Assembly: GCF_030811555.1 (NCBI RefSeq)
Contig: NZ_JAUSQZ010000001.1
Location: 2,911,241-2,975,240, forward strand
Direction of reading: 5' to 3'
DNA length: 64,000 bases
DNA from: Kineosporia succinea
GTDB lineage: Bacteria; Actinomycetota; Actinomycetes; Actinomycetales; Kineosporiaceae
Shown: piece after piece, positions 1 to 64,000 of the stretch
How the letters are laid out: every line of letters begins with the position of its first letter
Numbering within the stretch: position 1 is the first letter of the stretch
Program-made: the position numbers and the translations under genes
Notes under the pieces: model-generated
Database searches by the model: none
Told to the model about the DNA's origin: nothing
What the model saw: only the letters and a program-made list of their open reading frames with translations

Positions 1-2802
1 GCGGTCGAAGGACAGTTCCAGACACAGGCCGAGACGCAGGCCGAGGCTCGGGACGGGGTTCAGCTCGAGACACAGGTCGAGGCTCAGGTCGGGGCTCAGG
101 CCGAGACACAGGTCGAGGCTCAGGTCGAGGAGGAGCAGCCCGAAGCCGAGGAGCAGCCGACCGAATTCGAGACTCGACAGCCCGAACCGGCCGCCACCCG
201 CACGGTCGACGTGACCACCCCGGCGAGCTCCTCCGTTCCGGCCCCGCCCGCCGAGGGCCAGGCCGAAGAGGCCGTGCTCGACCTCGACTCCGGGACGCGC
301 GCCGAGACACGTTCCGAAACCTGGTCCGGGCCGATCGCGATGGACATCGAAGAAGAGGCGGACAACCAGGAAGTCGTCCCCGCCTCCGGCGCCCCCACCA
401 CCATGCACGCCCGCCTGGCCGAGATGCGTGAGACCCCGCGCGTCACCCAGCGGGCCAACGGTTCCCGGGCCCTCGGGCACACCGCCGCGAGCAGCAGCCC
501 GAGCACCGGGACGGCCCGCCCCGACTCCGGTCTCGGGCTGCTCACACCCCCGTCCGGCAGCGATCTGCCGGGACGGACGCAGGGTGGGGTGACCACCGCG
601 TCCACCATTGACCAGCACCGCATGCCGGGCCCCCGCGCCCGACGCGAGCGCCCCCAGACCGGGCAGACCGGGAGCCTGCCGACCGGCGGGCTGCCGACGT
701 CGATGCCCTCGGCCGACAGCATGGGCCTGTGGCAGTGGGACGCCCTGAGCAACACGGTCACCTGGTCGTCACCGGTGACCCGTCTGCTCGGCCTGCCCAC
801 CGACACCCCGCTCGACCTCGCCACGATCCGCTCGGTCCTGGCCGGCGCCGACCGCGGGCGGTTCGACGTCGCCGTGCAGGCCATCCAGTCCGGCCGCGGC
901 GTGGCCGGGGCCCTGCGTCTGCGCACCCGCGACGGCCAGGCCAAGCACGCCTACGCCTGGAGCGAGGTCCGCCGTGACGACGCCGGCCAGCTGCTGGGCG
1001 CCTGGGGCGGTGTCGTCGACATCACCGCGTTCGAGCGGGACGCCGACTCGCTGCGTTCCGGCCTGGCCGGACTGCGCGCGGCCCAGGAGCTCGCGGGCCT
1101 GGCCACCTGGGAATGGCGGCCGGAGACCCGGGAACTCATCTGGTCGGACGAGATGTACCGGCTCGTGGGTGTTTCCGGTGAGACGTTCGAGCCCGACCTG
1201 GCCCGCTGGCAGGCCTTCGTGCACCCCGACGACCTGGCCCGGGCCCGGCGCGTCGACGTGGATCTCGACCCCTCGAACGCCGAGGACGAGTGCGTCGAGA
1301 CGTTCCGCCTGATCGGCACGGGCGGCGAGATCCGGCACGTGCAGTCGTGGGCGACGCCCGGACGCTCGCCCGACGGCACGATCACCGCGGTCTACGGCGC
1401 CACCATCGACGTGACCAAGCAGGTCCGCGACCGCATCGAGCTGGAGCGCATAGCCGCCACCGACCCGGTGACCGGCCTGGGCAACCGCAGCGCCTACGAA
1501 CGGCGCCTGCAACTGCTGCTTCGCGCCTCCGGCCCGACCCCGGGAACTCCCGAGAACGCGGTCAGCGTGCTGCTTCTCGACCTCGACCGGTTCAAGGTGG
1601 TCAACGACAGCCTGGGCCACGAGACCGGCGACCGGCTGCTGATCGAGGTCGCCCGCCGCCTGGTCGCGGTGGTGCCCGACGGCTCGCTGATCGCCCGGAT
1701 GAGCGGCGACGAGTTCGTCGTGCTCGCCCCCTCGGGCTGGACGCAGGCACAGACGGTCGGGCTCGGGCAGAGCCTGCTCGAGGCCCTGCGCGCGCCCTAC
1801 GTGCTGCCCGGCTCCGGCGAGGTGCTGATCTGCCCGGGCAGTCTGGGGATCTCGAGCAATCTCGGCCGTCCCGGCTCGACCGCGAACGACCTGCTGCGCG
1901 AGGCGGACGCCGCCCTGCACACGGTGAAACAGGCCGGGCGCGACGGGTACGCGGTGTTCGACGAGGCCCTGCGCGAGGAGGTGCGCGAACGGCGCCGCAC
2001 CGAGCAGCGGCTGCGGATGGCGCTCGCCGGTGACGGTCTGACGCTGGAGTACCAGCCGATCATCGACCTCAGCACCAACCGGATCATCGGGGCCGAGGCG
2101 CTGGTGCGCCTGCAGGACCCGGAGGGCGGTGAGCACCTGCTGGCGCCGGGTCAGTTCCTCGACATCGCCGAGAAGACCGGCCTGGTCGTGGACATCGACA
2201 CCTGGGTGATCAACGAGGTGATCGCGCAGCTGCGGTCGTGGGCGGAGAACGCGGACGACCTGCGCGCGGCCGACGCCCGGATCGGTGACCAGTCGGGCCG
2301 GGGCACGGTGACGCCGCCGTGGCTGGCCATCAACCTGTCGGCCCGTTCGACCGAGCACCCGGGTCTGGCGCTGCACCTGATCGACGCGGTGCGCCGTGGC
2401 GACTTCGGGCCGGAGAAGCTGAAGGTCGAGCTGACCGAGCGGGCCTTCGCGAACGCCGACCCGGCCGTCGACAGTGCGCTGCGTCAGCTGATCCAGGCCG
2501 GGATCGGCGTGGGGATCGACGATTTCGGCTCGGGCAACTCGGGTCTGGCGAGCCTGCAGAGCTACAGCTTCGACTTCATGAAGATCGACCGCCAGTTCGT
2601 GGCCCCGGTGGGCGAGGACTCCCGGGCGGACGCGGTGGTCACCGCGATCGTCGACCTCGCCCACGCGCACGGGATGCGGGTGATCGCGGAGGGCGTGGAG
2701 TCCGGGCGGCAGGCCCGGCGGCTGCGCGAGATCGGCTGCGACTTCGCGCAGGGCTACCACTTCGGCAGGCCCGGGGAGGCTTCCCGGATCATCCGCGGAT
2801 AA
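1..2802 (+). CDS. PAS-PAS-GGDEF-EAL cyclic-di-GMP signalling protein (5' end outside window)
   Basis: This is a predicted cytosolic bifunctional c-di-GMP enzyme (diguanylate cyclase plus phosphodiesterase). The frame is open from base 1, so the true start is probably upstream; the first in-window start is GTG 211, used for numbering. A low-complexity Glu/Gln/Ala/Pro-rich N-terminal region is followed by PAS at about 170-270, a second PAS with PAC at about 290-405, GGDEF at about 415-585 and EAL at about 610-860. The GGDEF signature reads SGDEF (498-502), a variant compatible with activity. The EAL domain keeps EAL (629-631), ELTE (about 740) and DDFG (770-773), so phosphodiesterase activity is plausible. 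No membrane segment is seen. Which activity dominates cannot be decided from sequence. Confidence 0.93.
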   Translation, partial: AVEGQFQTQAETQAEARDGVQLETQVEAQVGAQAETQVEAQVEEEQPEAEEQPTEFETRQPEPAATRTVDVTTPASSSVPAPPAEGQAEEAVLDLDSGTRAETRSETWSGPIAMDIEEEADNQEVVPASGAPTTMHARLAEMRETPRVTQRANGSRALGHTAASSSPSTGTARPDSGLGLLTPPSGSDLPGRTQGGVTTASTIDQHRMPGPRARRERPQTGQTGSLPTGGLPTSMPSADSMGLWQWDALSNTVTWSSPVTRLLGLPTDTPLDLATIRSVLAGADRGRFDVAVQAIQSGRGVAGALRLRTRDGQAKHAYAWSEVRRDDAGQLLGAWGGVVDITAFERDADSLRSGLAGLRAAQELAGLATWEWRPETRELIWSDEMYRLVGVSGETFEPDLARWQAFVHPDDLARARRVDVDLDPSNAEDECVETFRLIGTGGEIRHVQSWATPGRSPDGTITAVYGATIDVTKQVRDRIELERIAATDPVTGLGNRSAYERRLQLLLRASGPTPGTPENAVSVLLLDLDRFKVVNDSLGHETGDRLLIEVARRLVAVVPDGSLIARMSGDEFVVLAPSGWTQAQTVGLGQSLLEALRAPYVLPGSGEVLICPGSLGISSNLGRPGSTANDLLREADAALHTVKQAGRDGYAVFDEALREEVRERRRTEQRLRMALAGDGLTLEYQPIIDLSTNRIIGAEALVRLQDPEGGEHLLAPGQFLDIAEKTGLVVDIDTWVINEVIAQLRSWAENADDLRAADARIGDQSGRGTVTPPWLAINLSARSTEHPGLALHLIDAVRRGDFGPEKLKVELTERAFANADPAVDSALRQLIQAGIGVGIDDFGSGNSGLASLQSYSFDFMKIDRQFVAPVGEDSRADAVVTAIVDLAHAHGMRVIAEGVESGRQARRLREIGCDFAQGYHFGRPGEASRIIRG
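67..127 (+). repeat. 36-bp-period coding repeat (Glu/Gln-rich)
   Basis: A 25-bp sequence beginning gagacacaggtcgaggctca occurs at 67-91 and again at 103-127, a period of 36 bp (12 codons). The unit encodes ETQVEAQV-like residues in the frame of the GGDEF-EAL gene, and degenerate copies are visible from base 1. The repeat probably continues beyond the left edge and forms a disordered, acidic N-terminal tail. Confidence 0.8.
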
Positions 2803-2947
2803 CCTCATCACCCTGCGCCTCGGGTGCACTCCGCATACCCTGTTCACCTGGGCAATTAGGAGTGTCCGGGCCCAGTGCCGCGCGTGCGGGATGCGTGGGG
2901 CCGCCGCCGGGTGCGGCTGTGCTGACGGGTGACGTGGCGGCGGGGAG

Positions 2948-5083
2948 GTGTCGAGCACGGTGTCGTGGTCGGCCTGGTTGGTCTGCGCGCTGGTTGCCGG
3001 CGGTGTCGGCTACCTGTCGCTGGCCGGGTTCGTCTGGGCCAACCGGCAGGGCATCGGCAGCCGCCCGCTGGTGGTCATGCTGCTCGCGGTCAAGGTCTGG
3101 TCGATCTGTTACGCCCTCGAGCTGAGCAGCACCTCGATCGAGGTGGCGCAGTGGTGGTCGGCGCTGAAGTACATCGGCATCGTCGCGCTGCCGCCCGCCC
3201 TGTGGAGCTTCGTCTTCGCCTACACCGGCCGCGGCCGGATGACCCGAAGATCCACCCTGCTCCTGTCGATCCACCCGGTGCTGGTGATGACCCTGCTCCT
3301 GGTGCCGGCCACGCGTCCCCTGATCCAGGACTACGACACCACCAGCCCGCTGCTGAACGCCCAGGTGCCCAGCGCCGGGCCGCTGTTCTGGCCGCACGCC
3401 GTGTACGTCTACGTGCTGATGCTCGGCGCCGACCTGGTGCTGATGGCCCGCCTGGCCAAGATCGCGCCGCCCTACCGCCGCCAGGGCGCCCTGCTGATCG
3501 CCGCGTCCCTGCTGCCCTGCTTCGGCAACGCGCTGTGGAACGCCGTGCTGTCGAGCACCGGCATGATCGATCCCACCCCGTTCCTGTTCGGCATCACCGC
3601 GGTGGTGCTGGTCTGGGGCTTCTTCCGGTTGCGGCTGCTCGACCTGACACCCGTCGCCCGCGGCATCGTGATCGAGCAGATGGCCGACGGGGTGCTCGTG
3701 CTCGACGTCTACGGCCGGGTGGTCGACGTGAACGCGGCCGCCGCCTCGATCATCAGCTTCCCGCGCCGGGCGATGATCGGCCGCTACGTCATCGACGTGG
3801 TGCCCGGCCTGGCCTCGGTGCTGGAGAAGCAGGAGGTCGGCTCGGCCGTGGACACGGTCGAGGACGAGGTGCTGATCCATCCGGTGCCCGACGCCGAGAA
3901 CGCGGTCGAGGTGCTGCCGGGCTTCTGGGGTGGGCTGTTCACCCGGCCCGAGGTGGAGAAACCGGAGGGCGCGCTGCGGGTGGCCTCGCTGCCGACCCGG
4001 GTCATCGACCTGCGTGACGGTCACGAAAACCCTTCTCAGCTCCCGGTACCCACCGCACAGGACCGGCACCGGGAGCGAACGGGGGAGCAGCTCGTCCTCG
4101 GGCCGCCACGCGACGTAGCCGTCTCGATGACCTGGGTGACCGACCCGGTCGGCCGGCAGATCGCGCGGCTCGTGGTTCTGCGCGACGTGACCGAGCGCAA
4201 CCGCACCGAACGGCAGCTGCGCGAGCTGCTGAACGAGCAGACGCGGCTGTCCGAGACCCTGCGCCAGAGCCTGCGCCCGGCGTCGCTGCCGCAGTTGCCG
4301 TCGGTGCGGTTCGCCGCCCGGTCGGTGCCCTCGGCCCGGGGCGAGGGGGTTGGCGGCGACTTCTACGACGTGCACCCCGCCGGCCACGGCGAGTCGGCGT
4401 TCGTGCTGGGTGACGTGTCCGGCAAGGGGGTGCACGCGGCCGTCGTCACGTCGATGGCCCGCTACACCGTTCGCACTCTGAGCGCCCAGGGCTGGACTCC
4501 GAGCGAGGTGCTGCGTCAGCTCAACCGGGCCCTGCAGACGCCCGACGACCTGGAGCGCTTCTGCACCGTGGTCTACGGGCACGTGAGCGACAGCGGTCCG
4601 GGTCTGGGCGAGCCCACGGTGCGGGTGACCCTCAGCCTGGGTGGGCACCCGCCGCCGTTGCTGCGCAGGCACCGCGACGGTTCGGTGCACGCGGTCGGCC
4701 GCCCGGGCACTGCACTCGGTCTGCTGCCTACCGTCGACGTGCACGAGGTGGTCGTCGACCTGGCGGCGGGGGACGTGCTGCTCGCCTACACCGACGGCGT
4801 CACCGAGGCGCGGGTCGGCGAGGAGCAGTTCGGGGAGAAGCGCCTGGCCGAGGTGCTGGCGGCGGTGCCGCACGACGTCGGGCCGGACTGGCCCTCACCG
4901 GCCTGGCGGCTGGAACACCCGGAGTACGAGCGCAATCCGTGGACCGACCAGAGCGAGCCGGCCGGCCCCGCACACCCGGCGACCCAGCTGGCCGACGCGG
5001 TGGCCGACTCGGTGCTGGCGGCGGTGCGGTCGTTCGCGCCCGAGCGCGACGACGTGGCGTTGCTGGTGCTGGCGGCCACCTGA
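2948..5083 (+). CDS. 7TM sensor / PAS / SpoIIE-type PP2C serine phosphatase
   Basis: This is a 711-residue membrane-anchored PPM-family protein phosphatase of the RsbU/SpoIIE type. Residues 1-230 hold about seven hydrophobic segments resembling the N-terminal 7TM region of some histidine kinases. A PAS-like domain (about 238-290 and onward) is followed by the phosphatase domain, where GGDFYD (Asp471) and GDVSGKG supply metal-binding acidic residues. Such proteins usually dephosphorylate anti-sigma-factor antagonists. GTG 2948 is preceded directly by a ggggagg Shine-Dalgarno-like run. No anti-sigma or antagonist gene is adjacent, so the target is unknown. It converges with the histidine kinase gene to its right. 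Confidence 0.9.
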   Translation: MSSTVSWSAWLVCALVAGGVGYLSLAGFVWANRQGIGSRPLVVMLLAVKVWSICYALELSSTSIEVAQWWSALKYIGIVALPPALWSFVFAYTGRGRMTRRSTLLLSIHPVLVMTLLLVPATRPLIQDYDTTSPLLNAQVPSAGPLFWPHAVYVYVLMLGADLVLMARLAKIAPPYRRQGALLIAASLLPCFGNALWNAVLSSTGMIDPTPFLFGITAVVLVWGFFRLRLLDLTPVARGIVIEQMADGVLVLDVYGRVVDVNAAAASIISFPRRAMIGRYVIDVVPGLASVLEKQEVGSAVDTVEDEVLIHPVPDAENAVEVLPGFWGGLFTRPEVEKPEGALRVASLPTRVIDLRDGHENPSQLPVPTAQDRHRERTGEQLVLGPPRDVAVSMTWVTDPVGRQIARLVVLRDVTERNRTERQLRELLNEQTRLSETLRQSLRPASLPQLPSVRFAARSVPSARGEGVGGDFYDVHPAGHGESAFVLGDVSGKGVHAAVVTSMARYTVRTLSAQGWTPSEVLRQLNRALQTPDDLERFCTVVYGHVSDSGPGLGEPTVRVTLSLGGHPPPLLRRHRDGSVHAVGRPGTALGLLPTVDVHEVVVDLAAGDVLLAYTDGVTEARVGEEQFGEKRLAEVLAAVPHDVGPDWPSPAWRLEHPEYERNPWTDQSEPAGPAHPATQLADAVADSVLAAVRSFAPERDDVALLVLAAT

Positions 5084-5131
5084 GTCGGGAGGCGCCCACG
5101 GTGGACGATCCGGTCGCCTTGGCCGTCCCGG

Positions 5132-6844
5132 TCACCGGATCTGCGGGATCCCCCGCGGCTGGGTGTCGGCGTCGGAGGGAACCCGGCCACCGCCGAACGG
5201 AACCCGGCCGCCCTCGGACGGGACCCGTCCGCCGCCGGGTGCACCCCGTCCACCGTCGAACGGAACCTGGCCGCCCAGGGACGGGACGGGCTCCTCGACG
5301 TCCTCCACGTCGTCCATCGGCTCGTAGAGTTCTTCGGGCGGCTCGGCGGGCAACCGCACCGAGAAACAGGTGCGGCCCGGCTGACTCGTGACGTCGACCC
5401 GCCCGTTGTGGGCGGCGATCACGGCCGACACGATCGACAGCCCCAGACCGGTACTGCCGGCCGTGCGGGACCGTGAGTTGTCGCCCCGGGCGAACCGGTT
5501 GAACACCTCGGGCAGCAGGTCGGGCGCGATGCCCGGGCCGTTGTCGGTGATCGTGAGCAGGGCCTCCGGAGCGCCGTTCTCGCCGGTCACCGCGCGCAGG
5601 GCGGCCTCCACGGTGGTGCCCGGCGGGGTGTGCACACGGGCGTTGGCCAGCAGGTTCACCACCACCTGGTGCAGCTGCGGCTCGTCTCCGATCACCACCA
5701 CCGGCGCCGGGGGCAGGTTGAGCTGCCAGCGGTGCTGCGGACCGGCCGCGTGCGCGTCGCTGATCGTGTTGACCAGCAGGTCGGTGAGGTCGACGGGGTC
5801 TTTCGCGGTGGGCCGCCCGTCGTCGAGACGGGCCAGCAGCAGCAGTTCCTCGACCAGGCCGCTCATCCGGATCGCCTCGGACTCCACCCGGCTCAGCGCG
5901 TGGGCCACCTCGGGCGCGACCTGGGCACCGGTGCGGCGGGTGAGCTCGGCGTAGCCGCGGATCGAGGCCAGCGGGGTGCGCAGCTCGTGGCTCGCGTCGG
6001 CGACGAACCGGCGCATCCGGGCCTCACTGGCGTTACGGGCCTGCAGCGCGCTGTCGACGTGCCCGAGCAGCACGTTCAGGGCCGAGCCGACCTGCCCGAC
6101 CTCGGTGGCCGGGTCGGTGTCCGACTCGGGAACGCGCACCGGCAGAGCGGTCTTGCCCTCGTGCAGGGGCAGTTCCTTGACGCCGGAGGCGATGCTCGCG
6201 ACCCGGTTCAGGGGCCGCAGGGTGCGCCGCACGATCAGCCCGCCCGCGAACGCCACGGTGAGCAGACCGAGCACACTGACCACCGTGACGGCTCCGGTCA
6301 GACGCCACACCGCGGCCTGCACCCCGCTCAGCGGCAGGCCGGTGAGCAGCGTGGCGTCCTCACCGTCGGGTCTCGTCACGAGCGCGATCACCCGGTACTT
6401 GCCCAGGTCGCCACCGAGGTCGACGGTGTGCGGCTCCCGGTCGGCGGGCACCGCGGCCACCACGCTCTTCTGCTCGGCCGTCAGCTCGATGTTCTCGCCG
6501 CTGGAGCTGATGACGGCGCCCTCGATCGTGCCGTCGGACTCGACCCGGGCGCCGAGCGTGGACTCACCCTGACCCGGGGCGTTCAGGAAGTTCGGGCCCG
6601 GGCCGTTGGGGTTCGGCCGGTCGGTGTTGCTGTTCGGCGGCCGGTCGGCGAACTCCTGCGACCGCCGCACCGCCGAGGTGAGCTGGTTGTCGAGCCTCTG
6701 CTCCAGGAACACCTGCAGCGAGAACACGGCCACCAGCCCGATGACGATGCTGATCACCGCGGTGAGGGCGATCGACAGCAGGACCAGGCGCCGGCGCAGG
6801 GTGGTGCCGCGCCGACGCCGGCCGAGACTGCGGATCGCGCTCAT
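5132..6844 (-). CDS. OmpR-partner sensor histidine kinase (HAMP-HisKA-HATPase)
   Basis: This 570-residue membrane histidine kinase has TM1 at about 20-45, an extracytoplasmic loop of about 135 residues, TM2 at about 182-205, HAMP at about 206-265, a HisKA box with phospho-acceptor His286 (ASHELRTPLASIRGY), and a HATPase_c domain with N, G1 and G2 boxes. After the ATPase domain comes an unusual 60-residue tail of Gly-rich RVPF/RVPS repeats not expected in the family. The gene begins 15 bp after the stop of its response regulator and is clearly co-transcribed with it. The layout matches actinobacterial TcrY/TrcS-like kinases; the stimulus is unknown. Confidence 0.93.
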   Translation of the reverse strand: MSAIRSLGRRRRGTTLRRRLVLLSIALTAVISIVIGLVAVFSLQVFLEQRLDNQLTSAVRRSQEFADRPPNSNTDRPNPNGPGPNFLNAPGQGESTLGARVESDGTIEGAVISSSGENIELTAEQKSVVAAVPADREPHTVDLGGDLGKYRVIALVTRPDGEDATLLTGLPLSGVQAAVWRLTGAVTVVSVLGLLTVAFAGGLIVRRTLRPLNRVASIASGVKELPLHEGKTALPVRVPESDTDPATEVGQVGSALNVLLGHVDSALQARNASEARMRRFVADASHELRTPLASIRGYAELTRRTGAQVAPEVAHALSRVESEAIRMSGLVEELLLLARLDDGRPTAKDPVDLTDLLVNTISDAHAAGPQHRWQLNLPPAPVVVIGDEPQLHQVVVNLLANARVHTPPGTTVEAALRAVTGENGAPEALLTITDNGPGIAPDLLPEVFNRFARGDNSRSRTAGSTGLGLSIVSAVIAAHNGRVDVTSQPGRTCFSVRLPAEPPEELYEPMDDVEDVEEPVPSLGGQVPFDGGRGAPGGGRVPSEGGRVPFGGGRVPSDADTQPRGIPQIR

Positions 6845-6859
6845 GCAGGCAGGATCGGC

Positions 6860-7582
6860 TCAGGCGGCGGCGGGTTTGAGCACGTAGCCCGCACCCCGCA
6901 CGGTGTGGATCATCGGCGTTCGCCCGGCGTCGATCTTCTTGCGCAGGTACGAGATGTACAGCTCGACCACGTTGGCCTGGCCGCCGAAGTCGTAGTTCCA
7001 CACCCGGTCGAGGATCTGGGCCTTGCTCAGCACCCGCCGCGGATTACGCATGAGGTAGCGCAGCAGCTCGAACTCGGTGGCCGTCAGCTTCACCGCCGCG
7101 CCGTCGCGCATCACCTCGTGGCTGTCCTCGTCGAGGATCAGGTCGCCGACGGTGAGCTGCGCGTCCGGCGGCTGGGCGGCCAGGCTGGTGCGGCGGATCA
7201 GGCCCCGCAGCCGGGCGACCACCTCTTCCAGGCTGAACGGCTTGGTCACGTAGTCGTCACCGCCGGCGGTGATACCGGCGATGCGGTCTTCCACCGCGTC
7301 GCGGGCGGTGAGGAACAGCACCGGGATGTCACGGTCGTCTTCTCGCAGGCGCCGAAGCACGTTGAGGCCGTCGATGTCGGGGAGCATGACATCGAGAACG
7401 ACGGCGTCGGGACGCCAGTCGCGGGCCTCCTTGACAGCGGTGTTGCCGTCGGGGGCCGAACGGACCTGCCAGCCCTCGTAACGGAGGGCCATCGTCAGCA
7501 GGTCGGTCAGCGTTCGTTCGTCGTCCACCACAAGCACGCGAACGGGCGCACCGTTGGGGTGGCGTAGGGGAGCGGTCGTCAC
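6860..7582 (-). CDS. OmpR/PhoB-family response regulator
   Basis: This is a 240-residue DNA-binding response regulator. The receiver has the acidic pocket near residues 20-22, phospho-acceptor Asp64 (VVLDVMLPD) and the conserved KPF lysine. The C-terminal winged helix includes RRVLSKAQILDRVW and the final VRGAGYVL signature. Start GTG 7582 was chosen because it gives the normal family length; the frame stays open to 7699, but that adds unrelated residues. It is the first gene of a two-gene operon with the histidine kinase. Its divergent neighbour is the MacAB-like efflux operon, which it may regulate (inference from position only). Confidence 0.92.
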   Translation of the reverse strand: MTTAPLRHPNGAPVRVLVVDDERTLTDLLTMALRYEGWQVRSAPDGNTAVKEARDWRPDAVVLDVMLPDIDGLNVLRRLREDDRDIPVLFLTARDAVEDRIAGITAGGDDYVTKPFSLEEVVARLRGLIRRTSLAAQPPDAQLTVGDLILDEDSHEVMRDGAAVKLTATEFELLRYLMRNPRRVLSKAQILDRVWNYDFGGQANVVELYISYLRKKIDAGRTPMIHTVRGAGYVLKPAAA

Positions 7583-7808
7583 AGGAACCAAGCTGATGGC
7601 CGAACCTGAACGGCAACCTCGTCCAGTCTGTGAAAACCCTGTGAGCGCGCCCCGGAACGTGACGTTTGTCCAGGTCAGGACCCTTTGCCAGGGGGTCATG
7701 GCCGATTCATAGCTTTGCCACAGCCCTCACGCAGGGGTTTCCGCGACGGTGTGGCGTCCGCTGAACCGGCGTGCGCGGAAAAAGTGCACCGGATAAGGAG
7801 AAACAGGC

Positions 7809-7841
7809 GTGAATCTGGCATGCAGGGTGGCGCCCCGGTGA
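7809..7841 (+). CDS. 10-codon leader ORF coupled to the efflux operon
   Basis: A perfect AAGGAG Shine-Dalgarno (7795-7800) lies 8 nt before a GTG (7809) that opens a 10-codon ORF reading V-N-L-A-C-R-V-A-P-R. Its TGA stop (7839-7841) overlaps the GTG start of the adaptor gene (7838) in a GTGA arrangement. This is the best Shine-Dalgarno in the region and it serves the mini-ORF rather than the adaptor, which suggests translational coupling or a regulatory leader peptide. It could instead be chance, with the adaptor starting at ATG 7820. Confidence 0.45.
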   Translation: MNLACRVAPR

Positions 7842-9274
7842 GTGACGCTACCTCACGCCGGAAGGGTTCGTCCCTTCTGCGCAACCACTGGCTGAACCTC
7901 GGCCTGCTCGTCGTGCTGGTCGCGATCGTGGTGATCGCGTACCTCACCGTCGGTACCTCCGACGCCAGTACCGCCACCACCGCCCGCACCGCGACGGTGT
8001 CCACCGGGAACGTCACCGCCACGGTCAGCGGCTCCGGCAACCTGGCGAGTTCCCGCAGCTCCTCGCTCTCCTTCGGCGCCTCCGGCACGGTCACGGCCGT
8101 CAAGGTCAAGGTCGGCGACAAGGTCAAGAAGAACCAGCTCCTGGCCACCGTCGACACCGCCTCGGCCCAGCGCACCCTGGCCTCGGCCAAGGCCTCGCTC
8201 GCCTCCGCGCAGGCCTCCTACGACGAGCTCACGCAGGGGCAGACCTCGGCCGAGCAGGAGGTCGACTCGCTCGCCCTGGAAAGCGCCCAGGACAGCGTGG
8301 ATTCCGCGCAGGACGCGGTGGACGCCGCCACCGACCAGCTGGCCGACGACAAGGCCGGCAGTGCGCCGAGCGCCACGATCACCAAGGACAAGGAGACGCT
8401 GAAGCAGGCGAAGCAGCAGCTGGTCTCGGCCCGGTCGCAGCTCGCCCAGCAGAAGGTCTCGGTCGAGAAGAACCAGGAAGGCGCCACCGACGCGCAGCTG
8501 GCCGAGGCCGAGGTGAACATCGCCTCGGCGAAGGTCAGCGTGCAGGACGCGCAGGACGCCCTGGCCGACACCAAGCTGCGCGCGCCGTTCGCCGGCACGA
8601 TCCTCACGGTCGGCGGTGAGGTGGGCGACAGCGTCTCGTCGGGGGGTTCCTCCTCCTCTTCCTCCGGCAACGCTTCGGCGACCGGCGAGACCAGCGAGAC
8701 CACCACGTCCTCCAGCAGCAGCGCCTTCATCACCATGGCCAGCACCGCCCAGATGACGGTCACCGCCAGCATCGCCGAGGCCGACATCGGCGCGGTGAAA
8801 ACCGGCCAGGACGCCGAGATCACGCTGTCGGCCAGTGACGAGACGATGAGCGGCACGGTCAGCGAGATCTCGCCCGAGGGCACCACGAGCAGCAACGTGG
8901 TGCAGTACTCGGTCACGATCCTGGTCTCCGACCCGCCCTCCACCGCCCGGCTGGGGGCCTCGGTGAGTGCCGTGATCACCACCGGGTCGGCGGAAGACGT
9001 TCTCGTGCTGCAGACCTCTGCCATCACCACCTCCGGAAACAGCAGCACGGTCAGCCTTCTCAAGAACGGTGTGGCCACCACCACCCAGGTCGAGGTCGGC
9101 CTCGAGGGCTCGAGCACCACCGAGATCACGAGCGGTCTGAGTGCCGGTGACGAGGTGCAGATCCCGACGACGAGCACCGATTCCTCGTCCAGCAGCGGCG
9201 TTCCGGGCTTCGGCGGAGCCGGTGGCGGTGGCTTCGGCGGCGGTGGCGGTATGCCCGGCGGTGGCGGGCGGTGA
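7838..9274 (+). CDS. MacA/HlyD-like efflux adaptor (membrane fusion protein)
   Basis: This is the periplasmic-adaptor-like subunit of an ABC efflux system, anchored by one N-terminal TM helix (about residues 18-40). It then shows a first lipoyl/barrel-sandwich half, a long coiled-coil hairpin rich in Ala, Ser and Gln, a second barrel half (KLRAPFAGTI), a Ser/Thr-rich insert and a beta-barrel region. It ends in a glycine-rich tail (GAGGGGFGGGGGMPGGGG). GTG 7838 (478 residues) overlaps the leader-ORF stop; ATG 7820 is the alternative. The stop overlaps the ATPase start by 4 bp. In actinobacteria this adaptor type pairs with MacB-like permeases; the substrate is not predictable. Confidence 0.9.
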   Translation: MSDATSRRKGSSLLRNHWLNLGLLVVLVAIVVIAYLTVGTSDASTATTARTATVSTGNVTATVSGSGNLASSRSSSLSFGASGTVTAVKVKVGDKVKKNQLLATVDTASAQRTLASAKASLASAQASYDELTQGQTSAEQEVDSLALESAQDSVDSAQDAVDAATDQLADDKAGSAPSATITKDKETLKQAKQQLVSARSQLAQQKVSVEKNQEGATDAQLAEAEVNIASAKVSVQDAQDALADTKLRAPFAGTILTVGGEVGDSVSSGGSSSSSSGNASATGETSETTTSSSSSAFITMASTAQMTVTASIAEADIGAVKTGQDAEITLSASDETMSGTVSEISPEGTTSSNVVQYSVTILVSDPPSTARLGASVSAVITTGSAEDVLVLQTSAITTSGNSSTVSLLKNGVATTTQVEVGLEGSSTTEITSGLSAGDEVQIPTTSTDSSSSSGVPGFGGAGGGGFGGGGGMPGGGGR

Positions 9275-10011
9275 CGGCGGCCACCCTCATGACCCGGCCC
9301 GTCATCGAGGTGCGCTCGCTGCGCAAGACCTATGGCCTGGGTGACACCGAGGTGCACGCCCTGGCCGGGGTCGACCTGGTGGTCGAGACGGGTGACTACG
9401 TGGCGATCATGGGTGCGTCCGGTTCCGGAAAGTCCACGCTGATGAACATCATCGGCTGCCTCGACATCCCGAGCCAGGGCCGCTACCTGCTCGACGGTGT
9501 GGACACCCGGCGGCTCGACGAGCGCAGTCAGGCCCTGGTTCGCAACCGCAAGATCGGCTTCATCTTCCAGTCGTTCAACCTGATCGCCCGCACCAGCGCG
9601 CTCGCGAACGTCGAGCTGCCGATGGCCTACGGCGGGGTGAAGGCCTCGGTGCGCCGCGAAAGGGCTCGCGCCGCACTGGAACGCGTCGGCCTCGGCGAGC
9701 GGCTCGATCACATCCCGTCGCAGTTGTCGGGCGGTCAGCAGCAGCGGGTGGCGGTGGCCCGCGCCATCGTGACCAACCCGGTGCTGCTGCTCGCCGACGA
9801 GCCGACCGGCGCGCTCGACAGCAGGAGCACGGCCGACATCCTCGACCTGTTCGACGATCTCAGTCTCGCGGGCCGCACGCTCTGCGTCATCACCCACGAG
9901 GACGACGTGGCTGCCCGGGCCAAGCGCGTGATCCGGCTCCGGGACGGGCAGATCGTGATGGACGAGCGGGTCGCCGGGATTCACGAGCCGCCGCCGGGAG
10001 TCGCGCGATGA
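9271..10011 (+). CDS. MacB-type ABC transporter ATPase subunit
   Basis: This 246-residue nucleotide-binding subunit of the LolD/MacB/FtsE group has Walker A GASGSGKST (48-56), Q-loop FQSFNL, signature LSGGQQQR, Walker B LLLADEPTGALD with catalytic Glu, and the H-loop in ITHEDD. It overlaps the upstream adaptor gene and the downstream permease gene by 4 bp each (GTGA and ATGA), so the three are translationally coupled. It powers the MacB-like permease; these systems act as mechanotransmitters rather than through a conventional transmembrane channel. Confidence 0.95.
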   Translation: MTAATLMTRPVIEVRSLRKTYGLGDTEVHALAGVDLVVETGDYVAIMGASGSGKSTLMNIIGCLDIPSQGRYLLDGVDTRRLDERSQALVRNRKIGFIFQSFNLIARTSALANVELPMAYGGVKASVRRERARAALERVGLGERLDHIPSQLSGGQQQRVAVARAIVTNPVLLLADEPTGALDSRSTADILDLFDDLSLAGRTLCVITHEDDVAARAKRVIRLRDGQIVMDERVAGIHEPPPGVAR

Positions 10012-11279
10012 GCCGGTTCGCCGAGGCCGCACGGTTCGCCGTGCGTGGTGTCCTGGGCAACAAGATGCGTTCTCTGCTGACCACTCTCGGCATCCTGATC
10101 GGGGTGGCGTCGGTGATCATCCTGGTCTCCGTCGGCACCGGGTCGAGCGCCGCGGTGGCCGAGTCGATCTCGTCGCTGGGCAGCAACACCCTCACGGTCT
10201 CGAGCAGTCAGGGTGGCACCGGTGGACGCGGTGGGGGAGGGGGTTTCCCGGGCGGGGGTGGCGGTTCGGTCGACTCGGGCAGCCAGACCCGCGTGGCGCA
10301 ACTGACAGTGGATGACGCCGGTTCGCTCCTCGACGACGAGCTCGCCCCCGACGTGAAGGCGGTCGCCCCGACCGTCAGCGCCAGCTCGGTGACGGCCACC
10401 TACACCGGTGCCAGTCACGACGTCACCACGTTCACCGGCACCACCCCCAGCTACCTGGCCATCAACGACTGGACGGTCTCGAAGGGCTCGGCGTTCGACG
10501 ACGCCGACTACACCGAGCGCAAGCGGGTGGCCCTGGTCGGCGTCAGCGTGGCCGAGGACCTGGCCGGGGGAGACGGCAGCGACGTGCTCGATGAGACCGT
10601 GCAGTTCAACGGGGTCGAGTACAGCGTGGTCGGGATCCTGGCCGAGAAGGGCACGAGCGGCAACACCGACCAGGACGACGTGGTCATCGCCCCGCTCACC
10701 GCCGTGCAGGACACGCTCACCGGCTACGGCTCGGTGGACTCGATCACCGTGCAGGCCACCTCGGCCGAGACGGTGGACGCGGCCCAGTCGGAGGTCGAGG
10801 ACATCCTCAACTCCCGGCACAAGGTCACGTCCGACGACGCCGACTTCAGCGTCTCCAACGCCTCCAGCTTTCTCGAGGCGGCGACCAGCAGCACCGACAC
10901 GCTGACCGTGCTTCTCGGTGCGGTGGCGGCGATCTCACTGCTCGTCGGCGGGATCGGCGTCATGAACATCATGCTCGTCACGGTGACCGAGCGGACCCGG
11001 GAGATCGGTATCCGCAAGGCCATCGGCGCGCAGAAGTTCGACATCGTGAGCCAGTTCCTGGTCGAGGCCGTGCTGCTGTCGGTGTTCGGCGGGCTGATGG
11101 GTGTGCTGATCGGCGTGGTCGGCAGCCAGTTCACCATCGTCGGCGTGGAGCCGGTGATCGAGCCTTACTCGATCGTGCTGGCCTTCGGCGTCTCCGTTCT
11201 CATCGGGCTGTTCTTCGGCCTCTACCCGGCGAACCGGGCCGCCTCGCTGCGCCCGATCGACGCCCTCCGTTACGAATGA
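10008..11279 (+). CDS. MacB-type ABC permease (FtsX fold)
   Basis: This 423-residue permease has one N-terminal TM helix (about 20-42), a large extracytoplasmic MacB_PCD domain, then three C-terminal TM helices. The motif GGIGVMNIMLVTVTERTREI is diagnostic of MacB/LolCE-type FtsX permeases. Unusually, the extracytoplasmic domain begins with a glycine-rich stretch (GGRGGGGGFPGGGGGS) resembling tails in the adaptor and the next two genes. ATG 10008 overlaps the ATPase stop, and its own TGA overlaps the next start. Confidence 0.93.
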   Translation: MSRFAEAARFAVRGVLGNKMRSLLTTLGILIGVASVIILVSVGTGSSAAVAESISSLGSNTLTVSSSQGGTGGRGGGGGFPGGGGGSVDSGSQTRVAQLTVDDAGSLLDDELAPDVKAVAPTVSASSVTATYTGASHDVTTFTGTTPSYLAINDWTVSKGSAFDDADYTERKRVALVGVSVAEDLAGGDGSDVLDETVQFNGVEYSVVGILAEKGTSGNTDQDDVVIAPLTAVQDTLTGYGSVDSITVQATSAETVDAAQSEVEDILNSRHKVTSDDADFSVSNASSFLEAATSSTDTLTVLLGAVAAISLLVGGIGVMNIMLVTVTERTREIGIRKAIGAQKFDIVSQFLVEAVLLSVFGGLMGVLIGVVGSQFTIVGVEPVIEPYSIVLAFGVSVLIGLFFGLYPANRAASLRPIDALRYE

Positions 11280-11929
11280 ACCAGCCTCAGGAGCAGATCT
11301 CCGTGGAACCAGCCCCTCCGACCGCTCCGGCCGGGATCGACAGGACCGAGATTCAGGCCGGGCCGTCCCGCGGCGGGTACATCCCACCCGCCGACGACGA
11401 CCTCGACCTGCTCGCCGAGAGCAACCGCCGGATGGGAAAGGTCACGATCGCGCTGATGGCGGCCGTTCTCGCCGGGCTCGCGTTCATCGGTGGGGTGGTG
11501 GTGCAGAAGCAGTTCGGCAACTCGAGCGCCGGCGCACCCGGCGGGGGGATGTCAGCCATGGGTGGTAATCGCAGTGGCGGATACGGCCAGAGCGGCGGTG
11601 TGCAAGGGGGTTACGGCGGTGGTGGTGGCTTCGGCGGCGGTGGCATGCCCGGCCAGGGCAGTGGTACCGCCCAGGGTGGCAGCGCTGCCCAGAGCGAAAC
11701 CGCCAGTACGCCGGTGGTTGTCGGAACCGTGACCAGGATCTCCGGCACCACGATCGTGGTGAAGAACTTCTCGGACAAGAGTGTCACGGTGAAAGTACCT
11801 CAGGGCACTACTGTCTCGAGCTCCACCGACTCGGCGCTGACCGGCCTGTCCAAGGGGGACTCGGTGTCGGTGGCCGGTACCACGGCGGACGACGGTGTCG
11901 TCACGGCGACCAGTATCACCGCCAGCTAG
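11276..11929 (+). CDS. Single-pass membrane protein with Gly-rich linker and OB-like domain
   Basis: A 217-residue protein of unknown function. A 55-residue cytoplasmic N-terminus is followed by one TM helix (about 58-80), an external glycine-rich segment (GGYGGGGGFGGGGMPG) and a C-terminal beta domain of about 70 residues (VGTVTRISGTTIVVKNF and onward) resembling DUF5666/OB-like folds. It overlaps the permease gene by 4 bp (ATGA), so it is a true operon member. It may be an accessory subunit at the outer face of the efflux complex; that role is inferred from position and topology. Confidence 0.8.
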   Translation: MNQPQEQISVEPAPPTAPAGIDRTEIQAGPSRGGYIPPADDDLDLLAESNRRMGKVTIALMAAVLAGLAFIGGVVVQKQFGNSSAGAPGGGMSAMGGNRSGGYGQSGGVQGGYGGGGGFGGGGMPGQGSGTAQGGSAAQSETASTPVVVGTVTRISGTTIVVKNFSDKSVTVKVPQGTTVSSSTDSALTGLSKGDSVSVAGTTADDGVVTATSITAS

Positions 11930-11968
11930 CTATTTCGTTCTCGGATGACGGAAGTAGGAACAACTCTG

Positions 11969-12391
11969 ATGGTTTCGAGCCGCAGAACCCTGACCGCGGT
12001 GGCGATCGCCCCGATGATCGCGCTGACCCTGGCTGCCTGCGGAGGCGGTTCCTCGGGTGGCACCACGAGTGCCGACGCCACATCGGCCGCGGCCCAGAAC
12101 GGCCCGGGCGGGGGAAACAACGAGCAGATGCAGCAGATTCAGGAATGCCTGAGCGCCGCCGGCATCAGCGTGGACATGCCGACAGCCATGCCGAGCGGCG
12201 GCGCCGTGCCCAGCGACCGGCCGACCGCCATGCCCAGCGCGGGTGCCTCCGGTGGTCCCGGTGGCGGTGGAGGCGGCATGGGCGGCGGCATGCAGTCGAT
12301 CCTGCAGGACGAAGACGCCCAGAAGGCGCTCACCGCCTGCGGCATCACGGTGCCGACCGCCCAGCCCTCGGCCCGGCCCACCAGCTCCTGA
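11969..12391 (+). CDS. Small Gly/Pro-rich lipoprotein of the efflux operon
   Basis: This 140-residue predicted lipoprotein has a positively charged N-terminus (SSRRT), a hydrophobic stretch and the lipobox LAAC. ATG 11969 follows a taggaa element by 8 nt; the in-frame ATG 11945 would add eight residues without a better ribosome site. The mature part has two short similar units, QECLSAAGISV and KALTACGITV, each with one Cys, separated by repeated TAMPS motifs and a GGPGGGGGGMGGGM run. The two Cys may form a disulfide. It is the last gene before a strong terminator and probably belongs to the efflux complex; biochemical function unknown. Confidence 0.75.
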   Translation: MVSSRRTLTAVAIAPMIALTLAACGGGSSGGTTSADATSAAAQNGPGGGNNEQMQQIQECLSAAGISVDMPTAMPSGGAVPSDRPTAMPSAGASGGPGGGGGGMGGGMQSILQDEDAQKALTACGITVPTAQPSARPTSS

Positions 12392-12399
12392 CCCGTCCG

Positions 12400-12437
12400 C
12401 TCGTGATCATGCCCCGGTGACGAGGCATGATCACGAG
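12400..12437. terminator. Bidirectional hairpin terminator
   Basis: A perfect 14-bp inverted repeat (CTCGTGATCATGCC at 12400-12413 and its complement at 12424-12437) with a 10-nt loop lies between the convergent efflux operon and the next gene. There is no long U tract, as is common in actinobacteria. Confidence 0.8.
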
Positions 12438-12444
12438 GGACAGC

Positions 12445-13017
12445 TCAGGCGCGGGTGTCGAAGAGCAGCCCGTCCTGCAGCACCGAGGCCAGCGTGGTCG
12501 AGCTGATCCCGGCCTCCTGCACCAGACTGGCCAGGCTCGTCCCGCTCTGCAGGCTCGTCAGCAGGGAGTCGGAGTCGGTGTCGAGCAGCGAGCTGAGGCT
12601 GTCGAGCGTGTCCTGCTGATCCTGGGTCAGCACGCCGCTGAGCAGGCCGGTGGCGTCCTGCGACGAGGAGGACGACGAGGAGGCCGGCGGGGGCGGCGGC
12701 GGGCCCGGCCGGCCGCCCGGCCCCGCAACCCCGCCGACCGAGTCGATGATCGAGTCCACGACGCTGTCGGCGTCGGAGCGCGAGGCCATGTCCGAGGGCA
12801 TCCCGGCCTTCAGCGCCGCGGCCAGGTCGTCCCGCGAGACGCCCTGGTCCTCGGCGACCTCGGCGAGCGTCTTGCCGCTCGACAGCTGGCTGCTCAGGTC
12901 GTCGGTGCTCAGCCCCAGCGTCTCGGCCGCGACGTTCAGGGCGCCACCGGAACCCCGCTGCTGCGTGGGCAGCGTCTGGGGGGAGTACGAGGTGCTGCTG
13001 ATCGAGGAGATGGACAT
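12445..13017 (-). CDS. Uncharacterised protein with two helical LxxxLxxG-type repeats
   Basis: A 190-residue protein I cannot assign to a known function. ATG 13017 was chosen because AAAGGAG lies 10 nt upstream; the longer frame (to 13059) has no such signal. It has a Ser/Thr/Gln-rich N-terminus, a helical unit (LGLSTDDLSSQLSSGKTLAE, then VSRDDLAAAL), a proline-rich and Ser-rich low-complexity spacer (PPPPPPASSSSSSS), and a second similar unit (LLTSLQSGTSLASLVQEAG, then ISSTTLASVL). No signal peptide or TM helix is seen. The paired units look like small helical bundles seen in repetitive actinobacterial proteins. Confidence 0.75.
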   Translation of the reverse strand: MSISSISSTSYSPQTLPTQQRGSGGALNVAAETLGLSTDDLSSQLSSGKTLAEVAEDQGVSRDDLAAALKAGMPSDMASRSDADSVVDSIIDSVGGVAGPGGRPGPPPPPPASSSSSSSQDATGLLSGVLTQDQQDTLDSLSSLLDTDSDSLLTSLQSGTSLASLVQEAGISSTTLASVLQDGLLFDTRA

Positions 13018-13224
13018 CGGTGCGAGGCTCCTTTCGCGCGTCCGGATCTCGGTACGCACCTATGTCCTCGACCCGGGGGACAGGTACTTCAGGAATGATC
13101 GGCCCCTCACAGAGCCTTCACATCCACCGTGCGGCGGTTTACTCACGAGCCAGCGACCAGGCCCGAAGGGTAGAGTTCTAGATCGCACGTAACCTGCCGG
13201 AAGCAATTTCCCTCGTCCTCGCCT

Positions 13225-14469
13225 GTGAGTGTGACTGCAGTGAGCAACAAGAGCCTGCCCGCCGCCGGGATCAAGATCCTGCTGCTGGAGAACATCCACC
13301 CCGACGCCGTGGCGTCCTTCGAGGCCGTCGGGGCCGAGGTGGTCTCCGTCGGCGGAGCGCTCGACGAGGACGAGCTGATCGAGCAGGCGAAGGGCGTCCA
13401 CCTGCTCGGCATCCGCTCCAAGACCAACGTCACCGAGCGCGTGCTGGCCGAGCTGCCCGACCTGCTGGCGATCGGCGCGTTCTGCATCGGCACCAACCAG
13501 ATCGACGTGGCGGCCGCCCAGAACCGCGGTGTGGCCGTGTTCAACGCCCCGTTCTCGAACACCCGCAGCGTGGTCGAGCTGGCGCTGGCCGAGATCATCG
13601 CGATGACCCGCCGGCTCACCGAGAAAGACCGCGGCATGCACGCGGGCGTCTGGGACAAGAGCGCCACCGGCCTGCACGAGGTGCGCGGCCGCAAGCTCGG
13701 CATCGTCGGCTACGGCAACATCGGCACCCAGCTCTCCGTGCTCGCCGAGAACCTGGGCATGGAGGTGCTGTTCTACGACACCGCCGACCGCCTGCCCCTG
13801 GGCAACGCCCGGCAGGTGCACACCCTCGAAGAGCTGCTGGCCAAGGTCGACGTGGTCACGCTGCACGTCGACGGGCGCAAGGCCAACTCCGACTTCTTCG
13901 GCGACGAGCAGTTCGCGCTGATGAAGCACGGCAGCATCTTCCTGAACCTGAGCCGCGGTTTCGTGGTCGACCAGACGGCCCTGCGGGCCCGCCTGGAGTC
14001 GGGCCAGCTGGCCGGCGCCGCGATCGACGTCTTCCCGGAAGAGCCCAAGGCCCGAGGGGACAAGTTCGTGTCCCCGCTGCAGGGCATGCCCAACGTCATC
14101 CTCACGCCGCACATCGGTGGCTCCACCGAGGAGGCCCAGCAGGACATCGGCCGCTTCGTGGCCGGCAAGCTGCGTGACTACGTGATCCACGGCAGCACCT
14201 CGCTGAGCATCAACTTCCCGCAGCTGGCCACGCCGGAGCACCAGGCCACGCGCCTCGTGCACATCCACCGCAACACCCCGGGCGTGCTCGCGGCGATCAA
14301 CTCGGTGCTGGCCGAGGAGAAGGTCAACATCGACGGCCAGACCCTGGGCACCCGCGGCGAGGTGGGCTACGTGATCACCGACATCGCGGCGAGCCCGACC
14401 GATCAGGTCATCGAGGCCCTCAAGCGTCTGCCCGACACGATCCGGGTGCGTCAGCTCAAGCTCGGCTGA
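13225..14469 (+). CDS. serA: D-3-phosphoglycerate dehydrogenase
   Basis: SerA oxidises 3-phosphoglycerate to 3-phosphohydroxypyruvate with NAD, the first step of serine synthesis. The 414 residues match the short E. coli-type enzyme: substrate domain motif FCIGTNQIDV, NFAPFSNTRS-like segment, Rossmann motif GIVGYGNIGTQL, catalytic Arg, Glu and His (TPHIGGSTEEAQ), and a C-terminal ACT domain (LVHIHRNTPGVLAAIN) for serine feedback. Many actinobacteria use the longer, about 530-residue form, so this class is notable. GTGs at 13225, 13231 and 13240 are all possible starts and none has a clear ribosome site. A TAGAGT -10-like box lies at 13171-13176. Confidence 0.95.
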   Translation: MSVTAVSNKSLPAAGIKILLLENIHPDAVASFEAVGAEVVSVGGALDEDELIEQAKGVHLLGIRSKTNVTERVLAELPDLLAIGAFCIGTNQIDVAAAQNRGVAVFNAPFSNTRSVVELALAEIIAMTRRLTEKDRGMHAGVWDKSATGLHEVRGRKLGIVGYGNIGTQLSVLAENLGMEVLFYDTADRLPLGNARQVHTLEELLAKVDVVTLHVDGRKANSDFFGDEQFALMKHGSIFLNLSRGFVVDQTALRARLESGQLAGAAIDVFPEEPKARGDKFVSPLQGMPNVILTPHIGGSTEEAQQDIGRFVAGKLRDYVIHGSTSLSINFPQLATPEHQATRLVHIHRNTPGVLAAINSVLAEEKVNIDGQTLGTRGEVGYVITDIAASPTDQVIEALKRLPDTIRVRQLKLG

Positions 14470-14475
14470 TCTCCC

Positions 14476-14517
14476 GGGTCCGGCCCCGGCTCACCGAGGT
14501 GAGCCGGGGCCGGACCC
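14476..14517. terminator. Strong bidirectional terminator
   Basis: A perfect 19-bp GC-rich stem (GGGTCCGGCCCCGGCTCAC at 14476-14494, complement at 14499-14517) with a CGAG tetraloop lies between the convergent serA and photolyase genes. Confidence 0.9.
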
Positions 14518-14527
14518 GAACAGCTCT

Positions 14528-15898
14528 CTACTTCTTGCCGCGAGCGGCGAGAAAACGATCATTGCCCTCCCGCACGTCCACGATCGGCTCCGGATAGTCC
14601 AGCTGCTTGCGGACGTCGCGGTCGAGTTTCCAGGGTGCGTGCACCTCGGGCCCGTCGATGCCGGAGAGCTCGGGCACGTGGCGGCGCACGTAGTCGCCGT
14701 TCGGGTCGTAGCGCTCGGCCTGCGAGCTCACGCTCAGGATCCGGTTGAACCGGGAGTCGGTGCCGGTCCCGGCCACCCACTGCCAGTTCATCGTGTTGTT
14801 GGCGGTGTCGCCGTCGATCAGGTGGTCGACGAAGAACTGCGCGCCCCACCGCCAGTCCAGGTAGAGCGTCTTGCACAGGAAGTGGCCGACCACCAGGCGC
14901 CCGCGGTTGTGCATCCACCCCTCGTCCACCAGCTGACGCATGCAGGCGTCCACCAGAGGCCACCCCGTGCGTCCCTCCTTCCAGGCCGTGAACTCCCGCT
15001 CCGCGTCCTCGCCGGTGCGCCAGCGGTCGTGCCGCGGGCGCAGGTCGTCGCGCGTGGAGCGGGGATTCGCGGCCAGCACCTGGGCGTGGAAGTCGCGCCA
15101 GGCCACCTGCCGGGTGAAGGCGGGGGCCACGTCCCAGGCCCGGGTCACCACTTCCAACGGCGACAGGCAGCCGAAGTGCAGGTAGGGCGAGATCCGGCTG
15201 GTGCGGTCGCCGGCCAGGTCGTCGTGGTCGTCGGCGTAGCCCTCGGCCCGTTGGTCCAGCCAGGTCTTGAACAGCTTCCGGCCCTCGGTCTCACCGCCGG
15301 CGGACATGTGCGGCGCGGTCCGGCCCTTGCTGATCTCGGTCGCCGCCGGCACCTTCCCGGTCTTCAGCCCCGGCGGCATCGTGAGCTTGCGCGGCGCGGC
15401 CAGGGGCGAGCGCCGCGACTCCTTCTCCCACTTGCGGTGGTACGGCGAGAACACCGACATGTGGGTCTTGCCGGTCGCGGTGATCTGACCGGGCGGCACC
15501 ACGAACAGCGAGTCGTCGTGGACGTGGAGCTCGCAGTCGTCCAGGGCCTCGCGCAGCCGGTCCTCGCGGCGGTGCGAGAAGCCACTCGCGTCACCGGCCA
15601 TGTGCACGGCCCGGGCCCCGGTCTCGCGCACCACGGCGGCCACCTCGTCGGCCACCACGCCGCGCCGCACCACCAGCGCGGCACCCCGCTTCTGCAGGGC
15701 GGCGTCCAGGTCGGCCAGGCTCTCGGCCAGGAAACGCGCGCGGTTGGGGCGGTTGAACGTGCCGTCGAGGATCGTGGGGTCGAGCACGAACAACGGCACC
15801 ACCGGGCCGTCACCGGCGGCGGCGTGCAGGGCCGGGTTGTCGTGCACGCGAAGGTCACGGGTGAAGAGGACGACGGACGGCGCAGACTGGTCACTCAC
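14528..15898 (-). CDS. phr: Class I CPD photolyase (deoxyribodipyrimidine photo-lyase)
   Basis: A 456-residue flavoprotein of the cryptochrome/photolyase family that uses blue light and FADH- to split cyclobutane pyrimidine dimers. The N-terminal alpha/beta antenna domain starts at LFTRDLRVHDNPAL. The C-terminal FAD/DNA domain has WRDFHAQVL, the PLVDACMRQL helix, WMHNRGR and the tract DGDTANNTMNWQWVAGTG, which includes the Asn and Trp residues lining FAD and the lesion pocket in class I enzymes. Start GTG 15898 gives full length. It stands alone and converges on serA across a terminator. Confidence 0.95.
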   Translation of the reverse strand: MSDQSAPSVVLFTRDLRVHDNPALHAAAGDGPVVPLFVLDPTILDGTFNRPNRARFLAESLADLDAALQKRGAALVVRRGVVADEVAAVVRETGARAVHMAGDASGFSHRREDRLREALDDCELHVHDDSLFVVPPGQITATGKTHMSVFSPYHRKWEKESRRSPLAAPRKLTMPPGLKTGKVPAATEISKGRTAPHMSAGGETEGRKLFKTWLDQRAEGYADDHDDLAGDRTSRISPYLHFGCLSPLEVVTRAWDVAPAFTRQVAWRDFHAQVLAANPRSTRDDLRPRHDRWRTGEDAEREFTAWKEGRTGWPLVDACMRQLVDEGWMHNRGRLVVGHFLCKTLYLDWRWGAQFFVDHLIDGDTANNTMNWQWVAGTGTDSRFNRILSVSSQAERYDPNGDYVRRHVPELSGIDGPEVHAPWKLDRDVRKQLDYPEPIVDVREGNDRFLAARGKK

Positions 15899-16143
15899 AG
15901 CGCAGTTCTATCCCGCCGGGGAGTGACGCGCCTCTCAGAATCGGTTCACGACCTGCGCTTTTCGGTCCATAGGCGCCCAGGAGCGGGAATGTCGAGCCGC
16001 ACGGTGCGCGAGTGGTGGATAGCGTCGATGTCTCGATCCGTTCAGCCCGTGGCTGCCGTGACGAAGACGCCGGCAGCCGGCTGAAGAAGACCTGACCCGA
16101 CCCGACCGCCGTGACGAACGGCGGGGGAACGGGAAGGAGTTAC

Positions 16144-17463
16144 GTGGACGACCTCGACATCTGGACCGGACTGCTCGTCGTCGCCGCCGCCTCGGTGGCG
16201 TGCGGCCTCGCGGCCTGGAGCCTCACCTGGCTCGCGGCGGTCTTCGGCCGCCGGCACGAGCAGGGCAGCCTGATCGCGATCCACCGGCTGTGCCGTCATC
16301 CGTTCGTGGTCGCCGTGGTGGCGATCGCGCTCGAGGTGGGCCTGCAGTCGCTGCCGAGGGTGGGCGACGTCTGGACCCGCGTGGCCGGCATCGCCGTGGT
16401 GCTCTCGCTCTGCTGGCTGATCGTGCGCTCGCTGGTGGTGGCGGAGGAGATCCTGTTCTGGCGGCTGCGCATGGACGTGGCCGACAACCGCCGCATCCGC
16501 CGTCTGCGCACCCAGATCACCCTGGTCCGGCGGGTGCTCGGGGTGGTCGTGGTGCTGATCGGCGTGGCCGCGGTGCTGATGTCGATCCCGCAGATGCGCA
16601 CGTTCGGCGCCTCGCTGCTGGCCTCGGCCGGTATCGCGGGCATCCTCGCCGGTCTGGCCGCGCAGACCACGCTGGGCAACATGTTCGCCGGGCTGCAGCT
16701 GGCCTTCACCGACGCCGTGCGCATCGACGACGTGGTGGTCATCGAGGACGAGTGGGGCTGGATCGAGGAGATCACCCTGACCTACGTGGTGGTGCACCTC
16801 TGGGACGAGCGCCGTCTGGTGCTGCCGACCAGCTGGTTCACCACCAACCCGTTCCAGAACTGGACCCGGAACCAGGCCCGGGTGCTGGGGTCGGTGATCC
16901 TGCACCTCGACTTCGCGACCCCGCTGGAAGAGCTGCGGCACTACGCCCACGCGGTGATCGACGCGAACCCGCTGTGGGACCGGCAGGCCTGGGTGCTCCA
17001 GGTCGCCGACACCACCGAGACCACGATGGTGGTGCGGGTGCTGGCCTCGGCCGCCGACGGCCCGGCCGCCTGGGACCTGCGCTGCGACATCCGCGAGGCC
17101 CTGCTGACCTGGCTGCAGCGCAACCACCCGCAGTCGCTGCCGGTGCAGCGCAACCTCGGCCCGGCCGACTACCAGGTGCGCGACGGGGTGGTCACGGCCC
17201 AGGAGGCCGGAATCGACACCGACGCCCGCTCGGCCCGCCACGAGAAGCCGGTGCCCGCTCCGGCGACCGCCCACCTCGACCTGCAGACGCCCGACCACTC
17301 CGCGGAGCAGGACGAGGACTGCGAGGCGGACGAGCGCAGGCCGCTGGGCGAGGCGTCGTTCAGCGGGACCCCGGACGGGCACCCGCCGCTGGAGTCCGGC
17401 TCACCCCTGGTTGGTGTGCCGGCCGCGCGCCACGAGGACGCTGGGGCGCAGGTGCGGCAGTAG
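16144..17463 (+). CDS. MscS-family mechanosensitive ion channel
   Basis: A 439-residue small-conductance channel of the MscS superfamily. Four hydrophobic segments (about 5-30, 50-70, 80-105, 130-155) precede the pore helix, whose Gly/Ala-rich tract AGIAGILAGLAAQTTLGN is characteristic. The beta domain follows (IDDVVVIEDEWGWIEEI, then LPTSWFTTNPFQNW). The last 110 residues are charged and probably disordered. GTG 16144 is preceded by aaggag with short (4-nt) spacing; GTG 16111 is an alternative with no ribosome site. The 3' end overlaps the convergent MFS gene by 63 bp. Confidence 0.92.
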   Translation: MDDLDIWTGLLVVAAASVACGLAAWSLTWLAAVFGRRHEQGSLIAIHRLCRHPFVVAVVAIALEVGLQSLPRVGDVWTRVAGIAVVLSLCWLIVRSLVVAEEILFWRLRMDVADNRRIRRLRTQITLVRRVLGVVVVLIGVAAVLMSIPQMRTFGASLLASAGIAGILAGLAAQTTLGNMFAGLQLAFTDAVRIDDVVVIEDEWGWIEEITLTYVVVHLWDERRLVLPTSWFTTNPFQNWTRNQARVLGSVILHLDFATPLEELRHYAHAVIDANPLWDRQAWVLQVADTTETTMVVRVLASAADGPAAWDLRCDIREALLTWLQRNHPQSLPVQRNLGPADYQVRDGVVTAQEAGIDTDARSARHEKPVPAPATAHLDLQTPDHSAEQDEDCEADERRPLGEASFSGTPDGHPPLESGSPLVGVPAARHEDAGAQVRQ

Positions 17464-19137
17464 CAGGACGCCCACCGCCCCGATCAGGCCGGAGGAGGCG
17501 ATCACGGTGGACGGCTCGAGCCACTGGGCCGCCGCCCCGGCCACCAGGATGGCGAGGCTCTGCCCGCCGTAGAGCCCGGCGATGGCGATGCCGAACGCCC
17601 GCGTGCGCATCTCGGCCGGCACGTTCGAGGCGAACTGGGTGTTGGCCACGACCTGGAACGCCTGGCCCAGACCGCACACCGCGAACAGGGCCAGGCTGAC
17701 CACCAGGCCGGGGCGCAGCGCGACGACCAGCAGCGGAACTGTGCCCATCAGGGCCAGCGGGTACATGATCCGCGAGGCGGCCCGGGGACCGGCGAACCTC
17801 CCGATCGCCAGGCCTCCGGCCACACTGCCGGCGGCCGCGGCGGCCATGATCAGCCCGACCACCCCGTGCCCGTGGCCCAGTTCGGTGGCGTAGGCGGTGG
17901 CGATGGCCTCGGGCACGATCGCGTACGCGGCCCCGACGATGCCCAGCATCAGGGGGAACCAGATCCGCGCGTCGCCGCGCACCAGCTGCAGCCCGTCGGT
18001 CAGGTCCCGCCAGATCGAGGTGCGTGAGGACGCGTCGGGGCCCGGTCCGGTGCTCCGGCGCGGGTCGGTCGCGCGACGGCCCCGGAGCCGGAGACGGCTC
18101 GAGGCGGCCTGGGCCGGTTCCCGGCGGGGGAGGGGGACCGAGGGGGCGTCGTTCGGAACCCTGGGGCTGTCCTCACGCAACCGCTGCTGGGGCACGGCGT
18201 TGGCCCCACGGCGCGGGCGGTAGGGGGAGTCGTTCTCTTCCTCGTCCTCCCCGGGAGGTGAGGCGGGTTCCGAGGCGACCGCCGCGTCCACCGTCGGCGC
18301 CTTCGGCCGGGCCGTCAGGAACGTGCGCAGCAACAGGGCCGACGCCAGGAAGGTCAGGCAGTTCAGAGCGAGCACCCCGGGCGCGCTCATCGCGAGTACC
18401 AGGGCCCCGCCCAACGCGAAGCCGCTGAGCTGGGCGACCTGGTGAACGGCCTGCCGCAGCGACATCCCGACCGGGTACTTGTTGCCGGGCAGGAGCTGCG
18501 TGATCAGGGCCGAACGGGCGGCGTCGAACGGGGGCGCGAGCATCGCGGCGAGGAACACCAGGCCGGCGACGGCGAGCGACGGCAGGCCCGGGATCGCGGC
18601 GATCGCGATCAGCAGTGCGCGGGACAGGTCGCAGGCCACCATCACCGAACGGCTGGCGAAACGCTCGGCCCAGGCCGCCAGCAGGGGCCCGCCCAGCAGC
18701 CAGGGCACGTAGGCGGTGGCGTAACCGGCGGCGGCGAGGAGGGGTGATCCGGTGTCCTGGTAGAGCAGGACGGCCACGGCGACGGCGGCCACCTGGTCGC
18801 CGATCAGCGAGAACAGGTCCGCCGCGAAGAGCGCGCGGAACTCCTTGACCCCGAACACGTCCCGGTATCCGGCCGGGCGGTCGTCGGGCTCCGGCCGGCG
18901 CGTTGTCCGGGTGCCGGGTCGATCGCCGGGTGGTTGCTGGTCGCCGAGTGGTTGCCGGTCGCCGGGCGGCTGCTGGTCGCTGGGCGGATCGGGAACCGCT
19001 CCGGGGTCGGTTCCGGTGAGTGCTTCCCGGGTGTCCGCAGTGGCGCCGGACTCGCCGGGACGATTCACCGAATCCTGTTCTGGGTCATGGCCGCTCGGTG
19101 TGAACTCGATCGGTGGATCTGCCGCTCTCGTCGACAC
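17401..19137 (-). CDS. MFS transporter (EntS-like) with long N-terminus and central loop
   Basis: A major facilitator superfamily protein (about 578 residues) with twelve predicted helices. GTG 19137 was chosen because GGGGAG lies 10 nt upstream; ATG 19155 is possible. A disordered cytoplasmic N-terminus carries a 6-residue repeat (DQQPPG, DRQPLG, DQQPPG). Membrane segments begin near FRALFAADLFSLIGDQ, typical of EntS/DHA3-type exporters. About 100 residues rich in Arg, Pro and acidic residues separate the two six-helix halves. The substrate is unknown. The 3' end overlaps the MscS gene tail on the opposite strand. The upstream divergent neighbour is a SARP-type regulator, a possible controller by position. 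Confidence 0.85.
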   Translation of the reverse strand: MSTRAADPPIEFTPSGHDPEQDSVNRPGESGATADTREALTGTDPGAVPDPPSDQQPPGDRQPLGDQQPPGDRPGTRTTRRPEPDDRPAGYRDVFGVKEFRALFAADLFSLIGDQVAAVAVAVLLYQDTGSPLLAAAGYATAYVPWLLGGPLLAAWAERFASRSVMVACDLSRALLIAIAAIPGLPSLAVAGLVFLAAMLAPPFDAARSALITQLLPGNKYPVGMSLRQAVHQVAQLSGFALGGALVLAMSAPGVLALNCLTFLASALLLRTFLTARPKAPTVDAAVASEPASPPGEDEEENDSPYRPRRGANAVPQQRLREDSPRVPNDAPSVPLPRREPAQAASSRLRLRGRRATDPRRSTGPGPDASSRTSIWRDLTDGLQLVRGDARIWFPLMLGIVGAAYAIVPEAIATAYATELGHGHGVVGLIMAAAAAGSVAGGLAIGRFAGPRAASRIMYPLALMGTVPLLVVALRPGLVVSLALFAVCGLGQAFQVVANTQFASNVPAEMRTRAFGIAIAGLYGGQSLAILVAGAAAQWLEPSTVIASSGLIGAVGVLLLPHLRPSVLVARGRHTNQG

Positions 19138-19549
19138 GCTGTGTCTTCTCCCCATCGAATCCGCCGACCATGCCTCTGGCGCCACGATCACGGCGCCTGA
19201 GCCCCCTGTTACTGCTGTGCATCTTGATGTTTCGAGCGCAAAACCGCGACCGGCCCCCATGCCGTGAGGCTGGGGGCAGTGCGCGTAACACTTCATCACA
19301 TCCGCCGGTTCGCTGCGAAGCACCGACTCGATGCGGAACGGCTTGCCGTACGGCTCAGCCCCAGGTCGATCCGCGCATCGTGCACCTCCCGGAAAGTCGC
19401 TCGATCCGGGGACGTCCCCGGCTTTCGATGACGACAAACCTGCTGCGAAGGTCCGACAAGCCACTTAATGACTACTGAACGCCCTGGTAGAACGCATGAA
19501 CACGATGAATGAAGCGGCATTGACCCCAGGTAGCGAATAGGTTCTTTCC
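19138..19549. other. Divergent intergenic region (MFS / SARP regulator)
   Basis: 412 bp without a supportable gene. It carries the promoters of the two divergent genes and is less GC-rich around 19430-19545. Apart from the TAGGTT -10 box listed separately, no strong palindrome or repeat was found. Confidence 0.6.
19538..19543 (+). promoter_or_regulatory. -10 box of a leaderless promoter for the SARP gene
   Basis: TAGGTT matches the actinobacterial TANNNT -10 and sits 6 nt before GTG 19550, placing the transcription start on the start codon. No Shine-Dalgarno is present. Confidence 0.5.
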
Positions 19550-22500
19550 GTGGCGCACGCATCGCGATCGGACGCAGGCGACCGGATTCGGGTTCTCGGA
19601 CCCGTGGAGATCGTGAAGGCAGGGCGCCCGGTTTCGGCGGGCAGTCCCCGTCAGCGCGCCCTGCTGGCCTTACTGGCTCTCTCGGTGGGAGTGGCGGTTC
19701 CGCCGTCCCGTCTGGTCGACCTGCTCTGGGGCGAATCCCCGCCCCCGGCGGCGGGTAACACCGTTCAGGTCTACGTCTCGCGGTTGCGGCGACTGCTCGT
19801 CACCCCCGGTGAACTGCCTCCATTACGTACGGTATCCGGAATGTATCTCCTCGATCTGCCTCCCGAGGCGATCGACTCGCGCCGGTTCGAGGAGGCCAGC
19901 GAGTCCGGCCGATCCCGGCTCGCCGCAGGTGATCCCGTGGGTGCGGCCCACGAATTGCGTTCTGCACTGCAGTTGTGGAGGGGTAATTCACTGCCCGATC
20001 TGGCCGGGGTGCCCGGGGCGGCCGCCTCGGTGGCCCGGCTGGAGTCGCTGCGGCAGTCCACGATCGCCGACCGTATCGATGCGGAATCCCTTCTGGGGCG
20101 CCATTCCCGGCTCATCCCGGAGCTGCAGGACCTGCTACGGCGGCATCCGCTGAACGAACGGTTCGTGGGTCAGCTGATGACCTCGCTGTACTGGGAGGGG
20201 CGGCAGGCCGAGGCGCTCGCGGCCTACGCGCAGGCGGCCGGCCGGCTCGGCGACGAACTCGGTATCGATCCCGGTCCGGCCCTGCGTGAGCTGCACGGAC
20301 GTCTTCTGCGCCAGGAGGTCGGGCCGATCGCGTTCGTCGACGAAACGGACGCCGCGTCGTCGATCTCGCCCGACCTGCGCTCCGGGCGGCCGGTGCCGGT
20401 CGTGCGGGCGGCGCAGGCCTCGCTGCTCACCCAGGGGGGTGACTCGGCGCGGTCGGAAACCGAGTTCGGTTCTCGGAACCTGAACTCCGGCCTCCGGGGC
20501 GCGAATCCGGTCCTTCCCGGCCTGGAACCGGGCTGCTCCGGTGCGAACCCGGGCCCACCGAGCCGGATCCCGGGACCGCGCACCGGGGAGCGAGCGTCCT
20601 CGATGTCGGTGGGGGTGATCCCGGCACAGTCCCGACCGGAGCCGATGGCGTTCCGGCCCGGCCCGGGCGACCTCGTTGATGCGGCCGGCGAGCCCGGCCC
20701 GAACGTTCCAGCCGTCCCGGGTGGACCTTGTGGACCGGGTGGATCGGGTGGACCTTGTGGATCGGATGGACCGGACGGGCCGGACGGCCCGGGTGGCCCG
20801 GTCGTGGACCGGCCCGGAACCGGTTCCCCCTCGGCCTGGATCGCGCCCCGGAGGCCCGCCCTCGCCCCGGTCGTCCCGCGTCCGCCGGCCCACCCGGGTG
20901 ATCACTGCGCCCCGATCCTGCCGGGAGTGCCCGAGAGCGGCGGCATCCCGGTCATCGGCACCAAACGCACGGCCTTCGGAGCGGCGTTCGGCTCCGGCAC
21001 CATCGGCCGCGGGGCCGAGCTGAACACCACGCTGGAACTGCTGCGGCGTCCGGACGTCCGGCTGGTCACCGTGGCCGGGCCCGGCGGCGCCGGCAAGACC
21101 CGCCTCGCCGCCCAGGTGGTGGCCCGGCGCCTGGCCGACCGGGGCCGCGAGTCGATGCCCGCGCCCCGGGTTCTCGTGGTTCCGCTGCACGACGGTCAGG
21201 ACCTGGCCGCCCGTCTGGGCCGGGTGCTCGACGGGGTGCCGGACACGCCCGGTGAGCCTCCTCTCGACGCGGTCTGCCGGGCGCTCGCCGGCCCGCCCTG
21301 CCTGCTGGTGCTCGACGACCTCGAGCCCGTGCACAAGCCGGTGGTCCTCGCCCTCCTCGCCCACGTCGACGGGCTGCGGGTGCTCGCCACCGCGCGGCGT
21401 CCGCTGGGCCTGCCGGGGGAGCAGGTGGTCGGGGTCGGCCCGCTCTGCCTGCCCTGGGCCGGGTCCGGGGCCGGTGACGTGGAGACCGTGCGCTCGGCCG
21501 ACGCGGTGCGGCTCTTCCGTGACCGGGCCCGCGCGGTGCTGCCGGCCTTCGAGGTGACGGAGCAGAACGCGGCCGCAGTCGCCGCGCTCTGCCGCACCCT
21601 GGACGGGCTGCCGCTGGCGCTGGAACTGACCGCCGCCCGGTCGCGGGGCAGCGCACCGCACGAGATCGGCCTCGACCTGGACCTCGAGAACCGTCTCACC
21701 GAGCCCGGTTCCGCACTGGGGGCGGTGCTCGACTGGACCGTGGGCCGGCTCGACGAGACCGAACGCCAGGTTCTGGGCCGGCTCTCGCTGTTCAGCGGGG
21801 GTGCGACGCTCGACGCGGCCGAGAAGGTCTGCGGTCCGGTGCCCGGGCCGGGCCAGGTGATCGACGTGATCGGGCGGCTGGCCGACAAGAACCTGCTGCT
21901 CATCGACGAGACCGGGCGGCTGGGTCTGCTCTCGCCGGTGCGTGGGCACGCCCGGCGTCTGATGGCCGCCGAGCCCGGGCACCACGAGCGCGCGGCCGAC
22001 CGGCACGCCGCCTATTTCGCCGATTTCGCGGACACCCTGCCCCCGCTCACCGACCGCTGGCTCGACCCGGCCGAGGGCAGCCGGTCGACGGGCGGTTCCG
22101 GTCGGGCGGTCGAGTTCGACAACCTGACCTCGGCCGCCGAGCACGCCCGCGACCGCGACGGTGAGGTGTTCGCCCGGCTCACCGTGGCCCTGCTCGACCA
22201 GGGGCCCGGCACCGGCCGCTGGGATCTCGGCGACGACGTCCCGGCCCGGCTGGCGCAGGCCCGGGCCGCGAATCCCTCACCCCGCACCGCCGCCCGGCTG
22301 GCCGTCGCGGGGAGCTGCCTGGCGTTCTTCGGCGGCAACCCGCGGGCGGCGGCCGAGATCCTCGACGGGGCGCCGACCGAGGGGGTGTCCGGCACCAGCA
22401 CCATCCGGACGGCGCTGATGCGGGCCGTGATCGAGCGCAGCCGGGGCCGCAGCGAAGCGGCCCTGGCCGGGCTGGAGGCCGTGCACGAGCAGCTGAAGAC

Positions 22501-23209
22501 GGCCCGGCGCCTGCCCGCCCCGCTCTGGCACGCGGTGGTGAACGCCCACGCCGACCTGCTCGACGACCTGGGCCGCACCGCTCAGGCCATCGGGCACTGG
22601 CAGCGCAGCCGGCACCGGGCCGCGGCCGAGGGCGACCCCGCCCGGCTGGCCTACCCGCTGGCCATGCTCGCCCAGGCCGCCCAGGACCGCGGGGAGACAC
22701 AACTGGCGCGGGTTCTCATCACCCAGGCCCGGTGCGCGGCGGACAGCGGCGGCCCGGCGATCCGGGCGTCGGTCGCGGCGGCCGGGGGAGTGCTGCACCT
22801 GCGGGACGGTGACCAGGCCCAGGCGGTGACCGCGTTGCGGGAGGCGCTGTGCGAGGCGCACCGGGGCGGGCGATTCTTCACCCTGCCCCGCATCGCCGGG
22901 CTGCTCGGGGTGGCCCACGCCCCGGCCGATCCGGAGCGCGCGGCCGCGCTGCTCACGGTCTCGGCGTCGTGGTGCGCGCAGCGTTCGCTGGTGGTCGCCG
23001 GGCGGCGGGAGCGGGAGCTGATCGCCGCGGCCGAGCAGAACCTGACGCACGCGGCCCGGCCGTCGAGCGCGGTGAAACGGGCTGCGGCCCGGGGCGCCGC
23101 CGTGCCGTTCGGGTCACTGAGCGGGCTGCTGCGGCTCGACCCGGCCGACGTCGGCCCGCGCCGTCCGATCGATCTGACGGCCGGTGACCGCGTCGTGCAC
23201 CGTCAATGA
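19550..23209 (+). CDS. AfsR/SARP-family transcriptional regulator with NB-ARC ATPase
   Basis: A 1219-residue regulator. Residues about 10-100 form an OmpR-like winged helix and 105-255 the BTAD domain (RRHPLNERF, LGDELGIDPGPALRELH), the SARP signature. A 225-residue disordered linker, rich in Pro/Gly and including a GGPCGPGGSGGPCG-type repeat, leads to an NB-ARC/STAND ATPase with Walker A GPGGAGKT (510-517), Walker B LLVLDDLEP, and later GLPLALELTA. The rest is helical, with TPR-like character. Such proteins activate secondary metabolism or differentiation genes; no biosynthetic cluster lies in this window. The start GTG lacks a ribosome site and fits leaderless expression. Confidence 0.92.
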   Translation: MAHASRSDAGDRIRVLGPVEIVKAGRPVSAGSPRQRALLALLALSVGVAVPPSRLVDLLWGESPPPAAGNTVQVYVSRLRRLLVTPGELPPLRTVSGMYLLDLPPEAIDSRRFEEASESGRSRLAAGDPVGAAHELRSALQLWRGNSLPDLAGVPGAAASVARLESLRQSTIADRIDAESLLGRHSRLIPELQDLLRRHPLNERFVGQLMTSLYWEGRQAEALAAYAQAAGRLGDELGIDPGPALRELHGRLLRQEVGPIAFVDETDAASSISPDLRSGRPVPVVRAAQASLLTQGGDSARSETEFGSRNLNSGLRGANPVLPGLEPGCSGANPGPPSRIPGPRTGERASSMSVGVIPAQSRPEPMAFRPGPGDLVDAAGEPGPNVPAVPGGPCGPGGSGGPCGSDGPDGPDGPGGPVVDRPGTGSPSAWIAPRRPALAPVVPRPPAHPGDHCAPILPGVPESGGIPVIGTKRTAFGAAFGSGTIGRGAELNTTLELLRRPDVRLVTVAGPGGAGKTRLAAQVVARRLADRGRESMPAPRVLVVPLHDGQDLAARLGRVLDGVPDTPGEPPLDAVCRALAGPPCLLVLDDLEPVHKPVVLALLAHVDGLRVLATARRPLGLPGEQVVGVGPLCLPWAGSGAGDVETVRSADAVRLFRDRARAVLPAFEVTEQNAAAVAALCRTLDGLPLALELTAARSRGSAPHEIGLDLDLENRLTEPGSALGAVLDWTVGRLDETERQVLGRLSLFSGGATLDAAEKVCGPVPGPGQVIDVIGRLADKNLLLIDETGRLGLLSPVRGHARRLMAAEPGHHERAADRHAAYFADFADTLPPLTDRWLDPAEGSRSTGGSGRAVEFDNLTSAAEHARDRDGEVFARLTVALLDQGPGTGRWDLGDDVPARLAQARAANPSPRTAARLAVAGSCLAFFGGNPRAAAEILDGAPTEGVSGTSTIRTALMRAVIERSRGRSEAALAGLEAVHEQLKTARRLPAPLWHAVVNAHADLLDDLGRTAQAIGHWQRSRHRAAAEGDPARLAYPLAMLAQAAQDRGETQLARVLITQARCAADSGGPAIRASVAAAGGVLHLRDGDQAQAVTALREALCEAHRGGRFFTLPRIAGLLGVAHAPADPERAAALLTVSASWCAQRSLVVAGRRERELIAAAEQNLTHAARPSSAVKRAAARGAAVPFGSLSGLLRLDPADVGPRRPIDLTAGDRVVHRQ

Positions 23210-23227
23210 GTCGTGCACCGTCAATGA
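23192..23227 (+). repeat. 18-bp tandem duplication spanning the stop codon
   Basis: GTCGTGCACCGTCAATGA occurs twice back to back (23192-23209 and 23210-23227). The first copy contains the SARP gene's TGA stop, so the last five sense codons and stop are duplicated just downstream, only 4 bp before the convergent kinase gene ends. Confidence 0.9.
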
Positions 23228-23231
23228 GAAG

Positions 23232-24728
23232 TCAGCTCTGGTCGGCGATCTCGGCCGGCCGCGGCGCGTTCAGGGGGAGGCGCACCTCGAAGGTCGTGCC
23301 CTCGCCGGGTGTGCTCGTCACCCGGATGTCGCCGCCGTGCCGGTTCACCACGATGCGCCAGACGATGTCGAGCCCCAGCCCGGTGCCCTGGCCGATCGGC
23401 TTGGTGGTGAAGAACGGCTCGAAGATGCGCCGCTGCACCTCGGGCGTCATGCCCGGGCCGGTGTCGGACACGGTGACCAGCACGAACTCACCCTCGCAGC
23501 CGGTGCTGATCGACAGCTTGCGGGTGGGCCGGTCGTGCATCGCGTGGATGGCGTTGTCGAGCAGGTTCGTCCACACCTGGTTGAGCTCGGCGGGATAGGC
23601 CGGGATCGCGGGAAGCGTCTTGTCGTAGTGCTTCTCGAGCGTGATGCCGGCCCGGACCTTGGCCCCGAGCATCACCAGCGTGCTGTTGATGCCCTCGTGG
23701 ATGTCGATCTGCTGGTACTCGGCGCGGTCCATCTGCGAGTACTGCTTGGCCGCGGTGATCAGGGTGGCGATGCGGTCGGTGGCGTCTTCGATCTCGGCCA
23801 TCAGCTGCTCGCTCTCGAGCGCGTAGGTGATCCACTTCAGGCCCGCCTCGAGGTGGGCCGGGGGGATCTCGTCGGCCATGCCCTCGAGCCACTCGAGGTC
23901 GAGACCGGCCGCCACCCAGATCGGCGCCAGGTGCCAGCCGGCCGAGACGCCGTGGTCGTCGCACCAGTCGCTGAACTCGTCTTCCAGGTCGTTGGCCGCC
24001 AGCGGGGTGAGGTGTTTGGTCTTGCCCGACGTGGCCTTCGCCGACTGCTCGATCGCGTCTTCCTGCAGCCCGGCCAGTTTCACCAGGGTGTCGGGGTCGA
24101 CCTTGCCCGAGGCCAGGTGCTTGAGCTTGCCGCGCATGGCCGCCACCCGCTCGCGCAGGGTGGCCGTGGCGCGCACCGCGGCCGAGGCCGGGTTGTTCAG
24201 CTCGTGGGTCAGGCCGGCGGTGAGACGGCCCAGTGCGGTGAGCCTTTCGCGCTGGCCGACCACGGCGTCGGAGGTGCGCATGCCGGTGAAGAGGCCGTCG
24301 AGCAGGTGGATGGCCATCGGGAACCATTCCTTGAGCACCTCGGCCAGTTCCTCGCCCGGGATCCGGAGGAAGACCGACTCGTCGAGCGTGCGCAGGGAGC
24401 CACCGTAGAACGGGCTCTTGGTGGCCTCGCGGGCCGAGGTGAGCCAGGCCCAGGTGGCGCCGCTGTAGACGCCCGGCCGGTCGGAGCGCGAGACCTCGAC
24501 CTCGTGGTCGCCGACCTGCTTGAGCATGGCCTGACGGCCCTCGACCAGCATGTAGAAACAGGTGGCGGGCTCGTCGGCGCTGTAGACGGTGGCGCCCGCC
24601 GGGTAGCGCACGACCTCGCCGTTCTCCGACATCCAGCGCAGCTGGTCGTCGTTCAGCTTCTCGAACAGGAAGAAGCGCGACAGCTCAGCCGGGGTGAGCC
24701 GCTCCATGGGTTGTTCCACGGTAGTCAC
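23232..24728 (-). CDS. Cyclic-nucleotide-binding-domain sensor histidine kinase
   Basis: A 498-residue soluble kinase. Residues about 15-140 form a cNMP-binding/CRP-like sensory domain ([20 protein letters not shown]). A HisKA-like region carries His175 in [13 protein letters not shown], with an about 180-residue helical segment before the HATPase_c domain (N box [10 protein letters not shown]1 DTGPGM, F box FEPFFTTK, G2 GTGLGLDI). It lies 42 bp downstream of the receiver-oxidoreductase gene on the same strand, so the two are likely one operon. The receiver of that neighbour is the obvious phosphotransfer partner. No TM helix is seen. Confidence 0.9.
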
Positions 24729-24770
24729 CGTTTCTCCAACGTCTTCGAGGTCGAATACATGCCCGGGTTC

Positions 24771-26429
24771 TTACGGGTGGGCCAGGTACTGGTGCACGAG
24801 GGAGACGGCCATCGCGCCCTCACCCACCGCCGAGGCGACCCGCTTGACCGAGGCGGAGCGCACGTCCCCGGCCACGAAGACCCCGGGGATGCTGGTCTCC
24901 AGCGGGAACGGGTCGCGGCTGGGGGCCCAGCCCGCCGGGCGGCGGCCCGAGTCGAGCAGGTCGGTGCCGGTGAGCAGGAACCCGGCCTCGTCGCGCTCCA
25001 GCTCGTCGGGCAGCCAGTCGGTGAGCGGGGCGGCACCGATGAACACGAAAAGGTGCCCGCAGTCGACGTCTTCCTCGGTGCCGCCCGAGGTGTCGCGCAG
25101 CACCAGCTTCTCGAGGTGACCGTCACCGTGCACCGAGGCCACCTCGGTGCAGGTGCGCACGTCGATGCGGTCGTTGCCGCGGATCTGCTGGATCAGGTAG
25201 TGCGACATCGAGCGCTCGAGGTCGGGCCCGCGCACGGCGAGCGTGACCTTGCGGGCCTGGCGGGAGAAGAACATCGCGGCCTGGCCGGCCGAGTTCGCCC
25301 CGCCCACGATCACCACGTGCTGGTCGGCGCAGGCCTCGGCCTCGGTCGCCGCCGAGCCGTAGAACACCCCCTTGCCCACCATGTCGTCGGCGCCGTCGGC
25401 CCGCAGTCGCCGGTAGGAGACGCCGGTGGCCAGCAGCACCGCGTGGGCCGCGACCCGCCGCCCGTCGTCGAGCTCGACGATGCGCTTGGGGCCGTGCGTC
25501 TCGAGGCCGACCACCCGCCGCGCGGTGAGCAGCTCGGCGCCCAGGCGGCTGGCCTGACGGCGCGCCCGGTCGGTCAGCTGGCCGCCGCTGACGCCCTCGG
25601 GGAAGCCCAGGTAGTTCTCGATGCGGGAACTCTGCCCGGCCTGACCGCCGGTGACCCGGCCCTCGACCAGCACGGTGCGCAGACCCTCGGAGGCACCGTA
25701 GACCGCGGCGCCGAGCCCGGCCGGGCCGCCGCCCACGATGATCAGGTCGTAGAAGTCCTCGGCGGGCGTGGTGGACAGCCCGATCTTGTCGGCCACCTGG
25801 CTCAGCGACGGGTTGCGCAGCACGTCGCCGCCCGCCGTCAGCAGCACCGGCACGTCGGCCTCGGTGGCCCCGGCCGCCTGCAGCAGCTTGCGGCCCTCGT
25901 CTTCCTCGACCGTGTACCAGTGGTAGGGCATGCCGCTGCGGGCCAGGAAGTCCCGCACCTCGTGGGCCTGCGACGACCAGCGGTGACCGATGATCCGGGT
26001 CGACTCGATCTCCGGATCGCCCGCGGCGGCCCAGGTCTCGAGCATCTGGTCGACCACCGGGTAGAGCTTCTCCTCCGGCGGTTCCCAGGGCTTGAGCAGG
26101 TAGTAGTCGACGTCGACGACGTTGATCGCCTCGATCGCGGCGTCGGTGTCGGCGTACGCGGTCAGCAGGGCCCGGCGGGCCCGCGGGAACAGGTCCATCG
26201 CGCGCTCGAGGAACTCGATGCCGTTCATGCCGGGCATGCGGTAGTCGGCCAGCAGCACCGCGACCCGGTCGCCGCGCAACCGGATCTCCTGCAACGACTC
26301 CAGGGCCTCGGCACCGGAGTCGGCGCGGACCACGCGGTACTGCTCGGCATATCGACGGCGCAGGTCACGGGCCACCGCCCGGGACACCGAGGGGTCGTCG
26401 TCGACCGTGAGAAGGATCGGCTTGCTCAC
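24771..26429 (-). CDS. Response-regulator receiver fused to thioredoxin-reductase-like FAD oxidoreductase
   Basis: A 552-residue fusion. Residues 1-128 form a receiver with acidic residues 10-12, phospho-acceptor Asp62 (LLADYRMPG) and Lys113 (KPW). Residues about 140-215 form a glutaredoxin/thioredoxin-like segment. The rest is a TrxB-like oxidoreductase with FAD motif GGGPAG (233-238), GGQAGQSSRIENYLGFP, NADPH motif GGANSAGQAA (376-385) and C-terminal VFVAGDVR. The usual CxxC redox pair is absent: the segment reads SAATEAEAC (359-367), so it is not a classical thioredoxin reductase. GTG 26429 has tgaggag 9 nt upstream. It is the first gene of the operon with the cNMP-domain kinase. Confidence 0.9.
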   Translation of the reverse strand: MSKPILLTVDDDPSVSRAVARDLRRRYAEQYRVVRADSGAEALESLQEIRLRGDRVAVLLADYRMPGMNGIEFLERAMDLFPRARRALLTAYADTDAAIEAINVVDVDYYLLKPWEPPEEKLYPVVDQMLETWAAAGDPEIESTRIIGHRWSSQAHEVRDFLARSGMPYHWYTVEEDEGRKLLQAAGATEADVPVLLTAGGDVLRNPSLSQVADKIGLSTTPAEDFYDLIIVGGGPAGLGAAVYGASEGLRTVLVEGRVTGGQAGQSSRIENYLGFPEGVSGGQLTDRARRQASRLGAELLTARRVVGLETHGPKRIVELDDGRRVAAHAVLLATGVSYRRLRADGADDMVGKGVFYGSAATEAEACADQHVVIVGGANSAGQAAMFFSRQARKVTLAVRGPDLERSMSHYLIQQIRGNDRIDVRTCTEVASVHGDGHLEKLVLRDTSGGTEEDVDCGHLFVFIGAAPLTDWLPDELERDEAGFLLTGTDLLDSGRRPAGWAPSRDPFPLETSIPGVFVAGDVRSASVKRVASAVGEGAMAVSLVHQYLAHP

Positions 26430-26505
26430 CGGCTGAAGCTCCTCATGGGTGGGGGACTTCGAGCCTAGGTCGCCGTGCGCGCGGTCGCCAGGTTTAACGC
26501 CGGTG

Positions 26506-26528
26506 GCGCATCCGGCGGCCGGATGCGC
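26506..26528. promoter_or_regulatory. 11-bp perfect inverted repeat (possible operator)
   Basis: GCGCATCCGGC, one central base, and its complement form a near-continuous palindrome between the divergent oxidoreductase and Hsp70-like genes. It lies 77 bp upstream of GTG 26429 and could be an operator or a hairpin. Confidence 0.45.
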
Positions 26529-26555
26529 AGAGTGGGAATTGCTCACTCCGGGTTC

Positions 26556-26576
26556 GTTACGTGAACCGTTACGTGA
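26556..26576. promoter_or_regulatory. Tandem GTTACGTGA direct repeats (possible operator)
   Basis: GTTACGTGA occurs at 26556-26564 and 26568-26576 with a 12-bp period in the divergent promoter region. Direct repeats at about one helical turn often bind response regulators or one-component regulators; which one is unknown. Confidence 0.45.
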
Positions 26577-26667
26577 TGTGACCCGCTTTGGGGTCCTGCA
26601 CCCCGCTCCGCTCGACTATTCTCTGGCGCTTGTCAGACCGGTCTGCCCGACCATGAGGAGCACACGA

Positions 26668-28563
26668 GTGACCGACTGGGACCCCTCCGCCGTAGCCGCC
26701 GCGCTGCGCACGGAGAATCGGTTCGCCGGGGGTTCGGTGGTCGGTGTGCTCGCCGTCGGTCACGCCCAGACCCGCATGTGGGTGCTGGAGTCCGAGCTGC
26801 TCGACGACTCCCCGGCGGCCTCCGTCGCGGGCACCCCGAAGATCCTGGCCGAGAACCGCCTCGACGACGTCGGCAGCGAGATGTTCGACCGTCTGCTGCT
26901 CGAGCGGGCCATCGAGCGCATCGCCGGTCTGCCCGGGGTCGAGGCCGAGGTGGCCGGCAAGCTGCGCACCGCGAAGGGCGAGCCCTGGCGCAAGCTGCGG
27001 CTGCGCCTGACCACCGACGTGCGCCGCGCCCGCGAGGAACTCGTCGACTGGCACAGCGCCACGGTCGACGTCGAGGGCATTCCCGGGGTCGACGCCGACG
27101 GCCCGCTGCGGCTCGACCGGATCGAGCAGGACAACGCGCTGCGCGAGCACGTGCTGCGCACGGCGCGCACGTTCCAGTCCACCATCGAGGCCTCCGGCCG
27201 CCGCCCGGCCACGCTCGACGGGATCTTCCTGCTCGGCGACGGCAAGATGCCGCTGATCGTGCGCTCGGTCTACGACGTTCTCGGGGTCAGCCCGGAGATG
27301 CTCGGCCAGGGTGGCGCGGCGCGGGTCCGGGCCGGGGCCAAGGCGGCCCGCAACGGTTCCGCCCGGCCGGTGCCCGGGCAGGGCGGGCCGATCTCCCCGG
27401 CGAGCGGGCTGAGCCTGCGCCCGACCCCGAAGGCGAAGAGCAAGAAGGCCGGAGCGGTCGCAGTCGACGAGCCGGGTGCGTTCGTCACCCCGGGCAAGAA
27501 CGTCGAGTCGTCCGCGCCCGAGGTGGAACTCACCGACACCGGTTCGCTGCGGCTGCTCGGTCACCCGGGCGACGGGTTCGACGTGGAGGCGGCCAGCGCC
27601 CAGCCCGGCCGCCGTCGGCGCCGGCTGGTACCGATCGCGGGTGGCCTGGTGGTGCTCGTGGCCGCCGGGGCGATCGTGACCGGGCTGGTGCGCAACCAGG
27701 AGACCCCGGCGCCGCGCACGACCGACACGGTCGAGGCGGCGTCGATGAACACCTCGCCCGGTCCCGGCGCCGACCTGGCCGCGGTGACCGGGCTGAGCGT
27801 GCGCGAGATGGGTCCGGCGATCTCGCTGACCTGGGACGAGGTGGCGGGCGCGGGTGCCTACGCGGTCTACCGCGACCCGGGCACGGCGACCGAGAACGTG
27901 CACACCACCACCCAGCCGAAACTGACCGACCGGCCCGGTGACGGGCGTGAGCACACCTACGCGGTGGTGGCGCTGGCCGAGGAGCCGACCCCGGCGTCCC
28001 CCGCTCCGGAAGCGTCACCGGGAGCTCCGGAAGCATCACCGGGAGCTCCGGAGGCCTCGCCGGAAGCCTCGCCGGCGGCCGCTCCCGCCGCCCTGCAGAC
28101 CGCGATGACCGTTCAGGCCAAGGCCACCACGCCCTACGGCCGCCAGCAGAACATCGCCAGCGACTGGACCGGCATCGTGCCCGCCCGGCCCGGTCTGAAG
28201 GGCAGCGCGGGTCAGACCTGCCGCGCCCAGGGCGGGACGGCCGGGGCACAGGGACGCATCGTCTGCAGCTATCCGGGCAAGCTCACCATTACGGTGTTCG
28301 GCTACGGCTCGAAAACCGCTACCGACCGCCGCTACGACGCCCTGGCGAAGATGAAGGGCATCAACAGCGGTCAGTGGAACGTGCGGCTGCGCGACGACGT
28401 GAACGCCACCGGTCGCCTGCTGGTCGGCGGCCGGGGCACCAACACCTGGCGCTGGTGGGACTACGAGTCGGCGCCGTCGTACGCGATGCAGGCGAACTGG
28501 CCGGGGCACACCTCCCGTGAGCTCGCCGCCTGGGTGCAGAAGCGGATGCCCTTCCACAGCTGA
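26668..28563 (+). CDS. Hsp70-lobe-II-like / TM / fibronectin-III membrane protein
   Basis: A 631-residue protein. Residues about 22-208 read like lobe II of an Hsp70 ATPase: ILAENRLDDVGSEMFDRLL matches the segment after phosphate loop 2, REELVDWHSATVDV the helix-strand of subdomain IIB, and LLGDGKMPLIVRSVYDVLG the adenosine-loop motif (LVGGSTRMP in DnaK). Lobe I and the substrate-binding domain are missing and the phosphate-2 loop is degraded, so ATPase activity is unlikely. A TM helix (about 317-342) leads to an FnIII-like domain (371-438), an Ala-Pro-Glu-Ser repeat and a 155-residue C-terminal domain with three Trp in TWRWWDYES. GTG 26668 has gaggag 7 nt upstream. Confidence 0.75.
   Translation: MTDWDPSAVAAALRTENRFAGGSVVGVLAVGHAQTRMWVLESELLDDSPAASVAGTPKILAENRLDDVGSEMFDRLLLERAIERIAGLPGVEAEVAGKLRTAKGEPWRKLRLRLTTDVRRAREELVDWHSATVDVEGIPGVDADGPLRLDRIEQDNALREHVLRTARTFQSTIEASGRRPATLDGIFLLGDGKMPLIVRSVYDVLGVSPEMLGQGGAARVRAGAKAARNGSARPVPGQGGPISPASGLSLRPTPKAKSKKAGAVAVDEPGAFVTPGKNVESSAPEVELTDTGSLRLLGHPGDGFDVEAASAQPGRRRRRLVPIAGGLVVLVAAGAIVTGLVRNQETPAPRTTDTVEAASMNTSPGPGADLAAVTGLSVREMGPAISLTWDEVAGAGAYAVYRDPGTATENVHTTTQPKLTDRPGDGREHTYAVVALAEEPTPASPAPEASPGAPEASPGAPEASPEASPAAAPAALQTAMTVQAKATTPYGRQQNIASDWTGIVPARPGLKGSAGQTCRAQGGTAGAQGRIVCSYPGKLTITVFGYGSKTATDRRYDALAKMKGINSGQWNVRLRDDVNATGRLLVGGRGTNTWRWWDYESAPSYAMQANWPGHTSRELAAWVQKRMPFHS
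28003..28065 (+). repeat. 21-bp coding tandem repeat (three copies)
   Basis: The unit gctccggaagcgtcaccggg plus one base is present at 28003-28023, 28024-28044 and, diverged, 28045-28065. It encodes APEASPG-type linker residues in the Hsp70-like membrane protein. Confidence 0.85.
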
Positions 28564-28610
28564 GACCCAGGACCTGGTCCACGCCGGTCGAAGCCCCGGG
28601 CACCTTCTCG

Positions 28611-30716
28611 CTACGGCAGCGACGTGGAAGACAGGTCCTGGCGGAGTTCCTCTCCCAGCAACGGGGCCAGAGCCCGGGCGTAGCGGCCGGTGACGTGGTT
28701 GTCGTCCCGGTAGATCAGCGTGTTGCCCACCACCACCGGGCAACTCGAGTCGTCGCAGAACCAGGGCGTGGGGTCGACCACCCGGGCGCCCGCCCGCCGG
28801 GCCGCCGCGGCGATCAGCGTGCGCTGCGGTGAGAGGGCGGCCTGCTCCGGGCTCTGGGCACAGGCCTGCACGTTCTTCGGGTTCTGCGAGAGGCACTCCG
28901 GTACGTCGGCCTTGGCCCGCGGGGTGTCGGCCAGGAACACCAGGCGGCTTCCCCGGTGCCGCAGCCGGTTCAGGGTCGTGGCCCAGCCCTGCGCCCAGGT
29001 CGCGTCCACGTCGTCGAGGCCCGCGACCAGGTCGAGGCGGTCGGCGATCGAGGTCGTCACCACCAGATCGGCCTTCAGCGAGCGGATCCGGTTCACGCTG
29101 TGCTCGCGCCAGGTGGTGCAGGTGCGGTAGTCGCCGCTGTAACGGTCGGCATAGAGGCGCACGTCGGCCGGTGAGCACATCACCTTGGTGAAGACGGCCA
29201 GCCGCCAGTGCTTCTCGCGAGCCAGGCGGCTCAGGGCCGGGTACCACTGGGCCGCGTGCGAGTCGCCGAACAGCACCACGGTGGTGGACGCGTCCGGGGC
29301 GCCGAGGTGCTCGCAGCGTTTCGGGGTGGTGGTGTCGGGCACCGCGACCAGGCAGCCGTCGCGGGCGATCGCCGGGTCGTCGCCGGCCGCATCCTCCAGC
29401 GACGGCTCCAGGTTGGCCGGGAGGGCGGTGGTGACACTGGCCGCCCGCAGTCGCCGGGTCAGCGCCCGGTAGCTCTGGGACGGCGGGCCCTCGAGAGAGA
29501 GGCCGGTGGCCAGGCCCTCGCCCTGGGTCTGCCGGGCGGGCACGGCCGGGGCCAGGGCGGCGAGGCCGACGGTGAGCGCGGTCAGGCCCACCGCGAGCCC
29601 GGCGGCCGACCAGACGTGCGTCCTCAGGTGGGGGTGGTGCCGCAGCGGCTGCTCGATCAGCGAGTAACCGGCACAGGCCAGGCCGAACGCCGCGACGGCC
29701 ACGAGAAGCTTCTCCGGCGTGCCGATCTCGCGGCCGAGCAGGTACGGCGCGATCATCAGGGCCGGCCAGTGCCAGAGGTAGAACGAGTACGAGCGGGCGC
29801 CGACGAACTGCAGGGCGGGCCGGGCCAGCAGCCGGTTCGAGCCCGCCGCCACGACGAGCACCGTGCCCAGCACCGGGATCACCGCGCGCCAGCCCGGAAA
29901 GGGGGTGGTCGGGCCGAAACTGACGGCGGCGTAAGCGATGGCGCTCAGCCCGACGAACCCTCCGTACCTGAGGACGTGCCTGAGGAAGGACGGGGGGAAC
30001 CGGGGGAGAACCAGCGCGAGCAGGGAGCCCGCCCCGAGCTCCCAGGCCCGGGTCGGTGTGCCGAAATACGCCGCCACCGAAGAGGTCTGGCTCGTCAGCA
30101 CCGATCCCGCGAACGACGCCGTCACCAGAACGCCCAGCAGCAGCGCGAACACCGCCCGGCGGCGCAGCAGTACCAGGCCGATCAGGGCCAGCAGCGGGAT
30201 CACCAGGTAGAACTGCTCCTCCACGGCCAGCGACCAGAAGTGCTGCAGTGGAGAGGGTGACGCACTCGCGGAGCGGTAGTCGTTGCCCACCTGGATCAGG
30301 CGCACGTTGATCAGGTAGCCGGCGGCGGCCACGGCGTCCGTGGCCAGGGCGCGCATCCGCAGTGGGGGCATCCAGATCCAGGCGGCGACCAGGGTCGCGA
30401 CCAGCACGAGCGTGGCGGCGGGCAGCAGGCGCAGCGCGCGGCGGGCGTAGAAGCGGCCGATCCGCAGCCGCCCGGTCTCCGCGACCTCGCGGGCCAGGTG
30501 TGAGGTGATCAGGTAGCCGGAGATCACGAAGAAGACGTCGACCCCGACGTAGCCGCCGCTGAAAGTGCTGACGCCGCAGTGGTACAGCACGACCAGCAGC
30601 ACGGCCAGGGCGCGCAGTCCCTCGATGTCAGGGCGGAACCCGGGGCGGGGCGCTGGTTTCACGTCGTCCACGGGGGTGATCCGCAGCCCCTGCGCCGGGA
30701 TCGAACCGATGCTCAC
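28611..30716 (-). CDS. OafA/YrhL-family membrane acyltransferase with SGNH domain
   Basis: About 701 residues. The N-terminal acyltransferase-3 domain has DIEGLRALAVLLVVLYH at the first helix, GGYVGVDVFFVISGYLIT and about ten further TM helices. The C-terminal extracytoplasmic SGNH hydrolase-like domain has the nucleophile motif FGDSHAAQWY and the Asp-His motif in RDDNHVTG. Such proteins move acyl (often acetyl) groups across the membrane onto sugars of peptidoglycan, polysaccharide or small molecules. GTG 30716 gives a sensible length, but its ribosome site is weak and GTG 30671 is possible. It is divergent from the ApbE cassette and alone in its operon. Confidence 0.9.
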   Translation of the reverse strand: MSIGSIPAQGLRITPVDDVKPAPRPGFRPDIEGLRALAVLLVVLYHCGVSTFSGGYVGVDVFFVISGYLITSHLAREVAETGRLRIGRFYARRALRLLPAATLVLVATLVAAWIWMPPLRMRALATDAVAAAGYLINVRLIQVGNDYRSASASPSPLQHFWSLAVEEQFYLVIPLLALIGLVLLRRRAVFALLLGVLVTASFAGSVLTSQTSSVAAYFGTPTRAWELGAGSLLALVLPRFPPSFLRHVLRYGGFVGLSAIAYAAVSFGPTTPFPGWRAVIPVLGTVLVVAAGSNRLLARPALQFVGARSYSFYLWHWPALMIAPYLLGREIGTPEKLLVAVAAFGLACAGYSLIEQPLRHHPHLRTHVWSAAGLAVGLTALTVGLAALAPAVPARQTQGEGLATGLSLEGPPSQSYRALTRRLRAASVTTALPANLEPSLEDAAGDDPAIARDGCLVAVPDTTTPKRCEHLGAPDASTTVVLFGDSHAAQWYPALSRLAREKHWRLAVFTKVMCSPADVRLYADRYSGDYRTCTTWREHSVNRIRSLKADLVVTTSIADRLDLVAGLDDVDATWAQGWATTLNRLRHRGSRLVFLADTPRAKADVPECLSQNPKNVQACAQSPEQAALSPQRTLIAAAARRAGARVVDPTPWFCDDSSCPVVVGNTLIYRDDNHVTGRYARALAPLLGEELRQDLSSTSLP

Positions 30717-30792
30717 CCAGGGGGCATCGGCAGCGCCGCAACGCCTCTGGCGTCCCCCGTTCGGGGTAGGGAGCCGTACAGCGGATCCCCAG

Positions 30793-30840
30793 ACTGTGCG
30801 CCGGACCCTCCCAGCCAGGCGGCGCACAGTGGTGACAACG
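30793..30840. promoter_or_regulatory. 10-bp inverted repeat between divergent genes
   Basis: ACTGTGCGCC (30793-30802) and its exact complement (30831-30840) flank a 28-nt spacer. The right arm ends 17 bp before ATG 30858, so it could be a regulator site or a leader hairpin for the ApbE cassette. Confidence 0.4.
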
Positions 30841-30857
30841 AGAAGGAGGGAACCCCG

Positions 30858-31106
30858 ATGAATGCTCGCGAAGACGCCCGCCGCACCACGGCGGCGGTGA
30901 CCACCGGACTCGCGGTCGCCGCGATCGCGACCACGGTGACCGTCGGCCTGGTCGTGGCCCGCACCGACGACGCGGAGGCGTCGACGACGAGCACGACCAC
31001 CACCACCGGGGACTCGTCCTCAAGTAGTCAAAATCAGTCAGGCACCGGCAGTTCGGGCATGAGTTCCGGCAGCGGGTCCGCCGACGCCACTTCTGGAGGT
31101 TCGTGA
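30858..31106 (+). CDS. Small single-pass membrane / exported Ser-Gly-rich protein
   Basis: An 82-residue protein with a strong AAGGAGGG site upstream of ATG 30858. It has a charged N-terminus (NAREDARR), one hydrophobic helix (about 11-34) and an external tail of almost only Ser, Thr, Gly and Asp. Its TGA overlaps the apbE ATG (TGATG), so it is the first gene of the electron-transfer cassette. In comparable loci an FMN-binding (FMN_bind) protein is the target of ApbE; this protein has no recognisable SGAT-type flavinylation motif or FMN_bind domain, and its role is unknown. Confidence 0.75.
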   Translation: MNAREDARRTTAAVTTGLAVAAIATTVTVGLVVARTDDAEASTTSTTTTTGDSSSSSQNQSGTGSSGMSSGSGSADATSGGS

Positions 31107-32113
31107 TGCCCCTGCTGGAGACCCTTCCCGTGCGTGACACCGTTCGCCAGTGGCCGGTCTGGAGCACCACCGCCCGCCTGGTCGTCACCGACGCCGCGGT
31201 CGCCGACGCGGCCATGGAACTGGTCAAGACTCAGCTCGACGAGGTCGGCGCGGCCTGCAGCCGGTTCCGCGACGACAGCGAACTCAACCAGCTCCAGGCC
31301 GCCAACACCGGCCGTGCGATCACCGTGAGCCCGGTTCTGGCCGAGCTGCTGACCGCCGCCCTGGACGCCGCCGAGCGCACCGACGGCGACGTCGACCCGA
31401 CCCTGGCCGACGATCTGGCCGCCCTGGGTTACTCCGAGGACTACTCGCTGATCCAGGCCCGGGTCGGCACGGGCACCGTCCCGATCACCCTGACCCGCCG
31501 GGTGCGGCACAGCTGGAAAGACCTGACGCTGACCGGCCGTCGCCTGCGGATGCCGGTGGGGGTGCGCCTCGACCTCGGGGCCACCGCCAAGGCCTGGGCC
31601 GCCGACCGGGCCGCGAGGAGTGTGGCCGAGCGCTTCGGCGTCGGCGCCCTGGTCGCGCTCGGCGGGGACATCGCCACCGCCGGCCCGGCGCCGGAGAGCG
31701 GCTGGCAGGTCCTGGTGCAGGACGGCGTCGACGAGCCCGCGACCCAGGTCGCGCTCTCCGCCGGCGCGACCGGCCTGGCCACTTCGAGCACGGTGAGCCG
31801 CAGCTGGCGCAACGGCACCCGCGCCGTGCACCACATCCTCAATCCCTCCAGCGGTCTGCCGGCGGCGCCGGTCTGGCGCACGGTCTCGGTCGCCGCCGGC
31901 GACTGCCTGGAGTCCAACACGCTCTCCACCGCCGCGGTCGTGCGTGGTGACGACGCCCTGCACTGGCTGCGCGAGCAGGGCCACCCCGCCCGTCTGGTCG
32001 CCGCCGACGGCACCGTGCACACGCTCAACGGCTGGCCCACCGAGGTCCCGGTCGAGATCGACGCCGAGCCGGTCCACGAGGTCTTCCTCAAAGAGATGAC
32101 CGCGGCGGCATGA
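31106..32113 (+). CDS. apbE: FAD:protein FMN transferase (ApbE)
   Basis: ApbE attaches FMN through a phosphoester bond to Thr or Ser of exported flavoproteins, using FAD. Family features include CSRFRDDSELNQL near the N-terminus, TDGDVDPTL, LDLGATAKAWAADRA, ALGGDIATAG, the HHILNPSSGLP segment and DCLESNTLSTAAVV. No signal peptide or lipobox is seen, so it may act in the cytoplasm or be atypical. ATG 31106 follows ggagg by 6 nt and overlaps the preceding stop; GTG 31103 is closer to the ribosome site. It overlaps the next gene by 4 bp. Confidence 0.93.
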   Translation: MPLLETLPVRDTVRQWPVWSTTARLVVTDAAVADAAMELVKTQLDEVGAACSRFRDDSELNQLQAANTGRAITVSPVLAELLTAALDAAERTDGDVDPTLADDLAALGYSEDYSLIQARVGTGTVPITLTRRVRHSWKDLTLTGRRLRMPVGVRLDLGATAKAWAADRAARSVAERFGVGALVALGGDIATAGPAPESGWQVLVQDGVDEPATQVALSAGATGLATSSTVSRSWRNGTRAVHHILNPSSGLPAAPVWRTVSVAAGDCLESNTLSTAAVVRGDDALHWLREQGHPARLVAADGTVHTLNGWPTEVPVEIDAEPVHEVFLKEMTAAA

Positions 32114-32661
32114 CCACCGACGCCCTCTGGTACCTGGCCCGGGGCAGCGGCGTGGTGAGCCTGATCCTCTTCACCGTCGTCGTCGCCCTGGGCATCGGTA
32201 CCCGGTCCGGCCGCGCCTTCGCCGGGTTGAACCGGCTCGTCGTGGCGTCGGTGCACCGCAGCGCGGCCCTGCTCGCCCTGGTCTTCCTGACGATCCACGT
32301 GGTCACCCTGATGTTCGACCCCTACGCCCAGCTCAGCCTCGTCGACGTGCTGCTGCCGTTCGGCTCCGGCTACCGCCCGTTCTGGGTCGGCCTCGGCACC
32401 CTGGCGCTCGACCTGGCCCTGGCCGTGACGGTCACCAGCCTGCTGCGCGACCGGATCGGGGCGAAGGCCTGGCGCGCCGTGCACTGGCTGGCCTACGCGA
32501 TGTGGCCGATCGCCGTGGTGCACGGCATCGGCTCCGGCACCGACCGCGACACGGTCTGGATGCTCGCGCTCGACGCGGTCTGCGTGATCTCGGTCGTCGG
32601 GGTCGCGGTCAGCACCCACCCGGCCCTCCGAAGACCCGCCAAAACCCTGCGAACGGCCTGA
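32110..32661 (+). CDS. Ferric-reductase-like heme b membrane protein
   Basis: A 183-residue protein with five to six TM helices, matching the ferric reductase-like transmembrane domain (also in YedZ/MsrQ and NOX). His residues suited to heme b ligation appear in SVHRSAALLALVFLTIHVV and in AVHWLAYAMWPIAVVHG, giving two pairs on two helices. It overlaps apbE by 4 bp and is followed 21 bp later by the NuoF-like gene. It probably carries electrons across the membrane between the NuoF-like/ferredoxin module inside and a flavoprotein outside (inference). Confidence 0.85.
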   Translation: MTTDALWYLARGSGVVSLILFTVVVALGIGTRSGRAFAGLNRLVVASVHRSAALLALVFLTIHVVTLMFDPYAQLSLVDVLLPFGSGYRPFWVGLGTLALDLALAVTVTSLLRDRIGAKAWRAVHWLAYAMWPIAVVHGIGSGTDRDTVWMLALDAVCVISVVGVAVSTHPALRRPAKTLRTA

Positions 32662-32682
32662 ACCAAGGAAGGGAGCAATCCG

Positions 32683-33936
32683 ATGACCATGACCGCCATG
32701 ACACCGGCCCAGGGGCTGAAGATGCCTCCCGAGGGCGCGCGGCTCTTCGCCGCCGGTGACCCGAGCCTGACCACCCACTACGCCACCTACGGCGGCATCC
32801 CCGACGTGACCGGCCCCCAGCTGCTCGAGCAGGTCCGGATGTCCGGGCTCAGCGGCCGGGGTGGCGCGGCCTTTCCCGCCGCCACCAAGCTGCAGGCCGT
32901 CGCGGCCGGTGGGGTGGTGATCGCGAACGGCGCCGAGGGCGAGCCCGCCAGCCGTAAGGACGCCGAGCTCCTGCGCCGCGCACCGCATCTCGTGATCGAC
33001 GGGATCGAGGTCGCGGCTCACATCACCGGTGCCCACGAGGCCTACGCCTACCTGCGGGCCGACGTGCTGCCGGCGGTGCGGCAGGCGCTCGCCGAGCGCC
33101 GCACCGCGCTGAGGATCACGCTGGTCGAGGCCGTCGACACGTTCGTCAGCGGACAGGAGACCGCCGTCGTCAATCGCGTGAACAACGGCCCGGCCCTGCC
33201 CCGCTTCAGCCGCCACCGCATCTTCCACCGCGGCGTCGGCGACCGGCCCACCCTGGTGCAGAACGTCGAGACCCTGGCCCAGCTCGCACTGATCGCCCGC
33301 TACGGCGGTGTCTGGTTCGCCACCGCCGGAACCCCCGACAGCACCGGCACCTTCCTGGCCACGGTGCACCCGGTCGACCAGCCGCTCACCACCGCGCCGA
33401 CGGTCTGGGAGATCGCCCACGGCCTGTCGCTGCGGCACGTGCTCGAACCGGCCGCCGGCATCCCGGTGCAGCAACTGCAGGCCGTGCTGATCGGTGGCTA
33501 CCACGGCACCTGGGTCCCGCTGCCGGCCGCGCTCGACGCTCCGCTGTCGAGGGCCGGGCTGGAGCCCTACGGTGCCGGTCTGGGCGCTGGGGTGCTGGTG
33601 CCGCTCGCCAGCACCGCCTGTGGCCTGGAGCTCACCGCCTCGATCGTCGGCTACCTGGCCCGGCAGTCCGCGAAACAGTGTGGCCCGTGCCAGTTCGGCC
33701 TGCCCGAGCTGGCGCAGAACTTCACCGCGCTGGCCGCCGGCCGCGTCGGCCGCAGCGGGGTGGACGCCGTCCGCCAGGCCGCCGGTCTGGTCGAGAACCG
33801 CGGTGTCTGCAAGCATCCCGACGGAACCACCCGGCTGGTGCGCAGTGCGCTGCGGGTCTTCGCCGACGACGTGACCCTGCACCAGCACGGCCGGTGCCTG
33901 GCCCGCATCGGCGACCCCTACGGAGGTGCCCGGTGA
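32683..33936 (+). CDS. NuoF-like NADH dehydrogenase flavoprotein subunit
   Basis: A 417-residue protein of the complex I 51-kDa (NuoF/HoxF/RnfC) family. It has the FMN/NADH-binding Rossmann-like domain (GLSGRGGAAFPAATKL, ANGAEGEPASRKD), an SLBB-type beta-grasp domain, and a C-terminal iron-sulfur domain. The cluster motif is incomplete: aligned to ESCGKCTPC, this protein has Ala330, Cys333 and Cys336, with the distal Cys376 present, so one of four expected ligands is missing. It likely feeds electrons from NAD(P)H to the adjacent ferredoxin and heme b protein. aaggaaggga gives a good ribosome site. It overlaps the ferredoxin gene by 4 bp. Confidence 0.87.
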   Translation: MTMTAMTPAQGLKMPPEGARLFAAGDPSLTTHYATYGGIPDVTGPQLLEQVRMSGLSGRGGAAFPAATKLQAVAAGGVVIANGAEGEPASRKDAELLRRAPHLVIDGIEVAAHITGAHEAYAYLRADVLPAVRQALAERRTALRITLVEAVDTFVSGQETAVVNRVNNGPALPRFSRHRIFHRGVGDRPTLVQNVETLAQLALIARYGGVWFATAGTPDSTGTFLATVHPVDQPLTTAPTVWEIAHGLSLRHVLEPAAGIPVQQLQAVLIGGYHGTWVPLPAALDAPLSRAGLEPYGAGLGAGVLVPLASTACGLELTASIVGYLARQSAKQCGPCQFGLPELAQNFTALAAGRVGRSGVDAVRQAAGLVENRGVCKHPDGTTRLVRSALRVFADDVTLHQHGRCLARIGDPYGGAR

Positions 33937-34145
33937 CGCGTCCCCTGATCGTCGACTGGACCAGCTGCGAGGGCCGTGGCCTGTGTGCCGACCTGCTGCC
34001 CGAGCTGCTCACGCAAGACAAGTGGGGTTACCCCCAGAGCCGTTCCCAGGGGCCGCTTCTGGTTCCCGAGGAGTTGGAGAAGCCGGCCCGGCAGGCGGTC
34101 CGGATGTGCCCGCGGCTGGCCCTCCATCTGGCCGAGAAGGCCTGA
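33933..34145 (+). CDS. Small ferredoxin, probably [3Fe-4S]
   Basis: A 70-residue ferredoxin with Cys in DWTSCEGRGLCAD (C-x5-C) and RMCPRLAL. Three Cys in this arrangement, with the usual middle Cys missing, match the actinobacterial [3Fe-4S] ferredoxins that often partner P450s. Here it follows the NuoF-like gene (GTGA overlap, ggaggt ribosome site), so it is likely an electron carrier of the cassette. Its last codons and stop are duplicated 34 bp downstream. Confidence 0.85.
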   Translation: MTRPLIVDWTSCEGRGLCADLLPELLTQDKWGYPQSRSQGPLLVPEELEKPARQAVRMCPRLALHLAEKA

Positions 34146-34184
34146 GCCGCGAACGACCCGCCTGGCCGAGAAGGCCTGAGCCGC
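34128..34184 (+). repeat. 23-bp direct repeat duplicating the ferredoxin gene end
   Basis: The 23-bp sequence beginning ctggccgagaaggcctgagc occurs at 34128-34150 and 34162-34184, separated by 11 bp. Copy 1 includes the last codons (LAEKA) and TGA stop of the ferredoxin gene. Confidence 0.9.
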
Positions 34185-34186
34185 AA

Positions 34187-34226
34187 ACCACGAGGGGGGA
34201 CGCGTCGACGCGTCCCCCCTCGTGGT
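34187..34226. terminator. Bidirectional terminator
   Basis: An 18-bp perfect stem (ACCACGAGGGGGGACGCG at 34187-34204, complement at 34209-34226) around TCGA lies between the convergent ferredoxin and secreted-protein genes. Confidence 0.88.
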
Positions 34227-34238
34227 GGTCCGGAAGAG

Positions 34239-35300
34239 CTAGGTGGTGCGCTTGAAGGTCGCCTCGCCGGTGGCGCCGCCGTCCGGATCGAGGATCAGGC
34301 GGTAGGCCCCGGTGGTCGGCACGGAGAACGGGCACGAGGTGGCCGTGTTACGCAGCACGCAGTGGTCCACGAGCACGTCCGTGTCCTTGTTGAAGATGAA
34401 CAGGTAGGCGAAGCCCGAACCCCAGTTGCTCGCCGAGACCTGCACCGGCAGAGGCTTTCCCGCCTCGCCGTAGATTCCGTAGACGGCCCGCTGGCCCTTG
34501 CGGTCGATCTTCGGGGTGACCGCCACGTTCGTCTGCAGCTGGTCGAAGTTCTGGTCGGTGACGAGACGGGCGGTCAGGGATCCGGTGCTGCTGCCGTCGG
34601 GGTCGACCACGAACTTCCAGCGCCCGGTCTTGTTCGGCGTGAAATCGTAGTAGGTGGGTGTGTTCCCGAGCTGCACGAAGGCGAAGAGGCCGCCCTGCGG
34701 GTCGAAGATGTAGCCGTTGGCCGTGCCCGGCGCGCCCCAGCTGGAGGCGCTCACGTCGAGGCTGAGGTGCGTCTTGGCGTCGTTCACCTGGAACGGGATC
34801 TCGGCGCGCTGCCCGGCCACCGCGGTGGTCGCCACGTAGTCCTGGTTCGGCGTGGCCGGAGTGCCCGGGGTGCCGGTGGGGAAGGCGTCGGTGGCGTAGG
34901 TGAAGGTCGTGCTGCCGGTGACGGTCGCGTCGCCGGCCAGCACCGAGATCCGCCAGGTACCCGTGTACTGCGCCGTGAAGTCCCAGAGTGCGCTCTGGCC
35001 GTTGCGCACCACCCAGCTGGTCGCCCAGATGTTGCTCGGCGTGTAGAGGTACATGCCGGCCGCGCCGGCCCCGGTCAGGGTCGAGGCGGTGGTGGAGAAC
35101 GTGACGTGCTGGCCGGCCTCGGCCACGAACGAGTAGTCCACCTGGGAAACGGTGTTCGTCAGGGTGGCGGTGACGGCGGTGCCGCTGACGAGCCCGGTGG
35201 TGGCGGCCGAGGCGGTCTCGGCGGTCGCCAGCCCGCCGAGGAGAAGGGCTGCGGTGGCCGTCGCGACGACGGCACGGCGGAGCAAACCGTGGTGCTTCAT
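34239..35300 (-). CDS. Secreted protein of three PPC-like beta-sandwich repeats
   Basis: A 353-residue exported protein. A Sec signal peptide (KHHGLLRRA, hydrophobic stretch, cleavage after ETASA) precedes three repeats of about 100 residues resembling bacterial pre-peptidase C-terminal domains. Each ends in a similar strand pair: TGTWRISVLAG, TGRWKFVVDPDG and TGAYRLILDPDG. Two Cys in the last repeat could form a disulfide. No catalytic domain is present, so it may be a binding or surface protein. ATG 35300 follows a GGGGGG run. It stands alone. Confidence 0.8.
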   Translation of the reverse strand: MKHHGLLRRAVVATATAALLLGGLATAETASAATTGLVSGTAVTATLTNTVSQVDYSFVAEAGQHVTFSTTASTLTGAGAAGMYLYTPSNIWATSWVVRNGQSALWDFTAQYTGTWRISVLAGDATVTGSTTFTYATDAFPTGTPGTPATPNQDYVATTAVAGQRAEIPFQVNDAKTHLSLDVSASSWGAPGTANGYIFDPQGGLFAFVQLGNTPTYYDFTPNKTGRWKFVVDPDGSSTGSLTARLVTDQNFDQLQTNVAVTPKIDRKGQRAVYGIYGEAGKPLPVQVSASNWGSGFAYLFIFNKDTDVLVDHCVLRNTATSCPFSVPTTGAYRLILDPDGGATGEATFKRTT

Positions 35301-35510
35301 GGATCCCCCCATGGGACATCGACCACGCGCGGTCCGGCCGGGCGTGGCGAGAGTGCTGGGCGCAGAAGGTTTCACGCCTGCCGGACCCCCATCCGGCACA
35401 CCCGTCACAGTAGTGGTGCGCAGGAGCAACGTTCCTTGATTGACACCGCGCCACGCCGAAGAAGGAATGTTCGCCGCGGGCCGGAGATTCTCCGGGTGAG
35501 AACGGCGGGA

Positions 35511-35516
35511 TAGGCT
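35511..35516 (+). promoter_or_regulatory. -10 box upstream of the sulfurtransferase gene
   Basis: TAGGCT fits TANNNT and lies 4 nt before GTG 35521. A start about 7 nt downstream would fall inside or beyond that GTG, which favours ATG 35551 as the translation start with a short leader. Confidence 0.45.
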
Positions 35517-35550
35517 CGCCGTGAGTGACCGACCGAAGACGGAGAGCCCC

Positions 35551-36435
35551 ATGACGCTGCCGCACGACACCGACCCCAAGCTGGCCGAGTACGCCCACCC
35601 CGAACGGCTTGTCACCACCGACTGGCTCGCGGAGCACCTCGGCGAACCCGGCCTGGTGGTGGTGGAGAGCGACGAAGACGTCCTGCTCTACGACACCGGG
35701 CACATCCCGGGGGCCGTGAAGGTCGACTGGCACACCGAGCTCAACGACCAGGTCACCCGCGACTACGTGAACGGTGCGCGGTTCGCCGAGCTGATGTCCG
35801 AGAAGGGCATCGCGCGCGACAGCACCGTCGTGATCTACGGCGACCGCAACAACTGGTGGGCCGCCTACGCCCTGTGGGTCTTCACGCTCTTCGGCCACGA
35901 AGACGTGCGCCTGCTCGACGGCGGCCGCTCCGCCTGGATCTCCGAGGGGCGCGACCTGACCGACGAGAAGCCGGTGGCGACGCCGACCGACTACCCCGTC
36001 GTCGAGCGCGACGACTCGGGGATCCGGGCCTTCAAGGACGACGTGCTCGGCCACCTGGGCAAGCCTCTGGTCGACGTGCGGTCGCCGGGGGAGTACTCCG
36101 GCGAGGTCACGCACATGCCCGACTACCCGCAGGAGGGTGTGCTGCGCGGCGGCCACATCCCGGGTGCGGCCAGTGTGCCCTGGGCGCGGGCCGCGGCCGA
36201 CGACGGCCGGTTCCGCAGCCGCTCCGAGCTGGCCGCGATCTACGAGCAGGAGCAGGGGCTTTCGGCGTCCGACGACGTGATCGCCTACTGCCGCATCGGT
36301 GAGCGTTCCAGCCACACCTGGTTCGTGCTGACCCACCTGCTCGGGTTCGAGAACGTGCGCAACTACGACGGTTCCTGGACCGAATGGGGCAACTCGGTGC
36401 GGGTTCCCGTGGTGCGGGGCACCGAGCGCGGGTAG
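35551..36435 (+). CDS. cysA2: Thiosulfate/3-mercaptopyruvate sulfurtransferase, CysA2-like
   Basis: A two-domain rhodanese (294 residues) that moves sulfane sulfur from thiosulfate or 3-mercaptopyruvate to thiol acceptors. It matches mycobacterial CysA2/CysA3 along its length: [50 protein letters not shown], and the active-site loop [12 protein letters not shown] with the persulfide-forming Cys. ATG 35551 has GGAG 6 nt upstream; GTG 35521 is the alternative. No sulfur-assimilation genes are adjacent. A hairpin follows the stop. Confidence 0.95.
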
Positions 36436-36448
36436 CCGGTTTTCGACG

Positions 36449-36483
36449 GGGGACGCACACCAGACACACTGGGGTGCGTCCCC
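36449..36483 (+). terminator. Hairpin terminator after the sulfurtransferase gene
   Basis: GGGGACGCAC (36449-36458) pairs with GTGCGTCCCC (36474-36483) around a 15-nt loop. The next gene starts within a few bases, so it could also act as an attenuator for that gene. Confidence 0.65.
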
Positions 36484-36490
36484 TTCGTCT

Positions 36491-37492
36491 TTGACTCACC
36501 CCCGGGAGCCCGCCCTGAGCACGACCCGCGACCGTATCGCCGGAGCCCTTCTCGGGGTCCACGCCGGTGACTCCCTCGGCGCCACGCTGGAGTTCATGAC
36601 CTTCGACCAGGTGCGGGCGCAGTACCCGGACGGGCTGCGCGAGATCGTCGGCGGCGGGCTGTTCGACTGGCCGGCCGGTCACGCCACCGACGACACCGAC
36701 CTCACCCGCGCGGTGCTGCTGGCCTACCTGTCGGGTGAGCACGACGTGGTCGCCGCGGCGGGGCAGCGCATGCTCGCGTGGCTCGACGGTCACTGGCCGG
36801 GCCGCGCTCCGGGTGACCACCCGGTGGACGTCGGCGGCGCCACGGCGAAGGGCCTCGAGCGCTTCCGGTCGTCCGGCGACTGGCGTCAGGCCGGCGCCGG
36901 GGCGGGCAGCGCGGGCAACGGCTCGCTGATGCGGTGCCTGCCCACCGCTCTGGCCCGGGCCAGAGCGACCCCGGCCGAGCGTTTCCAGGAGGCCGCCGCG
37001 ATCTCGGCCATCACCCACGACGATCCGCGCTGCGTGCACGCCTGCGTCGCGTACACCGAGATCGTGGTGGCACTGCTGGCCGGGGAGAGCCCGCGCGAGG
37101 CGGCGCGGGCCGGTCTGCTGGCCATGCAGGTGGCCCGTTTCGGCTCGCCGCCCGAAGACGGGGCGGCCGCGGTCGAGCTGGCGATCGGGCAGGGGCTGGA
37201 CATCGACCTGGTGCGGGCGGCGGCCACCGGTGACGCCGGGCTGGCCCACGGGGGCACCGGCTACGTGCTCGACTCGCTGGCCCTGGCGGTCGCCGCGCTG
37301 GTCGATCCCCGCCCGGCGGTGGACTCGCTCGTCGACGTGACCCGGCTGGGTGGCGACACGGACACCAACGGCGCGATCGCGGGCGGGCTGCTCGGTGCGC
37401 GCGACGGGACGGCCGCCTGGCCGGCCACGTGGGTGTCGAAGCTGCAGTTCGCGGCCGAGTTCGAGGAGGCGGCGGACGCACTCGTCAACTGA
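36491..37492 (+). CDS. ADP-ribosylglycohydrolase family protein (ARH/DraG-like)
   Basis: About 330 residues of the all-helical ARH/DraG fold, which hydrolyses ADP-ribose linkages with a two-metal centre. It has the opening ALLGVHAGDSLGA, the metal motif ATDDTDLTRA, GNGSLMR and the second acidic motif GGDTDTNGAIAGGLLGA. All metal ligands appear intact. TTG 36491 keeps the frame but has no ribosome site; a CTG at 36515 sits after gggag, so the start is uncertain. No ADP-ribosyltransferase gene lies nearby, so the substrate is unknown. Confidence 0.88.
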   Translation: MTHPREPALSTTRDRIAGALLGVHAGDSLGATLEFMTFDQVRAQYPDGLREIVGGGLFDWPAGHATDDTDLTRAVLLAYLSGEHDVVAAAGQRMLAWLDGHWPGRAPGDHPVDVGGATAKGLERFRSSGDWRQAGAGAGSAGNGSLMRCLPTALARARATPAERFQEAAAISAITHDDPRCVHACVAYTEIVVALLAGESPREAARAGLLAMQVARFGSPPEDGAAAVELAIGQGLDIDLVRAAATGDAGLAHGGTGYVLDSLALAVAALVDPRPAVDSLVDVTRLGGDTDTNGAIAGGLLGARDGTAAWPATWVSKLQFAAEFEEAADALVN

Positions 37493-37586
37493 ACATGCAC
37501 CCGCAGTTCCCCCAGGGGTACCCAGAGTGGGCATCCGCGGCGATACTCGATAAGACCGCGGCTCGCCCGACCGGGGAGGGGTACGG

Positions 37587-38939
37587 ATGCCTGACGAGGC
37601 TCCCGCACCGCACGGCGCCAGCTCCGGCGCCGCGTTCGTCTCCCGCTGGGTGGCCTCGAGCCTCGACCTCACCCCGCTCACCGAGGCCGACCGGCGCGGT
37701 GTGGAGGCCTCGCTGGCAACGTTGCACGAGGGCGTCGGCCGGCGCTGGCACGGCAACGTGGTCTGGGCCCGCTCCCCGCAGGAACTGACCCGTCACCTGG
37801 CCGCAGCCCCCGATCTGATGCGGGGGCCGTACCGGGCGGCGGAGGGCCGCGACCGTCCCCTGGCCCGGCTCGCCCGCCTGGGCAAGGGGCTGAGCCAGGG
37901 CACGATGGTCACGGGCTACGCCTTCATCGCCGCGATGATCACGTTCCTCCCGTCGTACTCCGTGGCCACGCTCGTCGCCTCGATCACCGGCCACCACCTG
38001 CGCGGCGCCGGGCTGCTGGCCGTGGTCGTCCTGGTCACCGTGCTCACCGGCCTGTTCGCGGCGATGATCCTGACCCGGGCCGCGGTGAACGCGGCCCGCC
38101 GGGTGTTCGCCCCGATCGGCGAAGACCTCGACCAGCGCCTGCGTCCGGTGCTGACCCGGGGCCGGCCCGGCTTCTTCGACGTCGGCGAACCGGTGCGCCG
38201 CGCCGTCTCCGGGCTGTGGACCGACCGTCTGCTCGAGGGCGCCTGGACCGAGGGCACCCCGGTGCGCGGCTTCCACCGTGACGGGGCGCTGCACGACCGC
38301 CAGGCCGTGGGTGCCGCGAACCAGGCTGCGCAGCGCGAGGCCGGTGTCAGTGCCCTCGACCCCGGGCACCAGGCGGTCCTCGCCGGTCTCGTCGGCGTCC
38401 GCAAAGCTCTGGTCTGGGTGCCCTACACCTGGCTCACCGTCGTGCTCGAACCCCCGGCGCAGATGCACACCGAGCCCGCGGGCGACGGTGTGCGCCTGCA
38501 CCGCGACGACGGCCCGGCCCTGGTGTGGGCCGACGGCCAGGTCGAGTTCTACCTGCACGGCGTGCGCATCCCGGCCGAGCTCGCGGGCCGTGAGCCCACC
38601 GTGCGAGAGCTGCACTCGCAGCGCAACTCCGAGGTCCGGCGTGTGCTGATCGAGCGTGAGGGCTGGACGCACTACGTCACCCGGGCCGGGCTGCGGCTCG
38701 TCGGGGCCGCCCCCGACCCCGGCAACCCGGGTCGTGAACTGCGGCTCTACCGCACGCCGCCGCGGGTGTTCGACTCCGGGCGGCTGCTGCTCATGACCAA
38801 CGGCAGCCCCGACCGCACCGGCACCCTGCGGCACTACGCCGAGCTGGTGCCGGGCACCCTCGACGACCCGATCGAGGCGGCCGCCTGGCAGTACGGCGTG
38901 TCCGCCGAGGTGTACCGAGAACTGGCCCGACGCACGTGA
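37587..38939 (+). CDS. Membrane-associated protein with DUF6745-like C-terminus
   Basis: A 450-residue protein of unknown function with ggggagggg before ATG 37587. Residues about 105-165 carry two hydrophobic segments (TMVTGYAFIAAMITFLP; LLAVVVLVTVLTGLFAAMI). The C-terminal half (about 285-445) resembles DUF6745 proteins: HRDDGPALVWADGQVEFYLHG and later IEREGWTHYV. It is followed 27 bp later by a small gene of the kind found beside DUF6745 genes. I can name no biochemical activity; the family assignment is from memory of motif style. Confidence 0.7.
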   Translation: MPDEAPAPHGASSGAAFVSRWVASSLDLTPLTEADRRGVEASLATLHEGVGRRWHGNVVWARSPQELTRHLAAAPDLMRGPYRAAEGRDRPLARLARLGKGLSQGTMVTGYAFIAAMITFLPSYSVATLVASITGHHLRGAGLLAVVVLVTVLTGLFAAMILTRAAVNAARRVFAPIGEDLDQRLRPVLTRGRPGFFDVGEPVRRAVSGLWTDRLLEGAWTEGTPVRGFHRDGALHDRQAVGAANQAAQREAGVSALDPGHQAVLAGLVGVRKALVWVPYTWLTVVLEPPAQMHTEPAGDGVRLHRDDGPALVWADGQVEFYLHGVRIPAELAGREPTVRELHSQRNSEVRRVLIEREGWTHYVTRAGLRLVGAAPDPGNPGRELRLYRTPPRVFDSGRLLLMTNGSPDRTGTLRHYAELVPGTLDDPIEAAAWQYGVSAEVYRELARRT

Positions 38940-38966
38940 AACCCCTCCCGGAGCAAGGAGCAGGAC

Positions 38967-39449
38967 ATGCACACATACGGCTCGGCGCTCGCCCTGATCG
39001 GCGTCAGCGTTCCGGACCACCTCGAGGCCGAGGCCGGCGTGCCGGTGCTGCAGGCCCCGCAGGCCCAGGGCGATCTCCTGGTGGTTCCCGCCGGGGCTCC
39101 GGAAGACGCGGTCTGGCAGGTTCTTCCCGACGCGGGCGAGCAGGTGGTGCACGGCGAGGCCACCGGCAACACGCACTGGCTGCACCGCGGTTTCGACTCC
39201 TCCGGTGTGCGCTGGGTGCGCACCGCCACCGACCCGCTGGTGCTCGGCTACGTCGAGGTGCCCGAGGGGCAGAGCGCGCTGCTGGTGCACACCGATGAGC
39301 ACGGCGCCAACGGCATCGGCCCCGGGGTGTACGCGATCCACCGCAAGCGCGAGTTCGTGCGCCCGGAGCCTCTGGTCGCCACCCACCCGCTGACGCGGGG
39401 CCTCACCCGCCGCCCGGACGCCTCCGCCTGGGATCTGGTCTGGGACTGA
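38967..39449 (+). CDS. Small His-containing partner of the DUF6745-like protein
   Basis: A 160-residue soluble protein following gcaaggagcagg before ATG 38967. It has patterned His residues: VVHGEATGNTHWLHR and HTDEHGANGIGPGVYAIHRK. The alternating strands and His placement suggest a small beta-barrel, perhaps metal-binding (cupin-like), but no catalytic assignment can be made. Similar small proteins (H-G-E-x-T-G-x-x-H, then E-H, then REF/REY) accompany DUF6745 proteins. It ends at a terminator converging on the helicase gene. Confidence 0.7.
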   Translation: MHTYGSALALIGVSVPDHLEAEAGVPVLQAPQAQGDLLVVPAGAPEDAVWQVLPDAGEQVVHGEATGNTHWLHRGFDSSGVRWVRTATDPLVLGYVEVPEGQSALLVHTDEHGANGIGPGVYAIHRKREFVRPEPLVATHPLTRGLTRRPDASAWDLVWD

Positions 39450-39458
39450 TCCGGTGAC

Positions 39459-39484
39459 GGCCGGGTCTCGCGAGAGGCCCGGCC
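39459..39484. terminator. Bidirectional terminator
   Basis: GGCCGGGTCTC (39459-39469) pairs with GAGGCCCGGCC (39474-39484), one wobble pair, around a GCGA tetraloop, between convergent genes. Confidence 0.8.
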
Positions 39485-39494
39485 GGTCCGGGAA

Positions 39495-42029
39495 TCAGTC
39501 CAGATCGCTCAGCGGCCCCACGTCGGTGATCGTCACGACCGCCGTACCGGCCTCGTTCGACGCCGCCAGGTCGACGTCCGCGCTGATCGCCCAGTCCCGG
39601 TCGCCCTCCGGGTCGTCGAAGATCTGCCGCACCTTCCACTTCGTCGAGAGCTCTTCGATCTGAAGCATCTTCGGCCCGCGGGCGTCCGGCCCGGTGCCGA
39701 CGGTGTCGTACTCGTCGAAGTAGTCCTCGATCGCGTCCTGCCACTCGTCGGCGTCCCACCCGGCCTCGGCGTCGAGCTCGCCCAGCACGGTCCAGTGGCG
39801 CTTGGCGAACAGCTCCACCCGCCGGAACATCGCGTTGCGGATGAGCACGGTGAAGGCCCGCTTGTTCGCGGTGACCGGCGGCGGGCCGGTCGGCGCCGGG
39901 GGCCGGCCGGCGGCTGCCTCCTCCTCGGTGGGGTGTCGCAGCGACTCCCACTCGTCGAGCAGGCTGGAGTCGGTCTGGCGCACGAGTTCGCCCAGCCACT
40001 CGGTGAGGTCGGTGATCTCCTCGGTGCGCACGCTCTCCGGCACGGTCTGGCGCAGCGCCTTGAACACGTCGGACAGGTAGCGCAGCAGCGTGCCCTCGGA
40101 CCGGGCCAGCTGGTAGAAGTTGATGTACTCCCCGAACGTCATGGCGCGCTCGAACATGTCGCGCACCACCGACTTCGGGGCCAGCTCGTGGTCGGCGACC
40201 CAGGGGTGACCGGCCCGGTAGATCTCGAAGGCGCCGTCGAGCAGTTCCTCCAGCGGCTTGGGCCAGGTCACCTCCTCGAGCAGCTCCATGCGCTCCTCGT
40301 ACTCGATGCCCTCGGCCTTCATCTCGGCCACCGCCTCGCCGCGGGCCTTGTGCTGCTGCGCCGAGAGCACCTGGCGCGGGTCGTCGACGGTCGCCTCGAT
40401 CACCGAGAGCACGTCGAGCGCGTAGGTGGGAGCGTCGTGGTCGAGCACCTCGAACGCGGCCAGGGCGAACGGCGAGAGCGGCTGGTTCAGGGCGAAGTTC
40501 GCCGGGATGTCCATGGTGAGCCGCACGGTGCGCCCCAGCTCGTCGGGCTCCTCCAGCTTCTCCACCACACCCGAGGTGATCAGCGCGTCCCAGATCGCCT
40601 CGGCCTGGTCGAGGTGACGCTGGCGCGAGCCGGGGTCCTCGTCGCTCTCCTCCAGCAGCTTCTGAACCGCGGTCAGAGCGTCGGCGGGCCGGGCCAGCAC
40701 GTTCAGCACCATCGAGTGGGTGACCTGGAAGCTGGAGGTCAGCGGCTCGGGCGGTGACGTGCTGAGCCGCTCGAAGGTGGGCCGGCTCCAGGAGACCGCG
40801 CCCTCCGGCGGCTTCTTGCGCACGATGCGCTTCTTCTTCTTCTCGTCGTCACCGGCCCGGGCCAGCAGCCGCTCGTTCTCCACCTCGTGGTCGGGCGCCT
40901 GGATGATCACGGTGCCCGCGGTGTCGAACCCGGCCCGGCCGGCGCGCCCGGCGATCTGCAGGAACTCGCGCACCTTGAGGTGCCGCTGGCGCACGCCGTC
41001 GTACTTGGACAGGCCGGTGAAGACCACGGTGCGGATCGGCACGTTGATGCCGACGCCGAGCGTGTCGGTGCCGCAGACCACCTTGAGCAGACCGGCCTGG
41101 GCCAGCTGCTCGACCAGCCGCCGGTAGCGGGGGAGCATGCCGGCGTGGTGCACGCCGATGCCGTGCCGCACCAGTCGCGAGAGGGTCTTGCCGAAGCCCG
41201 CGTTGAACCGGAAGTCGCCCAGTGCCTCGGCGATCTTCTCCTTCTCGGCCTTGCTGGCCATGTTGACGCTCATCAGCGCCTGGGCCCGCTCCATCGCCGC
41301 GGCCTGGGTGAAGTGCACGACGTAGACCGGTGCCTGCTTGGTCTGCAGCAGCTCGGTGAGGGTCTCGTGCAGCGGCGTGGTGGCGTAGCTGAAGAACAGC
41401 GGCACCGGTCGCTGCGCCGAGCTGACCGTGGTGGAGTTGCGGCCGGTGCGCTTGGTCAGCGCCTCCTCGAACCGCGAGACGTCGCCCAGCGTGGCCGACA
41501 TCAGCAGGAACTGCGCCTTGGGCAGTTCGAGCAGCGGCACCTGCCAGGCCCAGCCCCGGTCGGGGTCGGCGTAGTAGTGGAACTCGTCCATCACGACCTG
41601 GCCGATCGCGGCCTCGGAGCCCTGCCGCAGGGCCAGGTTGGCCAGCACCTCGGCGGTGCAGCAGATGATCGGGGCGTCGGCGTTCACGGCCGCGTCGCCC
41701 GTCATCATGCCCACGTTGGCGGCGCCGAAGGTCTCGATCAGCGCGAAGAACTTCTCCGACACCAGCGCCTTGATCGGGGCGGTGTAGTAGGTGCGCTCAC
41801 CCCGGGCCATCGCGGTGAAGTGGGCGCCGAGCGCGACCATGCTCTTGCCCGAGCCGGTCGGCGTGGAGAGGATGACGTTCGACCCGGAGACGATCTCGAT
41901 CAGCGCCTCCTGCTGGGCCGGGTAGAGCTCGAAGCCCCGCTCGGTCGTCCACTCGGTGAACGCCTCGAAGATCGCGTCCGGGTCGGCGTCGGGGCCTGGG
42001 CTCTTGGGCAGTCGGTCCAGCAGCGTCAT
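39495..42029 (-). CDS. DEAD/DEAH-box helicase with DUF3516-type C-terminus
   Basis: An 844-residue superfamily 2 helicase related to Ski2/HelY-like proteins. Motifs: Q-like YPAQQEALIEI, Walker A TPTGSGKS, Ia APIKALV, motif II MDEFHYY (DEFH), motif III SATLGD, and in the second RecA domain GVHHAGMLPRYR, DTLGVGINVPI and QIAGRAGRAGFD. The C-terminal 350 residues match the DUF3516-type region found after this core in actinobacterial proteins. It likely unwinds RNA or structured nucleic acid in processing or decay. It is monocistronic, 124 bp after the permease gene. Confidence 0.9.
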   Translation of the reverse strand: MTLLDRLPKSPGPDADPDAIFEAFTEWTTERGFELYPAQQEALIEIVSGSNVILSTPTGSGKSMVALGAHFTAMARGERTYYTAPIKALVSEKFFALIETFGAANVGMMTGDAAVNADAPIICCTAEVLANLALRQGSEAAIGQVVMDEFHYYADPDRGWAWQVPLLELPKAQFLLMSATLGDVSRFEEALTKRTGRNSTTVSSAQRPVPLFFSYATTPLHETLTELLQTKQAPVYVVHFTQAAAMERAQALMSVNMASKAEKEKIAEALGDFRFNAGFGKTLSRLVRHGIGVHHAGMLPRYRRLVEQLAQAGLLKVVCGTDTLGVGINVPIRTVVFTGLSKYDGVRQRHLKVREFLQIAGRAGRAGFDTAGTVIIQAPDHEVENERLLARAGDDEKKKKRIVRKKPPEGAVSWSRPTFERLSTSPPEPLTSSFQVTHSMVLNVLARPADALTAVQKLLEESDEDPGSRQRHLDQAEAIWDALITSGVVEKLEEPDELGRTVRLTMDIPANFALNQPLSPFALAAFEVLDHDAPTYALDVLSVIEATVDDPRQVLSAQQHKARGEAVAEMKAEGIEYEERMELLEEVTWPKPLEELLDGAFEIYRAGHPWVADHELAPKSVVRDMFERAMTFGEYINFYQLARSEGTLLRYLSDVFKALRQTVPESVRTEEITDLTEWLGELVRQTDSSLLDEWESLRHPTEEEAAAGRPPAPTGPPPVTANKRAFTVLIRNAMFRRVELFAKRHWTVLGELDAEAGWDADEWQDAIEDYFDEYDTVGTGPDARGPKMLQIEELSTKWKVRQIFDDPEGDRDWAISADVDLAASNEAGTAVVTITDVGPLSDLD

Positions 42030-42100
42030 GATCGGCCCATCGTCTCACTCTCCCGGCCACCCAACGAATGGTGGACGCCGTGCGCGCCCGACCGGGGGCA

Positions 42101-42125
42101 CCCCCCAGCCCGTCGGGCTGGGGGG
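42101..42125 (-). terminator. Terminator of the two-component/ABC operon
   Basis: CCCCCCAGCCCG (42101-42112) and its complement (42114-42125) form a 10-12-bp stem just past the permease stop and before the helicase gene, which reads the same way. Confidence 0.8.
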
Positions 42126-42153
42126 ACCACCCTGCAGTGGCGCTGCGCAACCC

Positions 42154-44691
42154 TCACGCGGAGGCGATCGCCGCCACCGGTGAGATGCGCGCGGCCCGCC
42201 GCGACGGGAGCACCGAGGCCAGCGCCCCGGCCACCGTGGCGACCACCAGGATCGCGAGCACCTGCATCACCGGGATCGAGATCTCGACGTTGCCCGAGTT
42301 GCCCAGGGCCGCCTTGACCGCGAGCACCCCGTAGGTCGAGCCGAGCACCACCCCGACGGCCGCGGCCACCCCGGCGATCAGCATCGCCTCCCACAGCAGC
42401 ATCCAGCGCAGCTGACCGCGGGTCAGGCCCAGCGCCCGCAGCACACCCGACTCCTTGCGGCGCTCGAGCACCGACAGGGCCATCGTGTTGCCGACGCCGA
42501 TGATCGCGATCACCACGGCCACCGCGAGCAGGCCCAGCACGATCAGCAGCAGGATGTCGATGAGCTGGTCGAAGCTGGCCCGCTCCTGCGCCGATCCGCT
42601 CAGCGAGCTGTCGGGGGCGACGTCGGCCGAGGCGTCGGAGATCGCGTCGAGCGTGTCGGAGCGGTCGCCGTTGCTGAGGTCGTCGGCCAGCCGGGCCCAG
42701 ACCTCCTGCACGGTCTGGGTGCCGCCGAGCCGGGTCAGGTCGGTGCTCGTGACCCAGGGGCCGTTGATCGAGTCGCCGACCAGCCGGGCCTTCAGGGTGA
42801 TCTCCCGGCTCCCGGCCGTGACCTTCACCGCTGAGCCGTTCTTGATCCCCCAGCCGTCCTCGTACCAGCTCGGCAGGCTGATCGTGCCGGCCGCCGGCAC
42901 CCGGCCGGTGTCGTCGGCGCGCATGACCTGGCCGGCCTTGACCGGGTCGACACCCAGGACCGAGCTCTCCTCGCCGTTCAGCTTCACCGTCGTGCCCGGC
43001 ACCGCCATCGAGGCGGTGACGTTCTGCACGCCGCCGACGGTGCCGGCCAACGTGGCGGGCATCCCGTCTTCCGTGCCGGCGTAGATGACGACGTCGGTGG
43101 GGTAGCTGTCGTCCAGGGCGGCGGACGCGGACGCCCGGGTGGTCGACGCGCCGACCACCATGGTGGTGGTCAGGGTGACGCCGATGATCAGGGCCGTCGC
43201 CGTGGCGGCGGTGCGCTGCGGGTTACGGGTGGCGTTCAGTGCGGCCAGCTTTCCGGGCACCTGCCCGGCCGGCCCGAGAACCCGGCCGACCAGCGCGACC
43301 GCGATCGGCACCAGCCAGCGGGCCAGCAGCAGCACCGCGACGAACGTGACCATGCCGCCCGCGGTGGCCAGCAGCAGGTTGCTCTCCCGGCCGGCGTACC
43401 AGCACACGGCCACGCCCGGGATCGCCAGCAGCAGACCGGCGATGCGGCGGAACAGGCCGCCCTTCGTGGTGATCGGGGCCATGTCCATCGGGCGCATGGC
43501 GGCCAGCGGGGCCACCTTCGTCGCCTTCCGGGCCGGGTTGAACGCGGCCACCATCGTGACGACCACCCCGACCGCCATGCCCACCAGCACCGGCATCGGG
43601 TGCACGCTCAGCCCGGCCAGCGGCACCAGCGAGTTCTCGTAGCGCGACCCGATCGCGGAAACGCCTGCGGCGAGCCCGATCCCGGCCAGCACCCCGAGTG
43701 CGGAGGCGGCCACCCCGATCACGAACGACTCCACCAGCACGCCGCGGCGCAGCTGCTTGCCGGCCGCGCCGATCGCCCGCAGCAGGGCCAGCTCACGCAC
43801 CCGCTGGGCCAGCAGCACGGCGAAGGTGTTGGCGATGACCAGGGCGCAGACGAACACCGCGATCGCCGCGAAGACCAGCAGCACGGTGGTGAGTTCGGCG
43901 TTGTCGGCGGTCATCTGCTTGGTGACGGCCGCGGACTGCTCCTCACCGGTGCGCACCGTCAGCGACCCACCGTTCCTGGTCTTGCTCAACGCGTCGCCGA
44001 CCTGCGTGACCAGGGCCGAGGCGTCGGTGCCGGGAGCGGCCGCGACCCGGATCCCGTCGGTGTCGATCGCCCCCCAGGTCTCGGCCTGCTCGGGCGTGGT
44101 CCAGAACTGCTGGCTGCCGAGCGAGGTGATACCGGCGGCGCGGTCGGTGATGCCGGTGACCGTGGCGGTCACGGTCTCCGGGTCGGAGTAGTCGCCGTTC
44201 TGGTCGACGGTCTGGATCTGCATCTCGATCGTCGACCCGGCCTCCAGGTCGTTGCCGGGAGCGGCCACGACCTGGTTCGGCCCGCTCGGCCAGGTGCCGG
44301 AGGCCAGCTTCTGCCAGCGCAGGTCACCGTCGGCGAGGCTCTGGACCTGGCCGTAGCGCAGGCCCTTGCTGCCCGGCAGGCGGGCGCTGATGTAGGTGCT
44401 GCGGTCGAGGGCCACCCCGGCCACACCCGGCAGCTTCTCCACCTGGCCGGCGAGCTGCGCCCAGCCGTCGCTGTCGGGGGTCTCCCCACCGGCGCTCGTC
44501 TGCCAGTCGTAGGTGACCACCACGTCCGTGTTCAGGTACTGACTCGAGAGCGCGCCGTAGACGGTCTGTTTCGAGGTGTCGTTGAGCACCAGGGTGGCCA
44601 CCACGAAACCGACGGCGATGACGATCGCCAGCACGGTGGCCACGAGGCGGTGGGCCTGGGTGCGCAGCTGCGCGAGGCTCAGGGAGAGCAT
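42154..44691 (-). CDS. FtsX-family ABC transporter permease (large, two-repeat)
   Basis: An 845-residue permease with the layout TM - large extracytoplasmic domain - 3 TM - 2 TM - second extracytoplasmic domain - 3 TM, i.e. two FtsX repeats fused. Signature segments include VLLAQRVRELALLRAIGA and NTMALSVLERRKESGVLRALGLTRGQLRWMLL split across the two halves. Such permeases with a LolD/MacB-type ATPase are typically linked to two-component systems that sense envelope stress or peptide antibiotics. It begins 3 bp after the ATPase stop and ends the operon. Confidence 0.93.
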   Translation of the reverse strand: MLSLSLAQLRTQAHRLVATVLAIVIAVGFVVATLVLNDTSKQTVYGALSSQYLNTDVVVTYDWQTSAGGETPDSDGWAQLAGQVEKLPGVAGVALDRSTYISARLPGSKGLRYGQVQSLADGDLRWQKLASGTWPSGPNQVVAAPGNDLEAGSTIEMQIQTVDQNGDYSDPETVTATVTGITDRAAGITSLGSQQFWTTPEQAETWGAIDTDGIRVAAAPGTDASALVTQVGDALSKTRNGGSLTVRTGEEQSAAVTKQMTADNAELTTVLLVFAAIAVFVCALVIANTFAVLLAQRVRELALLRAIGAAGKQLRRGVLVESFVIGVAASALGVLAGIGLAAGVSAIGSRYENSLVPLAGLSVHPMPVLVGMAVGVVVTMVAAFNPARKATKVAPLAAMRPMDMAPITTKGGLFRRIAGLLLAIPGVAVCWYAGRESNLLLATAGGMVTFVAVLLLARWLVPIAVALVGRVLGPAGQVPGKLAALNATRNPQRTAATATALIIGVTLTTTMVVGASTTRASASAALDDSYPTDVVIYAGTEDGMPATLAGTVGGVQNVTASMAVPGTTVKLNGEESSVLGVDPVKAGQVMRADDTGRVPAAGTISLPSWYEDGWGIKNGSAVKVTAGSREITLKARLVGDSINGPWVTSTDLTRLGGTQTVQEVWARLADDLSNGDRSDTLDAISDASADVAPDSSLSGSAQERASFDQLIDILLLIVLGLLAVAVVIAIIGVGNTMALSVLERRKESGVLRALGLTRGQLRWMLLWEAMLIAGVAAAVGVVLGSTYGVLAVKAALGNSGNVEISIPVMQVLAILVVATVAGALASVLPSRRAARISPVAAIASA

Positions 44692-44694
44692 CGG

Positions 44695-45480
<786 letters not shown>

Positions 45481-45573
45481 CGCTCTTCCTCCTCAGGACA
45501 GGACGTTTCGACTGAGGAAGACGCTATTGACACCGGGGGTCCGGGCACATCGCGCGGGAGGATGATCCGGCGG

Positions 45574-45591
45574 GTCAGACCAGGGTCTGAC
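45574..45591. promoter_or_regulatory. Perfect 8-2-8 palindrome upstream of the ABC genes (candidate operator)
   Basis: GTCAGACC-AG-GGTCTGAC is an exact inverted repeat about 95 bp before ATG 45480, just past the response-regulator stop. Its size suits a NarL/LiaR-type dimer or a TetR-type repressor. The link to the adjacent NarL-family regulator is inferred from position. Confidence 0.5.
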
Positions 45592-45622
45592 ACCTGGACC
45601 CCCGGGGGGACCCGGGACCGAT

Positions 45623-46417
45623 TCAGGGCCGCACGATGCCCAGCTGGTAGGCGAGCACCACGATCTGCACCCGGTCGCGGGCGGCGGTCTTGGTCAGCAC
45701 CCGGCCCACGTGCGTCTTCACGGTCGCCTCGGAAACCACGAAGTGGGCGGCGATCTCGGCGTTGCTCAGGCCGTTGGCCATGAGCACGAACACCTCGTAC
45801 TCGCGCGGCGTCAGCTCGGCGAGCGCCCGCGGCATCGGGTGTTCGGGGTCGCCGGGCGTGGGTGCCTGGGTGAGGGCGGTGCCGGGGTCGGGTACCGCGG
45901 GGGTCCAGTTCTGATGATGGACGCGGGGGGCGGCCGGGGCGGCCGGGCTGGCCTTGGGCTCGTCCTTCGCGAGGAGCGGGCCGATGTGGTGCAGCAGCCG
46001 GCGGGTGGAGCTGGCGCCGATCACCGCGTCCCCGGCGTGCACCGTGCGCAGGGCCTGCAGCATCTCCTCCGGCGGCGCGTCCTTGAGCAGGAAGCCGCTG
46101 GCGCCCGCGCCGATCGCCGACATCACGTACTCGTCGAGGTCGAAAGTGGTCAGTACCACCACTTTCGGCGGCCTGGGCAGGGCGACGATGCGACGTGTGG
46201 CCTCGATGCCGTCCATCCGCGGCATGCGCACGTCCATCAGCACCACGTCGACCTCGGTGCCGGAGAGCCGGGCCACGGCCTCCTCACCGTTCGCCGCCTC
46301 GACCACCACGTTCAGGTCGGCCTGGGAGTCGATCACCATCCGGAATCCGGCGCGCACCAGCTGCTGGTCGTCGACCAGGGCGATCCGGATCGGGCTCTCG
46401 GGCACGGTTTCGCTCAC
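45623..46417 (-). CDS. NarL/LuxR-family response regulator
   Basis: A 264-residue regulator: receiver with LVDDQQLVRAGFRMV, phospho-acceptor Asp62 (MDVRMPRMDG) and Lys in FLLKDAPP, then a C-terminal LuxR helix-turn-helix (LTPREYEVFVLMANGLSNAE). An Ala/Pro-rich linker of about 45 residues is longer than usual. GTG 46417 overlaps the kinase TGA by 4 bp (GTGA), so translation is coupled. It likely controls the ABC genes downstream. Confidence 0.94.
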   Translation of the reverse strand: MSETVPESPIRIALVDDQQLVRAGFRMVIDSQADLNVVVEAANGEEAVARLSGTEVDVVLMDVRMPRMDGIEATRRIVALPRPPKVVVLTTFDLDEYVMSAIGAGASGFLLKDAPPEEMLQALRTVHAGDAVIGASSTRRLLHHIGPLLAKDEPKASPAAPAAPRVHHQNWTPAVPDPGTALTQAPTPGDPEHPMPRALAELTPREYEVFVLMANGLSNAEIAAHFVVSEATVKTHVGRVLTKTAARDRVQIVVLAYQLGIVRP

Positions 46418-47583
46418 GGACGACGACCGTAGGGCAGATACGCCCGGACGCCGAACCCGCCTCCCTGCCGCGGCCCGGCCTCGAGCTGACCGCCGTAGAG
46501 CGTGGCGCGCTCGCGCATGCCGATCAGGCCCTGGCTGCCCGGGCCGGCCGGGGTGGCGGCGGCGCCGCGCCCGTCGTCCTCGACCCGGATCTCCAGCGCC
46601 TCGGACAGCCAGGCCAGGCGCACCCACGCGGTGGCGCCGGGCCCGGCGTGCTTCAGCACGTTGGTGAGCGACTCCTGCACGATGCGGTACGAGGCCAGGC
46701 CCGGACCGGCCGCCAGCGTGATCGGCTCGCCCAGCACCTCCAGCTCCACGGTCAGCCCGCTGCTGCGCACCTGCTCGAGAAGGTCCTGGATCGCCTCGGT
46801 GTCGGGTTGTGGGGTGAGGGCCTGGGTGTCGTCGTCGCGCAGCACCCCGAGCAGGGCGCGCATGTCGGCGAGGGCCTGCCGGCCGGTGGCCGAAATCGTC
46901 TCAAGTGCGGTGATGGCAGCTTCAGGATTGTGTTGTGCGGCATATCTTCCGCCGTCGGCCTGCGAGATCGTGACCGAGAGCGAGTGCGCAACGACGTCGT
47001 GCATCTCGCGGGCGATGCGGGCGCGCTCGGCGGTGGCGGCCAGCGCGGCCTGCTTCTCGGACTCGGACTCCAGCAGCCGGGCCCGCTCGGTGAGCCGGGA
47101 CTCGTCGCGCAGCCGCAGACGGCGCATCCGGCCCAGCGCCCAGGTGCCGAAGAGCAGGGCGGTGAGGAAGCCCAGGGCCAGCCCGGCCACCGAGCCGAGC
47201 AGGTCCTGCGCGAACATCACCAGGGCGCCGCACACCCAGGCCACGGCCATACCGGCCCAGCCGGCCCAGCTCGGGGCGTAGGCGCTCAGCGAGTAGAGCG
47301 AGACCAGGGCGGCCAGGGTCCCGGGGAGCACCGCGGCGCTGTCGCCGGACAGCATGATCAGCACACCGAAGGCGGCCACGGCGGCGCCCGAGCGCAGCGG
47401 GCGGGCCCGGCGGAAGGCCAGGGCCGCGACCATGCAGGCGCTCAGCAGGAAGGTGCCGCCGCCCCCGACGCCGGTGAGGAAGAACAGGAAGAGCGCCACC
47501 AGACCGGCGGCCACCGCATCGACCTCGAGGGGATGCGTGCGCAGCCAGGTGTAGGCCGTCTCGATCCGGGTGTCGTCGCTCAC
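46414..47583 (-). CDS. DesK/NarX-type sensor histidine kinase
   Basis: A 389-residue kinase with five to six N-terminal TM helices and little extracytoplasmic loop, an arrangement of intramembrane-sensing kinases. A coiled coil (ESRLTERARLLESESEKQAA) leads to HisKA_3 with His195 in REMHDVVAHSLSV, then HATPase_c (VQESLTNVLKHA, VEDDGRG, GLIGMRERA). It is the first gene of an operon with its regulator and an FtsX-type ABC transporter; the transporter may be both target and sensor partner. Confidence 0.94.
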   Translation of the reverse strand: MSDDTRIETAYTWLRTHPLEVDAVAAGLVALFLFFLTGVGGGGTFLLSACMVAALAFRRARPLRSGAAVAAFGVLIMLSGDSAAVLPGTLAALVSLYSLSAYAPSWAGWAGMAVAWVCGALVMFAQDLLGSVAGLALGFLTALLFGTWALGRMRRLRLRDESRLTERARLLESESEKQAALAATAERARIAREMHDVVAHSLSVTISQADGGRYAAQHNPEAAITALETISATGRQALADMRALLGVLRDDDTQALTPQPDTEAIQDLLEQVRSSGLTVELEVLGEPITLAAGPGLASYRIVQESLTNVLKHAGPGATAWVRLAWLSEALEIRVEDDGRGAAATPAGPGSQGLIGMRERATLYGGQLEAGPRQGGGFGVRAYLPYGRRP

Positions 47584-47676
47584 CCGGCCACCGTACGGTC
47601 GCGGGTGCCCGGTGGGCGTCAGACCGGCGGCGGATCCGGCTCGTCAGACCACGGGTGGACACGGCCTGACGCGCAG

Positions 47677-47704
47677 GCGGGGCCCGGGTGTTCCCGGGCC
47701 CCGC
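47677..47704 (-). terminator. Hairpin terminator of the methyltransferase gene
   Basis: GCGGGGCCCGGG (47677-47688) pairs perfectly with its complement (47693-47704) around TGTT, just past the stop at 47711. Confidence 0.85.
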
Positions 47705-47710
47705 CGCGGA

Positions 47711-48505
47711 TCAGTCGGCGTCGGGCGCGTACGGCTGGTCGCGCACGGTCTTGAGCTCGGCCTCGGCGGCCTGCTGGGCGGCCAGCGCCGAGACGCCCTT
47801 GGCCGCGTTCGGGTCGTCTTTCACCCCGGCGTAGAAGACACGCCAGTTCTCGCGCCAGCCGCCGAACGCGTCGTTGGCGAGCTTGTGCTTGCCCTTGCCC
47901 ACGATGCTGCGGCGGCGCTCGACCGTGTCGAACTGTGCCTGCATGATCCGCAGGTCCTTGAACAGGAAGGCCAGGGCCTCGGGGCTGAAGCGCCAGTAGT
48001 CGACCGGTGAGGGGCGGTAACGCCAGCTGAACACGGTGGAGTGGTAGGTGAAGCCGCCCGGGCGCAGCAGGCGCACGATCTCGGGGGCCGCCAGCCAGGG
48101 CTCCCGGATGTGCTCGAAGACGTCGACGCTGATGATCGCGTCGAAGCTGCCGGACTCCAGCTCGGGAATGTTCGTGATGTCGCCCTGGATCACGCCGGGC
48201 TCGGTGATCTCCAGGTCGAGCGCGGTGTACTCGAAGCCGGGGAACCAGTCCTTGTAGGGATTGGCGCGGCCGCCGATCTCCAGAATTCGCCCGCTCTTCA
48301 CCCCGGATTTACCCAGCATCGTCTTGATGTGCTGGCCGATGCGCTCGGTGCGGGGAGGGAAGGCCTCGAACCCCTGCTCCAGCTTCTCCCGGGCCTGGGC
48401 CTGCTCGAGGAGCCGGGCGTCGGCCTCGGACAGCTCCGCCCCGAGGTCCGGAACAGCAGCCTGACCTCGGCGTCCGGCCAGCCGGCGCAACTGCTCGCTC
48501 ACCAC
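47711..48505 (-). CDS. Class I SAM-dependent methyltransferase
   Basis: About 264 residues. Motif I is GRILEIGGRANPYKDW, with an acidic residue after strand 2 (YTALDLEI), then GDITNIPELESGSFDAIISV and FEHIREPW, as in Methyltransf_11-type enzymes that often act on sugars or lipids. GTG 48505 follows GGAGG by 6 nt; GTG 48502 is next to it. It is divergent from the nonulosonate-island genes, 98 bp away, so it may methylate a glycan or sugar made there (inference). Confidence 0.85.
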   Translation of the reverse strand: MVSEQLRRLAGRRGQAAVPDLGAELSEADARLLEQAQAREKLEQGFEAFPPRTERIGQHIKTMLGKSGVKSGRILEIGGRANPYKDWFPGFEYTALDLEITEPGVIQGDITNIPELESGSFDAIISVDVFEHIREPWLAAPEIVRLLRPGGFTYHSTVFSWRYRPSPVDYWRFSPEALAFLFKDLRIMQAQFDTVERRRSIVGKGKHKLANDAFGGWRENWRVFYAGVKDDPNAAKGVSALAAQQAAEAELKTVRDQPYAPDAD

Positions 48506-48591
48506 GTGGAGCCTCCGCTGATTAGGTGCCGTGAAGATTGCCGACCCCGGCGAAATCGTTCGTGAGTGCACCAGGGGTCGGCCAAAAACCT

Positions 48592-48597
48592 TACACT
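48592..48597 (+). promoter_or_regulatory. -10 box of a leaderless promoter (glycosyltransferase-like gene)
   Basis: TACACT fits TANNNT and ends exactly 6 nt before GTG 48604; there is no Shine-Dalgarno, so the transcript probably begins at the start codon. Confidence 0.5.
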
Positions 48598-48603
48598 CCG
48601 CAG

Positions 48604-49947
48604 GTGCCCCATCATGTGATCGCTGTTGCGGAATCGGACTCCTTCCTGAAATGGGCCGTCAGTCTGTTCGGTCAGCTGCCCGAGGGGACGCGGACCGAGG
48701 TCGTGGTGGCCTGTTCGCCGGCCAGACCTTCGGCGTCGCAACGGATTGCGGCCCTCAGTGGCACGGCGTACGCGGGTCATGACCCTGAGGTGCTGTCGCC
48801 GGGCCAGCTGACCAAGCTGGTCGACCGGGACCGGCCCGACGCAGTGCTGCTGGCCCTCACCGGCCCGAGCGTGCACGCGTACTCGGAGGCCCTGAGCAGG
48901 TGCGAGCACCGTCCCGTGGTGGTCACCGGCATCCCCGGCATCGCGATCCCCGCCCGCCGCCGGGCCTGGGGCTACCGCGGCGCCGTCGACCTCTGGGTCG
49001 TGCACAGCCACCGCGAGGCCGAGGCCTACGACCAGGTGCGGCGCCAGATGGGCATGGAGGCGCAGATCGGCCTGGCGACCATCCCGTTCCTGAACCGCCC
49101 GGCCGACATCCTGCCCGCGCGAGAGCTCGCCGATCATGGAAACCCGGGGCCCGGAACGGCTTTCGAACACTCGGTGAACGATGCGGGCACCAGTGTCGAA
49201 CCGCTGAACGCGGTGGCCAGCCCGACCCGCAACCGTGTGCTCTTCGCCACTCAGGGCAAGGTGCCGCGGGTCAAGAAAGACCGCGTCGCGATCTTGCAGA
49301 GCCTGGCCCGGCTGGCCGCGAACCGCCCCGACCTCGAGGTCGTGGTGAAGACGCGCGGTGCCATCGGCGAGTTCCACACCCACCACGAACCGCACCACTA
49401 CCAGTCGCTGTGGAACGAGCTGGTCGAGGCCGGCGAGGTGCACGCCCCCGATGCCCTGACCTTCGCGGCCGGTTCGATGGCCGAACAGCTCGCGAATGCG
49501 GTGGCGTTGGTCACGGTGAGTTCCACGGCCGTACTCGAAGCGATGGCGCTGGACATTCCGGTGCTTCTCATCGACGAGTTCGGCATCTCGGAGAACCTGA
49601 TCAACCAGGTGTTCGTTGGTTCCGGCGTGATGGGCGGCCTGGATCAACTCGAGCAAGGTGACTTCCGTCATCCCGAAACCTGGTGGCTGGCGGACAATTA
49701 CTTCCACCCGCGCAGCGACAACTCCTGGATCGGTATGCTCGACGAGCTGATCGAGCAGGCCCACGCCGGGCAGCTCCCAGCCATTGCCGACGGCTTGAAC
49801 AAGAGCCGTTCGGCGAAGCGGAGGCGGCTCGACCGCCTCCGTCTGACCCCGGTCGGAAGTGCCGTCGTGCGCGCCAGGGTCAGAACTCGTCAGCGGGTGC
49901 GAGACTCGTCACAGGCATTGACACGCATATCGTCGCAGAGTTCGTGA
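48604..49947 (+). CDS. Putative glycosyltransferase, DUF6716-like
   Basis: A 447-residue protein. It begins with a Rossmann-like strand (HHVIAVAESDSFLKWAVSLF), has a second Rossmann half starting near RNRVLFATQGKVPRVKKDR, and contains a GT-B-like donor region with SSTAVLEAMALDIPVLLIDE. I recall this pattern as DUF6716, a putative glycosyltransferase family near sialic-acid genes in actinobacteria. The C-terminal 60 residues are basic. It lies 186 bp before the NeuB-like gene on the same strand and likely uses the nonulosonate or builds its acceptor glycan. Acceptor and donor are unknown. Confidence 0.75.
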   Translation: MPHHVIAVAESDSFLKWAVSLFGQLPEGTRTEVVVACSPARPSASQRIAALSGTAYAGHDPEVLSPGQLTKLVDRDRPDAVLLALTGPSVHAYSEALSRCEHRPVVVTGIPGIAIPARRRAWGYRGAVDLWVVHSHREAEAYDQVRRQMGMEAQIGLATIPFLNRPADILPARELADHGNPGPGTAFEHSVNDAGTSVEPLNAVASPTRNRVLFATQGKVPRVKKDRVAILQSLARLAANRPDLEVVVKTRGAIGEFHTHHEPHHYQSLWNELVEAGEVHAPDALTFAAGSMAEQLANAVALVTVSSTAVLEAMALDIPVLLIDEFGISENLINQVFVGSGVMGGLDQLEQGDFRHPETWWLADNYFHPRSDNSWIGMLDELIEQAHAGQLPAIADGLNKSRSAKRRRLDRLRLTPVGSAVVRARVRTRQRVRDSSQALTRISSQSS

Positions 49948-49986
49948 TTGCGTCGATAGCTGGACCCCCGTTGTTCACACAGCTTG

Positions 49987-50010
49987 TTGACGGGATCCGT
50001 AACCTAAACT
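49987..50010 (+). promoter_or_regulatory. Possible promoter of the NeuB-like gene
   Basis: TTGACG (49987-49992) and TAAACT (50005-50010) are consensus-like, but the 12-bp spacer is short, so only the -10 is convincing. It would give a leader of about 115 nt before ATG 50134. Confidence 0.3.
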
Positions 50011-50133
50011 CTCGCTCTCCGGGATCGTGGCCGACGAGGGGCTGTCCGAATCCTGCCGATGTCCCACACACTTGGGATCACTCCGGGGCAATCCGCCGGA
50101 GACTAGAGGGCCCTCAGGCTTGAAGGAGCAACA

Positions 50134-51030
50134 ATGACTGCTGGACCCAACAAGACGATCGCGCCGGTGGAGATCGGCGGCAAGCTGGTCGGCCCCGGCC
50201 AGCCGGTGTACGTCATCGCCGAGATCGGTCTGAACCACAACGGTGACGTGGCGATCGCCAAGCAGCTGATCGACATCGCCCACGAGGCCGGTTGCGACGC
50301 TGTGAAGTTCCAGAAGCGCACGCCGGAGATCTCCACGCCCAAGGACATGCGCGACGTCCAGCGTGAGACCCCGTGGGGCACCATGAGCTACCTCGACTAC
50401 CGCTACCGCGTTGAGTTCGAGGAGGAGCAGTACACCGAGATCGACAACTACTGCTCGAAGCTCGGCATGCACTGGTTCGCCTCGCCGTGGGACGTGCCCT
50501 CGGTCGAGTTCCTGGCGAACAAGTTCGACGTGGTCACCTTCAAGGTCGCCTCCGCCTCGGTCACGGACATCGACCTGCTCACGGCGATGAAGAACACCGG
50601 CAAGCCGGTCATCCTCTCGACGGGTATGTCCACCCTCGAGGAGATCGACAAGGCCGTGGAGACCCTCGGCACCGAGAAGCTCGTGATGATGCACGCGACC
50701 TCGACGTACCCGATGCCGGCCCACGAGGCCAACCTGCGCACGATCAACACGCTGCGCGAGCGTTACGGTGTGCCGGTCGGTTACTCCGGCCACGAGACCG
50801 GTCTGCAGATCAGCCTCGCCGCCGTCGCCCTCGGTGCCGTCACGGTCGAGCGTCACATCACGCTCGACCGCACCATGTGGGGCTCGGACCACTCCGCCTC
50901 GCTGGAGCCGAACGGCCTGCGTCACCTGGTCCGCGACATCCGGATCATCGAAGAGGCCCTGGGTGACGGCGTGAAGCGCGTCTTCGAGGGTGAGCTCAAG
51001 CCGAAGGCGCGTCTGCGTCGCGTCGGCTGA
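50134..51030 (+). CDS. neuB: Nonulosonic (sialic-type) acid synthase, NeuB family, without SAF domain
   Basis: NeuB-type enzymes condense phosphoenolpyruvate with an N-acylhexosamine (ManNAc, its 6-phosphate or a di-N-acetyl sugar) to make a nine-carbon acid. The TIM barrel is complete: YVIAEIGLNHNGD (about 23-35), DAVKFQKR, FASPWDVPS, FKVASAS, ILSTGMSTLEEI, ATSTYPMP, VGYSGHETG and VERHITLDRTMWGSDHSAS (about 238-256). At 298 residues it lacks the C-terminal SAF (antifreeze-like) domain of the usual 340-350-residue enzymes. ATG 50134 has gaaggag upstream. It is followed by a glycosyltransferase-like gene and the CMP-sugar synthetase. Confidence 0.92.
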   Translation: MTAGPNKTIAPVEIGGKLVGPGQPVYVIAEIGLNHNGDVAIAKQLIDIAHEAGCDAVKFQKRTPEISTPKDMRDVQRETPWGTMSYLDYRYRVEFEEEQYTEIDNYCSKLGMHWFASPWDVPSVEFLANKFDVVTFKVASASVTDIDLLTAMKNTGKPVILSTGMSTLEEIDKAVETLGTEKLVMMHATSTYPMPAHEANLRTINTLRERYGVPVGYSGHETGLQISLAAVALGAVTVERHITLDRTMWGSDHSASLEPNGLRHLVRDIRIIEEALGDGVKRVFEGELKPKARLRRVG

Positions 51031-51045
51031 ACCCCCTGAGGCTGG

Positions 51046-51051
51046 GATAAT
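51046..51051 (+). promoter_or_regulatory. -10 box of a leaderless promoter
   Basis: GATAAT (five of six matches to TATAAT) ends 6 nt before GTG 51058, in the 27-bp gap after the neuB stop; no Shine-Dalgarno is present. Confidence 0.45.
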
Positions 51052-51057
51052 CACACC

Positions 51058-52071
51058 GTGACCGACGTCGCCGGAACAACCGGCACCGTGCAGGCCTGGG
51101 TGGAGTCGCCCTTCCAGCTCCTCGGAGCACTGGAGGCGCACGCCGCGGGCCGGCTCGGCCGTCGGCTCGACGTCCTTCCCCGTAAGGACGTCGAGCCGCT
51201 GGTGACGGCGGTCGCGGAGGTCACCCGCCTCGGGCTCCCCGAGGGGGCAGCCGTCCGGCTCCCCTCCGGGGCACCGCGTCGCGGCGGCGACGACCTCGCC
51301 GTCGGCGACGCCTTCTCCGGGGCCGTCCACCGCCTCCTGGTGCAGGGGCCGCCCCGCCGTCTCGTCCTTCTCGACGACGGCCGTTCCACCCGCCGCGTCA
51401 TGGACGCGCTGCTCGACCCCGAGATCCCCCTGGTGCGCCCGCACGTGCGGCAGACCGCTCACCGCAACGTGCTCGCCCGCATGGCCAAGGCCCGCATCCG
51501 CCGCATGATCAGCCAGGGCCGGGTGCGCGTCATCACCTCGTTGCCGCTGCCCGATCGGGTACTGCGCGAGGCCGCCGCCATCGGCCTGCCGGTCGAGCCC
51601 AACGACTTCGCCTGGCTGCGCTCGCTGCCGGGTGGTGAGTCCGGTCAGCCCGGCGTCGAGAAGACGATCGTGCTGGGCACCTCGATGGTGGCGAACCGGT
51701 TGATCAAGGCCGCGCCCTATCTGTCCTGGATCCGCGGGCTGGCCGACCGGGGCCCGGTGGTCTACCGGGCGCACCGCCGCGAGAACGCGTCGACGCTGAG
51801 CCCGCTCACCAACTACCCGGGCATCACCATGGTGCACGGCGAGGTGCCGGTCGAGATCAGCCTGCGCGGCATGACCGAGGCACACCGGGTGATGTCGCTG
51901 CCGAGCACCGCCGTCACCACGTTGCGACTGATCGCGCCCCAGGCCCGGATTCAGGAGTTCGCGGTCCCGCGCGACTGGTGGATGCCGGAGACCCCCGAAG
52001 CCGCACGTCAGCACCTGGTGCCCGACGACGAGTCGGATTTCCTTGAGATTCCACAGCATTCGTCGCACTGA
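51058..52071 (+). CDS. Putative glycosyltransferase, sialyltransferase-like (uncertain)
   Basis: A 337-residue protein in the nonulosonate island. The start VQAWVESPFQLLGALEAH resembles the N-terminal strand of GT52 and polysialyltransferase-type GT-B enzymes, and the C-terminal segment VHGEVPVEISLRGMTEAHRV followed by LPSTAVTTLRLI resembles their nucleotide-sugar region (GEVP, then S-STA). These links come from motif style only. Position between the synthase and the CMP-sugar synthetase makes a sialyltransferase-type role reasonable. It contains no TM helix. Confidence 0.6.
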   Translation: MTDVAGTTGTVQAWVESPFQLLGALEAHAAGRLGRRLDVLPRKDVEPLVTAVAEVTRLGLPEGAAVRLPSGAPRRGGDDLAVGDAFSGAVHRLLVQGPPRRLVLLDDGRSTRRVMDALLDPEIPLVRPHVRQTAHRNVLARMAKARIRRMISQGRVRVITSLPLPDRVLREAAAIGLPVEPNDFAWLRSLPGGESGQPGVEKTIVLGTSMVANRLIKAAPYLSWIRGLADRGPVVYRAHRRENASTLSPLTNYPGITMVHGEVPVEISLRGMTEAHRVMSLPSTAVTTLRLIAPQARIQEFAVPRDWWMPETPEAARQHLVPDDESDFLEIPQHSSH

Positions 52072-52204
52072 GCGGCCGGGAACAACCTGCGTCGGCGGTA
52101 TTCTCATGGGTAGGCCCGCCGGAGGGCCTGGCCGGTAGTGGTGTGCCTGAAAATCGCCGGACATGCTGCTAGGCCCCCATCCCAGCTAGTCCCGAGGATC
52201 CCTC

Positions 52205-53413
52205 GTGAGTGACGCACCACCTGCCCAGACCCGTCCCCGCGTTGTCGCTGTCATCCCCGCCCGAGGGGGGTCGCAGGGCGTCAAGCTCAAGAACCTCGAG
52301 CCGGTCGGGGGCCGCAGCCTGCTGATGCGTGCCGTCACCGCCTGCCGCAAGTCGCAGCTGATCGACGAGGTGGTCGTCAGCTCCGACCACGCCGGCATCC
52401 AGGAAGAGGCCCGCCGGGCCGGGGCCACCGTGGTCGTGCGCCCCGCCGCCATCTCCGGCAACACCGCGTCCTCGGAATCGGCCGTGCTGCACGCGATCAC
52501 CGAGATCCAGGGCGACGGCGAGGCCCCCGAGGTGACGGTGCTGGTGCAGTGCACGAGCCCGTTCATGGACCCGGCGGATCTCGACGCGGCCATCGGCCGG
52601 GTGCTCTCGGGAGAGGCCGACTGCGCCTTCTCAGCGGTCGAGAGTCACGCGTTCCTCTGGAAGTACGGGCCGGACGGCCTGATCGGCATCAACCACGACC
52701 CCAGCTTCCGCCCCCGCCGGCAGGACCGCGACACCGAATTCCGTGAGACGGGCGCGTTTTACGCGATGCGCACCGACGGTCTGCGGCGTCACGGCCGGCG
52801 GTTCTTCGGCACCCTGGTCGCGCAGCGCGTCAGCGACGACCACGCGATGGAGATCGACACCCCCGACGACCTCCACATCGCCCGGCTGCGCGCGGCGGTG
52901 CTCGAGGAGCAGGAGCGCATCGACGGCCTGCCCAAGATCGACGTCGACACCCTGGTGATGGACTTCGACGGTGTGCACACCGACGACCGTCTCTACCTCA
53001 CCGAAGACGGTGCCGAGAGCGTTCGCCTGAGCCGTGAGGACGGCATGGGGATCAAGCTCGCCCGGCAGGCCGGCCTGAACATGCTGATCCTCTCCACCGA
53101 GGTCAACAAGGTGGTGGCCGCCCGCGGCGCCAAGCTGCAGATCCCGGTGATCCACGGTTCGTCCGACAAGGCCCAGGCCCTCAAGGAGTGGCTGGCCGCC
53201 GAGGGGCTCGACCCCGAGCGCGTGGCCTACGTCGGCAACGACGTCAACGACCTGGGCTGCCTGCGCATGGTCGGCTGGCCGATCGCGGTGTCGAACGCGC
53301 ACCAGGTCGTCAAGGACGCGTCGCGCCTCACGCTCAGCAAGAGCGGTGGTTCGGGTGCGGTGCGCGAGGTCTGCGAGCTGATCATCTCGGCGATCAACGC
53401 CCGCGAGGAGTAA
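52205..53413 (+). CDS. neuA: Acylneuraminate cytidylyltransferase fused to KdsC-like HAD phosphatase
   Basis: A 402-residue bifunctional enzyme. Residues 10-235 form the CMP-nonulosonate synthetase: IPARGGSQGVKLKN (17-30; the usual SKG is SQG), LVQCTSPF, RETGAFYAMR and the DD-containing EIDTPDDLHIA. Residues about 248-400 form a KdsC-type HAD phosphatase with DFDGVHTDD (Asp253, Asp255), ILSTE, SSDKAQAL and GNDVNDLGC, all catalytic positions intact. The fusion suggests a 9-phosphate intermediate is dephosphorylated, as in animal sialic acid synthesis. GTG 52205 has gagga upstream, and a TATTCT -10-like box lies at 52099-52104. It ends the island. Confidence 0.92.
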   Translation: MSDAPPAQTRPRVVAVIPARGGSQGVKLKNLEPVGGRSLLMRAVTACRKSQLIDEVVVSSDHAGIQEEARRAGATVVVRPAAISGNTASSESAVLHAITEIQGDGEAPEVTVLVQCTSPFMDPADLDAAIGRVLSGEADCAFSAVESHAFLWKYGPDGLIGINHDPSFRPRRQDRDTEFRETGAFYAMRTDGLRRHGRRFFGTLVAQRVSDDHAMEIDTPDDLHIARLRAAVLEEQERIDGLPKIDVDTLVMDFDGVHTDDRLYLTEDGAESVRLSREDGMGIKLARQAGLNMLILSTEVNKVVAARGAKLQIPVIHGSSDKAQALKEWLAAEGLDPERVAYVGNDVNDLGCLRMVGWPIAVSNAHQVVKDASRLTLSKSGGSGAVREVCELIISAINAREE

Positions 53414-53422
53414 CGCGAGGAG
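53402..53422 (+). repeat. 9-bp repeat flanking the neuA stop codon
   Basis: CGCGAGGAG occurs at 53402-53410 and 53414-53422 on either side of the TAA stop, giving an imperfect 12-bp tandem unit. It is the third gene end in this window duplicated across its stop codon. Confidence 0.7.
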
Positions 53423-53829
53423 CAGGCGGCCAGATGCTGGCAGCGGGTGTGGCCTTCGGGCCGCGCCCGCTGCCGTGTTTCCGGACCGGTGTGCGGCGTG
53501 CCGAGACCGGGGCTGACGGCGGACGCGCCGGTCGCCTCGGGTGGGTCGCTCACCCAGGCCGATGGCGGACGCGCCGGTCGCCACGGGTGGGTCGCTCACC
53601 CAGGCCGATGGCGGACGCGCCGGTCGCCTTCGGTGCGACGCTCACCGAAGTGGCGGGTGGGGCGGGAGCCCTGGTGACCGAGCGGTCAGGTGAGCCGGGA
53701 CGCATCGGTGCCCACGTCGTCCCACCTTCATTTTACCGCCCCCGATGCCGCTCAGCGGTCGAATCTGCTTGTAGCTCTTGACATTTTAAATCTCTCGCGG
53801 CATGGTTTCGAGGGGAGTACTGTGTCTGC
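53414..53829. other. 416-bp intergenic region with tandem repeats and an AT-rich 3' end
   Basis: No gene is supported. The middle holds the 46-bp tandem repeat (listed separately). From about 53720 the base composition drops sharply in G+C, and TTGACA at 53778-53783 followed by TTTTAAAT is a promoter-like feature for the ABC exporter, although no good -10 lies 16-18 bp downstream. Confidence 0.6.
53518..53650. repeat. 46-bp tandem repeat, two full copies and one partial
   Basis: Units at 53518-53563 and 53564-53609 differ by about one base; a third copy from 53610 keeps its first 19 bases and then diverges. Each full unit contains GGGTG-7 nt-CACCC, a small hairpin. The period is not a multiple of three, and there are no CRISPR-like spacers. 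Confidence 0.9.
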
Positions 53830-55566
53830 GTGCTCGTCAAATTACTTCGCGCACGTCTGCGCCCCTACACACCCGCCCTCGGCTGGGTCGTTCTGTTCCA
53901 GTTGGTTCAGACCGTAGCCACGCTCTATCTCCCTACGCTCAACGCCGACATCATCGACAAGGGCGTAGTCACCGGCGACACCGGCTACATCCTCGAGGTC
54001 GGTGCCTTCATGCTCGGTGTCAGCCTGATCCAGATCGTGGCGCTCGGCGCCGCCGTCTACTTCGGTGCCCACACCGCGGCCTCGCTCGGCCGTGACGTCC
54101 GGGGCGCTCTCTTCCAGCGGGTGCAGTCGTTCTCCGCCCGCGAGATCGGCCAGTTCGGCACCCCGTCGCTCATCACCCGCACCACCAACGACGTGCAGCA
54201 GGTCCAGATGCTGGTCCTGATGACGCTGACCTTCATGGTGTCGGCCCCGATCATGTGCATCGGGGGCATCGTGCTGGCGCTGCGGCTCGACGTGCCGCTG
54301 TCCGGCACGGTGGCCGTCGCGGTGCCGGTGCTCGGTGTGCTGATCGGCATGATCATCGTGCGCATGCGCCCGCTGTTCCGGCAGACGCAGGAGCGTCTCG
54401 ACCGCATCAACCAGGTGCTGCGCGAGCAGATCGCCGGTATCCGGGTGATCCGCGCGTTCGTGCGCGACGACCGTGAGCGTCAGCGGTTCGAGCGGGCCAA
54501 CACCGACCTGTTCGACGTCTCGCTGGCCATCGGGCGCCTGCTGGCCCTGATGTTCCCCACCGTGATGCTGGTGCTCAACCTGTCCAGCGTGGCCGTGCTC
54601 TGGTGGGGCGGTCACCGCATCGAGGCCGGTCAGCTCGAGGTCGGTGAGCTCACCGCGTTCCTCAGCTACCTGATGCAGATCCTGCTCGCGGTGATGATGG
54701 CGACCTTCATGTTCATGATGGTGCCCCGCGCCGAGGTCTCGGCCGAGCGCATCGAGGCCGTGCTCGACACCGAGACCAGCGTGGTGCCACCTTCACACCC
54801 GAAGGAGACCGGGGCTCTGCACGGCCGGCTGGAGCTGCGTGACGTGGCGTTCCACTACCCGGGCGCCGAGCGGTCGGTGGTGGAAGGGCTGAACCTGAGC
54901 GCGCTTCCGGGCCAGACCACGGCGATCATCGGCAGCACCGGCAGTGGCAAGACCACCCTCCTCAACCTGGTGCCCCGGCTGTTCGACGCGACCGCCGGCG
55001 AGGTGCTGGTCGACGGTGTGAGCGTGCGCGACCTCGACCCTCGCAGGCTGTCCGAGGCGGTGGCCCTGGTGCCGCAGAAGCCCTACCTGTTCAGCGGCAC
55101 CGTGGCCACCAACCTGCGTTACGGCCGCCCCGAGGCCACCGACGACGAGCTCTGGCACGCCCTCGAGATCGCCCAGGCCAAGGACTTCGTGAGCAAGCTG
55201 CCGGAGGGGCTCGACGCCCCGATCGCCCAGGGCGGCACCAACGTCTCGGGTGGTCAGCGGCAACGGCTCTCGATCGCCCGGGCCCTGGTGCGGCGGCCCG
55301 AGATCTACCTGTTCGACGACTCGTTCTCGGCCCTCGACTACGCCACCGACGCGGCCCTGCGCGCGGCGCTGGCCGGCGAGACGCAGAACGCGACCGTGGT
55401 GATCGTGGCCCAGCGGGTCAGCACCATCCGAAACGCCGACCAGATCATCGTGCTCGACGCGGGGCGGGTGGTGGGCACCGGCAAGCACCGTGACCTGATG
55501 GCCCGCAACGAGACCTACCGCGAGATCGTGCTGTCGCAGCTGACCGAGAAGGAGGCGGTGGCGTGA
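53830..55566 (+). CDS. ABC exporter half-transporter, degenerate-site subunit
   Basis: A 578-residue type IV ABC exporter half: six TM helices (about 10-300) and a nucleotide-binding domain with Walker A GSTGSGKTT, Q-loop region VPQKPYLF, signature VSGGQRQRLSIARAL, and Walker B YLFDDSFSALD. The residue after the Walker B Asp is Asp rather than the catalytic Glu, so its ATP site is probably weak. It overlaps the partner by 4 bp. Such pairs (LmrCD, TM287/288) export drugs or lipids. GTG 53830 gives the standard N-terminus; the ggggag motif is 13 nt away. Confidence 0.93.
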   Translation: MLVKLLRARLRPYTPALGWVVLFQLVQTVATLYLPTLNADIIDKGVVTGDTGYILEVGAFMLGVSLIQIVALGAAVYFGAHTAASLGRDVRGALFQRVQSFSAREIGQFGTPSLITRTTNDVQQVQMLVLMTLTFMVSAPIMCIGGIVLALRLDVPLSGTVAVAVPVLGVLIGMIIVRMRPLFRQTQERLDRINQVLREQIAGIRVIRAFVRDDRERQRFERANTDLFDVSLAIGRLLALMFPTVMLVLNLSSVAVLWWGGHRIEAGQLEVGELTAFLSYLMQILLAVMMATFMFMMVPRAEVSAERIEAVLDTETSVVPPSHPKETGALHGRLELRDVAFHYPGAERSVVEGLNLSALPGQTTAIIGSTGSGKTTLLNLVPRLFDATAGEVLVDGVSVRDLDPRRLSEAVALVPQKPYLFSGTVATNLRYGRPEATDDELWHALEIAQAKDFVSKLPEGLDAPIAQGGTNVSGGQRQRLSIARALVRRPEIYLFDDSFSALDYATDAALRAALAGETQNATVVIVAQRVSTIRNADQIIVLDAGRVVGTGKHRDLMARNETYREIVLSQLTEKEAVA

Positions 55567-57446
55567 GCACGGAGACCACCGAGAAGGAGAAGGCCCCGGC
55601 GCGCGGTCCGGGGCCGAGCGGCGCCCCCGCCGGAGGGCCGGGCCGGTTCATGGCCGGGGCCTCCACCGAGAAGGCCCTCGACTTCACCGGCTCCGCGAAA
55701 CGCCTGATGCGGCGCCTAAAACCGCAGCGGAACCTGCTGATCGGCGCGATGGTCCTGGGCGTCGGCTCGGTCGTCTGCAGCGTGATCGGGCCCAAGCTCC
55801 TCGGCGACGCCACCGACGCGATCTTCGACGGGGTGATCGACCCGGCCGCCGGCATCGACTTCGGCCGCGTCGGCAACCTGGTCGTGCAGGTGCTGGGTGT
55901 CTACCTGGCCGCGTTCGTGCTGGCGCTGTTCCAGGGCCGACTGGTCGCCACGCTGGTGCAGCGGGCGATCTTCACGCTGCGGGAAGAGACCCAGGCCAAG
56001 CTGTCGCGCCTGCCGCTGAGCTACTTCGACCAGCAGCCCCGCGGTGAGGTGCTCAGCCGGGTCACCAACGACATCGACAACCTGCAGCAGTCGATGCAGC
56101 AGACCTTCAGCCAGCTCGTCACCAGCCTGCTCACGATCGTCGGTGTGCTGGCGATGATGTTCTGGATCTCGCCCCTGCTGGCCCTGATCGCGCTGGTCAC
56201 CGTGCCGGTCTCGATCGCGGTCACCGGGCTCATCGGCAAGCGGGCGCAGCCGAACTTCGTGAAGCAGTGGGGGAGCACCGGCCGGCTGAACGGGCACATC
56301 GAGGAGATGTACACCGGGCACTCGCTGGTCACCGTGTTCGGCCGGCAGGACGAGGCGCAGCGCACCTTCGACGAGCACAACGACGCGCTGTTCCAGGCCA
56401 CCTTCCGCTCGCAGTTCATCTCCGGCCTGATCCAGCCGTCGATGATGTTCATCAGCAACATCAACTACGTGCTGGTCGCGGTCGTCGGTGGCGTGCGGGT
56501 GGCCAACGGTCACCTCTCGATCGGTGAGGTCACCGCGTTCATCACCTACAGCCGGCAGTTCGGCCAGCCGCTCACGCAGGTGGCGAGCATGGCCAACCTG
56601 CTGCAGTCGTCGATCGCCTCCGCCGAGCGGATCTTCGCGCTGCTCGACGCCAGGGAGCAGGCGCCCGACGCGAGCCCGGCCGAGCACCCCGAAACGGTGC
56701 GCGGGCTGGTCGAGTTCGACGACGTCAGCTTCCGCTACGTCGAAGACCGGCCGCTCATCGAGAACCTGTCGCTGCGGGTCGAGCCGGGCCAGACCGTGGC
56801 CGTCGTCGGGCCGACCGGGGCGGGCAAGACCACCCTGGTCAACCTGCTCATGCGGTTCTACGAGCTGAGGGGCGGGCAGATCCGGCTCGACGGCGTCGAC
56901 ACCGCCCGGATGACCCGCGACGACCTGCGAGAGCAGTTCGGCATGGTGCTGCAGGACGCGTGGCTGTTCGGCGGCAGCATCGCCGACAACATCGCCTACG
57001 GCGCCGACGAGGTCACGCACGACGAGATCGTGGCGGCGGCGCAGGCCACGCACGTCGACACGTTCGTGCGCACGCTGCCCGACGGCTACGACACGGTGCT
57101 CGACGACGAGGGCTCCGACGTCAGCGCGGGGGAGCGGCAGCTCATCACGATCGCCCGGGCGTTCCTGGCCAGGCCGCAGATCCTGATTCTCGACGAGGCG
57201 ACCAGCTCGGTGGACACCCGCACCGAGGTGCTCATCCAGCAGGCGATGGGTTCGCTGCGTCAGGGGCGCACCAGTTTCGTGATCGCGCACCGGCTCTCGA
57301 CGATCCGCGACGCCGACGTCATCCTGGTGATGGAGTCGGGCAGCATCGTCGAGCAGGGCGACCACGAGACCCTGCTCGCCGCCCAGGGGGCGTACGCCCG
57401 GCTCTACGCCGCGCAGTTCGCCCAGCCGGTCGACTCGGTCGACTGA
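55563..57446 (+). CDS. ABC exporter half-transporter, catalytic-site subunit
   Basis: A 627-residue partner subunit with a Pro/Gly/Ala-rich N-terminal extension of about 45 residues, six TM helices, Walker A GPTGAGKTT, a canonical Walker B ILILDEATSSVD with Glu, and a degenerate signature VSAGERQLITIARAF instead of LSGGQ. Paired with the other subunit's good signature, it forms the one competent ATP site. GTG 55563 overlaps the upstream stop; a long hairpin follows. Confidence 0.94.
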   Translation: MSTETTEKEKAPARGPGPSGAPAGGPGRFMAGASTEKALDFTGSAKRLMRRLKPQRNLLIGAMVLGVGSVVCSVIGPKLLGDATDAIFDGVIDPAAGIDFGRVGNLVVQVLGVYLAAFVLALFQGRLVATLVQRAIFTLREETQAKLSRLPLSYFDQQPRGEVLSRVTNDIDNLQQSMQQTFSQLVTSLLTIVGVLAMMFWISPLLALIALVTVPVSIAVTGLIGKRAQPNFVKQWGSTGRLNGHIEEMYTGHSLVTVFGRQDEAQRTFDEHNDALFQATFRSQFISGLIQPSMMFISNINYVLVAVVGGVRVANGHLSIGEVTAFITYSRQFGQPLTQVASMANLLQSSIASAERIFALLDAREQAPDASPAEHPETVRGLVEFDDVSFRYVEDRPLIENLSLRVEPGQTVAVVGPTGAGKTTLVNLLMRFYELRGGQIRLDGVDTARMTRDDLREQFGMVLQDAWLFGGSIADNIAYGADEVTHDEIVAAAQATHVDTFVRTLPDGYDTVLDDEGSDVSAGERQLITIARAFLARPQILILDEATSSVDTRTEVLIQQAMGSLRQGRTSFVIAHRLSTIRDADVILVMESGSIVEQGDHETLLAAQGAYARLYAAQFAQPVDSVD

Positions 57447-57453
57447 GGTGACC

Positions 57454-57490
57454 CGAAAATGGTGGGCGACCATGTCGTCCACCATTTTCG
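57454..57490 (+). terminator. Long hairpin after the ABC exporter operon
   Basis: CGAAAATGGTGG (57454-57465) pairs with its complement (57479-57490); inside, CGAC-CAT-GTCG extends the stem after one G-U pair, giving about 17 bp. Its right arm ends 10 nt before the galM -10 box. Confidence 0.75.
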
Positions 57491-57499
57491 TGCCCTCAA

Positions 57500-57505
57500 T
57501 AGAGT
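57500..57505 (+). promoter_or_regulatory. -10 box of a leaderless promoter (galM)
   Basis: TAGAGT matches TANNNT and lies 6 nt before GTG 57512; no Shine-Dalgarno is present. Confidence 0.55.
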
Positions 57506-57511
57506 GAGCCC

Positions 57512-58582
57512 GTGACCTCTACTGACATCACGTACGAACGATCCGCCTTCGGCGTCACCGCGGCCGGCGAGCCGGTGGAACGCTGGACCCTTGACGACGG
57601 CACGCTGCGCGTGAGCGTGCTGACGTACGGGGGCAACATCCAGTCGCTGGAGGTGCCCTCGGGAGCGGGGACCGAGGAGCGGGTGGACGTGGTGCTCGGC
57701 TTCGACGACATCGCCGGCTACGAGGGCACGAAGGCCTTCATCAGCGCGCTGATCGGCCGCGTCGCCAACCGCCTGGCGGGCTCGCGGTTCAGCCTCGACG
57801 GCACCGAGTACGAGATCACGGCCAACGAGGGGCCGAACTCGCTGCACGGCGGCGTCGACGGCTTCAACCGCCGGGTCTGGACCGCCACCGAGATCGACGG
57901 CGGTCTGCGCCTGTCGCTGGTCAGCCCGGACGGTGACCAGGGCTACCCGGGTGAGCTGACCGTGTCGGTCGACTACCTGCTCCTGCCCGGTGGCACGTTC
58001 CGCATCCGCTACGCGGCGACCACCAGCGCGCCGACGGTGGTGAACCTGACCCAGCACGCGTACTTCAACCTGGGCGGCGTCAGCGGCAAGCCCTCGATCG
58101 ACGGGCACACCCTGCGCGTCGCGTCGGGCCACTACACCCCGGTCGACCCGGCCCTGCTGCCCTCCGGCGAGGTCGCGCACGTGGTCGGCACGCCGATGGA
58201 CCTGCGCACGGCCCAGCCCCTGGACTTCCTGAACCTCGACCACAACCTGGTGCTGGACTCCTCCGAAGAGACCGAAGCGGGTCATGGCCACGGGCACGGT
58301 CACGACGACGAGGGCCTGCACTTCGCCGCTCTCCTGACCCATGAACCCAGCGGCCGCACCCTGACCGTCACCACCACCGAGCCGGCCATCCAGGTCTACA
58401 CCGGCAGCCAGCTCGACGGCTCCGACACCGGCAAGGGTGGCGTCGTCTACGGCGCCTCCGCGGGACTGTGCCTGGAGACGCAGAACTACCCGGACGCCCC
58501 GAACCAGCCCGACTTCCCGTCGATCGTGCTGCGCCCGGGCCAGGAGTACCGCCAGATCACCGACTGGACGTTCGGGGCCTGA
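57512..58582 (+). CDS. galM: Aldose 1-epimerase (galactose mutarotase)
   Basis: GalM interconverts alpha and beta anomers of galactose and glucose. Catalytic residues are visible: His in NSLHGGVDGFNRRVW, His in LTQHAYFNLGG and the Glu in LCLETQNYPDAPNQPDFP. The family's beta-supersandwich length (about 340) is extended by an insert, SSEETEAGHGHGHGHDDEG, with five His, in the middle of the fold; this could bind metal or be a neutral loop. It stands alone, with a terminator after it. Confidence 0.94.
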   Translation: MTSTDITYERSAFGVTAAGEPVERWTLDDGTLRVSVLTYGGNIQSLEVPSGAGTEERVDVVLGFDDIAGYEGTKAFISALIGRVANRLAGSRFSLDGTEYEITANEGPNSLHGGVDGFNRRVWTATEIDGGLRLSLVSPDGDQGYPGELTVSVDYLLLPGGTFRIRYAATTSAPTVVNLTQHAYFNLGGVSGKPSIDGHTLRVASGHYTPVDPALLPSGEVAHVVGTPMDLRTAQPLDFLNLDHNLVLDSSEETEAGHGHGHGHDDEGLHFAALLTHEPSGRTLTVTTTEPAIQVYTGSQLDGSDTGKGGVVYGASAGLCLETQNYPDAPNQPDFPSIVLRPGQEYRQITDWTFGA

Positions 58583-58588
58583 CGACCC

Positions 58589-58631
58589 GTCGGGTCGGGG
58601 CGCCGCAGACCACCGGTCGCCCCGACCCGAC
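58589..58631 (+). terminator. Terminator after galM
   Basis: GTCGGGTCGGGGCG (58589-58602) pairs perfectly with its complement (58618-58631), a 14-bp stem with a 15-nt loop. Confidence 0.85.
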
Positions 58632-58649
58632 ATCTTCCGGTGTTACCTC

Positions 58650-58655
58650 TAGGGT
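58650..58655 (+). promoter_or_regulatory. -10 box upstream of the Gfo/Idh/MocA gene
   Basis: TAGGGT matches TANNNT and lies 8 nt before ATG 58664, consistent with leaderless or near-leaderless transcription. Confidence 0.5.
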
Positions 58656-58663
58656 GTGCATTC

Positions 58664-59665
58664 ATGACCGAAGTGCTTCGCTGGGGGATCATCGGCACCG
58701 GGGGAATCGCCTCGCGGTTCGCGGCCGACACGGCCAAGCTGGACGACACGGCAGTGTCCGCCGTCGGCTCGCGGTCGGCGGCGAAGGCCGCCGAGTTCGC
58801 TGCCACCTGGGGCGTTCCGGCCAGTCACGGCAGCTACCAGGACCTGGTCTCCGACCCGTCGGTGGACGCGGTCTACGTGGCCAGCCCGCACCCGTTCCAC
58901 GCCGAGCACGCCCTGCTGGCGATCGCCGCGGGCAAGCACGTGCTGGTGGAGAAGCCGTTCACGATGGACGCGGTCGAGGCCCGCACCGTGGCCGACGCCG
59001 CGCGCACGGCCGGGGTCTTCTGCATGGAGGCGATGTGGACCCGCTTCCTGCCGCACATGGTGCACCTGCGTGAGCTGCTCGCCGCCGGCGCGATCGGCGA
59101 CGTGCTGGCCATGGGCGCCGACCAGGGCATGCGCTTCGAGCAGAACCCCGAGCACCGGCTGTTCTCGTTCGAGCTCGGCGGCGGCGCCCTGCTCGACCTC
59201 GGCATCTACCCGTTCTCGTTCGCCTCGATGGTGCTCGGCGCCCCGCAGACCGTGCGGGCCGCCGCCACGCCCGCCTTCACCGGCGTCGACGGCACCACCT
59301 CGGCCGTGCTCACCTACGGCAACGGCGCGCACGCGGTGATCCTGTGCAGCGCCACCGTGGCCACCCCGATGAAGGCGTGGATCGCGGGCACCGAGGGCCG
59401 CATCGAGCTGGACCGCCAGTGGTACACCTCCACCACCACCCTCACGCTCACGAAGAGCGACGGCAGCACCGAGAAGTTCGAGCCGGTGCCCGGGCTGGTC
59501 GAGGGCCGGGCCAAGGGCATGCACTTCATGGTCACCGAGGCGGTGGAGCGCATCCGCGCCGGTGAGCTGGAGAGTGAGGTCATGCCGCTCGACGAGACCA
59601 TCTCGATCATGGGCATCCTCGACGAGGTCCGCGACCAGATCGGTCTCGTGTACCCAGAGTCCTGA
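58664..59665 (+). CDS. Gfo/Idh/MocA-family NAD(P)-dependent oxidoreductase
   Basis: A 333-residue dehydrogenase with the N-terminal Rossmann motif GIIGTGGIASRFA, the family motif VEKPF in KHVLVEKPFTMD (catalytic Lys), and the C-terminal alpha/beta domain (FELGGGALLDLGIYPFSF). Members oxidise or reduce sugars, inositols or related diols; the substrate cannot be read from sequence. ATG 58664 gives the usual N-terminus; GTG 58640 would add eight residues upstream. It is near but not in the operon of galM. Confidence 0.9.
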   Translation: MTEVLRWGIIGTGGIASRFAADTAKLDDTAVSAVGSRSAAKAAEFAATWGVPASHGSYQDLVSDPSVDAVYVASPHPFHAEHALLAIAAGKHVLVEKPFTMDAVEARTVADAARTAGVFCMEAMWTRFLPHMVHLRELLAAGAIGDVLAMGADQGMRFEQNPEHRLFSFELGGGALLDLGIYPFSFASMVLGAPQTVRAAATPAFTGVDGTTSAVLTYGNGAHAVILCSATVATPMKAWIAGTEGRIELDRQWYTSTTTLTLTKSDGSTEKFEPVPGLVEGRAKGMHFMVTEAVERIRAGELESEVMPLDETISIMGILDEVRDQIGLVYPES

Positions 59666-59713
59666 AAGGCGTGATTCGGCCCGAGTCCTAAGAAAGGATC
59701 AGGCCGACGACAG

Positions 59714-59719
59714 TAGAGT
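59714..59719 (+). promoter_or_regulatory. -10 box of the pgeF-murL-murD2 operon
   Basis: TAGAGT matches TANNNT and lies 9 nt before ATG 59729; there is no strong Shine-Dalgarno, so a leaderless or very short-leader transcript is likely. Confidence 0.5.
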
Positions 59720-59728
59720 GGCGCAATC

Positions 59729-60535
59729 ATGATTGCCCGAACCGCGACGGACATCCCTCTGCTGACGTGGTCGATCTTTGACGGTCACGGTGTGCGGGCG
59801 GCGGTGACCACCCGTGACGGCGGCGTGAGTGCCGGGCGCTACGCCTCGCTGAATCTCGGCCTGCACGTCGACGACGACCCGGAAGCCGTGCGGGTCAACC
59901 GCGAGCGGGCCGCCCGCGCGTTCGGCGCGGCTCCGCACGATCTGGTCTTCGCCAGGCAGGTGCACGGGCGTGAGGTGGCCACGGTCACCGAGCCCGGCCA
60001 GCAGGGCATCGAGGCCGACGCCCTGATCACCGCCGAGACCGACCCGGTGCTGGTCATCATGGTCGCCGACTGCGTGCCGCTGGTGCTGTTCGACCCGGTG
60101 CGCCGGGTGGCCGCCGCCGTGCACGCGGGCTGGCCCGGCACCGTCGCCGGGGTCACCACCGCCACCGTGCTCGAGCTCCAGAAGCAGGGCACCGACCCGA
60201 ACGACCTGCTCGTCGGCATCGGCCCCTCCATCGCCCCCGACCGCTACCAGGTCGGCGACGACGTGCACGTCAAGGCGGTCGAGGCTCTCGGAGATCGAGC
60301 CGGCGACGTCATCCGTCCCGACGGCACCGGCCGCTGGCTGTTCGACCTCTGGACCGCCAACATCATTCAGCTCACCGAGGCCGGCGTGCGGCCGGACGCG
60401 ATCGAGCTCGCGGGCCTGGACACCGGCCCGGGCACCCCGTTCTTCAGCCATCGCTCGCAGGGCCCGACGGGCCGGTTCGCGGCCCTGGTCCAACTGAAAG
60501 CTCCGCAGTCTCCCGAGAATCAGGATCCCCGATGA
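59729..60535 (+). CDS. pgeF: Peptidoglycan editing factor PgeF (YfiH, laccase-domain family)
   Basis: A 268-residue protein of the YfiH/DUF152 family, once annotated as polyphenol oxidase. In E. coli, PgeF (YfiH) removes L-serine misincorporated in place of L-alanine in the UDP-MurNAc precursor; related proteins act on purine nucleosides. The metal-site triad is present: His79 (RQVHG), Cys115 (ADCVPL) and His132 (HAGWPG), and the C-terminal FFSHRSQGPTGRFAALV is typical. It overlaps murL by 4 bp (ATGA). Its place at the head of a D-glutamate-installing operon supports the peptidoglycan role here. Confidence 0.9.
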   Translation: MIARTATDIPLLTWSIFDGHGVRAAVTTRDGGVSAGRYASLNLGLHVDDDPEAVRVNRERAARAFGAAPHDLVFARQVHGREVATVTEPGQQGIEADALITAETDPVLVIMVADCVPLVLFDPVRRVAAAVHAGWPGTVAGVTTATVLELQKQGTDPNDLLVGIGPSIAPDRYQVGDDVHVKAVEALGDRAGDVIRPDGTGRWLFDLWTANIIQLTEAGVRPDAIELAGLDTGPGTPFFSHRSQGPTGRFAALVQLKAPQSPENQDPR

Positions 60536-61911
60536 GCACACCTCCGGCGACGCCCGCCGACGAGCGCAAGGAGCCGCAGCGCGCGGCGCGTTTCACCTAC
60601 GTGGGTTTCGACATCGAGCCCGCGGCGAACCGCGTCGTCTGCCGCTACCGGCTCGACGACACCGAGTTCTCCGAGGTCGTCAGCTTCCCCGGCGGCGGTG
60701 ACTGGACCACTCCCGCCGTCACCGAGGCCGCGCGCATCCTGTTCCTGCTCACCGGCGTCTCGTACTACAAGGCCGGTGCCCCGCCGGTGGTCGACCTCGG
60801 TGAAACCGCGCTCACCGAGACCGAACTCGCCTTCCTGAAGAGCTTCTACCAGGACGGCCTGGGCGAGTTCGCCTACCGCAACGGGATCAGCCTCCAGGAC
60901 CTGGAGTTCGAGACCGAGATCCTCGAGAGAACGCACAGCGCGCAGTACCGGCCCCGCCAGAACAGCCCCCTGGTCCCGTTCGGCGGCGGCGTCGACTCCA
61001 TCGTCAGCGTCGAGCAGATCCGCCCGCACACGCAGGACGCGGCGCTCTTCGTGGTCACCCGCCCCGGTGACGAGTTCGACGCCATCGAGGAGCCGGCCAA
61101 GGTCACCGGCTGGCCGGTGGTGCGCGCCGAGCGCTCGATCGACCCGACCATCCTGCGCTCGCGGGAACTGGGCTTCCTCAACGGCCACGTGCCGGTCACC
61201 GGCATCATCTCGGCCATCACCGTGCTCGCCGCGGTGCTCGAGGGCCGCGATGCGGTGGTGCTGTCCAACGAGTGGTCGGCCTCCTCGGCCACGCTCCACG
61301 ACAACGGCCGCCCGGTGAACCACCAGTTCTCCAAGAGCGAGACGTTCGAGGCCGGTTTCCGTGACGTGCTGGCCGGGGCCCTGGGCGACGGCCTGCAGTA
61401 CTTCTCGCTGCTGCGCGCGCTCAGCGAGGTCTGGATCGCGGCCCGGTTCGCCGAACAGCCGCAGTACTTCGACCATTTCCGCAGCTGCAACAAGGCCTTC
61501 CTGATCGACACCACCAAGCGGTTCGACCACTGGTGCGGCGTCTGCGACAAGTGCGCCTTCATCGACCTGGTGCTGGCCCCGTTCGTGAGCAAGGAAGACC
61601 TGCAGCGCATCTTCCGGGTCGCCGGTGAGCCCCTGCAGAAGCCCGAGCTGCTCGAGACCTTCCGCCGGCTGCTGGGTTTCGTGCCCGACGCCAAGCCCTG
61701 GGAGTGCGTGGGCGACGTCAGCGAGAGCCGGGTCGCCGCGCGGGCGGCCGCGGCCCGTCCCGACCGGGCCGGCGACCAGATCCTGCAGACGCTGGCCCTG
61801 GCCGCGGGGGGTTACGGCGACCCGGCCCCCGAGGAACTGCTGAAGCCGATGAGCCGGCACTTCGTGCCCGAGCGCTATCAGCCCGAGATCCTGCGGAACG
61901 CTCATGAGTGA
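60532..61911 (+). CDS. murL: UDP-MurNAc-L-Ala-L-Glu epimerase
   Basis: MurL epimerises the terminal L-Glu of UDP-MurNAc-L-Ala-L-Glu to D-Glu in an ATP-dependent manner; with MurD2 it replaces glutamate racemase and MurD in some bacteria, first shown in Xanthomonas. The 459 residues match that family as I know it: N-terminal YVGFDIEPAANRVVCRYRLDD, a PP-loop-like FGGGVDSIVSVE (about 150-161), SNEWSASSATLHD, and a Cys-rich segment with Cys319 (FRSCNKAF) and CGVCDKC (335-341) that could bind zinc. It overlaps pgeF by 4 bp and murD2 by 8 bp, so the three are one operon. Confidence 0.88.
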   Translation: MSTPPATPADERKEPQRAARFTYVGFDIEPAANRVVCRYRLDDTEFSEVVSFPGGGDWTTPAVTEAARILFLLTGVSYYKAGAPPVVDLGETALTETELAFLKSFYQDGLGEFAYRNGISLQDLEFETEILERTHSAQYRPRQNSPLVPFGGGVDSIVSVEQIRPHTQDAALFVVTRPGDEFDAIEEPAKVTGWPVVRAERSIDPTILRSRELGFLNGHVPVTGIISAITVLAAVLEGRDAVVLSNEWSASSATLHDNGRPVNHQFSKSETFEAGFRDVLAGALGDGLQYFSLLRALSEVWIAARFAEQPQYFDHFRSCNKAFLIDTTKRFDHWCGVCDKCAFIDLVLAPFVSKEDLQRIFRVAGEPLQKPELLETFRRLLGFVPDAKPWECVGDVSESRVAARAAAARPDRAGDQILQTLALAAGGYGDPAPEELLKPMSRHFVPERYQPEILRNAHE

Positions 61912-63262
61912 CGCTCTGTCCTGGGACGACCTCGACGGTCACCGCATCGGCATCTACGGTCTGGGCCGCGAGGGTGAGGCCAGCCTGCGCGCCTGCCAGG
62001 CCCGCGGCATCGAGCCGCTGCTGGTCGACGACAACCCGCCGGCCGGCGGGGTCGAGGGCCGCAAGGTCCTGGCCACGGCCGAGGGCGGTTTCGACGCGCT
62101 CTCGGTCTGCGAGATCGTGATCAAGTCACCGGGTATCAGCCGCTACGCCGACCAGGTCACCGCCCTCGAAGACCAGGGCGTGCGGGTCGTCGGCGGGCTG
62201 GGCCTGTGGGTGGAGGGCGCCGACCCTGACAAGGTCGTGCTGATCACCGGCACCAAGGGCAAGAGCACCACGGCCGCGATCACCGGGCACCTGCTCAAGG
62301 GCCTGGGCTACCGCACGCTGGTCGGCGGCAACATCGGCGTCCCGCCCTTCGACCCGGCGCTCGACCCGGCCGTCGGCGGTCCGGCGCAGGACTTCTGGGT
62401 GATCGAGGTGTCGAGCTACCAGGCCACCGACATCCTCAGTGCGCCGCACGTGGTCGGCGTGACCTCGCTCAACCCCGACCACCTGCCCTGGCACCGCAAC
62501 GAGCTGGAGACGTACTACCGCGACAAGCTCAGCCTGGCCGGGCGGCCGGGGGCGCGGTGGACCGTGGCGAACGGCGACAGTGCCGAGATCCGTGACCGCG
62601 CCGCTCTTCTGGGACCCCGGATCGAGTGGGTCACCGCGGTGCAGGGCGAAGAGAAATGGATCGACGAGCTCGGCCTGCTCGGCGTGCACAACCGTCGCAA
62701 CGCCGCGATCGCCCGCACCATGCTGCAGAAGCTGGGCGTGAAGCAGGCCGACGACGAAGACGAGCTGGCCCGTGCCGCAGCGGGTTTCGCCGGTCTGGAG
62801 AGCCGTCTGCAGCAGGTCGGCATGATCGACCAGGTGAGTTTCGTCGACGACGGGCTGTCCACCAACGTGCTGCCGACGCTGGCCGCGGTCGAGGCCTTCG
62901 AGGGGCGCCGGGTGGCGCTCATCGTCGGTGGCCAGGACCGGGGCATCGACTACCGGCCGCTGGCCGAGGGGCTGCGTGAGCGTGAGTCCGAGGTGCTGGT
63001 GCTGACCACGCCCGACAACGGCCCGCGCATCGCGTCCGAGCTGAACCAGACCGGATGCGGTCCGCACGCCACGGTGAAGGAGACCGCCGACCTCGACGAG
63101 GCGGTGGAGGAGGGTTACGCCTGGGCCCGGCCCAACGGCGTGGTGCTGCTGTCGCCCGCCGCGCCCAGTTTCGGCCGGTTCCGCGACTACCGGCACCGCG
63201 GTGAGGCTTTCGTCGAGGCGATGAACCGGATCTCGCGCCGGGGGCCCGGCTCACCCGGTTAG
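61904..63262 (+). CDS. murD2: UDP-MurNAc-L-Ala--L-Glu ligase (MurD2)
   Basis: A 452-residue Mur ligase. An N-terminal NAD-binding-like domain (GIYGLGREGEASLRA) is followed by the ATP-binding GTKGKSTTAAITGHL (Walker A 116-122), EVSSYQA, HLPWHRNELETYYRDKL, GVHNRRNAAIA and the C-terminal DDGLSTNVLPTLAAVEAF and GGQDRGIDY, all in MurD order. Its 8-bp overlap with murL marks it as MurD2, the variant that adds L-Glu rather than D-Glu; classical MurD usually sits in the dcw cluster. Specificity cannot be proven from sequence. Confidence 0.88.
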   Translation: MSDALSWDDLDGHRIGIYGLGREGEASLRACQARGIEPLLVDDNPPAGGVEGRKVLATAEGGFDALSVCEIVIKSPGISRYADQVTALEDQGVRVVGGLGLWVEGADPDKVVLITGTKGKSTTAAITGHLLKGLGYRTLVGGNIGVPPFDPALDPAVGGPAQDFWVIEVSSYQATDILSAPHVVGVTSLNPDHLPWHRNELETYYRDKLSLAGRPGARWTVANGDSAEIRDRAALLGPRIEWVTAVQGEEKWIDELGLLGVHNRRNAAIARTMLQKLGVKQADDEDELARAAAGFAGLESRLQQVGMIDQVSFVDDGLSTNVLPTLAAVEAFEGRRVALIVGGQDRGIDYRPLAEGLRERESEVLVLTTPDNGPRIASELNQTGCGPHATVKETADLDEAVEEGYAWARPNGVVLLSPAAPSFGRFRDYRHRGEAFVEAMNRISRRGPGSPG

Positions 63263-63343
63263 GGGATCGGCCGTGCCCGCCCCGGCGTCGAGGCACCTGA
63301 CAGGGCGTTCAGGCCCGTCCGGAACGCCGGGGAGGACACGGAC

Positions 63344-64000
63344 ATGTCGTCAGGAAAGTTCCGTCTGGTCACACGAAGCGACTTCGACGGTCTCGTCTGC
63401 GCGGTGCTGCTGCGCGCACTCGACATGATCGACGAGATCACCTTCGTGCACCCGAAAGACGTGCAGGACGGGCTGGTCGAGGTCACCGATCAGGACATCC
63501 TGACCAACCTGCCCTACGCCGCGCAGGCGCACCTGGTGTTCGACCACCACCACAGCGAGACGCTGCGGGTGGGCGGCACCCCGAAGAACCACGTGATCGT
63601 CGAGGAGGCGCCGTCCGCGGCCCGCGTGGTGTTCGACCACTACGGCGGCGCGAAGGCGTTCCCGATGGTCTCGGACGAGCTGATGCGGGCCGTCGACCAG
63701 GCCGACTCGGCCGACTACGCCCTCGGCGACATCCTCGAGCCGCAGGGCTGGGCGCTGCTGAACTTCCTCATGGACAGCCGCACCGGCCTGGGGCGCTTCC
63801 GTGACTTCCGGATCTCCAACTACCAGTTGATGATGCAGCTCATCGACAGCGTGCTGAACGAGGCCTCGGTCGCCGACATCCTGACCGAGCCCGACGTGGC
63901 CGAGCGGGTGACGTTGTTCCAGGAGCAGTCCGAGCTGTTCGTGGCCCAGTTGCAGCGGGTTTCGACCGTCCGGGGTGATCTGGTGGTGGTCGACCTGCGT
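63344..64000 (+). CDS. DHH-family phosphoesterase (3' end outside window)
   Basis: The first 219 codons of a gene running off the right edge. It has the DHH superfamily metal motifs: D-x-D in TRSDFDGLVCAVLL (about 10-20) and DHHHSE (about 67-72), plus a later Asp in VDQADSADYAL. DHH proteins include exopolyphosphatases, nanoRNases and c-di-AMP phosphodiesterases; this one resembles the group annotated as exopolyphosphatase-like. GGAGG lies 8 nt before ATG 63344. It follows murD2 by 81 bp, possibly in its own transcription unit. Confidence 0.85.
   Translation, partial: MSSGKFRLVTRSDFDGLVCAVLLRALDMIDEITFVHPKDVQDGLVEVTDQDILTNLPYAAQAHLVFDHHHSETLRVGGTPKNHVIVEEAPSAARVVFDHYGGAKAFPMVSDELMRAVDQADSADYALGDILEPQGWALLNFLMDSRTGLGRFRDFRISNYQLMMQLIDSVLNEASVADILTEPDVAERVTLFQEQSELFVAQLQRVSTVRGDLVVVDLR

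Follow-up and report, generated by a model that had tools for sequence, protein, structure and literature searches.

In the known MurL/MurD2 route to cell-wall D-glutamate, MurD2 ligates L-Glu and the product is then epimerised by MurL (Feng et al. 2017, as reviewed in PMC8788868). According to the part of that review dealing with the Xanthomonas oryzae enzyme, residue E197 of MurD2 determines L-Glu specificity and the E197D substitution changed the stereospecificity. PgeF/YfiH has been described as a peptidoglycan editing factor (PMC8844914), and in Thermotoga maritima, as stated in the section of PMC6420597 on these proteins, MurG and MreB are bound by MurD. The genus Kineosporia does not figure among the genera listed for the MurD2/MurL pathway in the relevant passage of PMC8788868. 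Like X. oryzae and Micromonospora/Salinispora, it has adjacent MurL and MurD2, no MurI, and an arginine at the position of K348 of E. coli MurD. It differs from them by an aspartate instead of a glutamate at the D182 position, by the presence of pgeF in the cassette and by the retention of a dead-looking MurD in the dcw cluster. We consider it probable (roughly 0.7) that Kineosporia obtains its D-Glu via an acquired cassette and that its dcw MurD has ceased to act as a ligase and has been kept as a non-catalytic partner.

The pgeF-murL-murD2 cassette

The DNA examined, hereafter the window, is a stretch of 64,000 nt from the soil actinobacterium Kineosporia succinea (GCF_030811555.1, NZ_JAUSQZ010000001.1, positions 2,911,241-2,975,240, forward strand). 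The following features were considered:

58640..59665, + strand: conserved upstream neighbour, presumably a Gfo/Idh-type oxidoreductase to judge by its sequence, ending 63 bp before pgeF
59729..60535, + strand: pgeF, 268 aa, peptidoglycan editing factor of the YfiH/YlmD family (TIGR00726)
60532..60535, + strand: ATGA, the 4-bp overlap in which pgeF stops and murL starts
60532..61911, + strand: murL (NF041275, alignments, AlphaFold2 model, Foldseek)
61904..61911, + strand: 8-bp overlap in which murL ends and murD2 starts
61904..63262, + strand: murD2 (TIGR01087, residue tables)
63344..64000, + strand, running past the window end: downstream neighbour, 313-aa protein with a weak DHHA1 match

The initial annotation had placed the three genes and both overlaps here and had named the enzymes PgeF, MurL and MurD2; the overlaps are seen in the sequence, and the open reading frames and the profile matches to TIGR00726, NF041275 and TIGR01087 agree with these names. 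The gene order is kept in all six Kineosporia genomes, that of the window among them, which argues against a chance set of open reading frames. In all six the gene of the 313-aa protein, whose DHHA1 domain scores 20.6 bits (under the cut-off of 25.9), follows murD2. Promoter and terminator scans of the locus found none. The organisation had also been called distinctive, which is too strong a word: the best 80 of at least 584 confirmed loci include 33 actinobacterial ones, and in 24 of these PgeF lies directly upstream of MurL (aligned gap between -4 and 108 bp). The pgeF-murL-murD2 set is a recurrent actinobacterial cassette.

With 164.5 bits against TIGR00726 (curated cut-off 141.15), the Kineosporia PgeF belongs to the same family as the PgeF/YfiH of PMC8844914, and a UDP-MurNAc-L-Ser amidase activity is predicted for it. 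Its gene is linked to murL-murD2 and not to ftsZ-yggS. In the tree, it clusters with the cassette PgeFs and not with those encoded beside FtsZ in the dcw clusters of its own family, and a single clade for the PgeFs of the family was rejected (AU test, p = 1.1e-4). The native pgeF is missing from the Kineosporia dcw cluster. As judged from this phylogeny, PgeF arrived together with the cassette.

MurL gave a full-length match to NF041275 (337.2 bits, E 1.2e-100, residues 16-450), below the equivalog cut-off of 700, which corresponds to the Xanthomonadales and which no match exceeded in a sample of 394 genomes of the class. The protein is 84-89% identical to the MurL of the other five Kineosporia genomes. 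Its PP-loop-like GGGxDS motif (151-156) and cysteines 319, 335, 338 and 341 vary hardly or not at all across three alignments (21, 14 and 27 rows). MurL has no match in Pfam and none of significance among PDB sequences. Its AlphaFold2 model (mean pLDDT 93.2) has as best Foldseek match 9y01_B of the QatB-QatC complex (E 2.5e-6, probability 1.00), taken to be the QatC chain, followed by QueC (2pg3, E 1.6e-4; 3bl5_A, E 6.2e-4; probability 1.00 each). These matches predict that MurL is a PP-loop enzyme of the QueC/QatC kind, a fold compatible with its reported ATP-to-AMP chemistry. In keeping with this, MurL has a glycine-rich motif that closes with DS, and four conserved cysteines; it differs from QueC/QatC by its substrate, the lack of a Pfam match and a whole-chain TM to 9y01_B of only 0.39. 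The initial annotation had held that an HMM match to an unrelated PP-loop family would speak against MurL; none was found, although the predicted fold is itself of the PP-loop type. A second MurL-like gene of the genome (L016) was rejected as a member of the same pathway, having just 22% identity with the MurL of the window and with no murD-like open reading frame noticed adjacent to it. PADLOC gave no match for either protein.

MurD2 scores 252.1 bits against TIGR01087 (cut-off 211.95) and clusters with the MurD2 of other MurL-bearing actinobacteria, so that the cassette's MurD2, like its PgeF, groups as foreign. Where E. coli MurD has K348 and K319, it carries R and L, respectively. Among 102 MurD2 rows, R at the K348 position occurs in 97 of 98 scorable rows, and K115, S116, E157, H183 and K198 are kept in all scorable ones. 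A glutamate was expected at the D182 position (E197 of X. oryzae); the window protein has D, as do 53 of 59 scorable actinobacterial rows (redundant rows included), and E is found in 40 of 42 other MurD2 rows. Its assignment to MurD2 therefore rests on the murL linkage, R348 and the tree. It is expected from these sequence features that the window MurD2 ligates L-Glu and that MurL epimerises the product.

The MurD protein of the dcw cluster

The initial annotation had suggested looking for a second murD in the dcw cluster. One does exist, between mraY and ftsW, but its product is predicted to be catalytically dead since nine of the 15 checked active-site positions are lost. This dcw MurD is full length in all six Kineosporia genomes examined and, in genome G000, reaches 218.9 bits against TIGR01087 despite the lost residues (cut-off 211.95); two murD-like genes of the genome exceed this cut-off. 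S116, N138, E157, D182, H183, K198, K319, K348 and S415 are lost in 6/6 Kineosporia, and the same nine losses occur in 0/11 canonical MurDs of actinobacteria, where position 116 is S or T. They include the catalytic residues S/T116, E157, H183, K198 and K348, which are kept in all 11 canonical rows; for positions other than D182, K198, K319 and K348, the E. coli residue numbers and roles are those we assume. The Kineosporia copy shares with canonical actinobacterial dcw MurDs its position, vertical descent within the family, as seen in the tree, and a match of the N-terminal domain. Pfam Mur_ligase_M gave no match at E 0.001 in the G000 protein. A 94% node joining the Kineosporia and f35 dead MurDs is possibly due to long-branch attraction.

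In each of three non-overlapping pairs, the nonsynonymous changes of dcw MurD were fewer than in 500/500 neutral placements, with odds of 0.13, 0.31 and 0.36 (FtsW: 0.18, 0.26 and 0.41). By domain (1, 2 and 3), the odds were 0.37, 0.25 and 0.31 of neutral, close to those of MurE (0.28) and FtsW (0.31). As with MurE and FtsW, purifying selection acts on the Kineosporia dcw MurD; MurG, MurC and MurD2 are under tighter constraint. Measured against five dcw neighbours, however, the rate of dcw MurD is about 1.5 to 2.9 times that seen in sister genera (for example, ratio to MurE 0.98 versus 0.65; to MraY 3.71 versus 1.3), so that constraint on it is relaxed. The ratio to FtsZ goes the opposite way (2.17 versus 8.9), and FtsZ was excluded from the comparison because the aligned spans differ.

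We take these observations to reflect the following probable course: the three-gene cassette was acquired from elsewhere and came to supply the D-glutamate step, the native dcw MurD became dispensable as an enzyme and lost its active site, and the protein was retained in the MraY/MurG/FtsW machinery as a partner without catalytic role, mainly by virtue of its domains 1-2. The binding of MurG and MreB by T. maritima MurD speaks for such a partnership. In a second genus, g57, the dcw MurD of six MurL-bearing genomes is cut at one domain 2/3 boundary; in 6/6 located cases domains 1-2 are kept and, in contrast with canonical actinobacterial copies, the C-terminal domain is gone. MurL and MurD2 were seen in G427, G442, G460, G440 and G423 (L238-L242), and no second MurD-type match appeared for G440 and G423 among the matches listed at E 1e-32. 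In the pair G427-G092, the only g57 pair surely split after the truncation (G442-G460 and G156-G380 may not be), the truncated MurD is under purifying selection (odds 0.31). For the flanking genes a single clade was rejected, giving five events. In the tree of domains 1-2, two changes suffice and one clade is compatible (p 0.50), but only 8 of its 30 inner branches have good support, and remnants that evolve fast may be drawn together. Five independent truncations are not a firm figure; on these trees the truncation would have arisen once or up to five times. Whether the MurD of actinobacteria also serves a second function, non-catalytic and located mainly in domains 1-2, so that import of MurL/MurD2 frees the dcw copy to become a pseudoenzyme, separately in Kineosporia (full length) and in g57 (cut once to five times), is in our estimate an even question. 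Such a structural role cannot be universal, as no MurD-like open reading frame is left in the dcw clusters of several other MurL lineages (L135-L137, L140, L148 and L149).

These complete losses, the faster relative evolution and a g57 truncation that possibly was one event, spread or inherited, would also suit a dcw murD that is only decaying, its product doing nothing and its frame being held open by the overlapping, translationally coupled dcw genes (murD and ftsW share 4 bp in G000, L017). We regard this as unlikely, though a serious competitor: coupling would preserve a frame and not amino acids, whereas the odds are low in all three domains, and in g57 domains 1-2 stay, under purifying selection in G427-G092, after the loss of the C-terminal domain. 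A dcw MurD that has gained a new catalytic activity, as a neofunctionalised Mur ligase or hydrolase, could account for its strong conservation and for K115, R302, D317 and T321, which are still present in 6/6 Kineosporia. The loss of the Mg and carbamyl-lysine positions, the missing Mur_ligase_M match and the absence of an entire domain in g57 make it improbable.

Possible other sources of D-glutamate

The initial annotation had offered two readings of the cassette, an organism devoid of MurI or a second precursor pool. The first is favoured: the best TIGR00067 match in the genome reaches 23.4 bits for a cut-off of 146.65, and MurI is absent in 6/6 Kineosporia and present in 7/7 other genomes of the same family. 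In the class sample of 394 genomes, strong MurI matches (E < 1e-25, tallied by eye) were found in 5/23 MurL-positive and 365/371 MurL-negative genomes (Fisher p 7.6e-22, a statistic which ignores kinship). At the curated cut-off only 296/394 pass, owing to diverged MurI in some families.

Matches to PF01177 (up to E 2.2e-59) were rejected as MurI. They belong to three proteins: one of 251 aa with no NCBIfam equivalog over cut-off, encoded beside a transporter, presumably of the NCS1 type; one with weak matches only; and one that is instead aspartate/glutamate-racemase-like. This last protein (L003) exceeds the TIGR00035 cut-off (238.5 bits for 93.1) and is a caveat to the reading of a MurI-less organism. 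Were it to supply D-Glu, MurD2 might use that form, given its D at the D182 position and the altered stereospecificity of the E197D enzyme. We find this very doubtful: the protein falls short of the equivalog cut-off for aspartate/glutamate racemase (291.5 of 417), D is the usual residue at this position in actinobacterial MurD2, the residues at K348 (R) and K319 (L/I) mark MurD2, and MurL would be left without a substrate. No D-amino-acid transaminase over curated cut-off was found in the genome. The three Aminotran_4 matches were rejected as such an enzyme: two exceed the cut-offs for PabC-type and for IlvE, respectively, and the third is a weak PabC-type match.

That the cassette feeds a second precursor pool, reserved for a special layer or stage and additional to a canonical route, is hardly credible despite the two murD-like genes over cut-off and the coexistence of MurI, canonical MurD, MurL and MurD2 in G056, G339, G098 and G140 of the same class, since without MurI or a transaminase over cut-off, and with a dcw MurD predicted to be dead, Kineosporia has no recognisable canonical route.

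Possible roles of Mur ligases beyond catalysis

The MurL/MurD2 route is already published; what is new is the conservation of the old MurD without its active site where the reaction has been outsourced. Kineosporia joins the known users of this pathway, and the QueC-like PP-loop prediction provides a structural rationale for MurL. Annotations of dcw genes as murD can denote inactive proteins, a point relevant to inhibitor work. These natural experiments make testable the old question of whether Mur ligases play structural parts in the MraY/MurG/FtsW machinery apart from catalysis and, if the proposed non-catalytic function is true, the g57 truncations would be natural separation-of-function alleles.

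The pgeF-murL-murD2 cassette and its distribution

The initial annotation had described an operon of three overlapping genes in the window. Its ORFs and their overlaps of 4 bp and 8 bp were borne out by the window sequence, and the gene names agree with family searches (PgeF, TIGR00726; MurL, NF041275, E 1.2e-100; MurD family, TIGR01087):

59729-60535, + strand, pgeF
60532-61911, + strand, murL
61904-63262, + strand, murD2

The synteny of this cassette and of the next, DHH-like gene was observed in 6/6 genomes of the genus Kineosporia. With this operon, the already known MurL/MurD2 pathway gains a new member. In X. oryzae, MurD2 adds L-Glu and MurL epimerises it with conversion of ATP to AMP, and the same chemistry is reported for the Micromonospora and Salinispora orthologues (accessible text of PMC8788868 and PMC5808125). 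The E. coli YfiH protein hydrolyses UDP-MurNAc-L-Ser (available part of PMC8844914). Elsewhere in the window (48538-53413), a NeuB-family synthase, a putative glycosyltransferase (DUF6716) and a fusion of a CMP-sugar transferase with a KdsC/KDN-phosphatase-like HAD domain are encoded, which is likely a nonulosonic-acid locus in an actinobacterium.

GTDB was scanned for MurL and the best 80 of 584 confirmed loci were used, 33 of them actinobacterial by title. Within these best 80, PgeF immediately precedes MurL, in the same orientation, in 24/33 actinobacterial loci (aligned gaps of -4 to 108 bp) and is divergent from it in 1/33; with the window PgeF as query and flanks of at most 6 kb, several contigs being shorter, none was found near MurL in the 47 non-actinobacterial loci. 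MAGs also contain MurL relatives, under the labels Saccharibacteria, Dormiibacterota, Eubacteriales and Ruminococcus (L193, L195, L205 and L210; binning errors are possible), which fall outside the taxa listed in the accessible part of PMC8788868.

Two family f26 genomes (G017 and G172; loci L145 and L146) carry the cassette within the division/cell-wall (dcw) cluster, between mraY and ftsW at the expected place of murD, apparently as an in-place replacement of this gene; about 1.8-1.9 kb of other sequence separates it from ftsW. A third genome, G300, has the cassette on the strand opposite to ftsW, about 3.9 kb away from that gene. In the PgeF tree, FtsZ-adjacent PgeFs are split from the rest (99% SH-aLRT), the Kineosporia PgeF is placed among the cassette PgeFs, and a single clade for all PgeFs of Kineosporia's own family is rejected (p 1.1e-4). 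No native dcw pgeF was found in the six Kineosporia, and the window's genome (8.07 Mb, single contig) has one PgeF in total; a dcw pgeF is labelled in 5/7 other family members, locus L125 being unlabelled and L126 ending short of ftsZ. murF is also gone from the dcw cluster of the window's genome, where the murE-mraY gap is only 178 bp (L017:9372-9550), and a MurF-like gene is found elsewhere (L008).

MurI and other sources of D-glutamate

Searched with TIGR00067, the window's genome gave a best match of 23.4 bits and none of the six Kineosporia exceeded 30 bits; the same model scores 217-237 bits in 7/7 genomes from the family's other genera. Three PF01177 matches in the window's genome were rejected as MurI, one being an aspartate/glutamate-racemase relative (L003, own genome 2866217-2866867; TIGR00035 over cut-off), a possible minor source of D-Glu. 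Three Aminotran_4 matches were PabC-like or IlvE instead. Of the two explanations offered by the initial annotation, the first, an organism lacking MurI, therefore holds.

In the class sample, MurL is present in 23/394 genomes. MurI, counted as real at E < 1e-25 and tallied by eye from the listing, was found in 5/23 MurL-positive genomes versus 365/371 MurL-negative ones (Fisher p 7.6e-22, uncorrected for kinship). MurI, canonical MurD, MurL and MurD2 co-occur in G056, G339, G098 and G140, the MurI of G339 scoring 141.4 bits, slightly below cut-off; these are possibly early stages of replacement. In G324, MurI is present and canonical MurD was not found at E 1e-22.

A dcw MurD lacking nine active-site residues

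The initial annotation had proposed looking for a second murD in the dcw cluster, and an ORF scoring as MurD (216.6 bits) lies between mraY and ftsW. In the tree, the Kineosporia dcw MurD clusters with the dcw MurDs of its own family. Compared with E. coli MurD, whose full activity requires carbamylated K198 (available text of PMC4816537), residues S116, N138, E157, D182, H183, K198, K319, K348 and S415 are lost in 6/6 Kineosporia proteins; the region of about 182-198 is partly deleted, so that per-residue placement is uncertain there, the residues themselves being absent. The same nine positions are retained in 11/11 canonical MurD rows (T replacing S at 116). As controls, MurD2 enzymes, whose substrate has changed as well, retain K115 and S116 in 102/102 rows and E157, H183 and K198 in 101/101 scorable rows, both sets being partly redundant. 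The Pfam middle-domain model did not match the dcw MurD of the window's genome at E 0.001. As far as the open-licence PMC literature was searched, none of the papers listed dealt, by title, with a retained, apparently dead dcw MurD.

The five other Kineosporia copies are 76-81% identical to that of the window's genome (MurE, 77-82%). Median NG86 dN/dS in Kineosporia is 0.31 for dcw MurD, 0.29 for FtsW, 0.27 for MurE and 0.30 for PgeF, and lower for MurC (0.22), MurD2 (0.19) and MraY (0.09). In a neutral test, the observed base changes were placed randomly (500 placements) in three non-overlapping Kineosporia pairs. For dcw MurD, 500/500 placements exceeded the observed nonsynonymous change in each pair, with odds of 0.13, 0.31 and 0.36 (FtsW 0.18, 0.26 and 0.41; antisense frame 2.9, 1.65 and 1.29). 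Domains 1, 2 and 3 gave 0.37, 0.25 and 0.31, all being constrained and the middle one most, compared with MurE 0.28, FtsW 0.31, MurG 0.22 and MurC 0.20. Relative to five neighbour genes, FtsZ left out, the rate of evolution of dcw MurD is about 1.5 to 2.9 times that of the canonical MurD of sister genera. This faster relative evolution despite a purifying signal indicates, at the sequence level, that selection on the Kineosporia dcw MurD is relaxed, not absent.

In 78 genomes of g57, a genus of family f35, the best match is a canonical-range MurD (349-401 bits) in 70, in the MurD2 range in 7 and contig-cut in 1. MurI was not found in the three MurL-positive members searched (G092, G156 and G380). 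The dcw cluster was located in six MurL-positive members (these three, G427, G442 and G460), and in each of them its MurD stops within a few residues of one point, at the boundary of domains 2 and 3, with ftsW as the next gene; the P-loop looks intact in G460 and is altered in the five others. The MurE+MraY+FtsW+MurG tree scatters the six among 20 canonical congeners, requires five changes and rejects their single clade (p 9.7e-10), whereas in the tree of MurD domains 1-2 two changes suffice and one clade is not rejected (p 0.50). This conflict implies either several truncations at one boundary, the remnants being drawn together by fast evolution, or a single truncated murD spread through congeners by recombination; neither is what one would expect of a useless gene. 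In the sister pair G427-G092, the remnant is under purifying selection (odds 0.31; FtsW 0.34).

MurL, MurD2 and the retained MurD

Carboxylate activation with ATP is the chemistry of QueC-type enzymes. The predicted MurL model (pLDDT 93.2) resembles QatC and QueC, which would fit the adenylation proposed for MurL; no MurL-QueC link was found in the open-licence PMC literature. A second, distant MurL-like gene was detected in the window's genome:

L016:9896-11293 (own genome 5040085-5041191), - strand, distant MurL-like gene, NF041275 104 bits

Its product is 22% identical to the window MurL, has PP-loop-like and Cys motifs, and is possibly an epimerase or a QueC-like enzyme; an overlapping BKACE-domain ORF comes after it.

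In the window MurD2, the positions of E. coli K348 and K319 hold R and L, respectively, and L or I occupies position 319 in 99/99 scorable MurD2 rows; with the K319T change, E. coli MurD accepts L-Glu, and E197 of X. oryzae MurD2 is described as a stereospecificity determinant (both in the accessible text of PMC8788868). Unlike in X. oryzae, this position (E. coli D182) is D in 53/59 scorable Actinomycetota rows, and it is E in 40/42 rows from other lineages. This split, roughly by phylum, suggests that the determinant may differ between phyla.

In the proposed course, MurI would have been lost and MurD would have been retained wherever it had another role. Such a role would not be universal, since some MurL lineages have no MurD in the dcw cluster. 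Because the MurD of Thermotoga maritima binds MurG and MreB (available part of PMC6420597), a complex-building role would be the likeliest candidate for the retained dcw MurD.
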